DNA from: Desulfoscipio geothermicus DSM 3669
GTDB lineage: Bacteria; Bacillota; Desulfotomaculia; Desulfotomaculales; Desulfallaceae
NCBI RefSeq assembly: GCF_900115975.1
Contig: NZ_FOYM01000030.1
Location: forward strand, 1-48,012
Length of the DNA: 48,012 bases
Direction: 5' to 3'
A program made the translations under genes and the position numbers. Positions within the stretch are counted from its first letter, which is position 1; each line of letters begins with the position of its first letter. Under the pieces are notes generated by a model. That model was not told the origin of the DNA and made no database searches. It saw only the letters and a list, made by a program, of their open reading frames with translations. Shown here in pieces: positions 1-48,012 of the stretch.

Positions 1-546
1 AACGAAGTAAACGATGACGTAGCGGTTAAGGCTGAATTAGGCACAGCTAATGCTAATGGTTATATAGAAATTGAAACTTATGAAGCCTTCGACATAGAAA
101 CCTCTACAAGTGATGATGATTACTACAAAGTATTCCCGAAACAAGACGAAGCAGCAGTAGTAGTCAACGCTAAAGTTGGCACCCCTGCTCCTGAAGAAAA
201 AGCTCTGTCCACCAGCATTACCCTGGGTGACAACGGCAGCTACATTTCTGACGGCCGGATCATGGTCCAGCTGCGTGACGCTGCCAAAGCCCTGGGCGTA
301 GCTGAGCAGAACATCTTCTGGGACAACGCCACCAAGACTGCCACCTTTATCAAAGGTGACCGCGTGGCACAACTCACCGTGGGTGATCCTCAGGTCAAAC
401 TGAACGGCGTGGCTCTGCCCACTGACAAGGGCGCAGAGCTGAAGGACGGTCGGACCTATGTATCCCTGTCCGCAGCTGGTGTTGCTCTCGGCGCTACCGC
501 CAGCTGGGATAACGCCACCAAGACTGCTACCTTAACTGTTAAGTAA
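1..546 (+). CDS. Stalk-domain (copper amine oxidase N-like) surface protein, 3' end only
   Basis: The reading frame is open from the first base of the window, so the true start lies upstream and only the last 181 residues are visible. The first 60 residues are acidic, with a run of three Asp followed by two Tyr, and resemble a surface-exposed linker. The remainder is a copper-amine-oxidase N-terminal (stalk) domain with two half-repeats, each ending in the identical nonapeptide WDNATKTAT. In this family the domain is a non-catalytic wall or S-layer-associated module common in Clostridia. A strong hairpin terminator follows 90 bases after the stop. The complete protein could be a larger S-layer-like protein; its N-terminal domains cannot be seen here. 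Confidence 0.8.
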   Translation, partial: NEVNDDVAVKAELGTANANGYIEIETYEAFDIETSTSDDDYYKVFPKQDEAAVVVNAKVGTPAPEEKALSTSITLGDNGSYISDGRIMVQLRDAAKALGVAEQNIFWDNATKTATFIKGDRVAQLTVGDPQVKLNGVALPTDKGAELKDGRTYVSLSAAGVALGATASWDNATKTATLTVK

Positions 547-634
547 TCAATCAGTTTCAACAAATATCAAAAACTTTATAAAATTTAGAAAAGCGCATTG
601 TTTAAAAATGTTTGCAAATATTGCACTAACAAAT

Positions 635-662
635 AGCCCGGGGCTGTCCTGCGCCCCGGGCT
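635..662. terminator. Rho-independent terminator, convergent genes
   Basis: A perfect 10-bp GC-rich stem (635-644 pairs with 653-662) encloses an 8-nt loop and is followed by a T-rich stretch. It lies between the plus-strand stalk gene and the convergent minus-strand SLH gene, so it may serve both, although the T-run is weak on either side. Confidence 0.75.
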
Positions 663-693
663 TTCCTATTTGCTCGTATACATCCTTGCCACC

Positions 694-2175
694 TTACAAC
701 ACCTTCTTCATGCTCAGCAAATTATAAACCATCCGGGCGGCTTCCGCCCTGGTTATTGTTTTGTCCGGTTCAAGGTATCCTTTGCGGTTTACCGGCAGCA
801 AGCCGTTTTGTATACAGGTAAGTATATGCGGGCTGTTCCAGCTGTGAACGCTTGCATAGTCACTGGGAAACCAGGCCTTCAGCACCCGGCTTGCCTGTTC
901 CGGTGTTGCCAGCGGAAATCCGCCCGCCCTGGCCATGATGGCGCAGGCTTGTTCCCTGGTAATGTGGCTGTTGGGGTGGAAATACAAACGCCCGTTGTTC
1001 TCGGGAGTATTGGGGATCCACCCGGCCCTGGCAGCTGCTTCTATATACTGCGCTTCCAACAAGTCAATGCCGGCTAAATCGCTGTAGGTATGCATGTGCG
1101 GCAACAGCGGCTCTACGGGCAGCCGAAAACCCTTTACCAGCAGGCCCGTGAATTCTTTTTTGGTTATGGGCAACTCAGTTGTGCCGGATTTGTCGGCCAG
1201 GCCGAAAAACTCCTGCGGAACGGGCGACCCGTCCGGGTATGTCGCCAACGGGTTCATTATTCCCCTGGCCCAGAGCTGGGTGACATAGGGCATGGCCCAT
1301 TCAAGGTCTATCTTGCCTTCTTCTTTCAGGTAAAAATCCTTAAAATCCTTTATCGCGCGCGCCACTATGTAGTGCCCGAAGCCCGCCTTGTAAAAGGGCA
1401 CGGTAATGCTGCCCTCGTTCAGGTTGTAGCTGTTCAGCCTTTGCAGCATGTTGGGCCGCAGGGACGCGGGTTCAAAATTGGGCAGGGCGTATAGAACGGT
1501 GATTAAATCGCTGTTCGAGTTGGCGGCCTTGCTATCATACTTTAAAGTCAGTTCGCCCTGATTTGCAAGGCTGTAAGAAAGGGAAGCGGCCTTGATGGTG
1601 TATACCGGGCTAAGCGGAATGTAATAGGGTGAAAGATTGGCGTTCATGTCTGTGGCTCCGATGCGGATGCTCTGGTCCCACGCGGCTTTGCCGTTGTCCG
1701 TAACGGCTGTGTCCTTGGGCAGTTTTAACACGACTGACTTGTTGAAAGCGCTTAATGTCGGGCTAAATACTTCAAAGTAACGAAAGGACCCGGAAACCGG
1801 CTCATCTATAACAGTAATCTTAATTTCATCTTTTTCTGTCGTTTTATCATCTTCTTTTTTCCCGGATTTATATTTCTCCGCTTCAGCGCTGATGGTATTT
1901 TCGCCGGGCTTGAGCAGGTAATCCCGCAATATCCATAGTTCTGAATCGCCTCCTCCTATCCGGATGGCCTCCTCGCCGTTGATTTCCACGTTTTTGGCAT
2001 CGGATACCCGCACTTGAATGTCAACCTTGTTAGTGGTGGTGTATGCTCTTTGTGTGTACAACGCCTGTTCGTCGTTGGCCGGTTTCCAGTAAATATTCAG
2101 CGCGTGGGCGGGGGCAGCGCTGATAAAACAAAATGAACTTGCCATGCACAGAATAGTAATTGCTTTCTTGAACAT
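694..2175 (-). CDS. S-layer homology (SLH) domain surface protein
   Basis: The 493-residue protein has a typical Sec signal peptide (residues 1-25: basic start, hydrophobic core, APAHA before the cleavage site). The central ~270 residues are beta-rich with no domain I recognise. The C-terminal third carries three SLH modules of about 55-60 residues. The second contains the diagnostic ITREQACAIMAR segment and the third ITRAEAARMVYNLL. SLH modules bind pyruvylated secondary wall polymer, so the protein is probably anchored to the wall through its C-terminus. The ATG start is supported by GGGGAG 8-10 bases upstream. It is divergent from the stalk/PKD gene at 2374, with about 200 bp shared for both promoters. 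Confidence 0.85.
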   Translation of the reverse strand: MFKKAITILCMASSFCFISAAPAHALNIYWKPANDEQALYTQRAYTTTNKVDIQVRVSDAKNVEINGEEAIRIGGGDSELWILRDYLLKPGENTISAEAEKYKSGKKEDDKTTEKDEIKITVIDEPVSGSFRYFEVFSPTLSAFNKSVVLKLPKDTAVTDNGKAAWDQSIRIGATDMNANLSPYYIPLSPVYTIKAASLSYSLANQGELTLKYDSKAANSNSDLITVLYALPNFEPASLRPNMLQRLNSYNLNEGSITVPFYKAGFGHYIVARAIKDFKDFYLKEEGKIDLEWAMPYVTQLWARGIMNPLATYPDGSPVPQEFFGLADKSGTTELPITKKEFTGLLVKGFRLPVEPLLPHMHTYSDLAGIDLLEAQYIEAAARAGWIPNTPENNGRLYFHPNSHITREQACAIMARAGGFPLATPEQASRVLKAWFPSDYASVHSWNSPHILTCIQNGLLPVNRKGYLEPDKTITRAEAARMVYNLLSMKKVL

Positions 2176-2236
2176 TTTTAAACTCCCCTTAGTGCGGTAA
2201 ACTATTTTTTAAAATAAAATACAGCGGCAAAGTCAC

Positions 2237-2242
2237 TATAAT
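2237..2242 (+). promoter_or_regulatory. Candidate -10 box upstream of the stalk/PKD gene
   Basis: A perfect TATAAT lies in the AT-rich divergent interval between the SLH gene and the stalk/PKD gene. No good -35 hexamer stands at the expected distance, so this is only a partial promoter match. Confidence 0.35.
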
Positions 2243-2373
2243 TGAATAATTTGGCTGTTTTTTGCACCTTTCCTGCAAAAGACCGGCAATGGAAAAATAA
2301 TTTTCACAAGGAACAAAATGAGCTCCTACATGGTCAATATTATTGCATGACCAATGTGGAATGGAGTGATAGC

Positions 2374-4086
2374 GTGCAGCGTAAATTTATTTTAAGCATA
2401 TTGCCGGTATTGTTTTTTTTGGTGACAGCTGCCCCGGCTGTTGCCGGGCCCCGTGCTGATACGGTATCCCTAAAGCTGGGAGATGCACAGGCGCAGGTTG
2501 ACGGGGTGCCCTATGAACTGGGCGTGCCTCCCCGCGCAATTGAAGGCGCGACCGTGTTGCCGCTGCGTTTTATTGCCGAAATTTTCGGGGCGCAAGTAAC
2601 CTGGGATGCTGAAACGAAAGAGATTACGGTTAAGCAAGATGACAAGCTGATACGCCTGCAGCCGGGCAGCGGTGAGGCTGTAGTAAACGGCGAGGCACAG
2701 GCCGTTGCCGGAAAGCCGGTCATTGAAAACGGCACTGCTCTGGTGCCCCTGCGCTTTCTGGTGGAAAGCCTGAATTACGAAGTGACGTATATGCCCCAAA
2801 CCAAGGAAATACATATCAAGCAATTGCCTCCGCCCAACAAACCGCCGGTGGCGAGTTTTACATTTAAGAACAATACTGTAGCCCAGGGGGAAACGGTAAT
2901 TTACGAGGACAAAAGCCATGACCCGGACGGCGACCAAATAGCGGAAAGAAAGTGGACGGGCCGGGAGCGGGCGTTTTTTGCCCCGGGGGAATATAAGGTA
3001 ACTTTAACGGTAAAGGACAGCCGGGGCGCGTGGAGCGAGCCGTGCACGAAAATAATCAAGGTCACGGAAAAAGTCCTTATGGACAGGCTTGCTTATAACC
3101 TGCATTATCCTGTGCCCGGCGAACCCCTGGGCAATATTAATATTTCGGTGCTTGACCTGGCGCAAATAGACCCCGCAGTCAGTATGAGCAGGGAAAAAGT
3201 GCTGGTCAGCGACAGCCCGGAAATAGTTCGGCAAGACGGTGTATTGTACAGTGACACGTTGAGCGGGGAAAACCGGCTGTATTTTCACCACATAAACGGC
3301 TCCGGCGAAACCAAAAAAATTTACCTGCTGGCTGTAAACCAGGGCTTGGAACCGGTGCATTTAACGGTAAAAAAATGGGGCGTGGCCGGGCCTGCCGACC
3401 CCATGTCCGTTGGCCGGTCCGCTGCCTACCGTTACCTGGACTTCGACCCGCGTAACGCCCGTTTCCTGGAACTGCAGCCCGGTGAAAAAATAATATTGAA
3501 TGAAAAAATGAATAATGTCATGAAGCCTGGCCAGGCTCTGCACGGGATGTTTGACATTGATGCCGGTGGGGACCTGCTTTTCGCGGTGGTGGCGGTTGGG
3601 AAACAGGATCCGTTAACCGCTTACGAACAACTACCCATTCTCCCCAGGGACGATAATCATATCCGGGGCACGTTCCCCCTGGCCAACCGCTCCGTGTCGG
3701 TACAGCTGGATGGCCGGGAGCCTGCCAGGCTGATTGTGGCCGACGGCAAAGATGACGAGTTTTTGTACGGCAAAGATGCGAACACCAGCAATATGGGGCG
3801 TTACAGCCTGCGCAGCCACAACAGCGGCAATTACGGGGTGGTATACCGGGTTAAGGTTAGCGCCAGGCACCGGGTGGGTGTAATATTCTCCCCGCGGGGC
3901 GGGGTTTTTGCCGGGGCCGGCGAGTGGGACGGGGAGGCCTTTTACCTGCCCAACAGGGGGGTTCTAAAACCCCAAACCGAGTTTGCAATGATCGGCGTGG
4001 TGGAGCCGGGACGGGAAAAGGTGCTGGAGTTTATCCCGCCGGCCGGGTCTTACCTGCCTGTTAATCTAATATTTATACCATTTTAA
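2374..4086 (+). CDS. Secreted stalk-domain protein with PKD domain
   Basis: I chose the GTG at 2374 because GGAG lies 11 bases upstream and translation then begins directly with a canonical signal peptide ending in APAVAG. The longer open frame to 2242 would place 44 charged residues before it. The protein is about 570 residues. A copper-amine-oxidase N (stalk) domain spans residues ~25-150, with two half-repeats containing LPLRF and VPLRF. A PKD-like Ig fold covers ~155-235 (PPVASF, then DPDGD, then GEYKVTLTVKD). A 330-residue C-terminal region is beta-rich, and I do not recognise it. A role in the cell envelope or in adhesion is likely. No catalytic motif is visible. Confidence 0.8.
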   Translation: MQRKFILSILPVLFFLVTAAPAVAGPRADTVSLKLGDAQAQVDGVPYELGVPPRAIEGATVLPLRFIAEIFGAQVTWDAETKEITVKQDDKLIRLQPGSGEAVVNGEAQAVAGKPVIENGTALVPLRFLVESLNYEVTYMPQTKEIHIKQLPPPNKPPVASFTFKNNTVAQGETVIYEDKSHDPDGDQIAERKWTGRERAFFAPGEYKVTLTVKDSRGAWSEPCTKIIKVTEKVLMDRLAYNLHYPVPGEPLGNINISVLDLAQIDPAVSMSREKVLVSDSPEIVRQDGVLYSDTLSGENRLYFHHINGSGETKKIYLLAVNQGLEPVHLTVKKWGVAGPADPMSVGRSAAYRYLDFDPRNARFLELQPGEKIILNEKMNNVMKPGQALHGMFDIDAGGDLLFAVVAVGKQDPLTAYEQLPILPRDDNHIRGTFPLANRSVSVQLDGREPARLIVADGKDDEFLYGKDANTSNMGRYSLRSHNSGNYGVVYRVKVSARHRVGVIFSPRGGVFAGAGEWDGEAFYLPNRGVLKPQTEFAMIGVVEPGREKVLEFIPPAGSYLPVNLIFIPF

Positions 4087-4256
4087 TGGCGCTAAACCAG
4101 ATTAAAATTTGACATATAGAAATACCAAGAAAAAATTCCGGCTTTCGCTATAAGCGGAACTGAATAGCGTGTTTGGACGACCCTGACTTGGACTGAGAAA
4201 ACTCACTCTGTTTTTTAAAATTGCCCGCTTACTGGATTTTACATTAATACGTTTCA

Positions 4257-4285
4257 TTGACTGTTCGTTTTTGTAATGATATGCT
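4257..4285 (+). promoter_or_regulatory. Sigma-A-type promoter of the MNT-HepT fusion gene
   Basis: TTGACT (4257-4262), a 17-nt spacer and TATGCT (4280-4285) form a good vegetative promoter. Transcription would begin near 4292, just before the 14-bp palindrome at 4301-4314. Confidence 0.6.
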
Positions 4286-4300
4286 TTAATCAAATTTAAC

Positions 4301-4314
4301 TTCGCAATTGCGAA
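4301..4314. promoter_or_regulatory. 14-bp perfect palindrome, candidate operator
   Basis: TTCGCAATTGCGAA is fully self-complementary. It lies about +10 to +23 relative to the predicted transcription start and overlaps the upstream TTG codon of the MNT-HepT gene. An autoregulatory operator is the natural guess for a toxin-antitoxin gene. Confidence 0.5.
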
Positions 4315-5210
4315 CTGGGATGTGTTATCTGGTGAGCGGGATTACCCCGGCTAAAGCCGTCCTCGGGGAGAAAGATTCCCTGGTATCAATTTTCAAAAGG
4401 CACGGCGTGGAGCTGGCATTTTTCTTCGGTTCCGCAGCTGAACAGGACCCGATTATTGAACCCCGTGACGTTGATATTGCCGTATATTTCTCATCTTATA
4501 ACTTTCGGCGGTACCTTAGCCTGCTGCACGCGATTAGCCGAACTCTACGGCGGAAAGACATAGATCTAACGGTCCTGAATATGGCCGGCCCTGCGTTAAG
4601 AATGGAAGTTCTTGTAAAAGGAGATCTTATTTATTGCACTAATGCTGAAAAATTTGCTCATTTTAGTTCAACTACTTTCTTTGACTATGAGGATTATCTT
4701 TACTTCAAGGTGCAGTATTTGGACTGTTTAAGGAAGAGAACTCGGGAGGGCCTGTCTGTGGTGGAAAGGAACCTTAACCGCGAACGTATAGAAACCTATC
4801 TGTCCAGGATGGATGAATCAATACAGCGTTTGCTGGAATTGCGCGCCAGGTTCTCTTCTTACGATAATTTTATGGAAAACCTTGATACCAGAGAGTTGTG
4901 TGTTCACCACCTACGCATTGCTTTGGAATGTGTATTGGACGTTTGCAGGCATTTTCTGGCCGTAAAGGGTGTTTCATTAAGCGAGATAGATACTGCAGGT
5001 TTGATCGAATTGGCAGGACAAAAGGGCCTCTTTGACTATAAGTTTGCCCGCAGGATAAAAGGGATGGCCGGTATGCGCAACGCAATCGTGCATGTATACT
5101 GGCGGCTTGATTATATGGCGATTTATCGAGCTATTACAAAAGACTTGAGCGACTTTAATGAGTTTATATGCCAGGTAAACAGTTACCTGGAGGAAAGAGG
5201 AAAACGGTAG
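4308..5210 (+). CDS. MNT-HepT single-chain toxin-antitoxin-like fusion
   Basis: The first ~110 residues form a minimal nucleotidyltransferase (MNT) fold. It has GS at 41-42, then the catalytic carboxylates D54 and D56 (DVDIAV) and D86 (IDLTVL). Residues ~125-300 form an alpha-helical HepT/HEPN domain ending in the RX4HXY motif (R257, H262, Y264). In the separate-gene system, MntA is an antitoxin that AMPylates the tyrosine of this motif in the HepT ribonuclease. Here both are one polypeptide of 300 residues with all key residues kept. The upstream TTG at 4308 lies within a palindrome; ATG at 4320 is an equally likely start. Neither has a clear ribosome binding site. The gene is monocistronic with its own promoter. 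Confidence 0.8.
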   Translation: MRTGMCYLVSGITPAKAVLGEKDSLVSIFKRHGVELAFFFGSAAEQDPIIEPRDVDIAVYFSSYNFRRYLSLLHAISRTLRRKDIDLTVLNMAGPALRMEVLVKGDLIYCTNAEKFAHFSSTTFFDYEDYLYFKVQYLDCLRKRTREGLSVVERNLNRERIETYLSRMDESIQRLLELRARFSSYDNFMENLDTRELCVHHLRIALECVLDVCRHFLAVKGVSLSEIDTAGLIELAGQKGLFDYKFARRIKGMAGMRNAIVHVYWRLDYMAIYRAITKDLSDFNEFICQVNSYLEERGKR

Positions 5211-5542
5211 TTAGGTGCCGTGGTGCCCGGTACTCTCTATAATTTATGGTTTCTCGGCAGAAGGCTCTTTGACAATCAGTATGGGGTTGCAGCGGGTCAA
5301 TGGGCTGCTGCGTAAAACTGATTCCCGAAAGATACGAATATCAGGTGGTAGCGTAACTAAAACAAGGAGAGGCTACTTTATCGCTTTTTGAAAAAGTAGC
5401 CTCTCCCCGTTTTCACCCGTTTTCTCTAAACAAAAAAGCTCCCGGCCCATGAAAATGATGCCGGGAATTTAAATGTGTATATTACGTGGTTATTGCATGA
5501 ACGTTCATTCATAAATTATAGTTTAAATATACCCCGGTATTT
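5211..5542. other. Intergenic region with REP-like hairpin
   Basis: No open frame here is convincing. The only structure I see is the palindromic element at 5366-5406 between the end of the MNT-HepT gene and the convergent stalk/SCP2 gene, where it probably also terminates transcription. The rest is featureless. Confidence 0.5.
5366..5406. repeat. REP-like palindrome, copy A
   Basis: A perfect 14-bp inverted repeat (GGAGAGGCTACTTT at 5366-5379 with its complement at 5393-5406) surrounds a 13-nt loop. It is a variant of the GGGGACAGGCTACTTTT family seen seven more times downstream. It lies between convergent genes and would form a terminator-like hairpin on either strand. Confidence 0.7.
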
Positions 5543-6397
5543 CTATTGCTTTTTGAAAAATTCCTCTAATTTCTGCACATAGGTCGGGTTGCCGTCAATT
5601 TTAAACTTGCCGGTAAAGTAGGCTACGGTGCCGTTAACTTTGCCTGCGGCAATATCCAGCCACAGCTGCTCCCCAACGGTGATGGTGACGGTGGGGCTGG
5701 AAGCGGTACCCTTGCCCGTTGTGCACTGGCCGTCCTTGATGGTGATGTAATACTTACCCGGGTGGCCGTCGGTAATTACAAACTGGTAGGTAAGGGACGT
5801 GCCCTTGGCCTTTTCGGGCAGGAACCGGGCTTCCATGCCTGCCAGGTATTTTTCAAAGGGAGTCAGGGCGGCACCGGTGTCGCTGTCGGAGTCGGATTGT
5901 GGCGGTTCAGCAGGTTGCGGTTTGGGTTCCGGCTTCGGTTGCGGGGCCGGTGTTGCGGGCTTGGCGGCCGGCGCTGAACCATCGGACGCTATGTTCACGG
6001 TGGAAGTGCTGCCGTCCCATGCTACTTTCGCGCCCAGTGCTTCGCTGACGAAGCGCAGAGGCACCATGGTGCTCCCGTTGTAAATTTGGGCTGGCACGTC
6101 CATGTCGGCAAGTTTGCCATTTTTGTATGCCTGGCCGCCGATAACCAGCTTGATATTTGTATTTCCCTTGCTGGCATTGACCGTTTTTGTGGCTCCGTCC
6201 CATTTAACGCTGGCTCCCAGCGCTTCAAATATGGCCCGCATGGGGACCAGCGTGCGTCCGTTGTCGATCACGGGCGGCGTGTCGCACTGCAGGGTTTTGC
6301 CGTCCAAAATCACCGAGGGTGTTCCCGCCTGGGCCGGAACGGCAAGTAAAAGGGCCATTAGCAGAGCAAATACAACCACCAATAATTTTTTTTGCAA
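5543..6397 (-). CDS. Secreted stalk-domain protein with C-terminal SCP2-like domain
   Basis: A 284-residue protein. A signal peptide (1-24, ending VPAQAG) is followed by a copper-amine-oxidase N (stalk) domain at ~26-140 with two half-repeats (LVPMRAIFEALGA and VPLRFVSEALGA). A Pro/Lys/Glu-rich linker at ~145-170 leads to an SCP2 sterol-carrier-like domain at ~180-284 (VTITVGEQLWLDIAAGKVNG and FKIDGN are typical). SCP2 folds bind lipids or hydrophobic ligands, so an extracellular lipid-binding role is possible. The start is TTG, fixed by AAGGAGG eight bases upstream. The combination of stalk and SCP2 domains on an exported protein is uncommon. Confidence 0.85.
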   Translation of the reverse strand: MQKKLLVVVFALLMALLLAVPAQAGTPSVILDGKTLQCDTPPVIDNGRTLVPMRAIFEALGASVKWDGATKTVNASKGNTNIKLVIGGQAYKNGKLADMDVPAQIYNGSTMVPLRFVSEALGAKVAWDGSTSTVNIASDGSAPAAKPATPAPQPKPEPKPQPAEPPQSDSDSDTGAALTPFEKYLAGMEARFLPEKAKGTSLTYQFVITDGHPGKYYITIKDGQCTTGKGTASSPTVTITVGEQLWLDIAAGKVNGTVAYFTGKFKIDGNPTYVQKLEEFFKKQ

Positions 6398-6514
6398 ACT
6401 TATTACCTCCTTAATCTAATTTTGGGGGTTTGAATGAATTATGACATTCTAATTTCCACAAAACCCCATATTCATTTCTGTGGCAAACAACCTCCTTTCA
6501 TTTGTTGGTAATCC

Positions 6515-6553
6515 GTCTCTTTGCCAGGTAATTATCCTGTAATTACCTGAGAC
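6515..6553. promoter_or_regulatory. Nested dyad, candidate operator
   Basis: CAGGTAATTA (6525-6534) is followed after 5 nt by its exact complement (6540-6549). The dyad is flanked by an outer GTCTC (6515-6519) / GAGAC (6549-6553) pair. There is no T-run, so a protein-binding site is more likely than a terminator. It lies in the shared upstream region of the stalk/SCP2 gene and marR. Confidence 0.45.
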
Positions 6554-6700
6554 AAGATTGGTTATTTAATAATATAAAGATAATTGTTTAAAAAATCAAT
6601 AAATTATATCAATTATTTTTATTTTTGCGTTCTATATCTTGGTGACTGGCCTCCCGGCAGTGCGTGAGAGGTAAAGTCACCTTTTATTTTTGGATAGGCG

Positions 6701-6761
6701 CCGGTAAAAGGGGGACAGGCACCGATTCACAAAACGAATCGGCGCCAGTCCCCTTTTACGG
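6701..6761. repeat. REP-like palindrome, copy B
   Basis: Imperfect inverted arms of ~26-28 nt (6701-6728 and 6736-6761) share AAAAGGGG(G)AC and CACCGATTC-type blocks. The two arms differ by a few substitutions and a one-base bulge. It belongs to the family of the other REP elements in this window but has a distinct inner stem. Confidence 0.7.
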
Positions 6762-6810
6762 TCTGTTCCTTTTTTGCTTTTTTTTTTGCACAAAAAAATT
6801 TTACGCCGAA

Positions 6811-6839
6811 TTGACAACCCCTTACAGAAGGAATAAACT
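6811..6839 (+). promoter_or_regulatory. Promoter of the marR-efflux genes
   Basis: A consensus TTGACA (6811-6816), a 17-nt spacer and TAAACT (6834-6839) lie about 70 bases before the marR start codon. An ACAATTGT palindrome just downstream (about 6867-6874) could be a regulator half-site. Confidence 0.6.
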
Positions 6840-6909
6840 TAACCCAGTAAATAATTCATCCTGCAAACAATTGTCACTATAACACCGTGCTGCAAAGGGG
6901 GAAACATGG

Positions 6910-7371
6910 TTGAAGCAGGAGGTTCTAACCAGATATTGTGACCGGCTGGACGAAATGCTGCAGCATTTTTTACGCCGCATTCACCTGGAACTGGCCGACG
7001 TCCTGGATAAAGGGGTGACGGGCAACCAGTTCGTGGTGATGAAAATGATCTGCGACCGCGGGCGGGCTACGGTATCCGAGGTGGCCGGGGACCTGTGCGT
7101 GTCCCTGAGTGCCGTGACGGCCCTGGTGGACCGGTTGTGCCGGGCGGGGATGGTGGTGCGCCGCCGGTCGGAGGAAGACCGCCGGGTGGTATGGTTGGAG
7201 TTGACGGACGAGGGCCGCAACATGGTCAATGTCTGCCAGGAGGGAAGGCGGCGGGTCATCCAGCGCTACCTGGGCCGTCTGGACGAAGCAGATTTGTTAC
7301 ATATGATTAAGAATTACGAAAAAATATTATCCTTTATGCGGGAGGAGGGGGAAGAGCACGGCACCAAATAA
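6910..7371 (+). CDS. MarR-family transcriptional regulator
   Basis: The 153-residue protein has the winged-helix layout of MarR regulators. N-terminal dimerisation helices precede the helix-turn-helix (ATVSEVAGDLCVSLSAVTALVDRL, about residues 57-80). The wing follows, with the conserved RRRSEEDRRVVWLELTDEG stretch. The start is TTG, with AGGGGG eight bases upstream; an ATG four bases earlier is out of frame. It stands directly ahead of the RND adaptor and pump and shares their direction, so it most likely represses this efflux operon and itself in response to a small ligand. Confidence 0.9.
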   Translation: MKQEVLTRYCDRLDEMLQHFLRRIHLELADVLDKGVTGNQFVVMKMICDRGRATVSEVAGDLCVSLSAVTALVDRLCRAGMVVRRRSEEDRRVVWLELTDEGRNMVNVCQEGRRRVIQRYLGRLDEADLLHMIKNYEKILSFMREEGEEHGTK

Positions 7372-7418
7372 TCCGTTTTTCGCATTTTACCACATAAAAC
7401 AGAGGGGAGGAGTTTGTC

Positions 7419-8564
7419 ATTAAACCCAAGTCATTATACTATTTATTAATTAGTTTACTGATTATTATGCTGGTCCTGGCCGGCTGCGGCAAGAAAGAGA
7501 CCGGCACAGGGGAAGGAGAAATCAGCGTCCCCGTGCGCGTCGCCAAAGTTGAAAAGGGGACGCTGGCCGATACCGCCGTGGTTTCCGGTAAACTGGAAGC
7601 CCTGGCGGCGTCCGACGTGGTGCCCGGCGGCCAGGGGGGCAAGGTTTATACCGTCAACGTGGAACTGGGCGACCGGGTGAGCAAAGGGCAGACCCTGGTG
7701 ACGCTGGAACATGACGCCCTGGCGGCGGCTGTGCAGCAGGCCCAACAGGGCGTGGTCCAGGCCGAAGCAGCCCTGCAGCTGGCCAAAATAACTTACGAGC
7801 AGGCCAAGGCCAACTATGAAAGAGGCAAGCAGCTTTATGAATCGGGCGCCATCCCCCTGGCCGGCGAAACAGGCTTTGAAACCGCTTTTGAAATACCCTA
7901 TAAACAAGCCAAGATAGATTTCGAGCAGGTCAAGCCCGCAGCGCTGGAAAATGCCCGGGCGGCCCTGACCATGGCCCGGGAAAATTATAACCACGCCTTC
8001 ATCAAATCTCCCATCAGCGGTGTGGTGACGGCCATCAACGTGGACCCAGGCGAACTGGCCAGCCCGGCGTCCTCAGTGCCCGTGGTATCGGTAGTCAATC
8101 TCGATAAGGTGGTGGTCAACGCCACGGCCACCGAGGGGCAGATCAACAAAATCAAGCAGGGGCAGAAGGTGCCGGTGCTGGTCAGCGCGGTTTCCGCCAA
8201 GCCCTTTACCGGGGCGATCACCAACATTGCCCTGGCCGCCGATCCGGCAAGCAAGGCTTACCCCATCAAGGTGCAGATAGACAACCCCGAACATATATTG
8301 AAACCCGGTATGTTTGCCGAAGTGCATCTTACCAGTGAGAAAAAGGAAACCTTGATTGTGCCCCGGGAAGCAGTCATCAAGATGGGGGGCAGGGATACCG
8401 TTTGGGTTGTTAAAGAAAATCAAGCGACCAGCCGCGTGGTTACCACCGGCATCAGCGACGGAGAAAAAATTGAAATCAAAAAGGGTGTGGAAGCGGGGCA
8501 GCAGGTGGTCATATCCGGACAGGACACATTGAAAGAAAACGCCCCAGTGGAAATAAAACAATAG
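7419..8564 (+). CDS. RND efflux membrane-fusion (adaptor) lipoprotein, probable ATT start
   Basis: The protein has the adaptor order: biotinyl-lipoyl half, long coiled-coil hairpin (roughly residues 90-185), second lipoyl half (SPISGVVTAINVDPGEL), beta-barrel and membrane-proximal domains. It pairs with the RND pump 13 bases downstream. The first ATG is at 7467, but that would leave MLVLAGC as the whole signal. Reading upstream, a strong GGGGAGGAG is followed by ATT at 7419. Starting there gives a basic N-region, a hydrophobic core and the lipobox LAGC, a complete lipoprotein signal. I therefore infer a rare ATT start. Lipid anchoring fits a monoderm host, where the adaptor would sit on the outer face of the membrane. 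Confidence 0.85.
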   Translation: MKPKSLYYLLISLLIIMLVLAGCGKKETGTGEGEISVPVRVAKVEKGTLADTAVVSGKLEALAASDVVPGGQGGKVYTVNVELGDRVSKGQTLVTLEHDALAAAVQQAQQGVVQAEAALQLAKITYEQAKANYERGKQLYESGAIPLAGETGFETAFEIPYKQAKIDFEQVKPAALENARAALTMARENYNHAFIKSPISGVVTAINVDPGELASPASSVPVVSVVNLDKVVVNATATEGQINKIKQGQKVPVLVSAVSAKPFTGAITNIALAADPASKAYPIKVQIDNPEHILKPGMFAEVHLTSEKKETLIVPREAVIKMGGRDTVWVVKENQATSRVVTTGISDGEKIEIKKGVEAGQQVVISGQDTLKENAPVEIKQ

Positions 8565-8577
8565 GGGACTGGCACTT
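8565..8577 (+). repeat. REP half-element as leader of the RND pump gene
   Basis: The short spacer between the adaptor stop and the pump ATG reads AGGGGACTGGCACTT, matching one arm of the REP family. Its AGGGGA supplies the only plausible ribosome binding site for the pump gene. Confidence 0.5.
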
Positions 8578-11500
8578 ATGAAAATAACTGATTTTTCCAT
8601 TAAGCGCCCCCTGACCATCGCGGTGCTGGTTACCGTCGTCCTGATTCTCGGCGGCGTGTCCCTGAGCCGCCTGAACATCGACCTGTACCCGGAAATGAAC
8701 CTGCCGGTGGCGGTGGTTATGACCGAATATCCCGGCGCGGGGCCGCAGGAAGTGGAGAACATGATCACCCGCCCCCTGGAATCCATCCTGGGGACGGTGA
8801 GTGACCTGGACTCCATACAATCCGTTAGCTCCACGGGGTCATCAACGGTTATCGTTATGTTCAACTGGGGCACGGACATGAATTTCGCCGCCCTGCAGAT
8901 GCGGGAGAAGGTGGATATCATTAAATCCTTCTTCCCGGATGACGCCGGCAACCCCACCGTGTTTAAAATGGACCCCAACATGCTGCCCATTATGCAGATG
9001 TCGGTATCCGGCGGCGACCCGGTGCAGGTAAAGCAAGTTGCCGATGATGTCATCCAGCCCCGGCTGGAAAGGGTACCCGGCGTGGCCGCCGTGCGGGTGG
9101 AGGGCGGAGCGGAGCGGGAAATCAAGGTGCTGGCGGACCCCGCCCGTTTGCAGGGATACGGGTTCAGCTTGAATCAGATAGTGCAGGTATTGCAGGCGGA
9201 AAACATGAACATTTCCGGCGGGCATGTGGAGGAAGGCAAGAAAGACCTGCTGGTCCGGGCTACCGGCGAGTTTCGGGATCTGAATGACATCCGCAACCTG
9301 GTGCTTACCTCACCCACGGGAACCAGGGTGCACCTGGGCGACCTGGCAGAGGTGCTGGACGGCGCCAAGGAATCCACCAGCATCAGCCGGGTGAACGGCA
9401 AGCCCGGCCTGACTATATTGATCCACAAACAAAGCGTGGCCAATACCGTTCAGGTGGCCCGGGAAGTTAAAAAAGCTCTGCAGGATATTGAAAAAGATAT
9501 CCCGGCGGACTTTGAAATCGGCATATTGCTGGACCAGTCCGAGTTTATTGAGCAGTCCATCCAGAGCGTGGTGCACAAGATATTCTTCGGCGGCCTTTTG
9601 GCCATGCTGGTGATGCTGGTGTTTCTGCGCAACCTGCGCAGTACGTTGATAATTTCTACGGCCATTCCCATTTCCATTGTATTTACCTTCGTGCTCCTGT
9701 ATTTCAACGACATGACTTTGAACCTGTTCAGCCTGGGCGGTCTGGCGCTGGGTGTGGGCCTGATCGTGGACGACGCCATTGTGGTGCTGGAAAATATTTA
9801 CCGTCACCGCCAGCAGGGTTATTCCCGGATGGACGCGGCCCGTGTGGCCACCGATGAGGTGGGCAATGCGGTTATTGCTTCCACTCTAACCACCATAGCC
9901 GTATTCCTGCCCATTGTTTTTGTGGAAGGACTGGCCTCGCAGCTGTTCAAGCCCATGGCCCTGACGGTGTCGTTTTCCGTGGCGGCATCCCTGGCCGTGG
10001 CCCTGACCCTGGTGCCCCTTTTGGCGTCCAGGTTTCTAAAGCTGACCGAGACCGGGGAAGGCACATTTTCCGGCCGGGTATTCGGCGCCTCCGAGAGGTG
10101 GTTCGACCGGCTGCACCGGCGTTATGAAAAAATATTGGCCTGGTCCCTGGGGCACCGCAAACGGGTGATTATTGCCGTAGCGCTGCTATTTGTCGGCAGC
10201 CTGGCTCTGACTCCGCTGGTGGGCGCGGAATTCATGCCTGTTATGGACGAGGGTTACGTAAAGGTGCAGGTGGATATGCCCAACGGCACCGGCCTGGAAG
10301 AGACCGATCGCTGCATTGCGGTCATTGAGAAACTGGGCGAGCAAATCCCTGAAGTAAAAAATATCTATGCCAGCATTGGCTTTACCGGAAGCGAGAGTAT
10401 GGGCGGCGAAGTCAGCAGCGACCGGGGCCAGATATTTTTTGAGCTGGTGGACAAAGAACAGCGTAGCCGGAGCACGGAAGACGTGGCGGAAGAGATGCGC
10501 GATCTGGTGCGGGGCATCCCCGGCGCTGACATTAAAGTGTCCGCCACCGGTCCGGCCTCCGAGGGGCAGGGCATGGGCTCGCCGGTACAGGTGGATATAA
10601 AGGGGGACGACCTGGATACCCTCACCCGCCTGGCGGACGAAGTGACGGAGATAATTGAAAAGGTGCCCGGAACCAGGCAGGTTACCAATAACCTGGCGGA
10701 CGGCCTGCCGGAATTGCGGGTGCGGGTGGACCGGGAACGGGCCGCGCTTTACGGCCTGAGCGGCGCCGAGATTTCCTCCACGCTGCGCACCGCCATCCAG
10801 GGCACGGTGGCCACCCAGTACCGGACGGGTGAGGATGAAATTGACGTACGGGTGCAGCTGGCCAACGCTGAATCGGCCCGCATGGCGGATTTGCAAAACC
10901 TGACGGTGATGACCGGTACGGGAGTCGTAGTGCCGCTGCATGTGGTTACCGACATTATTGAGCGGGAGGCGCCCAGTTCCATCAACCGGCAGGACCAGAC
11001 GCGGATGGTATCCGTGACCGCCAACCTCAGCGGCCGGGACCTGGGCAGCGTGATGAAGGACATCCGGGCCCGGTTGGATCAACTGCCGCTGCCGCCGGGT
11101 TACTTCATCGAGTACGGCGGGCAGAACGAGGAAATGATGAAGGCTTTCGGCAACCTGGGCCTGGCGCTGATTCTGGCCATCGTACTGGTGTACCTGGTGA
11201 TGGTGGCGCAGTTCGAGTCGCTGCTGTACCCGTTTATAATTATGTTCTCCGTGCCCGTGACCATTATCGGCGTGGTGCTGAGCCTGCTGATGTCGGGCCG
11301 GCCCTTCAGCGTCCCCGCATTCATCGGCATTATCCTGCTGGCCGGCATTGTGGTGAAAAACGCCATCGTGCTGGTAGACTACGTCAACGTGCTGCGTCGC
11401 CGGGGCGTGGAGCGCAACGAGGCCATTTTAAAGGCGGGTCCCACCCGTTTGCGGCCCATTTTGATGACGGCCCTGACGGCTGTTCTGGCCATGCTGCCCA

Positions 11501-11682
11501 TGGCTCTGGGCATCGGCGAAGGGTCCGAGGGCCAGGCGCCCATGGCCACGGTGGTGGTGGGCGGCCTGCTGTTCTCCACCCTGATCACCTTGGTCCTGGT
11601 GCCGGTAGTCTACACCATACTGGACGACCTGGGCGGCAAATTCCGCCGCAAAAAACCACCGGTGCCGGGTGTTGAAAGTTAA
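8578..11682 (+). CDS. RND-family multidrug efflux pump (HAE1/AcrB-like)
   Basis: At 1034 residues it has the full length of an HAE1 RND transporter. It has TM1 at ~11-30, a large extracytoplasmic porter loop (~35-330), a TM2-6 cluster, a second loop (~560-860) and a TM8-12 cluster. TM4 contains GLIVDDAIVVLENI, with the paired aspartates of the proton relay. The start FSIKRPLTIAVLV is typical of the family. It uses proton motive force to expel hydrophobic compounds. It is preceded by its lipoprotein adaptor and a MarR regulator. No outer-membrane channel gene is present, in keeping with a monoderm cell. The exact substrate cannot be read from sequence. Confidence 0.93.
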   Translation: MKITDFSIKRPLTIAVLVTVVLILGGVSLSRLNIDLYPEMNLPVAVVMTEYPGAGPQEVENMITRPLESILGTVSDLDSIQSVSSTGSSTVIVMFNWGTDMNFAALQMREKVDIIKSFFPDDAGNPTVFKMDPNMLPIMQMSVSGGDPVQVKQVADDVIQPRLERVPGVAAVRVEGGAEREIKVLADPARLQGYGFSLNQIVQVLQAENMNISGGHVEEGKKDLLVRATGEFRDLNDIRNLVLTSPTGTRVHLGDLAEVLDGAKESTSISRVNGKPGLTILIHKQSVANTVQVAREVKKALQDIEKDIPADFEIGILLDQSEFIEQSIQSVVHKIFFGGLLAMLVMLVFLRNLRSTLIISTAIPISIVFTFVLLYFNDMTLNLFSLGGLALGVGLIVDDAIVVLENIYRHRQQGYSRMDAARVATDEVGNAVIASTLTTIAVFLPIVFVEGLASQLFKPMALTVSFSVAASLAVALTLVPLLASRFLKLTETGEGTFSGRVFGASERWFDRLHRRYEKILAWSLGHRKRVIIAVALLFVGSLALTPLVGAEFMPVMDEGYVKVQVDMPNGTGLEETDRCIAVIEKLGEQIPEVKNIYASIGFTGSESMGGEVSSDRGQIFFELVDKEQRSRSTEDVAEEMRDLVRGIPGADIKVSATGPASEGQGMGSPVQVDIKGDDLDTLTRLADEVTEIIEKVPGTRQVTNNLADGLPELRVRVDRERAALYGLSGAEISSTLRTAIQGTVATQYRTGEDEIDVRVQLANAESARMADLQNLTVMTGTGVVVPLHVVTDIIEREAPSSINRQDQTRMVSVTANLSGRDLGSVMKDIRARLDQLPLPPGYFIEYGGQNEEMMKAFGNLGLALILAIVLVYLVMVAQFESLLYPFIIMFSVPVTIIGVVLSLLMSGRPFSVPAFIGIILLAGIVVKNAIVLVDYVNVLRRRGVERNEAILKAGPTRLRPILMTALTAVLAMLPMALGIGEGSEGQAPMATVVVGGLLFSTLITLVLVPVVYTILDDLGGKFRRKKPPVPGVES

Positions 11683-11907
11683 AACTGTTGAAAGTTGCGG
11701 GGGAAAAAGGGGACAGGCTACTTTTTTGCTTTTTAAAAAAGTTGCCTGTACCCTTTTTCCCGAAGGAAGCTACCTGGAGGAAAAGGGGACTGGCTCCTTA
11801 AAAGGGGACAGGCACCTTTTTCAAAAAACGAAGAAGGAGCCAGTCCCCTTTTACGGCGCCTGTCCCACTTTCCCGGCGGGAAAAAACTCCTGCGCCGGGT
11901 GTTGAAA
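11664..11907. repeat. Compound REP block bounded by a 14-bp direct repeat
   Basis: GCCGGGTGTTGAAA occurs at 11664-11677 (the last codons of the RND gene) and again at 11894-11907. GTTGAAAGTT is also tandemly repeated at 11671 and 11687. Between them lie REP copy C1 (arms 11701-11727 and 11735-11761) and nested copy C2 (outer 19-bp perfect arms 11781-11799 and 11834-11852). A further partial arm is nested inside C2 and another lies just after it. This block would strongly terminate or attenuate read-through from the RND pump into the HlyD/MFS genes. Confidence 0.7.
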
Positions 11908-11938
11908 TGTTTTAGAAAGGGGGAAGAAATAAAGCCCA

Positions 11939-12595
11939 ATGAAAAACAAAAAAGCCATTATAACTGTGCTGGCGTTGATGATACTTACCCTGGCCGGCGT
12001 AACCGGGTACTACTGGTACGCCAGCGTCCATTATGTAAGCACCGAGGACGCCAAGGTGGACGGCGATATCTACAAGGCCGGCCCGCAAATTGCCGGGGAA
12101 ATACTTGAGGTAAAGGTTGAGGAAGGCGATACCGTGCGGGCCGGCGAAATTATTGCCAGGCTTGACGATACCTCTTTGCCGTCGGGGGCCAGTACCGACC
12201 TGACCCTGGTGAAATCCCCCGTCAGCGGCCTGGTGATCAAAAAACTGGCCCACGCCGGGGAAATCGGCGCGCCGGGCCAGCCCGTGGCCATGGTGGTCCA
12301 GCCGGACGCGTTGTATATTACAGCCAATATTGAAGAAACCGACTTGCAAAAGGTGCGGGTCGGCCAAACGGTGGACGTTACCCTGGACAACATCCCGGGG
12401 GAAAAATTTGCGGGGCGGGTGGACTTTATCGGTGAGGCTACCCTTTCCACCTTTTCACTGTTGGCCCAGGCCAACTCCGGGGGCAACTTCACCAAGGTGG
12501 TGCAGCGCGTTCCGGTGCGCATTCAGCTTGCAGACGTTGACCCGTCACAGCTGGTGTACGGCACCAATGCCGTGGTGAGGATTCATGTCAAATAA
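11939..12595 (+). CDS. Short HlyD/EmrA-like membrane-fusion protein
   Basis: The 218-residue protein has one N-terminal TM (about 7-26), then YVSTEDAKVDGD, a hallmark of EmrA-type adaptors. The two lipoyl halves follow (EGDTVRAGEIIARLDD and SPVSGLVIKKLAHAGE), then a beta-barrel. The long coiled-coil hairpin that normally separates the lipoyl halves is replaced by roughly ten residues. It overlaps the MFS exporter by 11 bases, so the two are surely co-translated. ATG 11939 is the only start in its frame because a stop lies three codons upstream; AAAGGGGGA is about 15 bases away. It presumably links the MFS pump to the cell exterior or merely stabilises it. Confidence 0.85.
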   Translation: MKNKKAIITVLALMILTLAGVTGYYWYASVHYVSTEDAKVDGDIYKAGPQIAGEILEVKVEEGDTVRAGEIIARLDDTSLPSGASTDLTLVKSPVSGLVIKKLAHAGEIGAPGQPVAMVVQPDALYITANIEETDLQKVRVGQTVDVTLDNIPGEKFAGRVDFIGEATLSTFSLLAQANSGGNFTKVVQRVPVRIQLADVDPSQLVYGTNAVVRIHVK

Positions 12596-14135
12596 TAATA
12601 ATAATATCCCCTGGGCCTCGCTGTTTATCCTAATCGCCGGCGGCTTTATGGCCATCCTGGACAGCAGCATCGTCAACGTGGCCCTGCCCAAGCTGATGTC
12701 CATCTTCGGCGTGGGGGCCGAAAGCATCCAGTGGGTGATGACCGCCTACCTGTTGGTGTCCGGGGTGGTAATCCCGGTGACGGGCTACCTGGGCGACCGG
12801 TTTGGCTACAAGCGGCTGTATATTTACACCATGGTGGCATTTACCATAGGATCGGCTCTGTGCGCCCTGGCCTGGAGCAACAATTCCCTGGTGGCCTTCC
12901 GGGTTATCCAGGCCATGGGCGGCGGCATGATGATTCCCGTCAGCATGGCCATAATCTTTCGCATTGTGCCTCCGGACAAACTGGGTATGGCCCTGGGCGT
13001 GTGGGGCATCACAGCCATGCTGGCCCCGGCTGTCGGTCCCACCGCCGGCGGCTACCTGGTTGACAATTTCTCCTGGCATACTATCTTTACTATAAACATA
13101 CCCATCGGTATAGTGGTCGTTATTCTGGCCGGTTTGATCCTCAAGGAAACGCACTTGCAAACTGAACTGAAATTCGACGTACCCGGGTTTGTTTTAAGCG
13201 GTCTTGGTTGCTTTGCCCTGCTGCTGGCCCTGAGCGAAGGGCAGGACAAGGGCTGGACCTCGCAGTACATCGTCACCTTGTTTGTGTCTTCTTTCTTTTT
13301 GCTGCTGCTTTTCGTGCTGTGGGAACTGCAAACGCCACAGCCCATGCTGGACATCCGGCTGCTGCGCAACCCGGTGTTTGCGGCAAGCCTGGCCACCACG
13401 GCCATTTTGACTATCGGCCTGTTTGCGGCCATATTTCTCATACCCATATACGCTCAGAACCTCATGGGGCTTACCCCCATGCAGACCGGTTTGCTGCTTA
13501 TGCCCATGGCGCTGATGAGCGGCCTCATGATGCCCATCAGCGGCAAGTTGTACGATAAAATAGGCGCTTTCCCTCTGTGCGCGGTCGGGATGGTTATATT
13601 AATTATCACTACCTACAAGCTGCACGTCATCAGTCTGAACACAGACTACCATTGGCTGCAGCGCATGCTGGTGATACGCGCCGCCGGCATGGGCCTGATG
13701 ATGATGCCCATCACCACCGCGGGCATGAACACCATGCCCCCGTTTTTGTCCGGCCGGGCCTCGGCATTCAACAACCTGGTGCGGCAAATCTCGGCCTCCC
13801 TGGGTATCGCATTTCTAACCTGGGTAATGCTGCGCAGGCAGGTCTATCACGCCCAAATAATGGCCGACCACGCCAGTCTCACCAACCCGGTGGCCCCGGA
13901 AACAATCCATCGCGTCGGCATGCAGCTGGCCTCCGCCGGTATCCCGGCCGGCCAGGACGGAGCGACGGCGCTGCTTGCGCTGACCGTGCAACAACACTCC
14001 ATGGCCCTGGGCATCGGTGATACGTTTATAGTCAGCACAGTAATAATTCTTTTTGCGGTGCCACTGATCTTTATGTTGAGCAAAAAGCGGGTGGAAGCCC
14101 AGCGGGAAATTGAGATGAAACGGTATGCACCCTGA
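12585..14135 (+). CDS. DHA2-family MFS multidrug exporter (EmrB/QacA type)
   Basis: A 516-residue, predominantly hydrophobic protein with about 14 membrane segments, the length usual for the DHA2 drug:H+ antiporters. It carries LDSSIVNVALPKL in TM1, motif A (GYLGDRFGYKRLY) after TM2, and motif C (GITAMLAPAVGPTAGGYLV) in TM5. It begins inside the last codons of the HlyD-like gene, the classic EmrA-EmrB arrangement. The gene ends just before REP copy D, which would act as its terminator. Substrate unknown; hydrophobic drugs, uncouplers or metabolites are typical. Confidence 0.93.
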   Translation: MSNNNNNIPWASLFILIAGGFMAILDSSIVNVALPKLMSIFGVGAESIQWVMTAYLLVSGVVIPVTGYLGDRFGYKRLYIYTMVAFTIGSALCALAWSNNSLVAFRVIQAMGGGMMIPVSMAIIFRIVPPDKLGMALGVWGITAMLAPAVGPTAGGYLVDNFSWHTIFTINIPIGIVVVILAGLILKETHLQTELKFDVPGFVLSGLGCFALLLALSEGQDKGWTSQYIVTLFVSSFFLLLLFVLWELQTPQPMLDIRLLRNPVFAASLATTAILTIGLFAAIFLIPIYAQNLMGLTPMQTGLLLMPMALMSGLMMPISGKLYDKIGAFPLCAVGMVILIITTYKLHVISLNTDYHWLQRMLVIRAAGMGLMMMPITTAGMNTMPPFLSGRASAFNNLVRQISASLGIAFLTWVMLRRQVYHAQIMADHASLTNPVAPETIHRVGMQLASAGIPAGQDGATALLALTVQQHSMALGIGDTFIVSTVIILFAVPLIFMLSKKRVEAQREIEMKRYAP

Positions 14136-14199
14136 AAAAAGGGGACTGGCTACTTTTCATGGTAATTATTGCCATAAAAAGTAGCCTGTCCCCTTTTTT
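14135..14199. repeat. REP-like palindrome, copy D
   Basis: Arms of 28 nt (14135-14162 and 14172-14199) with only two mispairs enclose a 9-nt loop. One side is an A-run and the other a T-run, making it a good bidirectional terminator. It is almost identical over its whole length, loop included, to copy F at 18403-18465. Confidence 0.8.
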
Positions 14200-14292
14200 T
14201 ATCTGGGAGACATACAAGATGGCTTTCTTTCCACGATACCGGGGGCGCAAATGCTTAATTGTATTGGTTGTTATTCAACTTACAACTTGTGG

Positions 14293-14298
14293 TATAAT
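14293..14298 (+). promoter_or_regulatory. -10 box of the UPF0175/DUF3368 operon
   Basis: A perfect TATAAT lies 37-42 bases before the antitoxin-like gene, in an AT-rich stretch. The -35 region is poor (TTGTTA with a 19-nt spacer is the best match). Confidence 0.45.
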
Positions 14299-14334
14299 AT
14301 TATTATAAACAAGGAATAATTTGAGGTGTCATTA

Positions 14335-14604
14335 ATGGAAAATGTAAAAATAGAGTTTAATATACCAAAGGATGTTCTGGTTGCTGCCAGCATATCCGAA
14401 AAAAATGCCCCCCACGAAATCAAAAAACTGTTAGCGGTATATTTGTTTAAAGAAAGGATATTGTCTTTTGGAAAGGCGTGTGAATTAAGTGGTCTGGCCA
14501 AAACTGAATTTCTTGTACTGATCGGTTGTATGAAAATACCTTTAAACTATGATATAGAGGATTTTGAAGAGGACTTAACGATTGTAAGAGATACAACAGT
14601 ATGA
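14335..14604 (+). CDS. UPF0175-family protein, probable antitoxin
   Basis: About 89 residues from the ATG at 14335, chosen because GAGGTG stands six bases upstream; a GTG at 14326 is an alternative. The segment KERILSFGKACELSGLAKTEFL matches the HTH-like core of UPF0175 proteins, which are typically encoded directly before DUF3368 PIN-like proteins. The gene overlaps the next one by four bases, consistent with a toxin-antitoxin pair in which this is the DNA-binding antitoxin. The last 20 residues are acidic and could be the toxin-binding tail. Confidence 0.8.
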   Translation: MENVKIEFNIPKDVLVAASISEKNAPHEIKKLLAVYLFKERILSFGKACELSGLAKTEFLVLIGCMKIPLNYDIEDFEEDLTIVRDTTV

Positions 14605-15074
14605 TTATTGTTTCAAATTCAACGCCCCTTATAAGTCTTTCTAAAATTGGCAAGATAGGCTTACTGCAAAACATCTTCGGAAAAGTCTTCATTCCGGATG
14701 CGGTATATAATGAAGTTGCAGTTCAAGGTCAGGGGAGAGTCGGTTGGAATTTACCCAGTTATATTAAAGCTAAACATGTGACAAATACAATGGCTTCGCA
14801 CTTCTTACAGGCTCAGCTTGATTATGGAGAGTCGGAGGCTATTGTTCTGGCAAAGGAAATGAATGCCGATCTGCTTATCTTGGATGAGAAAAAAGCTCGT
14901 AGAATAGCAAAACTGAATGGGATAACTGTTATTGGCACTATCGGGGTGCTGCAAAAAGCAAAAGACGAGGGTATTATAAAAAGTATGAGAGAATGCATGG
15001 ATGAAATGATTCAAAGCGGCATATGGCTTGATGAAAAGCTGTATCGGTTTGTTTTGGAGCAGAATAATGAATAA
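14601..15074 (+). CDS. DUF3368 PIN-like protein, probable toxin
   Basis: The 157-residue protein begins IVSNSTPLISLSKIGKI, the typical DUF3368 start, in which the first acidic residue of PIN nucleases is commonly replaced by Asn/Ser. It continues with FIPDAVYNEV, then DYGESEAIVLAKE and LLILDEKKARRIA, which hold the other conserved acidic residues. PIN-fold toxins are RNases. Whether this one is active is uncertain given the SNS at the N-terminal site. The start overlaps the end of the UPF0175 gene by 4 bp, so the two are translationally coupled. Confidence 0.82.
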   Translation: MIIVSNSTPLISLSKIGKIGLLQNIFGKVFIPDAVYNEVAVQGQGRVGWNLPSYIKAKHVTNTMASHFLQAQLDYGESEAIVLAKEMNADLLILDEKKARRIAKLNGITVIGTIGVLQKAKDEGIIKSMRECMDEMIQSGIWLDEKLYRFVLEQNNE

Positions 15075-15133
15075 ATTATTTATTTGATGAGATGTAAAAA
15101 ATTATCAATGATTGAGATACCTTAGCAAGGCAA

Positions 15134-15200
15134 GGAAAAAAGGGGGACAAATTACCTGCCCCCCTTTTCCACTCACTTAAATTAACAGGTGCTTGGCACC
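15134..15200. repeat. REP-like element, copy E, plus small hairpin
   Basis: An imperfect inverted repeat (15134-15149 with 15157-15170) has A-run and T-run flanks and a reduced loop. A few bases on is a second hairpin, GGTGC-ttg-GCACC (15188-15200), before a T-run. Together they separate the convergent DUF3368 gene and the minus-strand 494-residue gene and should terminate both. Copy E is the most degenerate family member. Confidence 0.6.
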
Positions 15201-15216
15201 AGGTTTTTACACTTTT

Positions 15217-16701
15217 TTAGGCTAATGATTCCAAAAAATAACTGGGACAGTCCCATGCTGCACCTTTTTGCCAGGATTGTTCGATATCATGCAAATTTTT
15301 GACAATAAAATCTATCAGATTCATTATCCTTGGAGCATGGTTATCCACACTGAAGAGCTGGAAAACCAGGGCTAATAAATCCGGGTTATCTTCTTGGTCT
15401 AAAATGTTCCAAGCTTCCTCAGTTAGTATAATATGGTTTTGGGAAGCTCTAAAATTCAATAAATGTTTCAAATTGTAGGCATCGTAGGATATGCCGGATT
15501 GTTTTAGTTGTTCGTGTAGGGAACGAATGTCTTCTTTGCGAAAGACAATCTTTATAGGGGAAACTTTGTTTTCGTTTTCGTTGTTACTTTCCTGTTCTTG
15601 TTCAGCCTTGTTGGATTCATTTGACACCAGTAGATAATTTTCCCTCTTCATGCTGCATATCGCCTCTTTTTCCTTTTCATACTTGGAGAGTATAGATAAA
15701 AGAGATTCTACCCGCGTGCCGGTAATGCCGGCTATTTTTTGGCAAGCTTTTTCCTTTTCAATATAAAAATCAGTAAGGTAATAAACGTTGAAATATTCTG
15801 GTGGCATAAACCCAATAGACATAGTGGCACAGGGATCTTTCCCTCTAGGCGAAAAAGCTCCCAGCCAGTGAGCGATATGTAGAATTTTTTCGGGTTGCCA
15901 GCGCGGACCTTCGGGGTCTGCGCAAGCTAATTCCACCAATAGTTCGAAGTCGTGTGTACCGTCCAGAATGTGCAGGCATTCTGCCATAGCACCTATTGTT
16001 CCTGGCTTATATTCTTTTAAAACTTTTTTAAGAAATTTGCGTAATAATGGTAGATTGGTCTTTTTCAAGAATCGATAAAGGGGGGCCGGACCCTCAACTA
16101 ATTTATCGGCCACATTCTCGGCCAATTTTAAGCCACTGTATTTTTGTTCGAGTATTTGCCATAATTTTTCGGTCCTTAATAAAACCGGTTTTTTAAGCGG
16201 TTTACCCCGGTAGTGTTCTAACCATGTCATTATGGGCTCTAATTTTCGTGCAGTTAGATCTCCAAAGGCATAGGCTCTACCAGGGAAGATATTTTCTGCC
16301 AGGATGATTATCGCCAGTACCAGATCGTGATAGGGGTAAGACTGAGTTTTTTCGTAAAAGACCCTAACTTTATTTTCCTTTTGCAAAAGAATATGGAGGT
16401 TGGTATTATTCATTAGGTTATTTTTACGATATACAGAAATATCCCGGTAAATGATGAATTGTTCAGCGCGTGTGCCTGATTGAGCATCCCCCACTATTGC
16501 AAGGAACTTTCCTTTTTGATCGTGGCTTTCCGGATTGCGACTGAGATATAACCGGTCATAGGTAAACTTTTTTTCAACGCCGAATCTTAAAACAGGTAAA
16601 GGAAATTCCTTAATCAAATTAAAAACTTTGTCGTAAAATTGATGCCACTCCTCCGCTTCAATTAGGTGTGGCAAAATGTCAAGCCCGAGGGTAATACCCA
16701 T
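15217..16701 (-). CDS. Uncharacterised 494-residue protein
   Basis: I do not recognise a family. The protein is soluble, with no signal peptide or convincing membrane segment. Residues ~1-180 are mixed alpha/beta, ~180-330 mainly helical, and ~360-385 a low-complexity acidic Glu/Asn-rich linker. The C-terminal ~100 residues contain EDIRSLHEQLKQSGISYDAY. A GGGAGG eight bases before the ATG supports the start. It lies 67 bases downstream of the ST7-like TPR gene on the same strand and probably forms a two-gene operon with it, ending at REP copy E. Confidence 0.6.
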   Translation of the reverse strand: MGITLGLDILPHLIEAEEWHQFYDKVFNLIKEFPLPVLRFGVEKKFTYDRLYLSRNPESHDQKGKFLAIVGDAQSGTRAEQFIIYRDISVYRKNNLMNNTNLHILLQKENKVRVFYEKTQSYPYHDLVLAIIILAENIFPGRAYAFGDLTARKLEPIMTWLEHYRGKPLKKPVLLRTEKLWQILEQKYSGLKLAENVADKLVEGPAPLYRFLKKTNLPLLRKFLKKVLKEYKPGTIGAMAECLHILDGTHDFELLVELACADPEGPRWQPEKILHIAHWLGAFSPRGKDPCATMSIGFMPPEYFNVYYLTDFYIEKEKACQKIAGITGTRVESLLSILSKYEKEKEAICSMKRENYLLVSNESNKAEQEQESNNENENKVSPIKIVFRKEDIRSLHEQLKQSGISYDAYNLKHLLNFRASQNHIILTEEAWNILDQEDNPDLLALVFQLFSVDNHAPRIMNLIDFIVKNLHDIEQSWQKGAAWDCPSYFLESLA

Positions 16702-16768
16702 TTGAGGTTACCTCCCTTTCAAGCACCGGGTCCTCAGTCCCTCTTTTTTCCTTTTTCATAAACTTGTG

Positions 16769-18265
16769 CTAGGTGTCCGGTAACGCAAGCGTCAGCCACT
16801 CCAGCGCCCCGCTGGTGCTGCGCCAGGCTTCCCGTCCATCATGAGCGTAAATAACTGCTTCATTTTCGTCACCAAAGCCGTAGTAATCCGGCAGCCGCAG
16901 CGGGACCGGTTTTTGACCAAGCAGGTATGGCGGCACGTATTTATTTCGCCGCAGCGCTTCCTTGAGATATTCATCTGCTCCGCCGCCGGCTCCTTCGGTA
17001 CGGAAGGCCAGCAGCGCTTTGCTATAAGCGAGGAAACAGGCGGCGTCACCTTCGTACTCTGAAAGAAGTTTGCGGCACTCTTCGTTTCGGTTTTCCGCCA
17101 ATAGCCATGAAGCCAGGAAATAACGTACCCCCTGGTTGTCATTTGGATTGAGCCGCAGCATTTCTTGAGAAATTTCAATTGCCTCCCGCCTTTGGCCCGC
17201 CTTCCACCGGCAATCGGCCAGGCCCATCAAGGCACTCATATAGGGCCTGGTTTCAATCAACCCCCAGAAATGACCGCTGTTTTGCTTGAAATACAGATCT
17301 CCCAGGGCGTATTTCCCTGCCCGGGCCGCTTTTTCATACAGGCTCAATTTCTCTTGCGGGTCCCTGCTTTCACAGGCAAGCAAATTATAGGCATCTGCGC
17401 AATAGGGGGATATTTTCAAGGCTTGCATGGCAATATCAATGCGCTTTTGCCTGCCGGTCGTCTCCCAGGCTTCATAAACCATGTCCTGGGCCTGGTTCAA
17501 TTTTTGTTTCGAAAATTTGTGTGCGGTGACGGGAGTATCCAAAATATTTTCGGCTGTTTTGGCCGGCATTGTTGCCGCTTTTTCTTCAGTGGAGCCAAGC
17601 AGTGCCGGTCCTTTTTCTTCTCCCGGCGCCGGGCCGAAACAACGGATAAATGCTTCACGGTCCGGTATCTCCCTGGGGTGTCCGGGCGGGAGATTATTTT
17701 CCCACTTTGCGACCTTGCTTTCATCCCCGAAGGAAAAATCCAACAGGTGATGGTAAATTTTATGTTTGTAGTTGGAAGATATGTTTTCTAATCTACGATC
17801 TATTATTCTAGCGAGGACAAAGTATAAATAATCCTCCATATCTCTGATGACGCGCACGCCGGAGGCAAACCCGCTGGGAGGATTAACGGGTTGTGTCCCC
17901 AGTTTTCTGAGTCCTTCAAACAAGCCGGGGGAAGAAATTGTTTTGGGTACAAAAACGCTGTCCGGTAAGCCCCAAAAATGCTTTTCGTCGCTTTCTTTGC
18001 TCCAGGCCAAGTACAAAAAGTCGGCCAGAGGCAACAGCGACCTCGAGGTGGCAAGGTGAAACACTAAATTGCCGCTGAAATGATCCCGCATGATGTAATA
18101 CACCAGGTGCTCCCTGGAGGATTTTCGGCAAGTGTTGATATTAACGTTCATAGCTTTTTCCTGGTACTTGATCGTACCGTCTTTGCGTACATAAAAATGT
18201 TTGGATACGGAAACCAGCAACTGGTGGAGCTGGTTGGCATATGCCGAGCGGAATTGCCTGGACAT
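16769..18265 (-). CDS. TPR protein resembling the ST7 family
   Basis: A 498-residue soluble protein. The first ~230 residues match nothing I know. The second half, from QKRIDIAMQALKISPYCADA to the C-terminus, resembles the region of the eukaryotic ST7 protein that also occurs in bacteria. It has the tell-tale RPYMSALMGLADCRWKAG, then EMLRLNPNDNQGVRYFL (TPR-like), and YVPPYLLGQKPVP near residue 440. The function of these bacterial proteins is unknown. TPRs imply protein-protein contacts. ATG is preceded by GGGGG at seven bases. It is likely first in the operon with the 494-residue protein. Confidence 0.75.
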   Translation of the reverse strand: MSRQFRSAYANQLHQLLVSVSKHFYVRKDGTIKYQEKAMNVNINTCRKSSREHLVYYIMRDHFSGNLVFHLATSRSLLPLADFLYLAWSKESDEKHFWGLPDSVFVPKTISSPGLFEGLRKLGTQPVNPPSGFASGVRVIRDMEDYLYFVLARIIDRRLENISSNYKHKIYHHLLDFSFGDESKVAKWENNLPPGHPREIPDREAFIRCFGPAPGEEKGPALLGSTEEKAATMPAKTAENILDTPVTAHKFSKQKLNQAQDMVYEAWETTGRQKRIDIAMQALKISPYCADAYNLLACESRDPQEKLSLYEKAARAGKYALGDLYFKQNSGHFWGLIETRPYMSALMGLADCRWKAGQRREAIEISQEMLRLNPNDNQGVRYFLASWLLAENRNEECRKLLSEYEGDAACFLAYSKALLAFRTEGAGGGADEYLKEALRRNKYVPPYLLGQKPVPLRLPDYYGFGDENEAVIYAHDGREAWRSTSGALEWLTLALPDT

Positions 18266-18402
18266 TTGATAACCCCCGTCGTTATAAGATAGCTAAAATT
18301 TATTTCGTTTCTTTATGATTCCATTTCGTTTAATTTAACAATTTTCCTTTTATTATTTACATCAGCAGCCCAAATGAATAAACTCTGCCATAATTTCAGT
18401 AG

Positions 18403-18465
18403 AAAAAAGGGGACAGGCTACTTTTCATGGTAATACTTGCCATAAAAAGCAGCCTGTCCCCTTTT
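18403..18465. repeat. REP-like palindrome, copy F
   Basis: Arms at 18403-18430 and 18440-18465 with a 9-nt loop. It differs from copy D (14135-14199) at only a handful of positions, including in the loop (TAATACTTG versus TAATTATTG). Confidence 0.8.
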
Positions 18466-18503
18466 CCTGCAAGTTTTATATTTGTCATACTTAAGGTATA
18501 ATG

Positions 18504-18574
18504 GTTTGAAAACTCCGGATGCCGTATTTGTCGCAACTTCCTTGGTTGCTGAAGCGGAGTTATTTATTTCAAAC
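18504..18574. promoter_or_regulatory. Nested inverted repeats, possible leader structure
   Basis: Three nested pairings are visible: GTTTGAAA (18504-18511) with TTTCAAAC (18567-18574), AACTCCG (18511-18517) with CGGAGTT (18555-18561), and GCAAC (18533-18537) with GTTGC (18545-18549). The structure begins right after a TATAAT (18497-18502) and ends 90 bases before the TPR gene. It does not match a riboswitch class I can name. Confidence 0.4.
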
Positions 18575-18664
18575 AATGATCAACTTACAAAGGTGCAGGA
18601 GCTGCGCATAATCAACATTAATGATTTTACATAATACCTTGCATTCTTTAGCGGGGACTTTAGC

Positions 18665-20344
18665 TTGAGAGAGGTGTACAGCGTAACAATGAAAGTCAAA
18701 AAAGCGGAGGAACTTGCGGAAAAAGGAAAAGAATTGCTTGATACAGGTGACTTCCGGGCTGCCCAAAAGGCGTTTGCCGAAGCCCTGGAACTGGACGAGG
18801 CCGCCCCTATACGCAACAACCTGGCGCTGGCCGCCTTCATGGCCGGCGAGCCCCGGCGCGCCCTCGAGGTGCTGGAGCCGTACCTGGACCCGGAAAACGA
18901 AAAAGCCGGGGCGAACCCTTTTACCTACGCCCTGGCCGGCAGGATCCACTGCTCCCTTGGCCGGAAGGATTTGGCCCGCCGGCTGCTGCAGCAGGCCGTG
19001 CGCAGCTTCGAAGAGGGAATGAGGGAACTCCGACGTTCGGGACGGCAGCAGGACCTGCGCTCTTTCCGGGAATACACGGTAATCATCATGCGGGCGGCTG
19101 CCGACCTGGAGGACCACCGGCTGGTATTCGACCTCTATCGCCGCTGGGAATCCCATCATATTTCCTGGGAAAATAAATTTTTGGCCGCGGCGGCCTGTTT
19201 TAACATTGGGCGTTACAAGCGGTCCGCATCCCTCTGGTCCTCCATAGCCGGGATGCACCGGCTGTTTGCGGTTATGCAGCAGCTGGCCTTCATGGTGGAG
19301 CGGGGCGTTATTCCCCCCTTTGAAATGGGCTACGAACTTCATCCCGCGGAAAAACTGCAGGAGAAGATTGGAGATGCCGGCGCCAGCGAGGAGGCGCGCC
19401 GGCGGTACGTGCAGGACAGCTATTATCGCGTGGCGCTGCTGGCCTGGATATTTGAAGATGACAGCTCCCAAAACGCCGGCCGCGCCATGTATTCCCTGGT
19501 ATATTACGGCGACGAGTGGGGTGAAAAACTGGGCCGGCAGGTGCTGGAATATTCCGGGTTTTCGCCTTCCCTGAAGATGGCGGCAGCGGACGCCCTGATG
19601 GCCAGGGGCATCCTGCGGGAAGGGGAACCCGTACCCATGTTTATCAACGGGCAACAGCGGCTGGTGGAAATTAAAAAGAGCCCTGTTTCGCTTGAGCCCG
19701 ATGAAGAACTGGACGAAATAGTAGCCCGGGCGATTCATCTACGGGATAACGGACAAACAGAAGAGGCCATAGCCCTGCTTCAGGACATTCAACGGGAAGG
19801 CAAATTCTACCCCCCGGCGCTTATGATCCTGGCCAACCTTCTACGTCATAAAGGCGAATTGGATGAAGCCTTGCAAATAATGAAAATGCTGGAGGAAATA
19901 GCTCCCGAGGAACCGGCCCTACTGTTCAACCTGGCGGCGCTCATGCTGCAAATGGGCGAGCCGCAGCGGGCCCGGGAATACTTGGAGCGGATCGACGACC
20001 GGGAAACAGGAAATGACTTCAGACAAAAGCTAAAAGGGCTGAAAAAAGAAATCGAGTTGGCCGAAGTAACCTCATTGCTTTTTCATGATACAGAGTACCT
20101 CTCAAATGAGTACGCTGAAGAACAGCGCCTGAAAATCGAGGAAAAACCCCTTCCTGCGGACGCCACCCTCGCCCGGGGGCTGAAGAAAATGTTACTGGCT
20201 GGAAGGAGCTTGCTTGGTCTACGACCTCGAACCCGCGCGACGCCGCCGGGAGCGGGAGGAGCAGCTAAAAGACTTTCTCACCCGTTACGGCAACCTGGAA
20301 GAGATCGTGCGGGAACTGGACAAAGAAGAACGGAAACTGCTTAA
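18665..20344 (+). CDS. TPR-repeat protein, C-terminus probably frameshifted
   Basis: The frame encodes 559 residues, with tetratricopeptide repeats at ~10-75 (EELAEKGKELLDTGDF, then FAEALELD) and at ~350-440. It is cytoplasmic, without a signal peptide. From about residue 512 the translation turns into an Arg/Pro/Gly-rich string (RPRTRATPPGAGGAA) that looks like out-of-frame reading. A natural-looking continuation lies in the +1 frame (20214-20582). I therefore suspect a one-base insertion between about 20184 and 20214, possibly in AAAA at 20186-20189, either real or a sequencing error. Start: TTG 18665 or ATG 18689; neither has an ideal ribosome binding site. Function unknown. Confidence 0.65.
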   Translation: MREVYSVTMKVKKAEELAEKGKELLDTGDFRAAQKAFAEALELDEAAPIRNNLALAAFMAGEPRRALEVLEPYLDPENEKAGANPFTYALAGRIHCSLGRKDLARRLLQQAVRSFEEGMRELRRSGRQQDLRSFREYTVIIMRAAADLEDHRLVFDLYRRWESHHISWENKFLAAAACFNIGRYKRSASLWSSIAGMHRLFAVMQQLAFMVERGVIPPFEMGYELHPAEKLQEKIGDAGASEEARRRYVQDSYYRVALLAWIFEDDSSQNAGRAMYSLVYYGDEWGEKLGRQVLEYSGFSPSLKMAAADALMARGILREGEPVPMFINGQQRLVEIKKSPVSLEPDEELDEIVARAIHLRDNGQTEEAIALLQDIQREGKFYPPALMILANLLRHKGELDEALQIMKMLEEIAPEEPALLFNLAALMLQMGEPQRAREYLERIDDRETGNDFRQKLKGLKKEIELAEVTSLLFHDTEYLSNEYAEEQRLKIEEKPLPADATLARGLKKMLLAGRSLLGLRPRTRATPPGAGGAAKRLSHPLRQPGRDRAGTGQRRTETA

Positions 20345-20582
20345 ATACCTGCTGCAGCGGGGAGGGTGGAGCAGGCTGAACGCTGTTACGCGCAAGTTCG
20401 GGACCATGGAGGGCGACGGTTTCTTCTGGGGGGAGTACGATCCGGAATCCCCTCTGGGCATCCTCTGGTCCCAGGCCCTGGTGATGGTGGGCCGGGCCAC
20501 CGTCGAAGGCCGTCGTTGCAAAATTGCCACCATCCCCCTCGAACTGCGGGAGCCTTTGGGGGAAATACTGAACATCAATTAA
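20214..20582 (+). CDS. C-terminal portion of the TPR protein or overlapping small gene
   Basis: This 122-residue frame reads as a well-formed charged helical segment (EPARRRREREEQLKDFL, then ELDKEERKLLKYLLQRGGW) and ends in a compact mixed domain. It overlaps the upstream TPR frame by 131 bases. Two readings are possible. It may be the true C-terminus of the TPR protein, separated by a +1 frameshift, which I favour. Alternatively it is a separate gene from TTG 20214, with GGAAGGAG five bases upstream. REP copy G follows its stop codon. Confidence 0.6.
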   Translation: MVYDLEPARRRREREEQLKDFLTRYGNLEEIVRELDKEERKLLKYLLQRGGWSRLNAVTRKFGTMEGDGFFWGEYDPESPLGILWSQALVMVGRATVEGRRCKIATIPLELREPLGEILNIN

Positions 20583-20600
20583 ATTTAATAGATATGGCCA

Positions 20601-20659
20601 GGAAAAAGGGGACTGGCTCTTTTTTCGCACTTTGAAAAAAGTGCCTGTCCCCTTTTTCC
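20601..20659. repeat. REP-like palindrome, copy G
   Basis: Arms of 26 nt (20601-20626 and 20634-20659), with two or three mispairs, enclose a 7-nt loop. A-run and T-run ends make it a plausible terminator between the TPR gene and the exopolysaccharide locus. Confidence 0.75.
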
Positions 20660-20772
20660 CCAAATTATCATTTTTCAACTTTGCAGGCAGGATCATGTAA
20701 TAATTTGTAGAAGTAAATATCGTTTGCAGCAACCTGCTACGCTGCTAATTATCATTAGGGGTAACCACACAA

Positions 20773-23172
20773 ATGACCGCCAAAAAGAAAAAATCAAAAA
20801 AAGAAGTCACGATAAAAAGCAGCCTTAAAGACAAGCAAGAATTCGACTGGCTGCACCAGATAGCCTTCTGGGGCCTGGCTTTGCTGCTCTTTTTCCCGCC
20901 CTACTTTCGGGGGTTGTTTTTCGCCCCGGAGCAGGAAAAAGCGCTCATGTTCGCCACCCTGGTATTCTGGCTCACCTTCCTGTGGCGCTGGCTGCAAAAC
21001 GACCACAAATTCCTGCGCGGCCCCCTGGACTGGTTCGCCCTGGCCCTGCCGGTGGTTTACATAATATCCACCTTTACGGCGGTAAATAAAGGATATGCCA
21101 TTGACGAAGTGGTCAAAAACATACTGTACTTCCTTACATACTGGTCCGCTTCGCGGCTGGTCCGCAATGAGGAAGATGTACATAAGCTGTTGCATGTTAT
21201 TTATGTAAGCGCCACCGGCGTGGCCCTGGCGGGGCTGGCTACGGCGACGGGGATTGTACATATAAAAGATGGGTTTAACGGAACATATATTTCATCAACT
21301 TTTCAATACCATAATGCCTTGGCCGCTTACCTTGGGGCGGTGCTGTTTATAGGATTTTACTTGTGGAACTGTGCCAATGATCGCCAGTGCGATGCTTTGG
21401 TTAATAAACTAAATAATACAAAAGAAACCGTTGACGTTAAACTGGCTCGTTTAAATCCTACGGGTTATCTTTATGCTTGTGGTAACTTTTTGCTGTTGGC
21501 CGTTCTTATTGGCAGCAAGTCCCGGGGTGGCTTGCTGGTATTTGGTGTAGTGTTTATTCTATACTTATTAGGTATAGGACCTAAAAGACGGCTTACGGGC
21601 TTGTTAATGACAGGTTATCTGGGCGCGGTATCTTATGGTGTTACCGGTAAATTTATTTCCCTGGTCCAGAACGGTCAACATAATACGGCTTGGTTATGGA
21701 TTATGGCCGGCATTATACTGGCCCTGGCCGGGCAATTGGCTTTTGATTTGCTCAACCGTCTTATCTTCGGACGGTGGCCGGGTGACGATAAGAAGTTTAT
21801 CACAGCTTTTGTCATCTTAGCGGCCATTGTTATAGTTGCCACCGGAATATGGATTACCGGTAAGCCCCAAATTACAGAAAAAATATCCAGCTTCGAATAT
21901 CTAAAAACCGCTTTTCACCGGTTTTACTACATGGAAAGTGCATTGAATATGATCAAGGAACGCCCACTGCTGGGCTGGGGCGGGGGCGGCTGGAAAGAAG
22001 CCTACGAGGCTTACCTGAGTTACCGGTATACCACCCGGGAAGTGCACAGCTACTATTTCCAGGTGGGTGTGGAAACGGGCATTGCCGGTATTATAATCGT
22101 GCTTGGCATCTGGCTGTCCTTCCTGGCGTCGGCTTGCCGGCTGTTCTTTGCAAACAAGGTAAACGATACGAACCGGCAGCTGGCGTGGTTATTTACAGTC
22201 GTTTTTTTCATGCTCGCCGGCCATGCCCTTATTGACTTTGACTTGTCCCTTTCGGCTATCACACTTGTATTGTGGAGCGTTGTTGGCATGACATATGGCC
22301 TGCAACGGGCAGTAAAGGGAGAAAAAAGGAGTCAAGCGAAACAAACCGCTGGCTTTGCCCCCCTTGTTGCGGTAACGGTAGTCTCACTGGTTGTTTTACT
22401 GATAAGTGCTTCTCTCTTTAATGCTTTCAATCTGTATAACCAGGGGATCTCCTATTTAAGGGCAAATAATGCTGCCAGGGGGGTAGAAAGCTTGGAAAAG
22501 GCCGCTGCCTACAACCCGTTTAATGCCAATTACCGGATTGCCCTGTCCCGGGTCTACAGCGGGTTGGGTAAAAGCGATGACGCCGTTGCCGAGGCCCGGG
22601 CGGCGGTTGACCTGAGCCCGTATAGTTTTGCAGTGCGCAATAACCTGGTGAAAATAGCCATAGCAAGCGGCAGCCATGAATTGGCTGCCGGGGAAATTGA
22701 AAACACCCTGCAATTAGCCCCCAATAACATAGAGGTCTACGAAGAATACGCCCAAAATTATGTAAACCTGGGCGTTAAAGAATTGACTTCCGGCAAAAAG
22801 GAAATGGTGCGAGAGTATTTTAAACAAGCTATTAATGTTATGCAATTAATAAATAACCGGGTACAGTCCCTTAACGAGAAAGATAATAAAATGTGGCAAG
22901 GCCCCCGGCTTGCAGTAAACGGCAAAATTAAGCTTTTCGCCGGACAGGCATATTATTTTATGGGCAACTTCACGGAAGCGCAAAAATATTTGCAGCAGGC
23001 TTCCAAATCAGGCAAAAAAGAAATTAAGGGCCAGGCTCTGGTCTGGCTGGCATTATTAAATGAGAAAAAGGGACGTGTGGTACAGGCCAATAAGTTAATG
23101 GACCAGGCAAACAAATTAACCCCGGAATTTGCACAAAAATACCCAGACCTCAAGAAAATACCGCTTCTCTAA
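20773..23172 (+). CDS. O-antigen ligase/polymerase-like membrane protein with TPR tail
   Basis: A 799-residue protein. A Lys-rich cytoplasmic start (1-25) is followed by about 12 membrane segments (~33-500). Between two of these is the large extracytoplasmic loop with the Wzy_C/O-antigen-ligase signature (ESALNMIKERPLLGWGGGGW and VHSYYFQVGVETG). The C-terminal ~240 residues carry tetratricopeptide repeats (SLEKAAAYNPFNANYRIALSRVY and following). The family transfers undecaprenyl-linked glycans, either polymerising them or ligating them to an acceptor. As a second polymerase-like protein in this locus (the other is at 40627), it may attach polymer to the wall or a protein. AGGGG lies 12 bases before the ATG. 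Confidence 0.88.
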   Translation: MTAKKKKSKKEVTIKSSLKDKQEFDWLHQIAFWGLALLLFFPPYFRGLFFAPEQEKALMFATLVFWLTFLWRWLQNDHKFLRGPLDWFALALPVVYIISTFTAVNKGYAIDEVVKNILYFLTYWSASRLVRNEEDVHKLLHVIYVSATGVALAGLATATGIVHIKDGFNGTYISSTFQYHNALAAYLGAVLFIGFYLWNCANDRQCDALVNKLNNTKETVDVKLARLNPTGYLYACGNFLLLAVLIGSKSRGGLLVFGVVFILYLLGIGPKRRLTGLLMTGYLGAVSYGVTGKFISLVQNGQHNTAWLWIMAGIILALAGQLAFDLLNRLIFGRWPGDDKKFITAFVILAAIVIVATGIWITGKPQITEKISSFEYLKTAFHRFYYMESALNMIKERPLLGWGGGGWKEAYEAYLSYRYTTREVHSYYFQVGVETGIAGIIIVLGIWLSFLASACRLFFANKVNDTNRQLAWLFTVVFFMLAGHALIDFDLSLSAITLVLWSVVGMTYGLQRAVKGEKRSQAKQTAGFAPLVAVTVVSLVVLLISASLFNAFNLYNQGISYLRANNAARGVESLEKAAAYNPFNANYRIALSRVYSGLGKSDDAVAEARAAVDLSPYSFAVRNNLVKIAIASGSHELAAGEIENTLQLAPNNIEVYEEYAQNYVNLGVKELTSGKKEMVREYFKQAINVMQLINNRVQSLNEKDNKMWQGPRLAVNGKIKLFAGQAYYFMGNFTEAQKYLQQASKSGKKEIKGQALVWLALLNEKKGRVVQANKLMDQANKLTPEFAQKYPDLKKIPLL

Positions 23173-23229
23173 AGGTAACATTATTTTAAGATATTGGTAT
23201 ATATCTAAAGGATTTCTTCTGAAGGGCTT

Positions 23230-24792
23230 GTGGTAGACTTGAGTTATAACCAGGGCATCAAAACCATAAATGCTACGACCACCGGTGTTGCGGATGGGCA
23301 ATGTTCGCTTTCCCGACATAAATCTTCCCCGCACATAGAAACGGTTAGTCATGGTAAACTTCAGTTTTTGGCTGTTCCCTTGCTGATTTTAAATGATGTG
23401 GCGGCTTTCTATTTTAGCATATTAATTGCCTACGCGATAAGGGCGCTGTTATTACCTGTTATTATTAAAACTTTTCCGCAAATATTTTTGTTGATGGTTT
23501 TTAATACTTTATGGTGGGTACCTGCACTTGCTTGTATATTTTTCATTTTCGAAAAATCATATACAAAGCGCCTTCCATTTTGGCAGGAAGCCGGTCATAT
23601 AGTAAAAACAACTACTCTGGTTTTTTTGGTAGCTATATGTATAGTATTTTTAGCCAAGCTGGGCGACACTACTTCGCGAACCCTGGTGCTGGTAGCCTGG
23701 ACTATCAGTCTGTTCGTGGTGCCAACTTTTCGGTATCTAGGTAAGTTATTACTGGTAAAGTTGCATATATGGGAAAAACCCGTTATTATCGTTGGTGCCG
23801 GAGAAACGGGAAAACTTATTCTCAAGGCGATTCAATGCCAGCCTACCATAGGCTATAAACCGGTTGGTTTTCTGGATGATGACAAGGTTAAACAGTTACA
23901 TCCTCCTGAACTTCCTTCGGGACAAAAAGTTCCGGTACTGGGGAATTTTGATGAAGCTGAAACCGTAATGGAACATACCGGTGTTTATGATGTTATTGTG
24001 GCAGCGCCTGGCTTGCAAGGAAAAAATTTGGTGCAACTGGTTAACAGGTTGCAACGCAAGGCGAATAATCTTTTAGTGGTACCTGACCTCTTCGGCATGG
24101 CCATGGAAGGAGTTGACGTGCAGTACCTTTTCGATGAGCGTACTTTGGTTCTTGGTATTAAAAATAATTTGAATGATAAGTTAAATGTTACAATCAAGAG
24201 AGTCTTCGATTTGCTTACGGGAATGTTGATTTTTATTGGTTTGCTGCCATTTATGGTACTAATAGCGATACTTATAAAATTGGAATCTAATGGTCCGGTT
24301 ATTTTTGCACATCGACGTGTAGGAAAAGATGGGATTGAATTTAACTGTTTAAAATTTCGGACCATGGTAAGCAATGCGCAACAAGTTTTGGAGGAATTAC
24401 TTGATAATGACCCCGAATCTCGTGAGGAATGGAATAGGGATTTTAAATTAAAAAATGATCCGCGTGTTACCCGTATAGGGAAACTTTTGCGCAAAACCAG
24501 CCTGGATGAACTGCCACAGATAATAAACGTACTAATGGGCCAAATGAGCCTGGTTGGACCTAGACCTATAGTTAAGGATGAAATAATCAAGTACGGTTCG
24601 AGGATAAATTATTATTACCAGGTGCCGCCAGGAATTACCGGTTTGTGGCAGGTAAGCGGAAGAAGCGATATTGATTACAAAACAAGGGTGCAAATTGATA
24701 CCTGGTACGTGCGCAATTGGTCTCTGTGGTTGGACATTACGTTGCTTATTCGCACTATAAATGTTGTTTTAGCCCGCAAGGGTGCTTATTAA
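23230..24792 (+). CDS. Undecaprenyl-phosphate phosphoglycosyltransferase, WbaP type
   Basis: A polyprenol phosphate hexose-1-P transferase that starts repeat-unit assembly. Residues ~50-170 contain four membrane helices. Next comes a Rossmann-like CoA-binding-type domain (VIIVGAGETGKLILKAI, ~178-300). A re-entrant/TM helix precedes the C-terminal catalytic domain (~320-520) with KFRTM, the DE dyad in KTSLDELPQIINVLMG, MSLVGPRP and PPGITGLWQVSGRS. The five-segment layout is that of WbaP/WcaJ large PGTs; the sugar (galactose, glucose or other) cannot be decided. The start is GTG 23230 with AAGGG a few bases upstream; later starts are possible because the first ~45 residues are poorly conserved-looking. 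Confidence 0.92.
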   Translation: MVDLSYNQGIKTINATTTGVADGQCSLSRHKSSPHIETVSHGKLQFLAVPLLILNDVAAFYFSILIAYAIRALLLPVIIKTFPQIFLLMVFNTLWWVPALACIFFIFEKSYTKRLPFWQEAGHIVKTTTLVFLVAICIVFLAKLGDTTSRTLVLVAWTISLFVVPTFRYLGKLLLVKLHIWEKPVIIVGAGETGKLILKAIQCQPTIGYKPVGFLDDDKVKQLHPPELPSGQKVPVLGNFDEAETVMEHTGVYDVIVAAPGLQGKNLVQLVNRLQRKANNLLVVPDLFGMAMEGVDVQYLFDERTLVLGIKNNLNDKLNVTIKRVFDLLTGMLIFIGLLPFMVLIAILIKLESNGPVIFAHRRVGKDGIEFNCLKFRTMVSNAQQVLEELLDNDPESREEWNRDFKLKNDPRVTRIGKLLRKTSLDELPQIINVLMGQMSLVGPRPIVKDEIIKYGSRINYYYQVPPGITGLWQVSGRSDIDYKTRVQIDTWYVRNWSLWLDITLLIRTINVVLARKGAY

Positions 24793-24816
24793 AATTATTT
24801 GAAAGAGGAATTGGAT

Positions 24817-25662
24817 TTGGAAAAGTATGCAGACCTTCATATTCATTCTACCGCTTCTGACGGTATATTTACTCCATCGGATATAGTTAAACTGGCTAAG
24901 CAAAAGGGCTTTTCTTGTATAGCTTTGGCAGATCATGATACGGTTGGCGGAGTGAAAGAGGCTCTTAAAACAGGGTCATATGGGGGTCTTAAGGTTATAC
25001 CAGCAGTGGAGATGTCAACGTTATATGATGGGGGCGAAGTACATATATTGGGCTATTATGTTAACATTGATGACGGGCAGTTTTTACAATGTTTATCCAG
25101 GATAGCCCAAGCACGAATTGAACGCGCTCAAGGCATGGTGAAAAAGTTACAAAACTTAGGTATCGAGATTACCTGGGAAGACGTTTTAAGAGAAGGTAGC
25201 GATATGAACAGTATTGGTCGCCCTCATATTGCTAGAGTGTTACTGAAGAAAGGACATATTTCGGCTATAAGTGAAGCTTTTACCAGCGATTATATAGGCA
25301 GAAACGGTAAAGCTTATGTGGAACGTTATGAAATAACACCAGCTGAAGCAATAAAAATTATAACAAATGCAGGGGGCATACCTGTACTGGCTCACCCGGG
25401 CTTTTTCAGGAAGACGAGTCGTTTAAAAAGGAACGATATTGAATATTTTGTTGCAGAGGGACTTCGCGGCATAGAGGTTTATCATACCAAGCATACTTCG
25501 AATGATACAAATTTTTACCATAACATAGCCTGTGAAATGAAGTTGTTGATAACCGGTGGATCCGACTGTCACGGTGATAAAAATGAAGAAATATTATTGG
25601 GGAAGATTAAGCTACCATATGAATATGTAAATAATCTCAGGCAGGCTGCATCAATCTCGTAG
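24817..25662 (+). CDS. PHP-domain phosphoesterase
   Basis: About 281 residues from TTG 24817, chosen for AGAGGA seven bases upstream. The longer frame from TTG 24799 lacks such a site. The PHP metal-site motifs are present: DLHIHSTASDG near the start, DHDT, the E of PAVEM, then HPGFF and GSDCHG. This pattern fits the YciV/TrpH-like group (nucleotide 3',5'-bisphosphate phosphatases or RNase AM-like) better than the CpsB-type tyrosine phosphatases. In a locus with APS kinase and a sulfotransferase, recycling the 3'-phosphoadenosine 5'-phosphate (PAP) released by sulfation is an attractive role, but this is only an inference. Confidence 0.85.
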   Translation: MEKYADLHIHSTASDGIFTPSDIVKLAKQKGFSCIALADHDTVGGVKEALKTGSYGGLKVIPAVEMSTLYDGGEVHILGYYVNIDDGQFLQCLSRIAQARIERAQGMVKKLQNLGIEITWEDVLREGSDMNSIGRPHIARVLLKKGHISAISEAFTSDYIGRNGKAYVERYEITPAEAIKIITNAGGIPVLAHPGFFRKTSRLKRNDIEYFVAEGLRGIEVYHTKHTSNDTNFYHNIACEMKLLITGGSDCHGDKNEEILLGKIKLPYEYVNNLRQAASIS

Positions 25663-25781
25663 AGAGGTTAAGCAATTAACTGAGAAAGAATAAAGTTACA
25701 GTTTGATAAATCTGTGAGGTTTGTTTGATATTAATCAAGATTGGGTTTGTAGGATAGCTAATAACAAGGGGATGTTTTTGA

Positions 25782-26384
25782 TTGGAAAAAGCGGTAAATA
25801 ATGTTGTCTGGCAACAATATTCAATTACAAAGGAACACAGGCAGCAGTTAAACAAACACAAAAGCTTTGTCGTATGGTTCACTGGGCTGTCTGCCTCGGG
25901 TAAATCCACCCTCTCCAACGCTTTGGAATGCAAGCTTCATGAAATGGGCATTCGCACATATCTCCTTGATGGAGACAACGTCCGCCAGGGGCTGTGCAAA
26001 GACCTGGGTTTTTCCGAGGAAGACCGCAAAGAAAACATCCGGCGTATTGCCGAAGTGGCCAAGCTGTTTGTAGATGCTGGCATCGTGGTCATAACGGCGT
26101 TTATTTCCCCCTACAGGGCGGATCGGGAAATGGCCCGGCGATTGTTTAAGCCGGGGGAATTTATCGAAGTCTACGTAAAATGCCCCCTGCATGAGTGCGA
26201 GCGCAGGGATCCCAAAGGGCTGTACCGCAAAGCCCGGAGCGGGAAAATTAGTAACTTTACCGGTATAACTGCGCCTTATGAAGAACCAGAACAGCCGGAA
26301 ATTATCGTTGACACTCATAAAAGTAATGTTGAAGATGCAGTGGAGCGAATTATAAGCTATTTAAAAACAATTAAAAAAGATTAA
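25782..26384 (+). CDS. cysC: Adenylylsulfate (APS) kinase
   Basis: Phosphorylates APS to PAPS, the donor for sulfotransferases. The 200-residue length is normal. The P-loop is GLSASGKST (residues 35-43), [20 protein letters not shown] is the APS-binding block, and [10 protein letters not shown] carries the active-site serine. [14 protein letters not shown] completes the family pattern. TTG start with AAGGGG ten bases upstream. No ATP sulfurylase is nearby, so APS must come from elsewhere in the genome, as it would in a sulfate reducer. The sulfotransferase at 31288 is the likely consumer. Confidence 0.95.
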
Positions 26385-26413
26385 CGTGAATCAGGAAAGG
26401 AAACTAGCAGGTT

Positions 26414-27496
26414 ATGAATACGATACTGGTTACCGGCGGAGCCGGTTTTATCGGCAGCAACTTTGTTAGACACACTCTTGAACGGGGTAAAATCAAAATT
26501 ATTAATCTTGATAAACTTACATACGCGGGAAACCTGGAATCGATGGCTGATGTTATGGATAGCCCAGATCATATATTTGTACAAGGAAGCATTGGTGATA
26601 GGAATTTAGTTAAACAGTTATTATGTGAATACTGCCCAAATGCTGTAGTCAATCTCGCTGCAGAATCTCATGTGGACCGCTCCATTGACGGGCCAGCGGA
26701 TTTTATACATACAAATATTGTAGGCACATTCGAACTGCTGGAAGCAGCTAGAGCATATTGGAGTCAGCTAAACGGCGCAGAAAAAGAAAGCTTCCGTTTT
26801 TTACACGTTTCAACAGACGAGGTTTACGGCTCCCTTGGTCCCGAAGGGTATTTCACAGAAGAAAGTCCTTACGCCCCGAATTCACCATATTCGGCATCCA
26901 AGGCATCCTCGGATCACCTGGTGCGTGCTTACCATCATACATACGGTTTGCCGGTGTTAACAACAAATTGCTCTAACAACTACGGTCCATACCAGTTTCC
27001 GGAGAAACTTATCCCTTTAATGATTTTGAATGCCCTTGACAACAAACCGCTTCCGGTTTACGGTGACGGGCAAAATGTACGGGATTGGCTCTATGTTGAG
27101 GACCACTGCCGGGCTCTCCTGACCGTTTTGGACAAAGGTCAGCCCGGAGAAGTATATAACATTGGCGGCAATAACGAAAAGACCAATCTTGATGTGGTTC
27201 ATACCTTGTGTGACTTGCTGGACGAAGTGCTCCCGCGTAAAGATGGCAATAGCTACCGCAAGCTAATTAAGTTCGTAAAGGATCGCCCCGGCCACGACCG
27301 GCGCTATGCCATCGATGCAAGTAAAATAAAGCGAGAACTGAGCTGGATGCCCGTTGAGACTTTTGAAACCGGTCTACATAAAACAGTACAGTGGTATCTG
27401 AACAATCAGGAATGGTGGCGACGAGTGTTGGACGGTAGCTATCGCGGTGAACGCCTGGGGCTTGGTAACAAGCTCTCTTTTCAGGGAGGAAAATAA
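26414..27496 (+). CDS. rmlB: dTDP-glucose 4,6-dehydratase
   Basis: Second step of dTDP-L-rhamnose synthesis. The 360-residue protein is an extended SDR with the NAD motif [11 protein letters not shown] at the start, [10 protein letters not shown] with the catalytic Thr-Asp-Glu triad, and [12 protein letters not shown] (YxxxK). [15 protein letters not shown] and [10 protein letters not shown] are diagnostic of RmlB. The stop overlaps the rmlA start by one base. It heads a compact rmlB-A-C-D unit with overlapping genes, preceded by AGGAAA about ten bases before the ATG. Confidence 0.97.
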
Positions 27497-28380
27497 TGAT
27501 TAAAAAAGGCATCATCCTTGCCGGTGGTTCCGGCACCCGCCTTTACCCTCTCACCAGGGTGGTAAGCAAGCAGCTTATGCCGGTTTACGATAAACCTATG
27601 ATCTACTACCCCCTGAGCATTCTGATGCTGGCGGGAATTACGGAAATACTGGTTATTACCACCCCGCAGGACAGTCATCTTTTTGCTGAATTGCTCCGGG
27701 ACGGTAGCCAGTGGGGGATCAATATACAGTACGCGGTGCAGCCCAGCCCGGACGGGCTGGCCCAGGCTTTCATCATCGGGCGGGATTTTATCGGCAAGGA
27801 TGGTTGTGCGCTTATTTTGGGGGATAACATCTATTACGGGCACGGCCTGACCGGTAAATTAAGGAATGCTGCGGCTCAAGAGCAGGGCGCCACCGTTTTC
27901 GGCTACTGGGTCAGGGACCCGGAACGTTACGGCGTGGTGGAATTCGACGCCGAAGGCCGGGCGGTAAGTATAGAAGAAAAACCGGCCCGGCCCAAATCCA
28001 ACTATGCCGTCACCGGACTTTACTTTTACGACAACCAGGTTGTTGACATGGCCGCCGGCTTAAAGCCGTCACCCCGGGGCGAACTGGAGATAACCGACAT
28101 TAACAAGCTTTACCTGCAGCAGGGTCAATTGCGGGTGGAAAAACTCAGTCGAGGTTATGCCTGGCTGGATACCGGCACCCATGAAACTCTCCTGCAGGCG
28201 GCCAAATTTATTGAAACCATCGAGCAGAGGCAGGGTCTTAAAATATCCTGTCCGGAGGAAATTGCCTACCGCATGGGATTTATCAGTGCCGAACAGGTGG
28301 TTAAACTGGCCGAACCGCTGAAAAAGAACGGCTATGGCCAGTATCTCCTGAATTTGGCCCGGGACGGTAGAACTATATGA
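27496..28380 (+). CDS. rmlA: Glucose-1-phosphate thymidylyltransferase
   Basis: First step of the dTDP-rhamnose pathway, making dTDP-glucose. The 294 residues show [20 protein letters not shown] (nucleotide and metal binding), then [25 protein letters not shown] with the metal-binding Asp, and IEEKP. The AWLDTGTH motif near residue 220 is also typical. The gene is coupled to rmlB (1-base overlap) and to rmlC (4-base overlap), with GGAGG ahead of its ATG. Full-length short-form RmlA. Confidence 0.97.
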
Positions 28381-28943
28381 ATGTGCTAGAAACTAAACTG
28401 CCCGGTGTATTAATAATAGAACCTGACGTATTTGGCGACGCCCGGGGTTATTTCATGGAAACCTGGCAGCAGGCCCGCTATGCGCAAGCCGGGTTGCCCG
28501 GCAACTTTGTTCAGGACAACCTTTCCTTTTCAACCAGGGGGGTTTTGCGAGGCCTGCATTTCCAAAATCCCAACGCGCAGGGCAAACTTGTATTTGTCCT
28601 GCAGGGAGAGGTATTTGACGTGGCGGTGGATATCCGCGCCGGTTCACCAACTTTCGGCCAGTGGGTCGGCGTCACCCTCTCCAGCGAAAACAAACGCCAG
28701 CTATACATACCCGAAGGGTTTGCACACGGTTTCTGTGTTACCAGCGAAACCGCCCTGTTTGCATATAAGTGTACAGATATTTATAACCCTGCCGCCGAAG
28801 GCGGCATCATTTGGAACGACCCTGACATCGGTATCGATTGGCCAATAGATAATCCCATCCTTTCGGAAAAAGACCGGGGTTATCAACAGTTGAAAGATAT
28901 ACCCGGGGAAAAGCTTCCTCAATTCGGGAGTGTAATCAAATGA
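28377..28943 (+). CDS. rmlC: dTDP-4-dehydrorhamnose 3,5-epimerase
   Basis: Third pathway step. A cupin-fold protein of 188 residues with [12 protein letters not shown] (substrate loop), [15 protein letters not shown] containing the catalytic His, DVAVDIR, and [10 protein letters not shown]. The tail DIGIDWPI, as in other RmlC proteins, is intact. It overlaps both rmlA and rmlD by four bases. Confidence 0.97.
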
Positions 28944-29863
28944 ATTCCTCTTTACGCCTAACACCTCACCTCTCACTTAAAATAATGCTAACCGGTAAAA
29001 ACGGGCAGGTTGGCTGGGAACTGCAGCGCACCCTTGCCCCGTTGGGCCAAGTGATAGCTTTGGGCAGGCAAGATTTAGACCTTGCCGACCCCGGTCAAAT
29101 CCGGGAGCGAGTGAGGGAAATTAAACCGGATATTATTGTCAACGCTGCTGCTTACACCGCTGTAGACAAAGCGGAGGAAGAGCCGGAACTGGCTATGTCC
29201 GTCAACGGCATCGCCCCCGGCATTTTGGCGGAAGAAGCTAAACTTATTGATGCCGCTATCGTTCATTATTCCACCGATTATGTTTTCAATGGTCAAAAAA
29301 ATAGCCCTTACACCGAGGAAGATGAGCCGGAACCATTAAACGTCTATGGCAAAACCAAGCTGGCGGGGGAGCAGGCTATCAAGGCGGTGGGGGTACCGTA
29401 CCTGATTTTGCGCACCAGTTGGGTTTACGGCATGCGGGGGAAAAACTTTTTGCTAACAATCCTGCGGCTGGCGTGGGAGCGCGAGGAATTACGCGTTGTA
29501 GACGACCAGATCGGCTCCCCCACCTGGAGCCGCATGGTTGCCGAAGCAACGGCCCAAATACTGGCTCGGGTTTATTCACCCCTTATGCCTTACCCCTCAC
29601 TCCTTACGGACGTAAGCGGTATTTATCATTTAAGCGCAGGCGGGCATACGAGCTGGTACGGCTTTACAAAAGAAATTATAAAATACGCCTCACGCCTCAC
29701 TCCTTACTCCTTGCAGGTCAGTCCGATTCCGTCCGCGGATTACCCGGCACCCGCCCGCAGGCCGGCGTATTCGGTGTTGTCTAACTTAAAGTTGAAAGAA
29801 ACTTTTGGTGTTGCAATGCCCGATTGGGAGTTATTGTTAAAAATCGCTATTGAGGAATCATAA
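28940..29863 (+). CDS. rmlD: dTDP-4-dehydrorhamnose reductase with repeat-derived insertions
   Basis: Final NAD(P)H-dependent step to dTDP-L-rhamnose. GKNGQVGWELQR (cofactor loop), DIIVNAAAYTAVDKAE, HYSTDYVFNG, YGKTKLAGE (YxxxK) and PAPARRPAYSVL are classic. The start at 28940 overlaps rmlC but adds 15 residues (SLRLTPHLS) encoded by a C/T-rich repeat; ATG 28985 would begin at MLTGKNGQVG like other RmlD. Two more repeat copies lie inside the gene (about 29575-29608 and 29683-29712). The first adds a few residues between the ATAQ helix and IYHL. Catalytic parts are untouched, so the enzyme should work. Confidence 0.95.
   Translation: MNSSLRLTPHLSLKIMLTGKNGQVGWELQRTLAPLGQVIALGRQDLDLADPGQIRERVREIKPDIIVNAAAYTAVDKAEEEPELAMSVNGIAPGILAEEAKLIDAAIVHYSTDYVFNGQKNSPYTEEDEPEPLNVYGKTKLAGEQAIKAVGVPYLILRTSWVYGMRGKNFLLTILRLAWEREELRVVDDQIGSPTWSRMVAEATAQILARVYSPLMPYPSLLTDVSGIYHLSAGGHTSWYGFTKEIIKYASRLTPYSLQVSPIPSADYPAPARRPAYSVLSNLKLKETFGVAMPDWELLLKIAIEES
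28948..28978. repeat. C/T-rich repeat, copy 1 (rmlC-rmlD junction)
   Basis: CTCTTTACGCCTAACACCTC and the following bases resemble the two copies inside rmlD; TACGCCTAACACCTCAC matches copy 3 at 15 of 17 positions. It lies at the rmlC/rmlD junction and either encodes an N-terminal extension or forms the leader, depending on the rmlD start. Confidence 0.55.
29575..29608. repeat. C/T-rich repeat, copy 2 (inside rmlD)
   Basis: A pyrimidine-rich stretch containing CCTCACTCCTTAC (29595-29607), identical to a 13-mer in copy 3 exactly 100 bases later but read in a different codon phase. Confidence 0.6.
29683..29712. repeat. C/T-rich repeat, copy 3 (inside rmlD)
   Basis: The clearest copy, with TACGCCTCACGCCTCAC followed by TCCTTACTCCTT. 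It encodes YASRLTPYSL in a variable loop of RmlD just before the SPIPSADYPAPARRP segment. Confidence 0.6.
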
Positions 29864-29945
29864 AGATATGCGTGATAAAATTATCGGGTAAAAAATGATC
29901 TCATGGATGAAGGAGAACATGAGATGATTATGAGGTTGTTAAACC

Positions 29946-31298
29946 ATGCGCATTCTTGCCCTGATATTTAACCGTATTTCCGCGTTTTTCGGTTTGGACT
30001 GGCATATGAAAGAAGTTTTAAGCGGTGCCTTCGTAGCTTTTACATTCAAGGTTCTGGGAGCGGGATTGGGTTTTGCTTTTAATGTATTACTTGCCAGATT
30101 GCTTGGAGCTGAAAGGGCGGGTTTATACTATTTAGCTTTTACCGTGATTACCATTGCCACGGTAGTTGGCCGCATGGGTTTGGATAATGCATTGCTTAGG
30201 TTTACCGCTACTAATGCTGTTCAAGAAAAATGGGAAAAGGTATCCGGTGTTTACCGTAAGGGAATATTTATAGCAGTTATTGCCTCTTTAGTTGCTACCA
30301 TTATTGTTGGTAGCAGTGCAAGTTGGGTTGCCAAGGGCATTTTTTCTGAACCAGCTTTAGTGAAGCCAATAAGGTTAATGGCTTTGGCCATCTTGCCCAT
30401 AAGTTTGCTGACCCTGCACGCGGAATTACTGAAAGGTTTAAAAAGAATACGAGATGCTATGCTGGTGCAGGGTGTTGGTGTTCCTTTAATTAGTATATCA
30501 CTTCTTGCATTCCTAGGCGGTCCCTTCCAGGTTACCGGGGCGGTAACGGCATATGTTTGTGCTACAACTATTGTGCTTTTATTGAGCGTAGCTTTATGGC
30601 GGCGGGCCACTCCCAAACTCAGGGGCGTCCGCGGTACCTTCGATACCCGCTTGTTATTAGCAACCAGTATGCCGTTGTTACTGGTGGCTTCCATGAACTT
30701 GATCATGAGTTGGACCGACACGATTATGCTTGGCTTTTGGATCGACAGCAAATCGGTTGGCATTTATAATATTGCCATGCGTGCCGCCATGCTGACCAGT
30801 TTTATTCTTTTTGCTGTTAACAGTATCGTTGCGCCGAAGTTTGCGGCTTTATACGCGAAAGGAGAACTGGAGGCTTTAGGTATTGTTGCCCGAAATTCAA
30901 CTGCATTAATGACTGTTCTTGCTTTACCTATTTTATTGTTGTTTATTTTGAGTCCCAAGTTTATACTTGGGATTTTCGGACCAGGCTTTATAAGCGGTAG
31001 TAATGTCCTTATTATTCTGGCGCTTGGGCAATTTGTTAATGTTGCAACGGGATCGGTTGGATATCTATTAATGATGACCGGCTATGAAAAGTTGATGCGA
31101 AATAATATCATCGGTTCAGCGATTCTTAACATTATACTTAATACATTACTAGTGCCCAAATATGGTATTACAGGTGCAGCTATAGCAACCGCTGTCAGTC
31201 TTGCAATAATGAATCTGGTTTCAGCCGGACTTGTTTACTGGAAACTTTCGATTATTACACTGCCAATACCGAAAGGGGCTTATATACGTGCAAAATAA
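29946..31298 (+). CDS. Oligosaccharide flippase (Wzx-like, MOP superfamily)
   Basis: A 450-residue integral membrane protein with about 12 hydrophobic helices. It has the arrangement of polysaccharide flippases: ARLLGAERAGLYYLAFTVI near residue 60, SMNLIMSWTDTIMLGFW mid-protein, and APKFAALYAKGE. It should translocate the undecaprenyl-linked repeat unit from the inner to the outer face of the membrane, between the WbaP/glycosyltransferase steps and the polymerase. ATG 29946 has only a weak site upstream; ATG 30006 would also give a complete first helix. Its last 11 bases overlap the sulfotransferase start. Confidence 0.9.
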   Translation: MRILALIFNRISAFFGLDWHMKEVLSGAFVAFTFKVLGAGLGFAFNVLLARLLGAERAGLYYLAFTVITIATVVGRMGLDNALLRFTATNAVQEKWEKVSGVYRKGIFIAVIASLVATIIVGSSASWVAKGIFSEPALVKPIRLMALAILPISLLTLHAELLKGLKRIRDAMLVQGVGVPLISISLLAFLGGPFQVTGAVTAYVCATTIVLLLSVALWRRATPKLRGVRGTFDTRLLLATSMPLLLVASMNLIMSWTDTIMLGFWIDSKSVGIYNIAMRAAMLTSFILFAVNSIVAPKFAALYAKGELEALGIVARNSTALMTVLALPILLLFILSPKFILGIFGPGFISGSNVLIILALGQFVNVATGSVGYLLMMTGYEKLMRNNIIGSAILNIILNTLLVPKYGITGAAIATAVSLAIMNLVSAGLVYWKLSIITLPIPKGAYIRAK

Positions 31299-32151
31299 TA
31301 TAAATAGGCTACCAATAATAATCATAGGTATGCACCGTTCCGGTACCAGCATGCTTACCCGCATGCTGGAAGAGCTGGGGCTATTTATGGGTAAGGAGAA
31401 AGAAAGTAACCACGAAGCTCTGTTTTTCCTAAGGTTAAATGATTGGTTGCTAAGGCAAAGTGGTGGTGCCTGGGATCACCCAGAGCCTATAAAGCATCTT
31501 TTAAATAATACCCAGGTCCGCGCCCTCATGATGGATTATATTCGTTATATGATGAAAACTCCCCGGGTGGTCAGTTACCTGGGTTGGGGCAAATACCTGC
31601 GATACCGTACACCGGCCAATCTAGACATTCCCTGGGGCTGGAAAGACCCGCGCAATACTTACACGCTCCCTATCTGGCTTGATCTCTTTCCCGATGCAAA
31701 GGTTATTCATATTTATCGTAATGGTGTTGACGTGGCAAATAGCTTAAAGGTACGGGCAGAAAAAATACTAGTAAACTCAAAAGCATTGTACTTAAGGCGA
31801 AAGTTGCTCTACTGGGTGCGTCCAAAGAAAGGTGGCTTTACTCATTCGCTACGTTGTGTTAATTTAAGCGGTGGTTTTTCATTATGGACAGATTACTTGC
31901 GGGAGGCTCAATCCCACGTCAGGTCTCTGGGGAGTAACGCCATAGAAATAAAGTATGAAGATTTTCTTGCTGATCCTTATACTTCATTAAAATATATTTG
32001 TAAGTTTTGCGAGCTTGAAATCAATGATGAAATCATCCGTCAAGTTTCCGGGAAGGTGAAAAAAGGCCGGGCATACGCTTATAAGGACAAACCTGAATTA
32101 CAAACTTTTGCTGCACAAGTGGCGGATCGCCTAAAATTATTCGGTTATTGA
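31288..32151 (+). CDS. PAPS-dependent sulfotransferase
   Basis: About 287 residues from GTG 31288, with GAAAGGGG nine bases upstream and inside the flippase end. The longer frame from 31231 merely reads through flippase codons. GMHRSGTSMLTRML (residues 14-27) is the 5'-phosphosulfate-binding loop. WGWKDPRNTY and IHIYRNGVDVANSLKVRAE supply the 3'-phosphate-binding Arg and Ser. IKYEDFLADPYTSLKYIC is the usual C-terminal family motif. Together with cysC this points to sulfation of the polysaccharide or its precursor. Its position next to the flippase suggests action on the lipid-linked repeat unit in the cytoplasm. The acceptor sugar is unknown. Confidence 0.88.
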   Translation: MQNNINRLPIIIIGMHRSGTSMLTRMLEELGLFMGKEKESNHEALFFLRLNDWLLRQSGGAWDHPEPIKHLLNNTQVRALMMDYIRYMMKTPRVVSYLGWGKYLRYRTPANLDIPWGWKDPRNTYTLPIWLDLFPDAKVIHIYRNGVDVANSLKVRAEKILVNSKALYLRRKLLYWVRPKKGGFTHSLRCVNLSGGFSLWTDYLREAQSHVRSLGSNAIEIKYEDFLADPYTSLKYICKFCELEINDEIIRQVSGKVKKGRAYAYKDKPELQTFAAQVADRLKLFGY

Positions 32152-32843
32152 TACCGCATATCGATATGAAAAGAAAGTACATTGCGGCTGAAGATATATG
32201 CCGCAATATCATCTTTGATAAAAAATTGAATAACTTTGCCAGGAAGTATTTGGTTAAGGGTAATGAGTGCCTTGTGGAGTATGTTATGAATTTTGAAGCC
32301 GAACATGACTCGCTTTCCGCCATGGTCGGAGAATTTTTGATGCTACACGAGGGCGTTGCGTTCAGCGTGTATGGTGAAAAACATTCCTTTAACCATGCTG
32401 ATTAACTGGTTTGGTCCAAAAGGTGTTGAAGCACTGCTGGAACAAGGTGCGATAGAATTCGTCCTGCGTGATGATATAATTACATACGCTGTGGATGATA
32501 TTAATGGTACCTTACCCCTGCAAACCGGCCAGTTGAATTCCAGCGTTCATTGTGACCCGGAGGCTTCAGCTACGGAGGGCCTCAAGTGGTTGGCCAGGCC
32601 GCTTCCCAGGCGAAATCGGCGAGCCCTGGTGCGAAAAGCAATTAAAGCATATAAAGCGGTTCCCAGTGACTTGAATAAAGAAGCGGTGGAGATAGGGTAT
32701 AGACGCTATAAGTCTAAGCTGCGGGTATTACACTTGATTTGCTTGATGTTTATATTTTAGATGGCCTTGGCAAAGGGTGGACGCCGAAGGATTTTATCGA
32801 CAGGCAGTTAAAACCCCTGGCGGGAGAAAATGAAACAAGGTAA
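32148..32843 (+). pseudogene. Frameshifted remnant of an unrecognised gene
   Basis: Three consecutive frames join into one plausible ~230-residue protein. The first frame (32148-32405) ends soon after LMLHEGVAFSVYGE. The sense continues in the next frame (NIPLTMLINWFGPKGVEALL, to ~32715), then returns to the first frame (ITLDLLDVYILDGLGKGW, then DFIDRQLKPLAGENE) to a stop at 32841-32843. Breakpoints are near the AAAAA run at 32379-32383 and near 32716. I do not recognise the family. A fragment of what may be a second copy (LLLHEGV) lies at 35748-35800. Sequencing error is a less likely explanation for two shifts. Confidence 0.7.
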
Positions 32844-32976
32844 AGCTTTTATTGAAAAACGGTTAAACCTTTAGTGGAAAACGAAATAGAATAACTCTAT
32901 TATTTATTATTTATCAGGTTGGCATACTTATGCGGGAGTGCCGTGAGCCGTAGCACAGGCCGGAAGGAGTTAAAAT

Positions 32977-33291
32977 ATGTCTATAAAGGTTGGTGGGTAT
33001 ACGTTTGAAGGACCGTATTCATCAACGAACAGCTTGGAGGACAGGTCGGGCGTTTATGCAATTTTGTGTACTACGGGCGATGCAAACACTTATTCCTTGA
33101 TTGATGTCGGGGAATCTTCGGAAGTGAAAACCAGGGTGGAGAATCATGACCGCGCGGGTTGCTGGAGTGAAAATTGTTTAAATACCTTAAGATGCGCAGT
33201 TTATTATACCCCGCATAAACAGCAAGCGGGTCGTAAGGAAATTGAACAAGAGATACGCGACAAATATAGTATTCCTTGCGGCGAAAGGTAA
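32977..33291 (+). CDS. Small GIY-YIG-like protein
   Basis: A 104-residue protein with AGGAG eight bases before the ATG. The succession GVYAIL, then LIDVGESSEVKTRVENHDRAGCW, and a late Glu in KEIEQEI fits a single GIY-YIG nuclease-like fold (first strand GVY, second strand IDVG, then Arg and Glu). No other domain is attached. The family of free-standing small GIY-YIG-like proteins is poorly characterised. It is 65 bases upstream of the membrane-protein/graspetide operon and could be part of it or an unrelated passenger in this inserted block. Confidence 0.6.
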   Translation: MSIKVGGYTFEGPYSSTNSLEDRSGVYAILCTTGDANTYSLIDVGESSEVKTRVENHDRAGCWSENCLNTLRCAVYYTPHKQQAGRKEIEQEIRDKYSIPCGER

Positions 33292-33355
33292 AATGAAGTA
33301 GGTTAGTTAACTGGCTCACGGTGCTTGGTTTTTTATGGTATAACGAGGTAAGTTC

Positions 33356-34000
33356 ATGCCGAAGCTAACCAGGATAATTAAAAATATTGGACAACTGTTT
33401 TGGCCTTTTCTCGAAGGTGAAGTCAAACCGGATACAACTATTTATACCTGCGAAAAAAGGATGTTGCAGGAAATTGAAAATATACAAGATGTTCCATTGC
33501 TTAATCAATTTGCTTCCATGGCTGAAAAACTATACCTGGAAGAAAAAGAGCGCTTACAAACCGTAGAAGGAAAGGGAGCAACCTTTTTAGGAACATCCGG
33601 ATTTGCAGCAACACTGCTTATTTGGTTGGCTCAAATTGTAGTTGATAAAAGTTTTTTTAAAAATGATTGCTGGTTTTCAATCATGATCTTGACATTATAT
33701 ATAGCCACACAGGTTTATTTCTTGAGAACCATTTATCTTTCAGCACGGTGCCTGTCGCGTCGGGGATACCGTGCCATAGACAGAAGAATAGTTTTACCGG
33801 ATTCCGGTATTAACCAAAGCCAATATTTGAAAAGGTTGGCTGTAATGTATGTGGCCAATTATTCTCATAATCGCAGGGTGACCAATGAAAAAACGGATTT
33901 GGTGGCTCTGGCGCAGGAAAATTTTATGCGGGCTGTTATCTGCATTGGAGTTATAGGAATATTTTTCATTGCCCAGAAGGCTTTTGCTCAATTAGTTTAA
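33356..34000 (+). CDS. Three-TM membrane protein in the graspetide operon
   Basis: A 214-residue protein I cannot assign to a family. Soluble helical residues ~25-75 (EIENIQDVPLLNQFASMAEKLYLEEKERLQ) lead into two adjacent membrane helices (about 80-97 and 105-125). A basic cytoplasmic stretch (SARCLSRRGYRAIDRR) follows, and a third helix (~190-210) lies at the C-terminus. The pre-TM helix plus two-TM hairpin is reminiscent of SLATT-like 2TM effectors, but only loosely. The gene ends 21 bases before the first precursor gene, with an unbroken operon after it. A role in export, localisation or immunity for the peptide is therefore plausible. GAGG lies a few bases before the ATG. Confidence 0.65.
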   Translation: MPKLTRIIKNIGQLFWPFLEGEVKPDTTIYTCEKRMLQEIENIQDVPLLNQFASMAEKLYLEEKERLQTVEGKGATFLGTSGFAATLLIWLAQIVVDKSFFKNDCWFSIMILTLYIATQVYFLRTIYLSARCLSRRGYRAIDRRIVLPDSGINQSQYLKRLAVMYVANYSHNRRVTNEKTDLVALAQENFMRAVICIGVIGIFFIAQKAFAQLV

Positions 34001-34021
34001 ATTTAAAATGAAGGGGGTAAC

Positions 34022-34261
34022 ATGCCGCGCCCGTTTATCGCCATGTTTGCGTCGCCGGTGGAGCAGGAGTGCATAAATCTTAAATATGATTATGGGAAAG
34101 ATATTTCGGTAACAGGTGATAATCAACCAATTATTTCAGTCAATTATCCGTGCAATGAATTGTTGACAAAAACAGAAGTTCAAAGGGAAGATGACGATGA
34201 TGCTTTCGATTTTCTGACGAAAACAAAAGTTGAACGGGAAGATGACGACGATTATTTTTAG
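34022..34261 (+). CDS. Graspetide-type precursor peptide 1, two core repeats
   Basis: A 79-residue peptide with AGGGGG five bases before the ATG. Near the N-terminus is PFIAMFASP (residues 4-12), which resembles the PFFARFL leader motif recognised by microviridin-type ATP-grasp enzymes. The C-terminal third holds two near-identical repeats with a 17-residue period: LTKTEVQREDDDDAFD (48-63) and LTKTKVEREDDDDYF (65-79). Each offers two Thr donors (49/51, 66/68) and a Glu-Asp cluster as acceptors, the pattern expected for omega-ester (possibly also amide) crosslinks. The acidic tail ends the protein. The genes for precursor 2 and the ATP-grasp enzyme follow immediately. Confidence 0.8.
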   Translation: MPRPFIAMFASPVEQECINLKYDYGKDISVTGDNQPIISVNYPCNELLTKTEVQREDDDDAFDFLTKTKVEREDDDDYF

Positions 34262-34274
34262 GGAGGCACTTGGC

Positions 34275-34481
34275 ATGAACGTATTTATTGGCCAGTTTGC
34301 GGAAGCACTGCAAAAAAAACACTGTTTTTTTTCTTATTCGGAAGCCAAAGAAGTTAATGTTAACAGCGATGACCCAGAAAAAATATTTATCCTCACCGAT
34401 ACGGCGGAGGCCGAGCTGTTAACTAAAACATTTGTTGAAAGAGAAGACGACGATGAAGGTTTCGATGACTTATACCGGTAG
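34275..34481 (+). CDS. Graspetide-type precursor peptide 2, single core
   Basis: A 68-residue peptide; ATG 34275 is fixed by GGGAGG eight bases upstream. FIGQFAEAL at residues 4-12 parallels the PFIAMFASP segment of precursor 1 and is probably the leader recognition element. The C-terminus carries a single core, LTKTFVEREDDDEGFDDLYR (49-68), matching the precursor 1 repeats at the Thr-Lys-Thr and Arg-Glu-Asp-Asp-Asp positions. The middle part is unrelated to precursor 1. Its coding sequence overlaps the ATP-grasp gene by about 17 bases, so production of substrate and enzyme is coupled. Confidence 0.8.
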   Translation: MNVFIGQFAEALQKKHCFFSYSEAKEVNVNSDDPEKIFILTDTAEAELLTKTFVEREDDDEGFDDLYR

Positions 34482-35460
34482 GGATTTAATTTTGCTCCTA
34501 ACCAACAAGGAGGATCTTACTGCCGATTTTGTTGTGTTGGAATTGCAAAAGCGAAATATACCCTATTTCAGGTTTAATACCGAGGATTTCCCTTATAAAA
34601 TAAAGGCCGGGATTTCGTGCCGCAACAGCTTGGTAAACGGTTATATTGACGACGGAAAGAATATCATTGATCTAAAAGGGGTTAAAAGCATCTGGTATAG
34701 AAGGCCAAAACGGGCAGTTCCGGGCGAAAATATTAATAACGAATTTGAGCGTTTTTGTAGAATGGAATCTTGGTATTTTCTCCGTGGACTGTGGGAAAAT
34801 ATCGACTGCTTCTGGGTCAGCCACCCCTATAATTTGGAAAAAGCGAGGAGCAAGATTAGACAGTTGGCTGTTGCGCAACAAATCGGGTTGAAAATTCCAG
34901 ATACCCTGGTATCCAACAACCCGTCGGAAGTAAAACGTTTTTTTGAAGAATTGAAGGGGGAAATGGTGGTCAAGCCGGTACGGTCGGGGCTTGTACGGGG
35001 AGATGTGAAAGATTATGTTATTTATACAAGTAAAGTCTCGGTTGAGCATTTGGAAAAATTGGACGGCCTGAAGTTTGCCCCTTCTATTTTCCAGGCGTGC
35101 ATCCCTAAAAAATATGACATCAGGGTAACCGTTATCGGTGAAAAAGTTTTTCCGGTGGAAATCCATTCTCAAAGTAACCCGGAAGCTGTAATTGATTGGA
35201 GAAAACCTCAGGATGTGAAGCTGGAACACCGGGTCCATGACCTCCCTGTTGAAATAAAAACAAAATGTTTGCAACTTGTAAAGTTTTATGGTATCCAATT
35301 TGCGGCTATTGACTTGGTTCTCTCCAGGGACGGTAAGTATTATTTTCTTGAACTGAACCCAAACGGCCAGTGGGCCTGGATAGAACAGAGAACTGGTATA
35401 CCACTAACGGAGAGTTTGGTTGATTTGTTAGTTAATCTTGACTCTGACGCGTGTAAGTGA
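34465..35460 (+). CDS. ATP-grasp ligase of the MvdC/MvdD (graspetide) family
   Basis: About 331 residues from ATG 34465 (GAAGG five bases upstream; ATG 34453 is an alternative). The start DLILLLTNKEDLTADFVVLELQ, then FRFNTEDFP, is the pre-ATP-grasp domain typical of MvdD-like maturases. WYRRP and HPYNLEKARSKIRQLAVAQQIGLKIPDTLVSN follow. The ATP-grasp core has MVVKPVRSG, DIRVTVIG and the Mg-binding ELNPNGQW. These enzymes phosphorylate Asp/Glu side chains and join them to Thr/Ser (ester) or Lys (amide) of a precursor peptide. Two such precursors lie immediately upstream, one of them overlapping. No separate second ligase is present. Confidence 0.88.
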   Translation: MTYTGRDLILLLTNKEDLTADFVVLELQKRNIPYFRFNTEDFPYKIKAGISCRNSLVNGYIDDGKNIIDLKGVKSIWYRRPKRAVPGENINNEFERFCRMESWYFLRGLWENIDCFWVSHPYNLEKARSKIRQLAVAQQIGLKIPDTLVSNNPSEVKRFFEELKGEMVVKPVRSGLVRGDVKDYVIYTSKVSVEHLEKLDGLKFAPSIFQACIPKKYDIRVTVIGEKVFPVEIHSQSNPEAVIDWRKPQDVKLEHRVHDLPVEIKTKCLQLVKFYGIQFAAIDLVLSRDGKYYFLELNPNGQWAWIEQRTGIPLTESLVDLLVNLDSDACK

Positions 35461-35831
35461 AAAATTAAGTAATAATGTTACGGGATGTAAATCTGTTAAA
35501 TGGAAACTTTAATTGGTATGGAGCGAGGTTTTAAGGTAAAGTGGGTCTTGCCCGGGGTTGCATTATTTTTAAATGGGACAGGTCTACAGATTGTTTAGAA
35601 GGAGTGCTTCGCGAGCAATTTCAGAAGGCAAAAAGAGATGTCAGTTAATGAATAACATCAATGAATTTGCTAATGGTTTCGTAGAAGTATATTATAACCT
35701 TACCTCATATATAGATAAAAAATAAGTTAATTAATGCTTAAGAATGAAATTCCATTGGTCTCCAAGCTTTTGTTGCTGCACGAGGGCGTTAAGGTGCTCA
35801 TTTTTTTAAAGCTGAAAATAGGTGAGTTATT
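35461..35831. other. Degenerate interval with gene remnants
   Basis: No intact gene. Short coding-like pieces are visible: MNNINEFANGFVEVYYN from 35648, and, from about 35742, EIPLVSKLLLLHEGVKVLI. The latter resembles the LMLHEGV part of the pseudogene at 32148 and shares CACGAGGGCGTT with it at the DNA level. This looks like a decayed second copy, marking the downstream edge of the inserted block. Confidence 0.5.
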
Positions 35832-36923
35832 ATGAAGCCATTTTATAAAGTTTGTGCTGTAATTCTAACATATGGCGAGAGGAAATACTTACTTGAGCAA
35901 GTTATAGATTCGTTGATGAGGCAAACGTACCCACTTAACAAAATCATTATTGTAGATAATGCTGCTGATAAAAAAACCGGCGAATTTCTAAGCAATCTAG
36001 CTCGGTTTAACTCCAAAATAAGTATTATATATTTAAATGAGAACACTGGTTCTGCTAAAGGTTATAAAATAGGTATAAAGGAAGCGTGCAAAATTGCGTG
36101 TGATTATGTTTGGCTTTTAGACGACGACAATATGCCTGAAGATAATGCGCTTGAAGAGTTGATTTGTGCGTGGGATGCCTTACATGTAAACAGTTTAAAT
36201 ACTATAACCGCTCTATTATCTTTAAGGTTAGATCGAAAGCAGTATGTTAAGGTGGCAGAAGGTGGAAGTGTAAAAAAATACTTCGGAAAACAGAACAGTT
36301 TTTTAGGTTTTCATCTTGTAGATATACCTAGCAAGCTAATTAACAAAATAGCTGTTTCTTTTCAAAAAAGTAACGTTAAACAAGTACAGCTTGCTAATAT
36401 TAATTTAAAAAATGTTGATGTTCCTTATGCCCCTTATGGTGGATTATTTCTCCATAAGAATATAATTGATTATATTGGATATCCTGATGAGAATTTTTAT
36501 CTGTACAGTGACGATCATGACTTTACATACAGAATTACCCAATTAGGAGGAAGAATTGCGTTAATACCTTCCAGTAAAATAATAGATATAGATAAATCCT
36601 GGCACATAGAACGAGGAAACAAATTAAGCTTTATTCCTCAATTTATAAAAAAAATCAATGAAAATAATATGTTTAGAATCTATTATAGTATTAGAAATAG
36701 GATTTATTTTGAAAAAAATAATGTTGTAAATAATCTTTTTATTTATTACTTAAATACGTTTATTTATTCTTTTTGGGTATCTTTAGTTTCTATTTTCGGA
36801 GTTATAATTTCCCCCAAAAACCAATTTGCAAAGATATTATTAGTATATTACATAAGCGTAAAAGATGGCTTATTTGGTAAGTTAGGAAAGCGAAACGATT
36901 GGGGATTTAATTATAAAAATTGA
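35832..36923 (+). CDS. Family 2 glycosyltransferase
   Basis: A 363-residue GT-A enzyme. The N-terminal nucleotide-binding strand VCAVILTYGERKYLLEQVIDSL and IIVDNAADKK are followed by NENTGSAKGYKIGI and the metal-binding DDDN (VWLLDDDNMPED, about residues 96-107). YSDDHDFTYRITQLGGRI is a GlfT/rhamnosyltransferase-like element. One hydrophobic segment lies near ~300-325. It would add one sugar to the lipid-linked repeat unit. Donor unknown; dTDP-rhamnose is possible. Base composition is strikingly AT-rich compared with the rml genes. Confidence 0.87.
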   Translation: MKPFYKVCAVILTYGERKYLLEQVIDSLMRQTYPLNKIIIVDNAADKKTGEFLSNLARFNSKISIIYLNENTGSAKGYKIGIKEACKIACDYVWLLDDDNMPEDNALEELICAWDALHVNSLNTITALLSLRLDRKQYVKVAEGGSVKKYFGKQNSFLGFHLVDIPSKLINKIAVSFQKSNVKQVQLANINLKNVDVPYAPYGGLFLHKNIIDYIGYPDENFYLYSDDHDFTYRITQLGGRIALIPSSKIIDIDKSWHIERGNKLSFIPQFIKKINENNMFRIYYSIRNRIYFEKNNVVNNLFIYYLNTFIYSFWVSLVSIFGVIISPKNQFAKILLVYYISVKDGLFGKLGKRNDWGFNYKN

Positions 36924-36940
36924 TATAGCTTCTTGAGAGG

Positions 36941-38305
36941 ATGAAAATTTTGCAAATAACAGTCATAGGATGCGGCTACGTTGGTCTTACTACATCCGTA
37001 GCTCTTGCATACATAGGCCACCGGGTACATTGCATAGATCAAAACCAGGAGCGTGTTCAAGCTTTACAAAATGGCATTGTTCCCATGCATGAAATGGGCG
37101 TAGCGGAACTATTAGGGCAATTACGCGACCGTATTTCATTCGGTCGCTGGGATTCTTTCAACCTTACTACTGAAGTGATAATTATTGCTGTAGGCACGCC
37201 GCGTAAAGATAACGGGGAAGCCGATACATCCTATGTAGAAGCGGTAGCTCGAGAATTAGGACAGCGTTTATCAGGAGACGGATTACCTATTATTGTGAAT
37301 AAATCTACCGTACCTATAGGTTCGGCCCGGCGTGTGGAATCAGTGGTAAGTTATTATCTAAAAAGCCGCGGGATTAATATACCTGTAACAGTTGCATCAA
37401 ATCCCGAGTTTTTACGGGAAGGCGTTGCCCTCTATGATACTTTCTATCCTGACCGTATTGTAGTTGGGGCTAATCAAGGTGAGGCTATTAATATTTTGCG
37501 AGAAATGTATGCCCCCATTCTGGAACAAACTTTTATTCCACCCGAATTTTTGCCTAGACCGGACAGTTATAATCTTCCGGCTTTCATTACTACCACCCCG
37601 ACCAGTGCGGAACTTATAAAGTACGCCGCAAATACATTCCTGGCCATGAAAATATCTTATATTAATGAAATAGCCGGGCTTGCTGAAAGGGTGGGTGCTG
37701 ATATTTTAGAAGTAGCTCGAGGTATTGGGTTGGATAAGCGGATCGGAGTGCAATATCTTAACGCTGGTATTGGGTGGGGCGGTAGTTGTTTTGGTAAGGA
37801 CGTGCAGGCTTTAATCCATACTGCCGGCCAGTATGATTATGATATGCCTTTGAGTAGCGCCACAATCCAGGTTAACTTACGCCAAAGGGAAGAAATTATT
37901 AGAAAGCTACAGTCTGCTCTTAAGGTTCTCCGTGGTAGTACAGTGGGGCTTTTAGGACTCTCTTTCAAGCCAGGCACAGATGACCTGCGTGATGCTCCTT
38001 CCATTACCGTGGCCAAGCGACTGATTGAAATGGGTGCTCATGTGAAGGCATATGACCCGGTGGCCATGGAAAACTGCCGCAAAAGTCACCCGGAGTTGGA
38101 TATGTTATATGCAAACAGTGCAGAGGAGCTTGCACACGGATCGGACGCTTTAGTGCTAGTAACCGAGTGGAAGGAATTTTTAAGTTTACCATATAACCAA
38201 CTGGGGAAATTAATGAGGCAGAAAGTAATAGTAGATGGACGAAATGTATTAGACAGGCAGTTGCTAACCGAAGCAGGGTTTAATTATATTGGTGTTGGAC
38301 GTTAA
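36941..38305 (+). CDS. UDP-glucose 6-dehydrogenase-type nucleotide-sugar dehydrogenase
   Basis: Oxidises a UDP-hexose to the uronic acid in two NAD-dependent steps. The 454-residue protein has GCGYVGLTTSVALAYIGHRV (NAD site), VGTPRKDNGEADTSYV, NKSTVPIGSARR, SNPEFLREGVALYD, the substrate and linker helix EYIK-like ELIKYAANTFLAMKISYINE, and GWGGSCFGKD with the catalytic cysteine. The C-terminal domain (FKPGTDDLRDAPS) is complete. The next gene resembles UDP-glucuronate 4-epimerases, so glucuronic or galacturonic acid is likely in the polymer. ATG 36941 is preceded by GAGAGG. Confidence 0.94.
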   Translation: MKILQITVIGCGYVGLTTSVALAYIGHRVHCIDQNQERVQALQNGIVPMHEMGVAELLGQLRDRISFGRWDSFNLTTEVIIIAVGTPRKDNGEADTSYVEAVARELGQRLSGDGLPIIVNKSTVPIGSARRVESVVSYYLKSRGINIPVTVASNPEFLREGVALYDTFYPDRIVVGANQGEAINILREMYAPILEQTFIPPEFLPRPDSYNLPAFITTTPTSAELIKYAANTFLAMKISYINEIAGLAERVGADILEVARGIGLDKRIGVQYLNAGIGWGGSCFGKDVQALIHTAGQYDYDMPLSSATIQVNLRQREEIIRKLQSALKVLRGSTVGLLGLSFKPGTDDLRDAPSITVAKRLIEMGAHVKAYDPVAMENCRKSHPELDMLYANSAEELAHGSDALVLVTEWKEFLSLPYNQLGKLMRQKVIVDGRNVLDRQLLTEAGFNYIGVGR

Positions 38306-38328
38306 TTACTTTAATTAACAAGGAATGG

Positions 38329-39306
38329 ATGGTGCTTATGAACACAATATTGGTTACCGGAGCAGCAGGGTTTATAGGTAGTAAGGTTTCGGAACTGCTT
38401 CTTACCCAGGGCTACAATGTAATAGGAATAGATAATCTTAACGAATATTATGATGTAAGGCTTAAATTGTGGCGCTTAGACAATCTCAAGAAATATACTA
38501 ACTTTAAATTTTATCAGGTTGATATTGAAAACGTTGAAGCTTTAAAAATAATATACCAGTTACATTGCCTTGATGCGGTAATAAATGAGGCAGCTCGGGC
38601 CGGTGTTCGTTATAGTTTGGAGAACCCTCACATTTATTTTTCAACCAATGCGGCTGGGTGCCTCAATATATTAGAATTATGCAGGGAATACAAAGTGCCC
38701 AAATTTATTTTGGCTTCAACTTCATCCCTTTACGCCGGGCAGGAAACACCTTTCTATGAAGATTTACCTGTTAATACTCCCATTTCTCCCTATGCTGCTT
38801 CTAAAAAATCAGCCGAAGCCATGGCATATACTTATCATTATCTATATGGCCTTGACGTAACGGTATTGCGCTACTTTACGGTATACGGCCCTGCGGGAAG
38901 GCCGGATATGAGTTATTTTAGGTTTATTAAGTGGATTATGGAAGGAAGTCCTTTAGAAATTTACGGCGATGGCAGTCAGAGCAGAGATTTTACTTATATA
39001 GATGATATTGCTAGAGGAACCATTAATGCCTTAAAACCTATGGGCTATAAAGTAATTAACCTTGGAAATAGCAATCCCGATCGTCTTTCTAGAATGATCC
39101 AACTAATTGAAAAATATACGGGCAATAAGGCCCGGTTCAAGTACAAAGAGTTTCACAAGGCTGATATGTCCGCTACTTGGGCGGATATTAGTAAAGCACG
39201 GCTGGTTTTGGGATGGGAACCAATGATAAGCTTGGAAGAAGGTATTAAGAATACGGTAGATTGGGTAATAAATAATTGGGAATGGGTGGCTAGTATTAAA
39301 ATTTAA
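38329..39306 (+). CDS. NAD-dependent epimerase, UDP-glucuronate 4-epimerase-like
   Basis: An extended SDR of 325 residues with GAAGFIGSKVSELL as NAD motif, then DNLNEYYDVRLKLWRL, a phrase typical of UDP-glucuronate 4-epimerases. NEAARAGVRYSLENP, the catalytic STSSLY with YAASKKSAE (YxxxK), and YGDGSQSRDFTYIDDI are also present. It likely converts the UDP-GlcA made by the preceding dehydrogenase to UDP-GalA. ATG 38329 and ATG 38338 are both possible; AAGGA and GGATGG lie just ahead. Confidence 0.88.
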   Translation: MVLMNTILVTGAAGFIGSKVSELLLTQGYNVIGIDNLNEYYDVRLKLWRLDNLKKYTNFKFYQVDIENVEALKIIYQLHCLDAVINEAARAGVRYSLENPHIYFSTNAAGCLNILELCREYKVPKFILASTSSLYAGQETPFYEDLPVNTPISPYAASKKSAEAMAYTYHYLYGLDVTVLRYFTVYGPAGRPDMSYFRFIKWIMEGSPLEIYGDGSQSRDFTYIDDIARGTINALKPMGYKVINLGNSNPDRLSRMIQLIEKYTGNKARFKYKEFHKADMSATWADISKARLVLGWEPMISLEEGIKNTVDWVINNWEWVASIKI

Positions 39307-39439
39307 CAGTAAACAATAAAATGTAAATCTTTTGGGGTTTATCTGTTATTTATTGTTTCCCCTAATTTTAGGTGTTGCTTTAGTAGGTTTATATATGGCC
39401 TATAATTTATTGTTAAAATTTTTGTCGAGGATTTTCTAT

Positions 39440-40627
39440 ATGAAAGTGCTATTTATTAATACGCTATACTATCCTAACATTGTTGGCGGTGCTGAACGTT
39501 CGGTACAATTTTTAGCTGAGGCTTTAGTGCATGAGAGCCATAATTCAGTGGTTATAAGCACAATGCCGGGGACAGGAGTGCAAACCGGTGAAGTCAATGG
39601 AGTTAAAGTATACTATGTTGGGCTAAAAAATTTTTACTGGCCTTTCAGGGATAAACAAAACCCGGCTTTATTAAAACCATTTTGGCATTTGATTGACTCT
39701 TATAATCCCTTTATGGCCAAGGAAGTTGATAAGATTATCGAGAAAGAAAGGCCGGACGTGGTGCACACCAATAATTTGGCGGGCTTTTCCGTTACAGTGT
39801 GGCCCGTAGTTAAAAGAAGGGGGCTGTCCCTGGTACATACAATCAGGGATTATTACTTACTTTGCCCTGCTTCGAATATGTTTAAGCATAATAGTAATTG
39901 TGAGAAGCAGTGTGGAATCTGCCGCATTTATTCTAAACCGAGAGGTTATTATTCTAATTTGGTAAATGTAGTAGTCGGGAACAGCAAATTCATACTTGAA
40001 AAACATATATTACAAGGTCTTTTCCCTTCAGCAAAACAAAGGGTCGTATTTAATGCTTATAAAAGTAATAGCGTACCTGTAATATCTCGGAAACATAAGC
40101 CAATGAGATTTGGGTACATTGGTCAACTTAATCAGGCTAAGGGTGTAGAATTTATACTCAAAGCTATTATGAATAGTAATATCGAAAATTTTACTTTAGA
40201 CGTAGCGGGGCGAGGCAATCCGGAATACGAAAACTATTTAAAAAAACAAAGTACAAGTAATGTTTGCTTTTTAGGTTTTGTTCAGCCGGAAAATTTTTTT
40301 TCTCAAATTGATGTACTTTTTGTTCCTTCTCTTTGGCACGAACCGCTACCTAGAACTATCTTTGAAGCTTATTCATATGGCATACCGGTAGTTGGTTCTA
40401 ATCGCGGAGGGATTCCTGAATTAATCGAGGAGGGGCGGACAGGATTTCTTTTTGACCCCGATAGGCCTGAAGAATTCTTAAAAATAATTGTTAAATTAGT
40501 GAATAATCCAGATTTGGTGTATAACATGCGTGAAGCATGTTTAAAGAAGGCCGAGGAATTTACGCCGGAAAGGATAATTAAGCAATATTTGCAAGTTTAT
40601 TTTGAATCTCTTGAGAAGGATTGCTAA
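39440..40627 (+). CDS. Family 4-type (GT-B) glycosyltransferase
   Basis: I start the protein at ATG 39440 (CGAGG nine bases upstream; begins MKVLFINTLYYPNIVGGAE). The longer open frame from 39332 adds a 36-residue hydrophobic stretch with no ribosome site. Of ~395 residues, the N-terminal Rossmann half has GGAERSVQFLAEAL and HTNNLAGFSV. The C-terminal half has FGYIGQLNQAKGVEFIL, then LFVPSLWHEPLPRTIFEAYSYGIPVVGSNRGGIPELI, with the conserved Glu residues of retaining GT4 enzymes. A CPASN...CEKQCGIC segment (~150-180) with several Cys is typical of a subgroup of these enzymes. Donor sugar unknown. Confidence 0.9.
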   Translation: MKVLFINTLYYPNIVGGAERSVQFLAEALVHESHNSVVISTMPGTGVQTGEVNGVKVYYVGLKNFYWPFRDKQNPALLKPFWHLIDSYNPFMAKEVDKIIEKERPDVVHTNNLAGFSVTVWPVVKRRGLSLVHTIRDYYLLCPASNMFKHNSNCEKQCGICRIYSKPRGYYSNLVNVVVGNSKFILEKHILQGLFPSAKQRVVFNAYKSNSVPVISRKHKPMRFGYIGQLNQAKGVEFILKAIMNSNIENFTLDVAGRGNPEYENYLKKQSTSNVCFLGFVQPENFFSQIDVLFVPSLWHEPLPRTIFEAYSYGIPVVGSNRGGIPELIEEGRTGFLFDPDRPEEFLKIIVKLVNNPDLVYNMREACLKKAEEFTPERIIKQYLQVYFESLEKDC

Positions 40628-41868
40628 TGATACGGGTAATTATATCTAAAGATAAGATAAGATGTATTTCTAGCTTTGGGCTTGGCTTCCTGCTGTTGGC
40701 GAATTTTTACCTTATTCCCTGGTTAGAAAAGACACCACGTGCAACGGATGTTTTGGGTTTTTTATTAGGAGTTTGGTTGATATGGGTTTTTCTTACTAAA
40801 GGCTTAAAGCCATTAGTTTTGTGTATCATGGGAGCATTAGCAATACCATTTATCCTGTGGGGATTATACTCCGTAGGTATAGGGGATTTTGCTACAACTG
40901 TATTAAGTGTTCGTTGGCTTCTTGCTTTACCTTGGGCATATGCTTTATACTCCCTTACATACAAACCTGGGACGCGTCAATATTTATTATGGGGAATGTG
41001 GTGGGGAGCAGTCTTTAATTTAATAGTTATGGGATTACAATATTTAGGATATGCTGAGGTTCTTCAAAACATTGGTTTGGCTGCACAGGATTCGGCTCAT
41101 TCTTCCATATATGGTCAATTTCGAACGCCAGGAATGCACGGTCATCCGAATGGAGGAATAGCGGTTGTTAGTATAATTATTCCATTAAGTCTTTATATGG
41201 TTTTTATAGAACGTAAAAGATTATGGGTGTTATTTATAAGTTTAGCAATTCTGTTCCTGGGAGGAGTTTTTACTTCTACAAGATCAGCTGTTTTGGTATC
41301 ACTGGTGTGCATTTTAACGGTATTGATGCTCAATTTTAAATGGAAACGCACATTAAAGTTAGTTGCTATGCTTTTTATCTGTGGTTCACTAGTTTTAAGT
41401 TTTATTGGACCACCGGGTGGATGGAATCGCTGGTTGGATGAACGAAATTTGTCTGTTAATTCTAGCGAAAGATTTTTATCTACAAAGGTTTCATTAGCTT
41501 TGGCTCTTGAGTATCCATTAGGGCTAGGTGTTGAGAGTGCAGAGCAACAACTAATTCAACATTCAAGTATAGCCGCGACTCACAATGCTTTTACTCATAC
41601 AGCCATGTTATTTGGTATTTTGGTTTCTGCATTATTATTAGTTTTTATGGTATATTTATCTGCCCTTCTAGTTTTTCGGTTAAGAAATTCATGGTTTATT
41701 GAAAGCATTTTAGCTTTACATCTTTTAGGTTTGTTCTTTTTTGAAGAACATCATAACAACCCAACTTTTATTATTTTGAGTTGTTGGTTGATTGTGGCGG
41801 GAATACATCTATTTAAGTATTTGTTTAGATATATAGGAGATCATCCCTATGAAAAAAATTTATATTAA
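40627..41868 (+). CDS. O-antigen polymerase/ligase-like membrane protein (Wzy candidate)
   Basis: A 413-residue polytopic protein with about 11-12 membrane segments. ATG 40627 overlaps the upstream stop by one base, with GAGAAGGA seven bases away. A Wzy/WaaL-type region in the middle has HGHPNGGIAVVSIIIPLSLY and FTSTRSAVLVSLV. The large extracytoplasmic loop contains EYPLGLGVESAEQQLI and HNAFTHTAMLFG. Among the two candidates in this locus, this one lacks TPRs and sits amid the glycosyltransferases. It is my preferred polymerase joining the repeat units outside the membrane. Confidence 0.85.
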   Translation: MIRVIISKDKIRCISSFGLGFLLLANFYLIPWLEKTPRATDVLGFLLGVWLIWVFLTKGLKPLVLCIMGALAIPFILWGLYSVGIGDFATTVLSVRWLLALPWAYALYSLTYKPGTRQYLLWGMWWGAVFNLIVMGLQYLGYAEVLQNIGLAAQDSAHSSIYGQFRTPGMHGHPNGGIAVVSIIIPLSLYMVFIERKRLWVLFISLAILFLGGVFTSTRSAVLVSLVCILTVLMLNFKWKRTLKLVAMLFICGSLVLSFIGPPGGWNRWLDERNLSVNSSERFLSTKVSLALALEYPLGLGVESAEQQLIQHSSIAATHNAFTHTAMLFGILVSALLLVFMVYLSALLVFRLRNSWFIESILALHLLGLFFFEEHHNNPTFIILSCWLIVAGIHLFKYLFRYIGDHPYEKNLY

Positions 41869-42952
41869 CGCGCGCTTTCTCACTCAAACAATTACTGGTG
41901 TGCAGCGTTATGCTATTGAATTAGTTAAATCATTAGATGCGTTAATGGATAAGGGAGAAGTAAATATAAATCACTACTCTTTTGTTTTGCTTGCTCCTCG
42001 AAATATTAAAAATGAACTTCATCTTAAATGGATCCCACTTAAATACGTTGGTTGTCTTAAAGGACATCTTTGGGAACAGTTAGAGTTACCCCTGTACGCT
42101 CATAATGGTTTATTGGTAAATTTATGTAATGTTGGACCATTGTTGGTAAGAAATCAGGTTTTAACAATTCACGATGTATTCTCAATTGAATATCCGCATT
42201 GGGTAGGGAGGAATTTTCATCACTGGTATTCATTTTTATTACCACGTTTAGCGCAACGGGTGCGAAAAATTCTTACTGTCTCTGAATATTCAAAGAGACG
42301 GATAGTTGAGGTGCTTGGAGTACCGTCACAAAAGGTACAAGTTGTTTATAATGGGATAGATAATGATTTCAAGCCGGTAGATGCCAAGGCTCTACAAGCA
42401 GTGCGCCAAAAGTATGATCTACCAGATAAATTTATACTAACGCTGGGTTCACTTGAGCCACGAAAGAATTTGGATGGTTTGGTGAAAGCTTGGTTGATGA
42501 TGCCGGTTGAATATCGCAAACCTTTGGTTATTGCGGGTGGGTTAGGGGCAAGACAAGTATTTGGAAAATACGAGATAGAGTTTATTAAAGAAAAAGGATT
42601 AAAGTTATTGGGCTATGTTTCAGATGAAGATTTACCAGCTCTGTATGCGACAGCTGAGGTATTTGTTTATGTGCCTTTTGTGGAAGGCTTTGGCCTTCCG
42701 CCGGTTGAGGCACTGGCATGTGGGGCACGCGTTGTTACTTCTAACACTTCAGCCATGTTAGAAACCTGTCAGGGTTTGGCGGTTTTGGTTAATCCAACGG
42801 ATATTGAAAGTATTTCACGCGGAATAGTCGAAGCATTACAAACGAGGTTGTCGCTTAATGAGAAATTGAGTCAATCTGAAAAGATTAAGAAACGTTTTAA
42901 CTGGATGCATACGGCTCAGCAGGTACAAGAAGTATTGGAGAGATATATTTAA
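41849..42952 (+). CDS. Family 4 glycosyltransferase, mannosyltransferase-like
   Basis: A GT-B enzyme of 367 residues beginning IYINARFLTQTITGVQRYAIEL, with LTIHDVFSIEYPHW and LTVSEYSKRRIVE in the first half. LGSLEPRKNLDGLVKAW, then YVPFVEGFGLPPVEALACGARVVTSNTSAMLE with the EX7E motif, forms the donor site. The sequence type is common among WbdB/MtfB-like mannosyltransferases, and ManC downstream would supply GDP-mannose, but the donor is not proven. The start overlaps the polymerase gene by 20 bases, with AGGAG ahead. Confidence 0.9.
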   Translation: MKKIYINARFLTQTITGVQRYAIELVKSLDALMDKGEVNINHYSFVLLAPRNIKNELHLKWIPLKYVGCLKGHLWEQLELPLYAHNGLLVNLCNVGPLLVRNQVLTIHDVFSIEYPHWVGRNFHHWYSFLLPRLAQRVRKILTVSEYSKRRIVEVLGVPSQKVQVVYNGIDNDFKPVDAKALQAVRQKYDLPDKFILTLGSLEPRKNLDGLVKAWLMMPVEYRKPLVIAGGLGARQVFGKYEIEFIKEKGLKLLGYVSDEDLPALYATAEVFVYVPFVEGFGLPPVEALACGARVVTSNTSAMLETCQGLAVLVNPTDIESISRGIVEALQTRLSLNEKLSQSEKIKKRFNWMHTAQQVQEVLERYI

Positions 42953-43014
42953 AAATTCTCTTATTTCCACTAACTACATAAAACAAAAAGCTAACCCCAA
43001 GTGAGGTTTTGATT

Positions 43015-43944
43015 ATGTATAGATTTGCAGTTGTTATACCAACTTTAAATGGGGGCCATACTTTTGAGAGATTATTGGCATCTGTAGATGATCAAATTTT
43101 AAAACCAAATAGGAAAATTGTTATAGACTCTGGGTCTGATGATGATACTGTTAATATTGCTAAAAAATATAACTGGGAAATAGTTTTAATTAGCAAAGAA
43201 GAATATAATCATGGTGCAACACGACAAATGGGTGTAAAATTGGTTACTGATTGTGACATTGTGGTTTATTTAACACAAGATGCAATTTTAACAAACTCCG
43301 AAACACTAACAAGTATAATAAGTAACTTTAAGCAATCTGATATTGGTGCAGCCTATGGAAGGCAACTTCCTCACTTAAATGCTAGGCCTTTTGGCGCTCA
43401 TGCCAGATTATTTAATTATTCGGATAAAAGCATGGTCAAGTCTATAGATAACGCGGCACAATTCGGAATAAAGGCTGCCTTTATTTCGAATTCTTTTGCT
43501 GCCTATAGAATAAATGCTCTACTTTCTGTAGGTGGTTTTCCATCTAATACCATCTTAAGTGAAGATACTTACGTGGCAGCTAAAATGCTTTTAGCTGGTT
43601 GGAAAATTTATTATAATGCAGAAGCGCAGGTTTATCACTCTCACGATTATACCTTGTTGCAGGAATTCAGGAGGTATTTTGATATAGGAGTATTTCATTC
43701 TAGGGAATCATGGATTAGGGAAAAATTCGGGAAGGCTGAAGGGGAAGGAATGCGCTTTGTTTTATCAGAAATTAATTACTTATGGAAAAGTGGAAATAGT
43801 CTTTTAATACCGGAAGCTTGTATCCGTACTTTTATTAAGTTGCTAGGATATCGGCTTGGATTGAAAGAAAATATCATTCCTCATAGATTTAAATGTTTAT
43901 TTAGTATGCACAAAAAATATTGGATAAGAAAGAATATGGCATGA
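43015..43944 (+). CDS. Family 2 glycosyltransferase, rhamnosyltransferase-like
   Basis: ATG 43015 is chosen over TTG 43009 because GAGG stands eight bases upstream. The ~309-residue GT-A protein has VVIPTLNGGHTFERLLASV, VIDSGSDDDT, then EYNHGATRQMG and VVYLTQDAIL. This HGxTRN...LTQDA series is characteristic of the rhamnosyltransferase subgroup. YGRQLPH and SEDTYVAAKMLLAG complete the acceptor region. With a full rml set in the locus, dTDP-L-rhamnose is the likely donor. Composition is AT-rich. Confidence 0.9.
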   Translation: MYRFAVVIPTLNGGHTFERLLASVDDQILKPNRKIVIDSGSDDDTVNIAKKYNWEIVLISKEEYNHGATRQMGVKLVTDCDIVVYLTQDAILTNSETLTSIISNFKQSDIGAAYGRQLPHLNARPFGAHARLFNYSDKSMVKSIDNAAQFGIKAAFISNSFAAYRINALLSVGGFPSNTILSEDTYVAAKMLLAGWKIYYNAEAQVYHSHDYTLLQEFRRYFDIGVFHSRESWIREKFGKAEGEGMRFVLSEINYLWKSGNSLLIPEACIRTFIKLLGYRLGLKENIIPHRFKCLFSMHKKYWIRKNMA

Positions 43945-44034
43945 ACATCATTATTGCGGCGGGGCTGTGTTAACTTGAAGGAGATTTCGTTTTTGCTGTA
44001 AGCGTTCTGAAAAGAGCAATTGGAGGACTGAACT

Positions 44035-45405
44035 ATGAAAGCTGTCATTTTGGCCGGGGGCAGCGGCACCAGGCTGTGGCCTTTGAGTAGAAACAACTTT
44101 CCGAAGCAGTTTTTAAAATTGAAAAACATGGACAAGTCCATTTTCCAGCTCTCCTTTGAAAGGTGCTTGAAACTTGCCGGTCTGGCGGAAATATACATAG
44201 TGACCAATAAAAACTATAAATTCCTGGTGCTGGGGCAAATTGAGGAACTTGGCTACAGGTTTACCGAGAGTCATATTTTGGTTGAACCGCAGGGTAAAAA
44301 TACCCTGCCGGCCATATATTACGCCGTGAAGGAAATACAAAAGCAGGGTGACGATATAACGGCGGTTTTTCCGTCCGACCACTTGATTGAAGATGAAGAA
44401 AAATTTATCCGCACTGTCAAGGAAGGCGAGCAACTGGCCGGGGAATATATCATCACTTACGGCATCCGCCCGAACAAGCCGCATACGGGCTACGGGTACA
44501 TTAAGCCCGCGACGCCCCTGGGGCCCGGTTACCAGGTCGCTGAATTCAAAGAAAAGCCGGACCATGAGACCGCGCTGGTTTACCTGGAAAAGGGTTACTT
44601 GTGGAACAGCGGCATGTTTATGTTCAGGACGGATATTTTTACCGGAGAAGTCAGGCGGCACAGCCCGGAAGTCTATGAAGCCTTCAAATCAAGCGATATC
44701 AATGAAATTTACGAAAAAACGCCCAGTATATCCATAGATTACGGGATCATGGAAAAATCCGGGCGGGTGGCCGTCATTCCGTTAAACATCAAGTGGAGCG
44801 ACCTGGGAAGTTTCGATACCTTTTATGACGAATTTGCCAGGGATGAAAACGGTAATATCACTTTTAACGGTGAAATACTGATTGATTCGTCAAACAACCT
44901 TCTATACACCAGCAAGGATAAAACCGTGGCGTTAATCGGCGCCAGCGATTTAATTGTGGTTGACCAGAAAGACGCGCTGCTTATTTGTAAAAAAGACCAA
45001 TCGCAAAAAGTTAAAGAAGTGGTTGACCGGCTAAAAGCCGGCAACAATCCCCGGGCGGATTATCATTTGACCACCTACAGGCCGTGGGGGTCGTATACCA
45101 TTTTGGAGGAAGGACTGTTTTATAAAATCAAGCGCATCACCGTTTTGCCGGGAAAAAAGCTGAGCTACCAGCTGCACCACCACCGCAGTGAGCACTGGAT
45201 CGTGGTCAAGGGAACGGCCAGGGTTACCGTGGAAGGGGCGGAGTCTTTCGTGAGAAGCGGCGAAAGCACCTTTGTAAAATCGGGATACAAGCACAGGCTG
45301 GAAAACCCCGGCAAGGTTTTGCTGGAGGTAATCGAGGTGCAGCTGGGCGAATACCTGGAAGAAGATGATATAGTCAGGTTTGATGATGATTTCGGCAGGT
45401 GCTAG
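44035..45405 (+). CDS. manC: Mannose-1-phosphate guanylyltransferase / mannose-6-phosphate isomerase
   Basis: A bifunctional-length (456 residues) type II PMI/GMP. The nucleotidyltransferase half has [22 protein letters not shown] at the start, FPSDHLI, FKEKP and WNSGMFMF. The C-terminal cupin (~345-456) has YRPWGSYTIL, then GKKLSYQLHHHRSEHWIVVKG with the metal-binding His/Glu residues. It makes GDP-mannose for the locus. No GDP-mannose dehydratase is present here, so mannose is probably used directly. ATG preceded by TTGGAGG at eight to ten bases. GC content is clearly higher than in the preceding glycosyltransferases. Confidence 0.95.
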   Translation: MKAVILAGGSGTRLWPLSRNNFPKQFLKLKNMDKSIFQLSFERCLKLAGLAEIYIVTNKNYKFLVLGQIEELGYRFTESHILVEPQGKNTLPAIYYAVKEIQKQGDDITAVFPSDHLIEDEEKFIRTVKEGEQLAGEYIITYGIRPNKPHTGYGYIKPATPLGPGYQVAEFKEKPDHETALVYLEKGYLWNSGMFMFRTDIFTGEVRRHSPEVYEAFKSSDINEIYEKTPSISIDYGIMEKSGRVAVIPLNIKWSDLGSFDTFYDEFARDENGNITFNGEILIDSSNNLLYTSKDKTVALIGASDLIVVDQKDALLICKKDQSQKVKEVVDRLKAGNNPRADYHLTTYRPWGSYTILEEGLFYKIKRITVLPGKKLSYQLHHHRSEHWIVVKGTARVTVEGAESFVRSGESTFVKSGYKHRLENPGKVLLEVIEVQLGEYLEEDDIVRFDDDFGRC

Positions 45406-45500
45406 GATGCGTAAGGGATTCACTGCAACAGGAAACGGGCAGTTCCTGTCGAATATACCCAAAAAGTACATATCAGTGGATACGTAAGGAGCTGGTAACC

Positions 45501-46793
45501 ATGGAAGAAGAAATTAATCTTCGGGAATTGATTGAGGTTTTAATCAATGGAAAGTGGATAATCATTGGCATTTGCTTTGTTTCTGTGCTGCTTGCCGGCG
45601 TGCTGAGTTTTTTTGTATTGCCTGAAAAATACGAGGCCAGGGCTACCATCATGGTTAAGGAACAGCCCAAGACGGAACCTGAAAACGGGTCGCTGGAGGC
45701 TTTATTAAGCAGCCTGTCCAAGTCGCCGGAAATGACTGTGGAAGCCTATCGCCAGCAGGTGACCAACCCGTGGATTTTGCAAAAGGTAATTAAAGAGTTG
45801 GAATTGGATCCAGAGGTGTACAGTATAAAAAGTTTAAGGGAGGCCATTAGTACCGAGGTGGTCAAGGATACCAATTTGATCCGAATCACTGTTTCGGGTA
45901 CTGATCCAATTTTAATTACATCTATTGCAAATACTTTGGCTAAAAATTTTGTCCAATATATTTCGGAAAAAACCACCCACCAGCTTGGTATGTCCGTGGA
46001 GTTTCTGGGTACGCAGATTAAAGAGCAGGAAAAGGAACTGGCCGCGGCGGTGAACGAGTACCAGAAGTTTTTGGCACAGCCCGGAGGGGTTCGGGAACTG
46101 GAACAGGAAATTAATGCCAAGCTTACCCTGCTGACTGATTTTAAGAATCAGTTAATTCGTAACCAGGTGGAAATTGAACAAAACAGGGCTTCTCTTAAGC
46201 AGGTAGAGAGTAATTTGGCGGAAACTCCGGAAAAACTGGTAACCGAGAAAAATCTGGCGGATGACGCTTATTTGTTTAATGTCGCAGGCGAGGCGAGCGG
46301 CGCTTCGGTAAAGGACCTTTCCGGCCTGAGGATGCAAAGTGAGGAAATAAATCCTACTTACATAGGGCTGGTTAACGAAAGGGCCAATTTAAAGAAAACC
46401 CTGGCCAACCTGTCTGCTCAACAGGAGCAATTAAAAGTGCAAATTTCCCTGGCCCAAAAGGAATTGGAGAATTTACAGGCCGAACTGGCTGAAAAGCGTG
46501 TGGAAAACGACCGGCTGGAACAAAAAGTGAACATGCTGCGGAATAATTACAAGGCTATTCAGGAGCGGTATGAGGAAACGAAATTGAGCAAAGCCGCCCA
46601 GGTGGGAGAAAACAATCTTATTTTACTCAGCCCGGCAATAGAGCCGGAAAACCCGGTGGGGCCGCGAAAAATGCTAAACATGGCCGTGGCCGGGGTGCTG
46701 GGTATGATGGTCAGCGTATTTTTGGTGTTCTTCAGGGAGTTCTGGCGCAAATCGGCGCCCCAGGTGGCAGCCGGCGTTAACAATGTAAAATAA
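45501..46793 (+). CDS. Wzz-type polysaccharide chain-length determinant
   Basis: ATG 45501 has AAGGAG nine bases upstream and starts MEEEINLRELIEVLINGKW, the usual Wzz start; the longer frame from 45399 has no support. About 430 residues. TM1 lies at ~20-41, followed by a large extracytoplasmic region. Its ~200-residue coiled coil (EQEKELAAAVNEYQKFL, then LKKTLANLSAQQEQLKVQIS) is followed by the proline-rich PAIEPENPVGPRKML before TM2 (~392-412). It controls polymer length with the Wzy protein. No cytoplasmic tyrosine-kinase domain is fused, and no kinase gene is nearby. It is the last gene of the locus, ahead of a strong terminator. Confidence 0.9.
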   Translation: MEEEINLRELIEVLINGKWIIIGICFVSVLLAGVLSFFVLPEKYEARATIMVKEQPKTEPENGSLEALLSSLSKSPEMTVEAYRQQVTNPWILQKVIKELELDPEVYSIKSLREAISTEVVKDTNLIRITVSGTDPILITSIANTLAKNFVQYISEKTTHQLGMSVEFLGTQIKEQEKELAAAVNEYQKFLAQPGGVRELEQEINAKLTLLTDFKNQLIRNQVEIEQNRASLKQVESNLAETPEKLVTEKNLADDAYLFNVAGEASGASVKDLSGLRMQSEEINPTYIGLVNERANLKKTLANLSAQQEQLKVQISLAQKELENLQAELAEKRVENDRLEQKVNMLRNNYKAIQERYEETKLSKAAQVGENNLILLSPAIEPENPVGPRKMLNMAVAGVLGMMVSVFLVFFREFWRKSAPQVAAGVNNVK

Positions 46794-46807
46794 TATATTG
46801 CCATTGC

Positions 46808-46831
46808 AAAACCCGGTTTACGCCGGGTTTT
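46808..46831 (+). terminator. Terminator of the exopolysaccharide locus
   Basis: AAAACCCGG (46808-46816) and its exact complement (46823-46831), with a 6-nt loop, are followed by a T-rich tail, 14 bases after the Wzz stop. A second hairpin (46856-46863 with 46886-46893) follows without a T-run. Confidence 0.85.
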
Positions 46832-46961
46832 TGGTTTTAATAGCAGGTGCTGGTGTTTCCTGGCGAGCAGTGTTTCCGCCTGTTCCCAGGAAAACCAGGT
46901 GGTATATGCAAATATGGTATTATATATAAAGGGCGAATGGGAGCGGTTTCGCAGAACGACT

Positions 46962-47204
46962 TTATTTTGGGAGGATAGTGTTTGTTTCTCTTTTCTTTTG
47001 TAAAACAAGCTCAAGACCTATCCCATCTAGAATTCTAATGAAATTATCCAAAGTAGGAGTATGTTTTTCTTGTTCGAATCTTGATATTACTTGTTGTTTT
47101 ACACCAATCTTTTTGGCTAGGTTTTCCTGAGTTAAACCTAATTCTGTTCCTGCCACCCTATAAAATCCGAAAGCTGATGATATTGCCTGTCCAAAAGTTG
47201 CCAT
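46962..47204 (-). CDS. XRE-family helix-turn-helix regulator
   Basis: About 80 residues from the Met at 47204, which begins a normal HTH_3 layout. The 29 extra residues of the longer frame to 47291 look untranslated. ELGLTQENLAKKIGVKQQVISRFEQEKHTPTLDNFIRIL is a full Cro/CI-type domain (residues ~27-65), followed by IGLELVLQKK. Such short proteins are often HigA-like antitoxins, but no toxin gene is adjacent. It faces the end of the exopolysaccharide locus and is divergent from the insertion element at 47328. No clear ribosome site was seen. Confidence 0.75.
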   Translation of the reverse strand: MATFGQAISSAFGFYRVAGTELGLTQENLAKKIGVKQQVISRFEQEKHTPTLDNFIRILDGIGLELVLQKKRETNTILPK

Positions 47205-47327
47205 ATATAATGACCATAACTTAAAGAAAGGAAAGACGCCCCCGTTTGGATGTGCAACTGCGCCAACAGAAGCACCCAGAGGCGTCCCCACTCATAAGTA
47301 TGGTCATTGTAACAGAATATGAGCTAA

Positions 47328-47864
47328 TTGAAAACCCTGAAAAAGGTGTTTTTTGTTAAGAGCGCGGAGCAGATCCCATGCCCCTGTTGTAATGGTCCCC
47401 TATACGTCATTGGTAGCCGGCAGCGTAAATACATAAATGACCTTGGAGACGAGATAATTCTCATCATCCGCCGGCTCCGCTGTGAACACTGCAGCAAGAT
47501 ACACCACGAACTACCGGATATTCTCGTTCCATATAAACGTTACAGCAGTGAAAGCATCGAGGTGGTCATAACCGGGAACACTGCACTGACCGTAACAGCC
47601 GACGAATCCACATTAAATCGTTGGCGCCACTGGTTTAGGGCACTGCAGAACCACTTCCTGGGCTGCCTGGCTTCCATCGCCACCCTGCTCGGTAAAGAAT
47701 CTGTGAAAGAAACGTCCCGTCTTTCCAAGTCCACGCTCCAAGGGATATGGAACTATGTTGGTGATGCTGTCGGCTGGCTAGCTAGAGTTGTCCGTCCGGT
47801 AGTAAATATAAATTCTTGGGTACATACCCGTTCTGCATTCCTGTCCACCACAGGCGGGAGATAA
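47328..47864 (+). CDS. DUF6431 protein of an insertion sequence
   Basis: A 178-residue protein with a zinc-ribbon-like N-terminus (CPCC at ~18-21 and CEHC at ~52-55), then LPDILVPYKRYSSE and ITG. A Trp/Arg-rich helical region with TADESTLNRWRHWFRAL follows. This is the DUF6431 pattern, an accessory protein found directly upstream of a DDE transposase in a common Clostridial insertion sequence. TTG start; no strong ribosome site. The transposase starts 35 bases after its stop. Confidence 0.75.
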   Translation: MKTLKKVFFVKSAEQIPCPCCNGPLYVIGSRQRKYINDLGDEIILIIRRLRCEHCSKIHHELPDILVPYKRYSSESIEVVITGNTALTVTADESTLNRWRHWFRALQNHFLGCLASIATLLGKESVKETSRLSKSTLQGIWNYVGDAVGWLARVVRPVVNINSWVHTRSAFLSTTGGR

Positions 47865-47868
47865 ACTC

Positions 47869-47902
47869 ATGCTAAAGCCTAAAAACGAGGAGGTTTTAGC
47901 AT
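47869..47902 (+). promoter_or_regulatory. Hairpin enclosing the transposase ribosome binding site
   Basis: CATGCTAAA (47869-47877) pairs perfectly with TTTAGCATG (47894-47902). The latter includes the ATG of the transposase, and GAGGAGG lies in the loop. Folding would hide the start codon and limit transposase translation. Confidence 0.5.
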
Positions 47903-48012
47903 GAAGGACCAACAAAAAGCCGAAGAAATTGCCGCCCAGCGGATGCAGTTGATATCCCCGCTGCTAGCGGACGGGCTTGATGCGGCCAAAATTAGAGAAC
48001 TCAAGAAAAACA
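47900..48012 (+). CDS. Transposase, 5' end only
   Basis: Begins at ATG 47900 with GAGGAGG seven bases upstream and runs off the window. The 37 visible residues (KDQQKAEEIAAQRMQL, then SPLLADGLDAAKIRELKKN) match the start of the integrase-core DDE transposases that follow DUF6431 genes, where this region leads into an HTH domain. The catalytic domain is outside the window. Confidence 0.65.

Follow-up and report, generated by a model that had tools for sequence, protein, structure and literature searches.

The window, by which we mean the whole 48,012-nucleotide stretch of Desulfoscipio geothermicus DNA analysed here, carries a graspetide locus of a known kind, with repeated cores and related to thuringinin. 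Its three core modules are split over two precursor genes, which is unusual for this kind, and homologous loci reveal a new point: the residue directly after the second threonine of each module, termed x4, is almost never repeated inside one precursor. A literature search of titles and abstract openings returned no earlier report of such a no-repeat rule among the matches listed, and a search with the motif strings gave no occurrence, only the word thuringinin being matched. The natural role and the targets of graspetides are described as largely open (PMC9826346). A strict and position-specific rule found in loci from several bacterial phyla hints at the purpose of the repeats and points to one residue.

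Two precursors and their ligase

Both precursors lie on the forward strand. P1 (34022–34261, 79 residues) has a leader of about residues 1–46 followed by two core modules, P1a (LTKTEVQREDDDD, 34163–34201) and P1b (LTKTKVEREDDDD, 34214–34252), with a period of exactly 17 residues. P2 (34275–34481) has 68 residues when counted from the ATG at 34275, the mechanical open reading frame (ORF) starting at a TTG upstream of it, and joins a leader of about residues 1–46 to a single module (LTKTFVEREDDDE, 34419–34457). The initial annotation had described three modules over two precursors with a period of 17 in P1, and this is confirmed as it was written. Residue x4 is Glu in P1a (34175–34177), Lys in P1b (34226–34228) and Phe in P2 (34431–34433), an E, K, F set shared out between the two genes, as though these jointly replaced one three-module precursor. 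Among six-frame ORFs of the window with at least 40 codons, the pattern T.T.{4}E.DD matches these three modules only, and a search of the organism's own genome (3.65 Mb) with P1 at E up to 10 reported, besides P1 itself, only P2.

The arrangement shows features of the class, with small precursors adjoining the ligase, a leader followed by a core, and Ser/Thr/Lys donors ahead of Asp/Glu acceptors; the precursor set also has multiple Thr-Glu-Asp core repeats, a feature of the thuringinin type. Against a profile of 63 family leaders the P1 leader scores 13.3 bits, its own 1,000 shuffles peaking at 5.6. The P2 leader scores 7.3 bits against shuffles peaking at 3.8 (again 1,000), a weak match given that a shuffled leader of a relative, L109, likewise scored 7.3 bits. 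Recent DNA duplication was considered as a cause of the likeness between modules and is ruled out by the codon differences: P1a and P1b differ by four synonymous and two non-synonymous changes in 13 codons, and between P1b and its positional counterpart in L109 there are seven synonymous and two non-synonymous changes.

The ATP-grasp graspetide synthetase follows on the same strand (34432–35460). Its mechanical ORF begins at TTG 34432 and overlaps the end of P2, and an in-frame ATG at 34453 or 34465 is the likelier start. The best NCBIfam matches are TIGR04187 (4.3e-85; 285.7 bits against a cut-off of 350), MvdC (2e-70) and MvdD (6e-70), all below the NCBI curated cut-offs. The MvdD pre-ATP-grasp domain PF21068 passes its gathering score of 27 with 61.1 bits (1.4e-16), and the solved ligases 5ig9, 5ig8, 7m4s (AMdnB) and 7mgv (CdnC) align over nearly the whole length of the protein. 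These matches assign the ligase to the MvdC/MvdD/TIGR04187 kind, complete with an MvdD pre-ATP-grasp domain.

Conservation of the core module

A scan with the ligase only gave 167 relatives, and the best 80 of these 167 loci were kept with flanking sequence of at most 5 kb per side. Candidate precursor ORFs were picked by position alone, with an end between −200 and +60 relative to the ligase match, which yielded 136 ORFs covering all 80 loci. In these position-picked ORFs directly upstream of the ligase, T.T.{4}E.DD is present in 68 of the 80 loci (179 matches), and no match occurs among 5,537 ORFs taken from these loci as background (479,343 residues). The motif is not a product of chance.

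Modules anchored on TKT (n = 161) keep E8 in 149, D10 in 149 and D11 in 151, and modules anchored on E.DD (n = 189) keep T1 in 170, T3 in 177 and K2 in 156. As the acids are conserved under the first anchoring and the Thr positions under the second, the module can be written T1-x-T3-x4-E8-x-D10-D11. The expectation that Thr-x-Thr would be invariant among homologues is therefore largely borne out. A conserved acid run, also expected, holds for E8, D10 and D11, which are near-invariant, and fails for x9 and position 12, which are acidic in only 20 and 70 of the 161 TKT-anchored modules. Position x9 is Ser or Arg in more than half of these modules; in the window it is Asp, which produces the EDDDD run, and an acidic x9 is a minority feature common to the window, L109 and L110. 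Arginine at x7 had been named as a kept residue, and an invariant role for it is ruled out by the family-wide count of 23 in 161. It characterises the window clade, with 15 of 17 distinct modules, and a minor group of Bacillota, with 7 of 7; in the remaining modules Gln (35) and Val (21) are commonest and Arg occurs in 12 of 120. In loci of other ligase lineages (L005, L028, L041, L058, L060 and L075) the acids stand at ExxDxD and not at ExDD.

Non-repetition at x4

With precursors thinned to at most 60% similarity and P1 and P2 of the window pooled, 47 precursors with at least two modules contain no x4 identity at all, and none of 2,000 shuffles was as low. In the same precursors likeness at x2, x5 and x6 is at the level of the shuffles, and at x7 and x9 it is above that level; the x4 pattern emerged from this inspection of six positions and was not predicted in advance. 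Once further genomes, plasmids and viral contigs were added, 71 distinct module sets (239 pairs) held one x4 repeat, in L032. The initial annotation had taken the spacers as variable, and variable they are, though not simply free, x4 differing among all modules in 70 of the 71 sets. After thinning to 46 sets (144 pairs) there are no x4 identities against 17.6 expected, or 15.6 with module order kept, and 0 of 2,000 shuffles were as low in either mode; under the plain shuffle all positions other than x4 are at or above expectation.

Other ways of thinning were also applied, each of which removes relatedness only in part. With ligases less than 60% identical, 36 precursors give 0 of 103 identical x4 pairs (12.5 expected; 0 of 5,000 shuffles as low), x7 and x9 again being more alike within precursors than chance. 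Below 50% identity 18 precursors give 0 of 46 (6.2 expected; 1 of 5,000), and below 45% nine precursors give 0 of 21 (2.5 expected; 266 of 5,000). Without thinning, 1 of 226 pairs from 65 precursors is identical, with 25.9 expected. Thinning on module strings leaves 18 sets with none identical and 6.2 expected; harder thinning of this sort leaves six sets, where 187 of 3,000 shuffles were as low, and then four, where 1,295 of 3,000 were. Because the module pattern fixes the Thr and acid positions, it may overlook degenerate modules; with TKT as the only anchor the result is the same, with one true repeat (L032) in 54 sets and 176 pairs, a second candidate in L133 being out of register. Fresh genomes contributed five precursors flagged as new, with no repeats (the modules of one, L132, are the same as those of L079), and viral contigs four further precursors, likewise with none. 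Two of six precursors with at least two modules from the ExxDxD loci, which belong to other ligase lineages, do carry a repeated x4, and this counts against reading x4 as a protease key.

A basic, an acidic and a hydrophobic x4 occur together in 17 of 35 precursors with at least three modules, against 6.1 expected (0 of 5,000 shuffles). In microviridin J, position 5, next to Thr4, is reported to fill the S1 pocket of trypsin, and in microviridin L swaps at position 5 are reported to change the preferred protease (PMC7823629). We liken x4 to this position since both come right after a donor threonine, presumed in the case of x4. By this analogy we tentatively propose that x4 sets specificity, with each module aimed at a different target, so that a precursor would give rise to a multispecific set of inhibitors rather than to copies of one. 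It is equally possible, if short of probable, that selection forbids the same x4 in two modules and that the family as a whole makes panels of ring-locked inhibitors, each keyed by a P1-like residue. Such a role would explain why one spacer position alone stays different. If so, the E/K/F set of the window would be directed at Glu-, Lys/Arg- and aromatic-cleaving serine proteases, and loci of this kind would offer natural templates for multispecific cyclic inhibitors.

The modules may instead be cross-linked with x4 differing for reasons other than a target, either the sorting of modules by the ligase or the loss of identical neighbours through recombination, an explanation that we consider rather doubtful. 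In its favour, only identity is avoided: among 18 thinned precursors the similar but different pairs K/R and D/E were seen eight times against 8.0 expected, whereas a P1-like residue predicts that such pairs be avoided as redundant, and the absence of depletion counts against that reading. Recombination, however, should affect all positions, and x7, x9 and several flanks are more alike than shuffled, while sorting by the ligase would presumably not need so many different residues.

Predicted cross-links and comparison with known graspetides

The core motif of thuringinin is TxxTxxxExxDxD and that of plesiocin TTxxxxEE. Graspetide groups 3, 5 and 6, thuringinin and its kin, reportedly belong to the scheme of Lee et al. 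2020. The window differs from thuringinin in its core spacing, TxTx4ExDD, in the splitting of its modules over two genes and in the acid run EDDDD. Precursors of cluster 13 are described as carrying repeats of groups 3, 5 or 6, and thuringinin kin have in common with the window their Thr/Glu/Asp repeat cores, an ATP-grasp ligase and an uncharacterised membrane protein alongside (PMC8939145). Plesiocin (group 2), with tandem modules reported to bear two esters each (PMC12291112) and a potency reported to rise with module number (PMC13097080), shares the tandem modules and differs in core motif, no TTxxxxEE-type repeats being present in P1 or P2. Neither precursor contains the TxKxPSD-type core or the PFFARFL leader described for microviridins (group 1; PMC7823629). 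The same absence separates them from AMdnA/AMdnC of Anabaena, which has a microviridin-type core and leader; both systems pair one ligase with several cores, and in Anabaena up to two macrolactones are reported on each of three cores, borne on one chain and processed independently (PMC5934393).

In this class the ligase is reported to phosphorylate a side-chain carboxylate, which is then attacked by Ser, Thr or Lys (PMC13097080), and thuringinin is described as a trivalent compound in which every repeat bears two ester links (PMC12291112). We consider it highly probable that the locus is a graspetide cassette. The ligase would bind the leaders of P1 and P2 and, driven by ATP, couple Thr1 and Thr3 through their side chains to a pair of acids out of E8, D10 and D11, each module losing two waters and closing into one small bicyclic unit, so that P1 would bear two such units and P2 one. 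That the links are esters, and that there are two per module, is plausible by analogy with thuringinin and AMdnA, and independent macrocycle units fit the reports on both. On the same model the genes, split two plus one, would stand in for the single three-module precursor most often found in relatives, and the products would act as protease inhibitors.

Four or five acidic residues per core had been proposed as potential acceptors. Across the family the conserved acids opposite the two donors number only three, since those at x9 and position 12 are not conserved. The surplus acid could be taken up by a third link, a lactam from Lys2, with a loss of three waters per module, six on P1 and three on P2. 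This would suit a T-K-T that faces three near-invariant acids and the presence of Lys2 in 156 of 189 E.DD-anchored modules, and microviridin offers a known case of a Lys-Glu amide (PMC8939145). We nevertheless think a third link distinctly unlikely. Each repeat of thuringinin reportedly carries two esters (PMC12291112), and 23 modules (22 distinct) lack Lys or Arg at x2 and yet retain E8, D10 and D11, 16 of the 23 having no Lys anywhere in the 11-mer. These modules make a Lys lactam an unlikely reason for the third acid, and Lys2 as its needed partner is ruled out family-wide, though it may play this part in the window itself. All three acids are present in 24 of 102 TxT matches in which x is not Lys, against 144 of 156 TKT matches, a comparison that does not by itself decide the role of Lys2, as the 102 include many non-modules (56 lack all the acids). 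That no peptide product is made, the repeats being a metal-binding stretch or an acidic tail served by a RimK-like glutamate ligase, is highly improbable: the C-termini are acid-rich and the ligase matches TIGR00768 (1.1e-18) and PF08443 (5.8e-08), but it carries the MvdD pre-ATP-grasp domain and matches graspetide ligases far more strongly, the Thr positions are as conserved as the acids, and the leaders are conserved.

The membrane protein beside the cassette

Just upstream of P1 a small helical membrane protein of an unnamed family is encoded on the forward strand (33356–34000, 214 residues). A profile built from the proteins of the window, L109 and L110 and then iterated matches a same-strand ORF downstream of the ligase in 77 of the 80 loci. 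The protein is present in 67 of the 68 module-bearing loci, the exception (L071) ending at the ligase, and in 10 of the 12 module-less loci. In the window and in L109 its gene is on the upstream side, not downstream as in the 77 loci. The window protein is matched in three genomes among 398 from its phylum (the window's own, G385 and G344), and these same three are the best ligase matches in the phylum.

PADLOC, Pfam and NCBIfam give no family for the window protein, or match far below cut-off, and three relatives together with 49 aligned members show scattered weak family matches, DUF2207_C being commonest (12 of 49). The AlphaFold model is all-helical with a mean pLDDT of 91.7. Foldseek with this model against the PDB returned no hit at E below 0.001 (best 0.23), and the best VIA-align match was NINJ1 (Z 10.3, rmsd 3.1, 110 residues); we claim no fold, as this Z is below the level that VIA-align calls meaningful for helical bundles. 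Cluster 18 is described as a set of uncharacterised membrane proteins that occur specifically in thuringinin loci and are suspected of transport (Makarova et al. 2022, PMC8939145). The window protein, which we set beside cluster 18 by description, probably belongs to that family, and it may export or anchor the peptide or the ligase. In L006 (5949–7634) the membrane protein lies inside a 562-residue ORF with an extra C-terminal region.

Distribution and genomic setting

In a ligase tree of 89 rows the window pairs with L109 (support 100/99, 65% ligase identity), which belongs to another family of the same phylum, and L110, L006 and L002–L004 join these two next (seven rows, 99/86). L109 has the gene order of the window: a membrane protein, a two-module P1 with REDDDD cores, and then a P2-like stretch (about 9500–9710) whose core (TKTFVDREEDND) is out of frame with its leader. 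One acid position of that core is changed, with DN for DD. The stretch is perhaps a decaying second precursor or else a sequencing error. In L110 one long ORF reads as two leader-plus-core units. The two-gene layout of the window is unusual in that the 68 homologous loci with modules all keep them in a single ORF per locus; the commonest module count per precursor is three (28 of 67, including a few out-of-register overlaps).

At E up to 0.001 the ligase is matched in 26 of the 398 genomes of the phylum and, among 16 genomes searched in the window's family, in the window's own only. Given this last count, the cassette has a patchy distribution and is probably passed between lineages. Four of 11 ligase-bearing loci on IMG/VR viral contigs (L142, L143, L145 and L146) carry the same TKT modules, which suggests that the cassette may travel on prophage-like elements. 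Plasmid records comprise 88 with mostly distant ligases and five with ligases close to a Sphingomonas ligase, and modules were found in both of the two examined.

The cassette is set in a surface-glycan locus (25782–47864). Pfam names a sulfotransferase (PF13469) and one family 2 glycosyltransferase; dTDP-sugar, UDP-sugar dehydrogenase-like, epimerase-like, flippase-like and further glycosyltransferase genes were read from their sequence only. Relatives of these glycan genes surround L109 (the same locus as L082) and L110, and others are found at the remote ATP-grasp locus L099, but there are none in the 80 best ligase loci with their flanks of up to 5 kb per side. Their proximity may reflect either function or a shared insertion hotspot. 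Pfam and NCBIfam scans of the neighbours gave no protease and no known transporter. A 104-residue protein at 32977–33291 has a weak PADLOC match to PDC-S14 (1e-4) and no Pfam name, and presumably resembles a GIY-YIG domain, to judge by eye.
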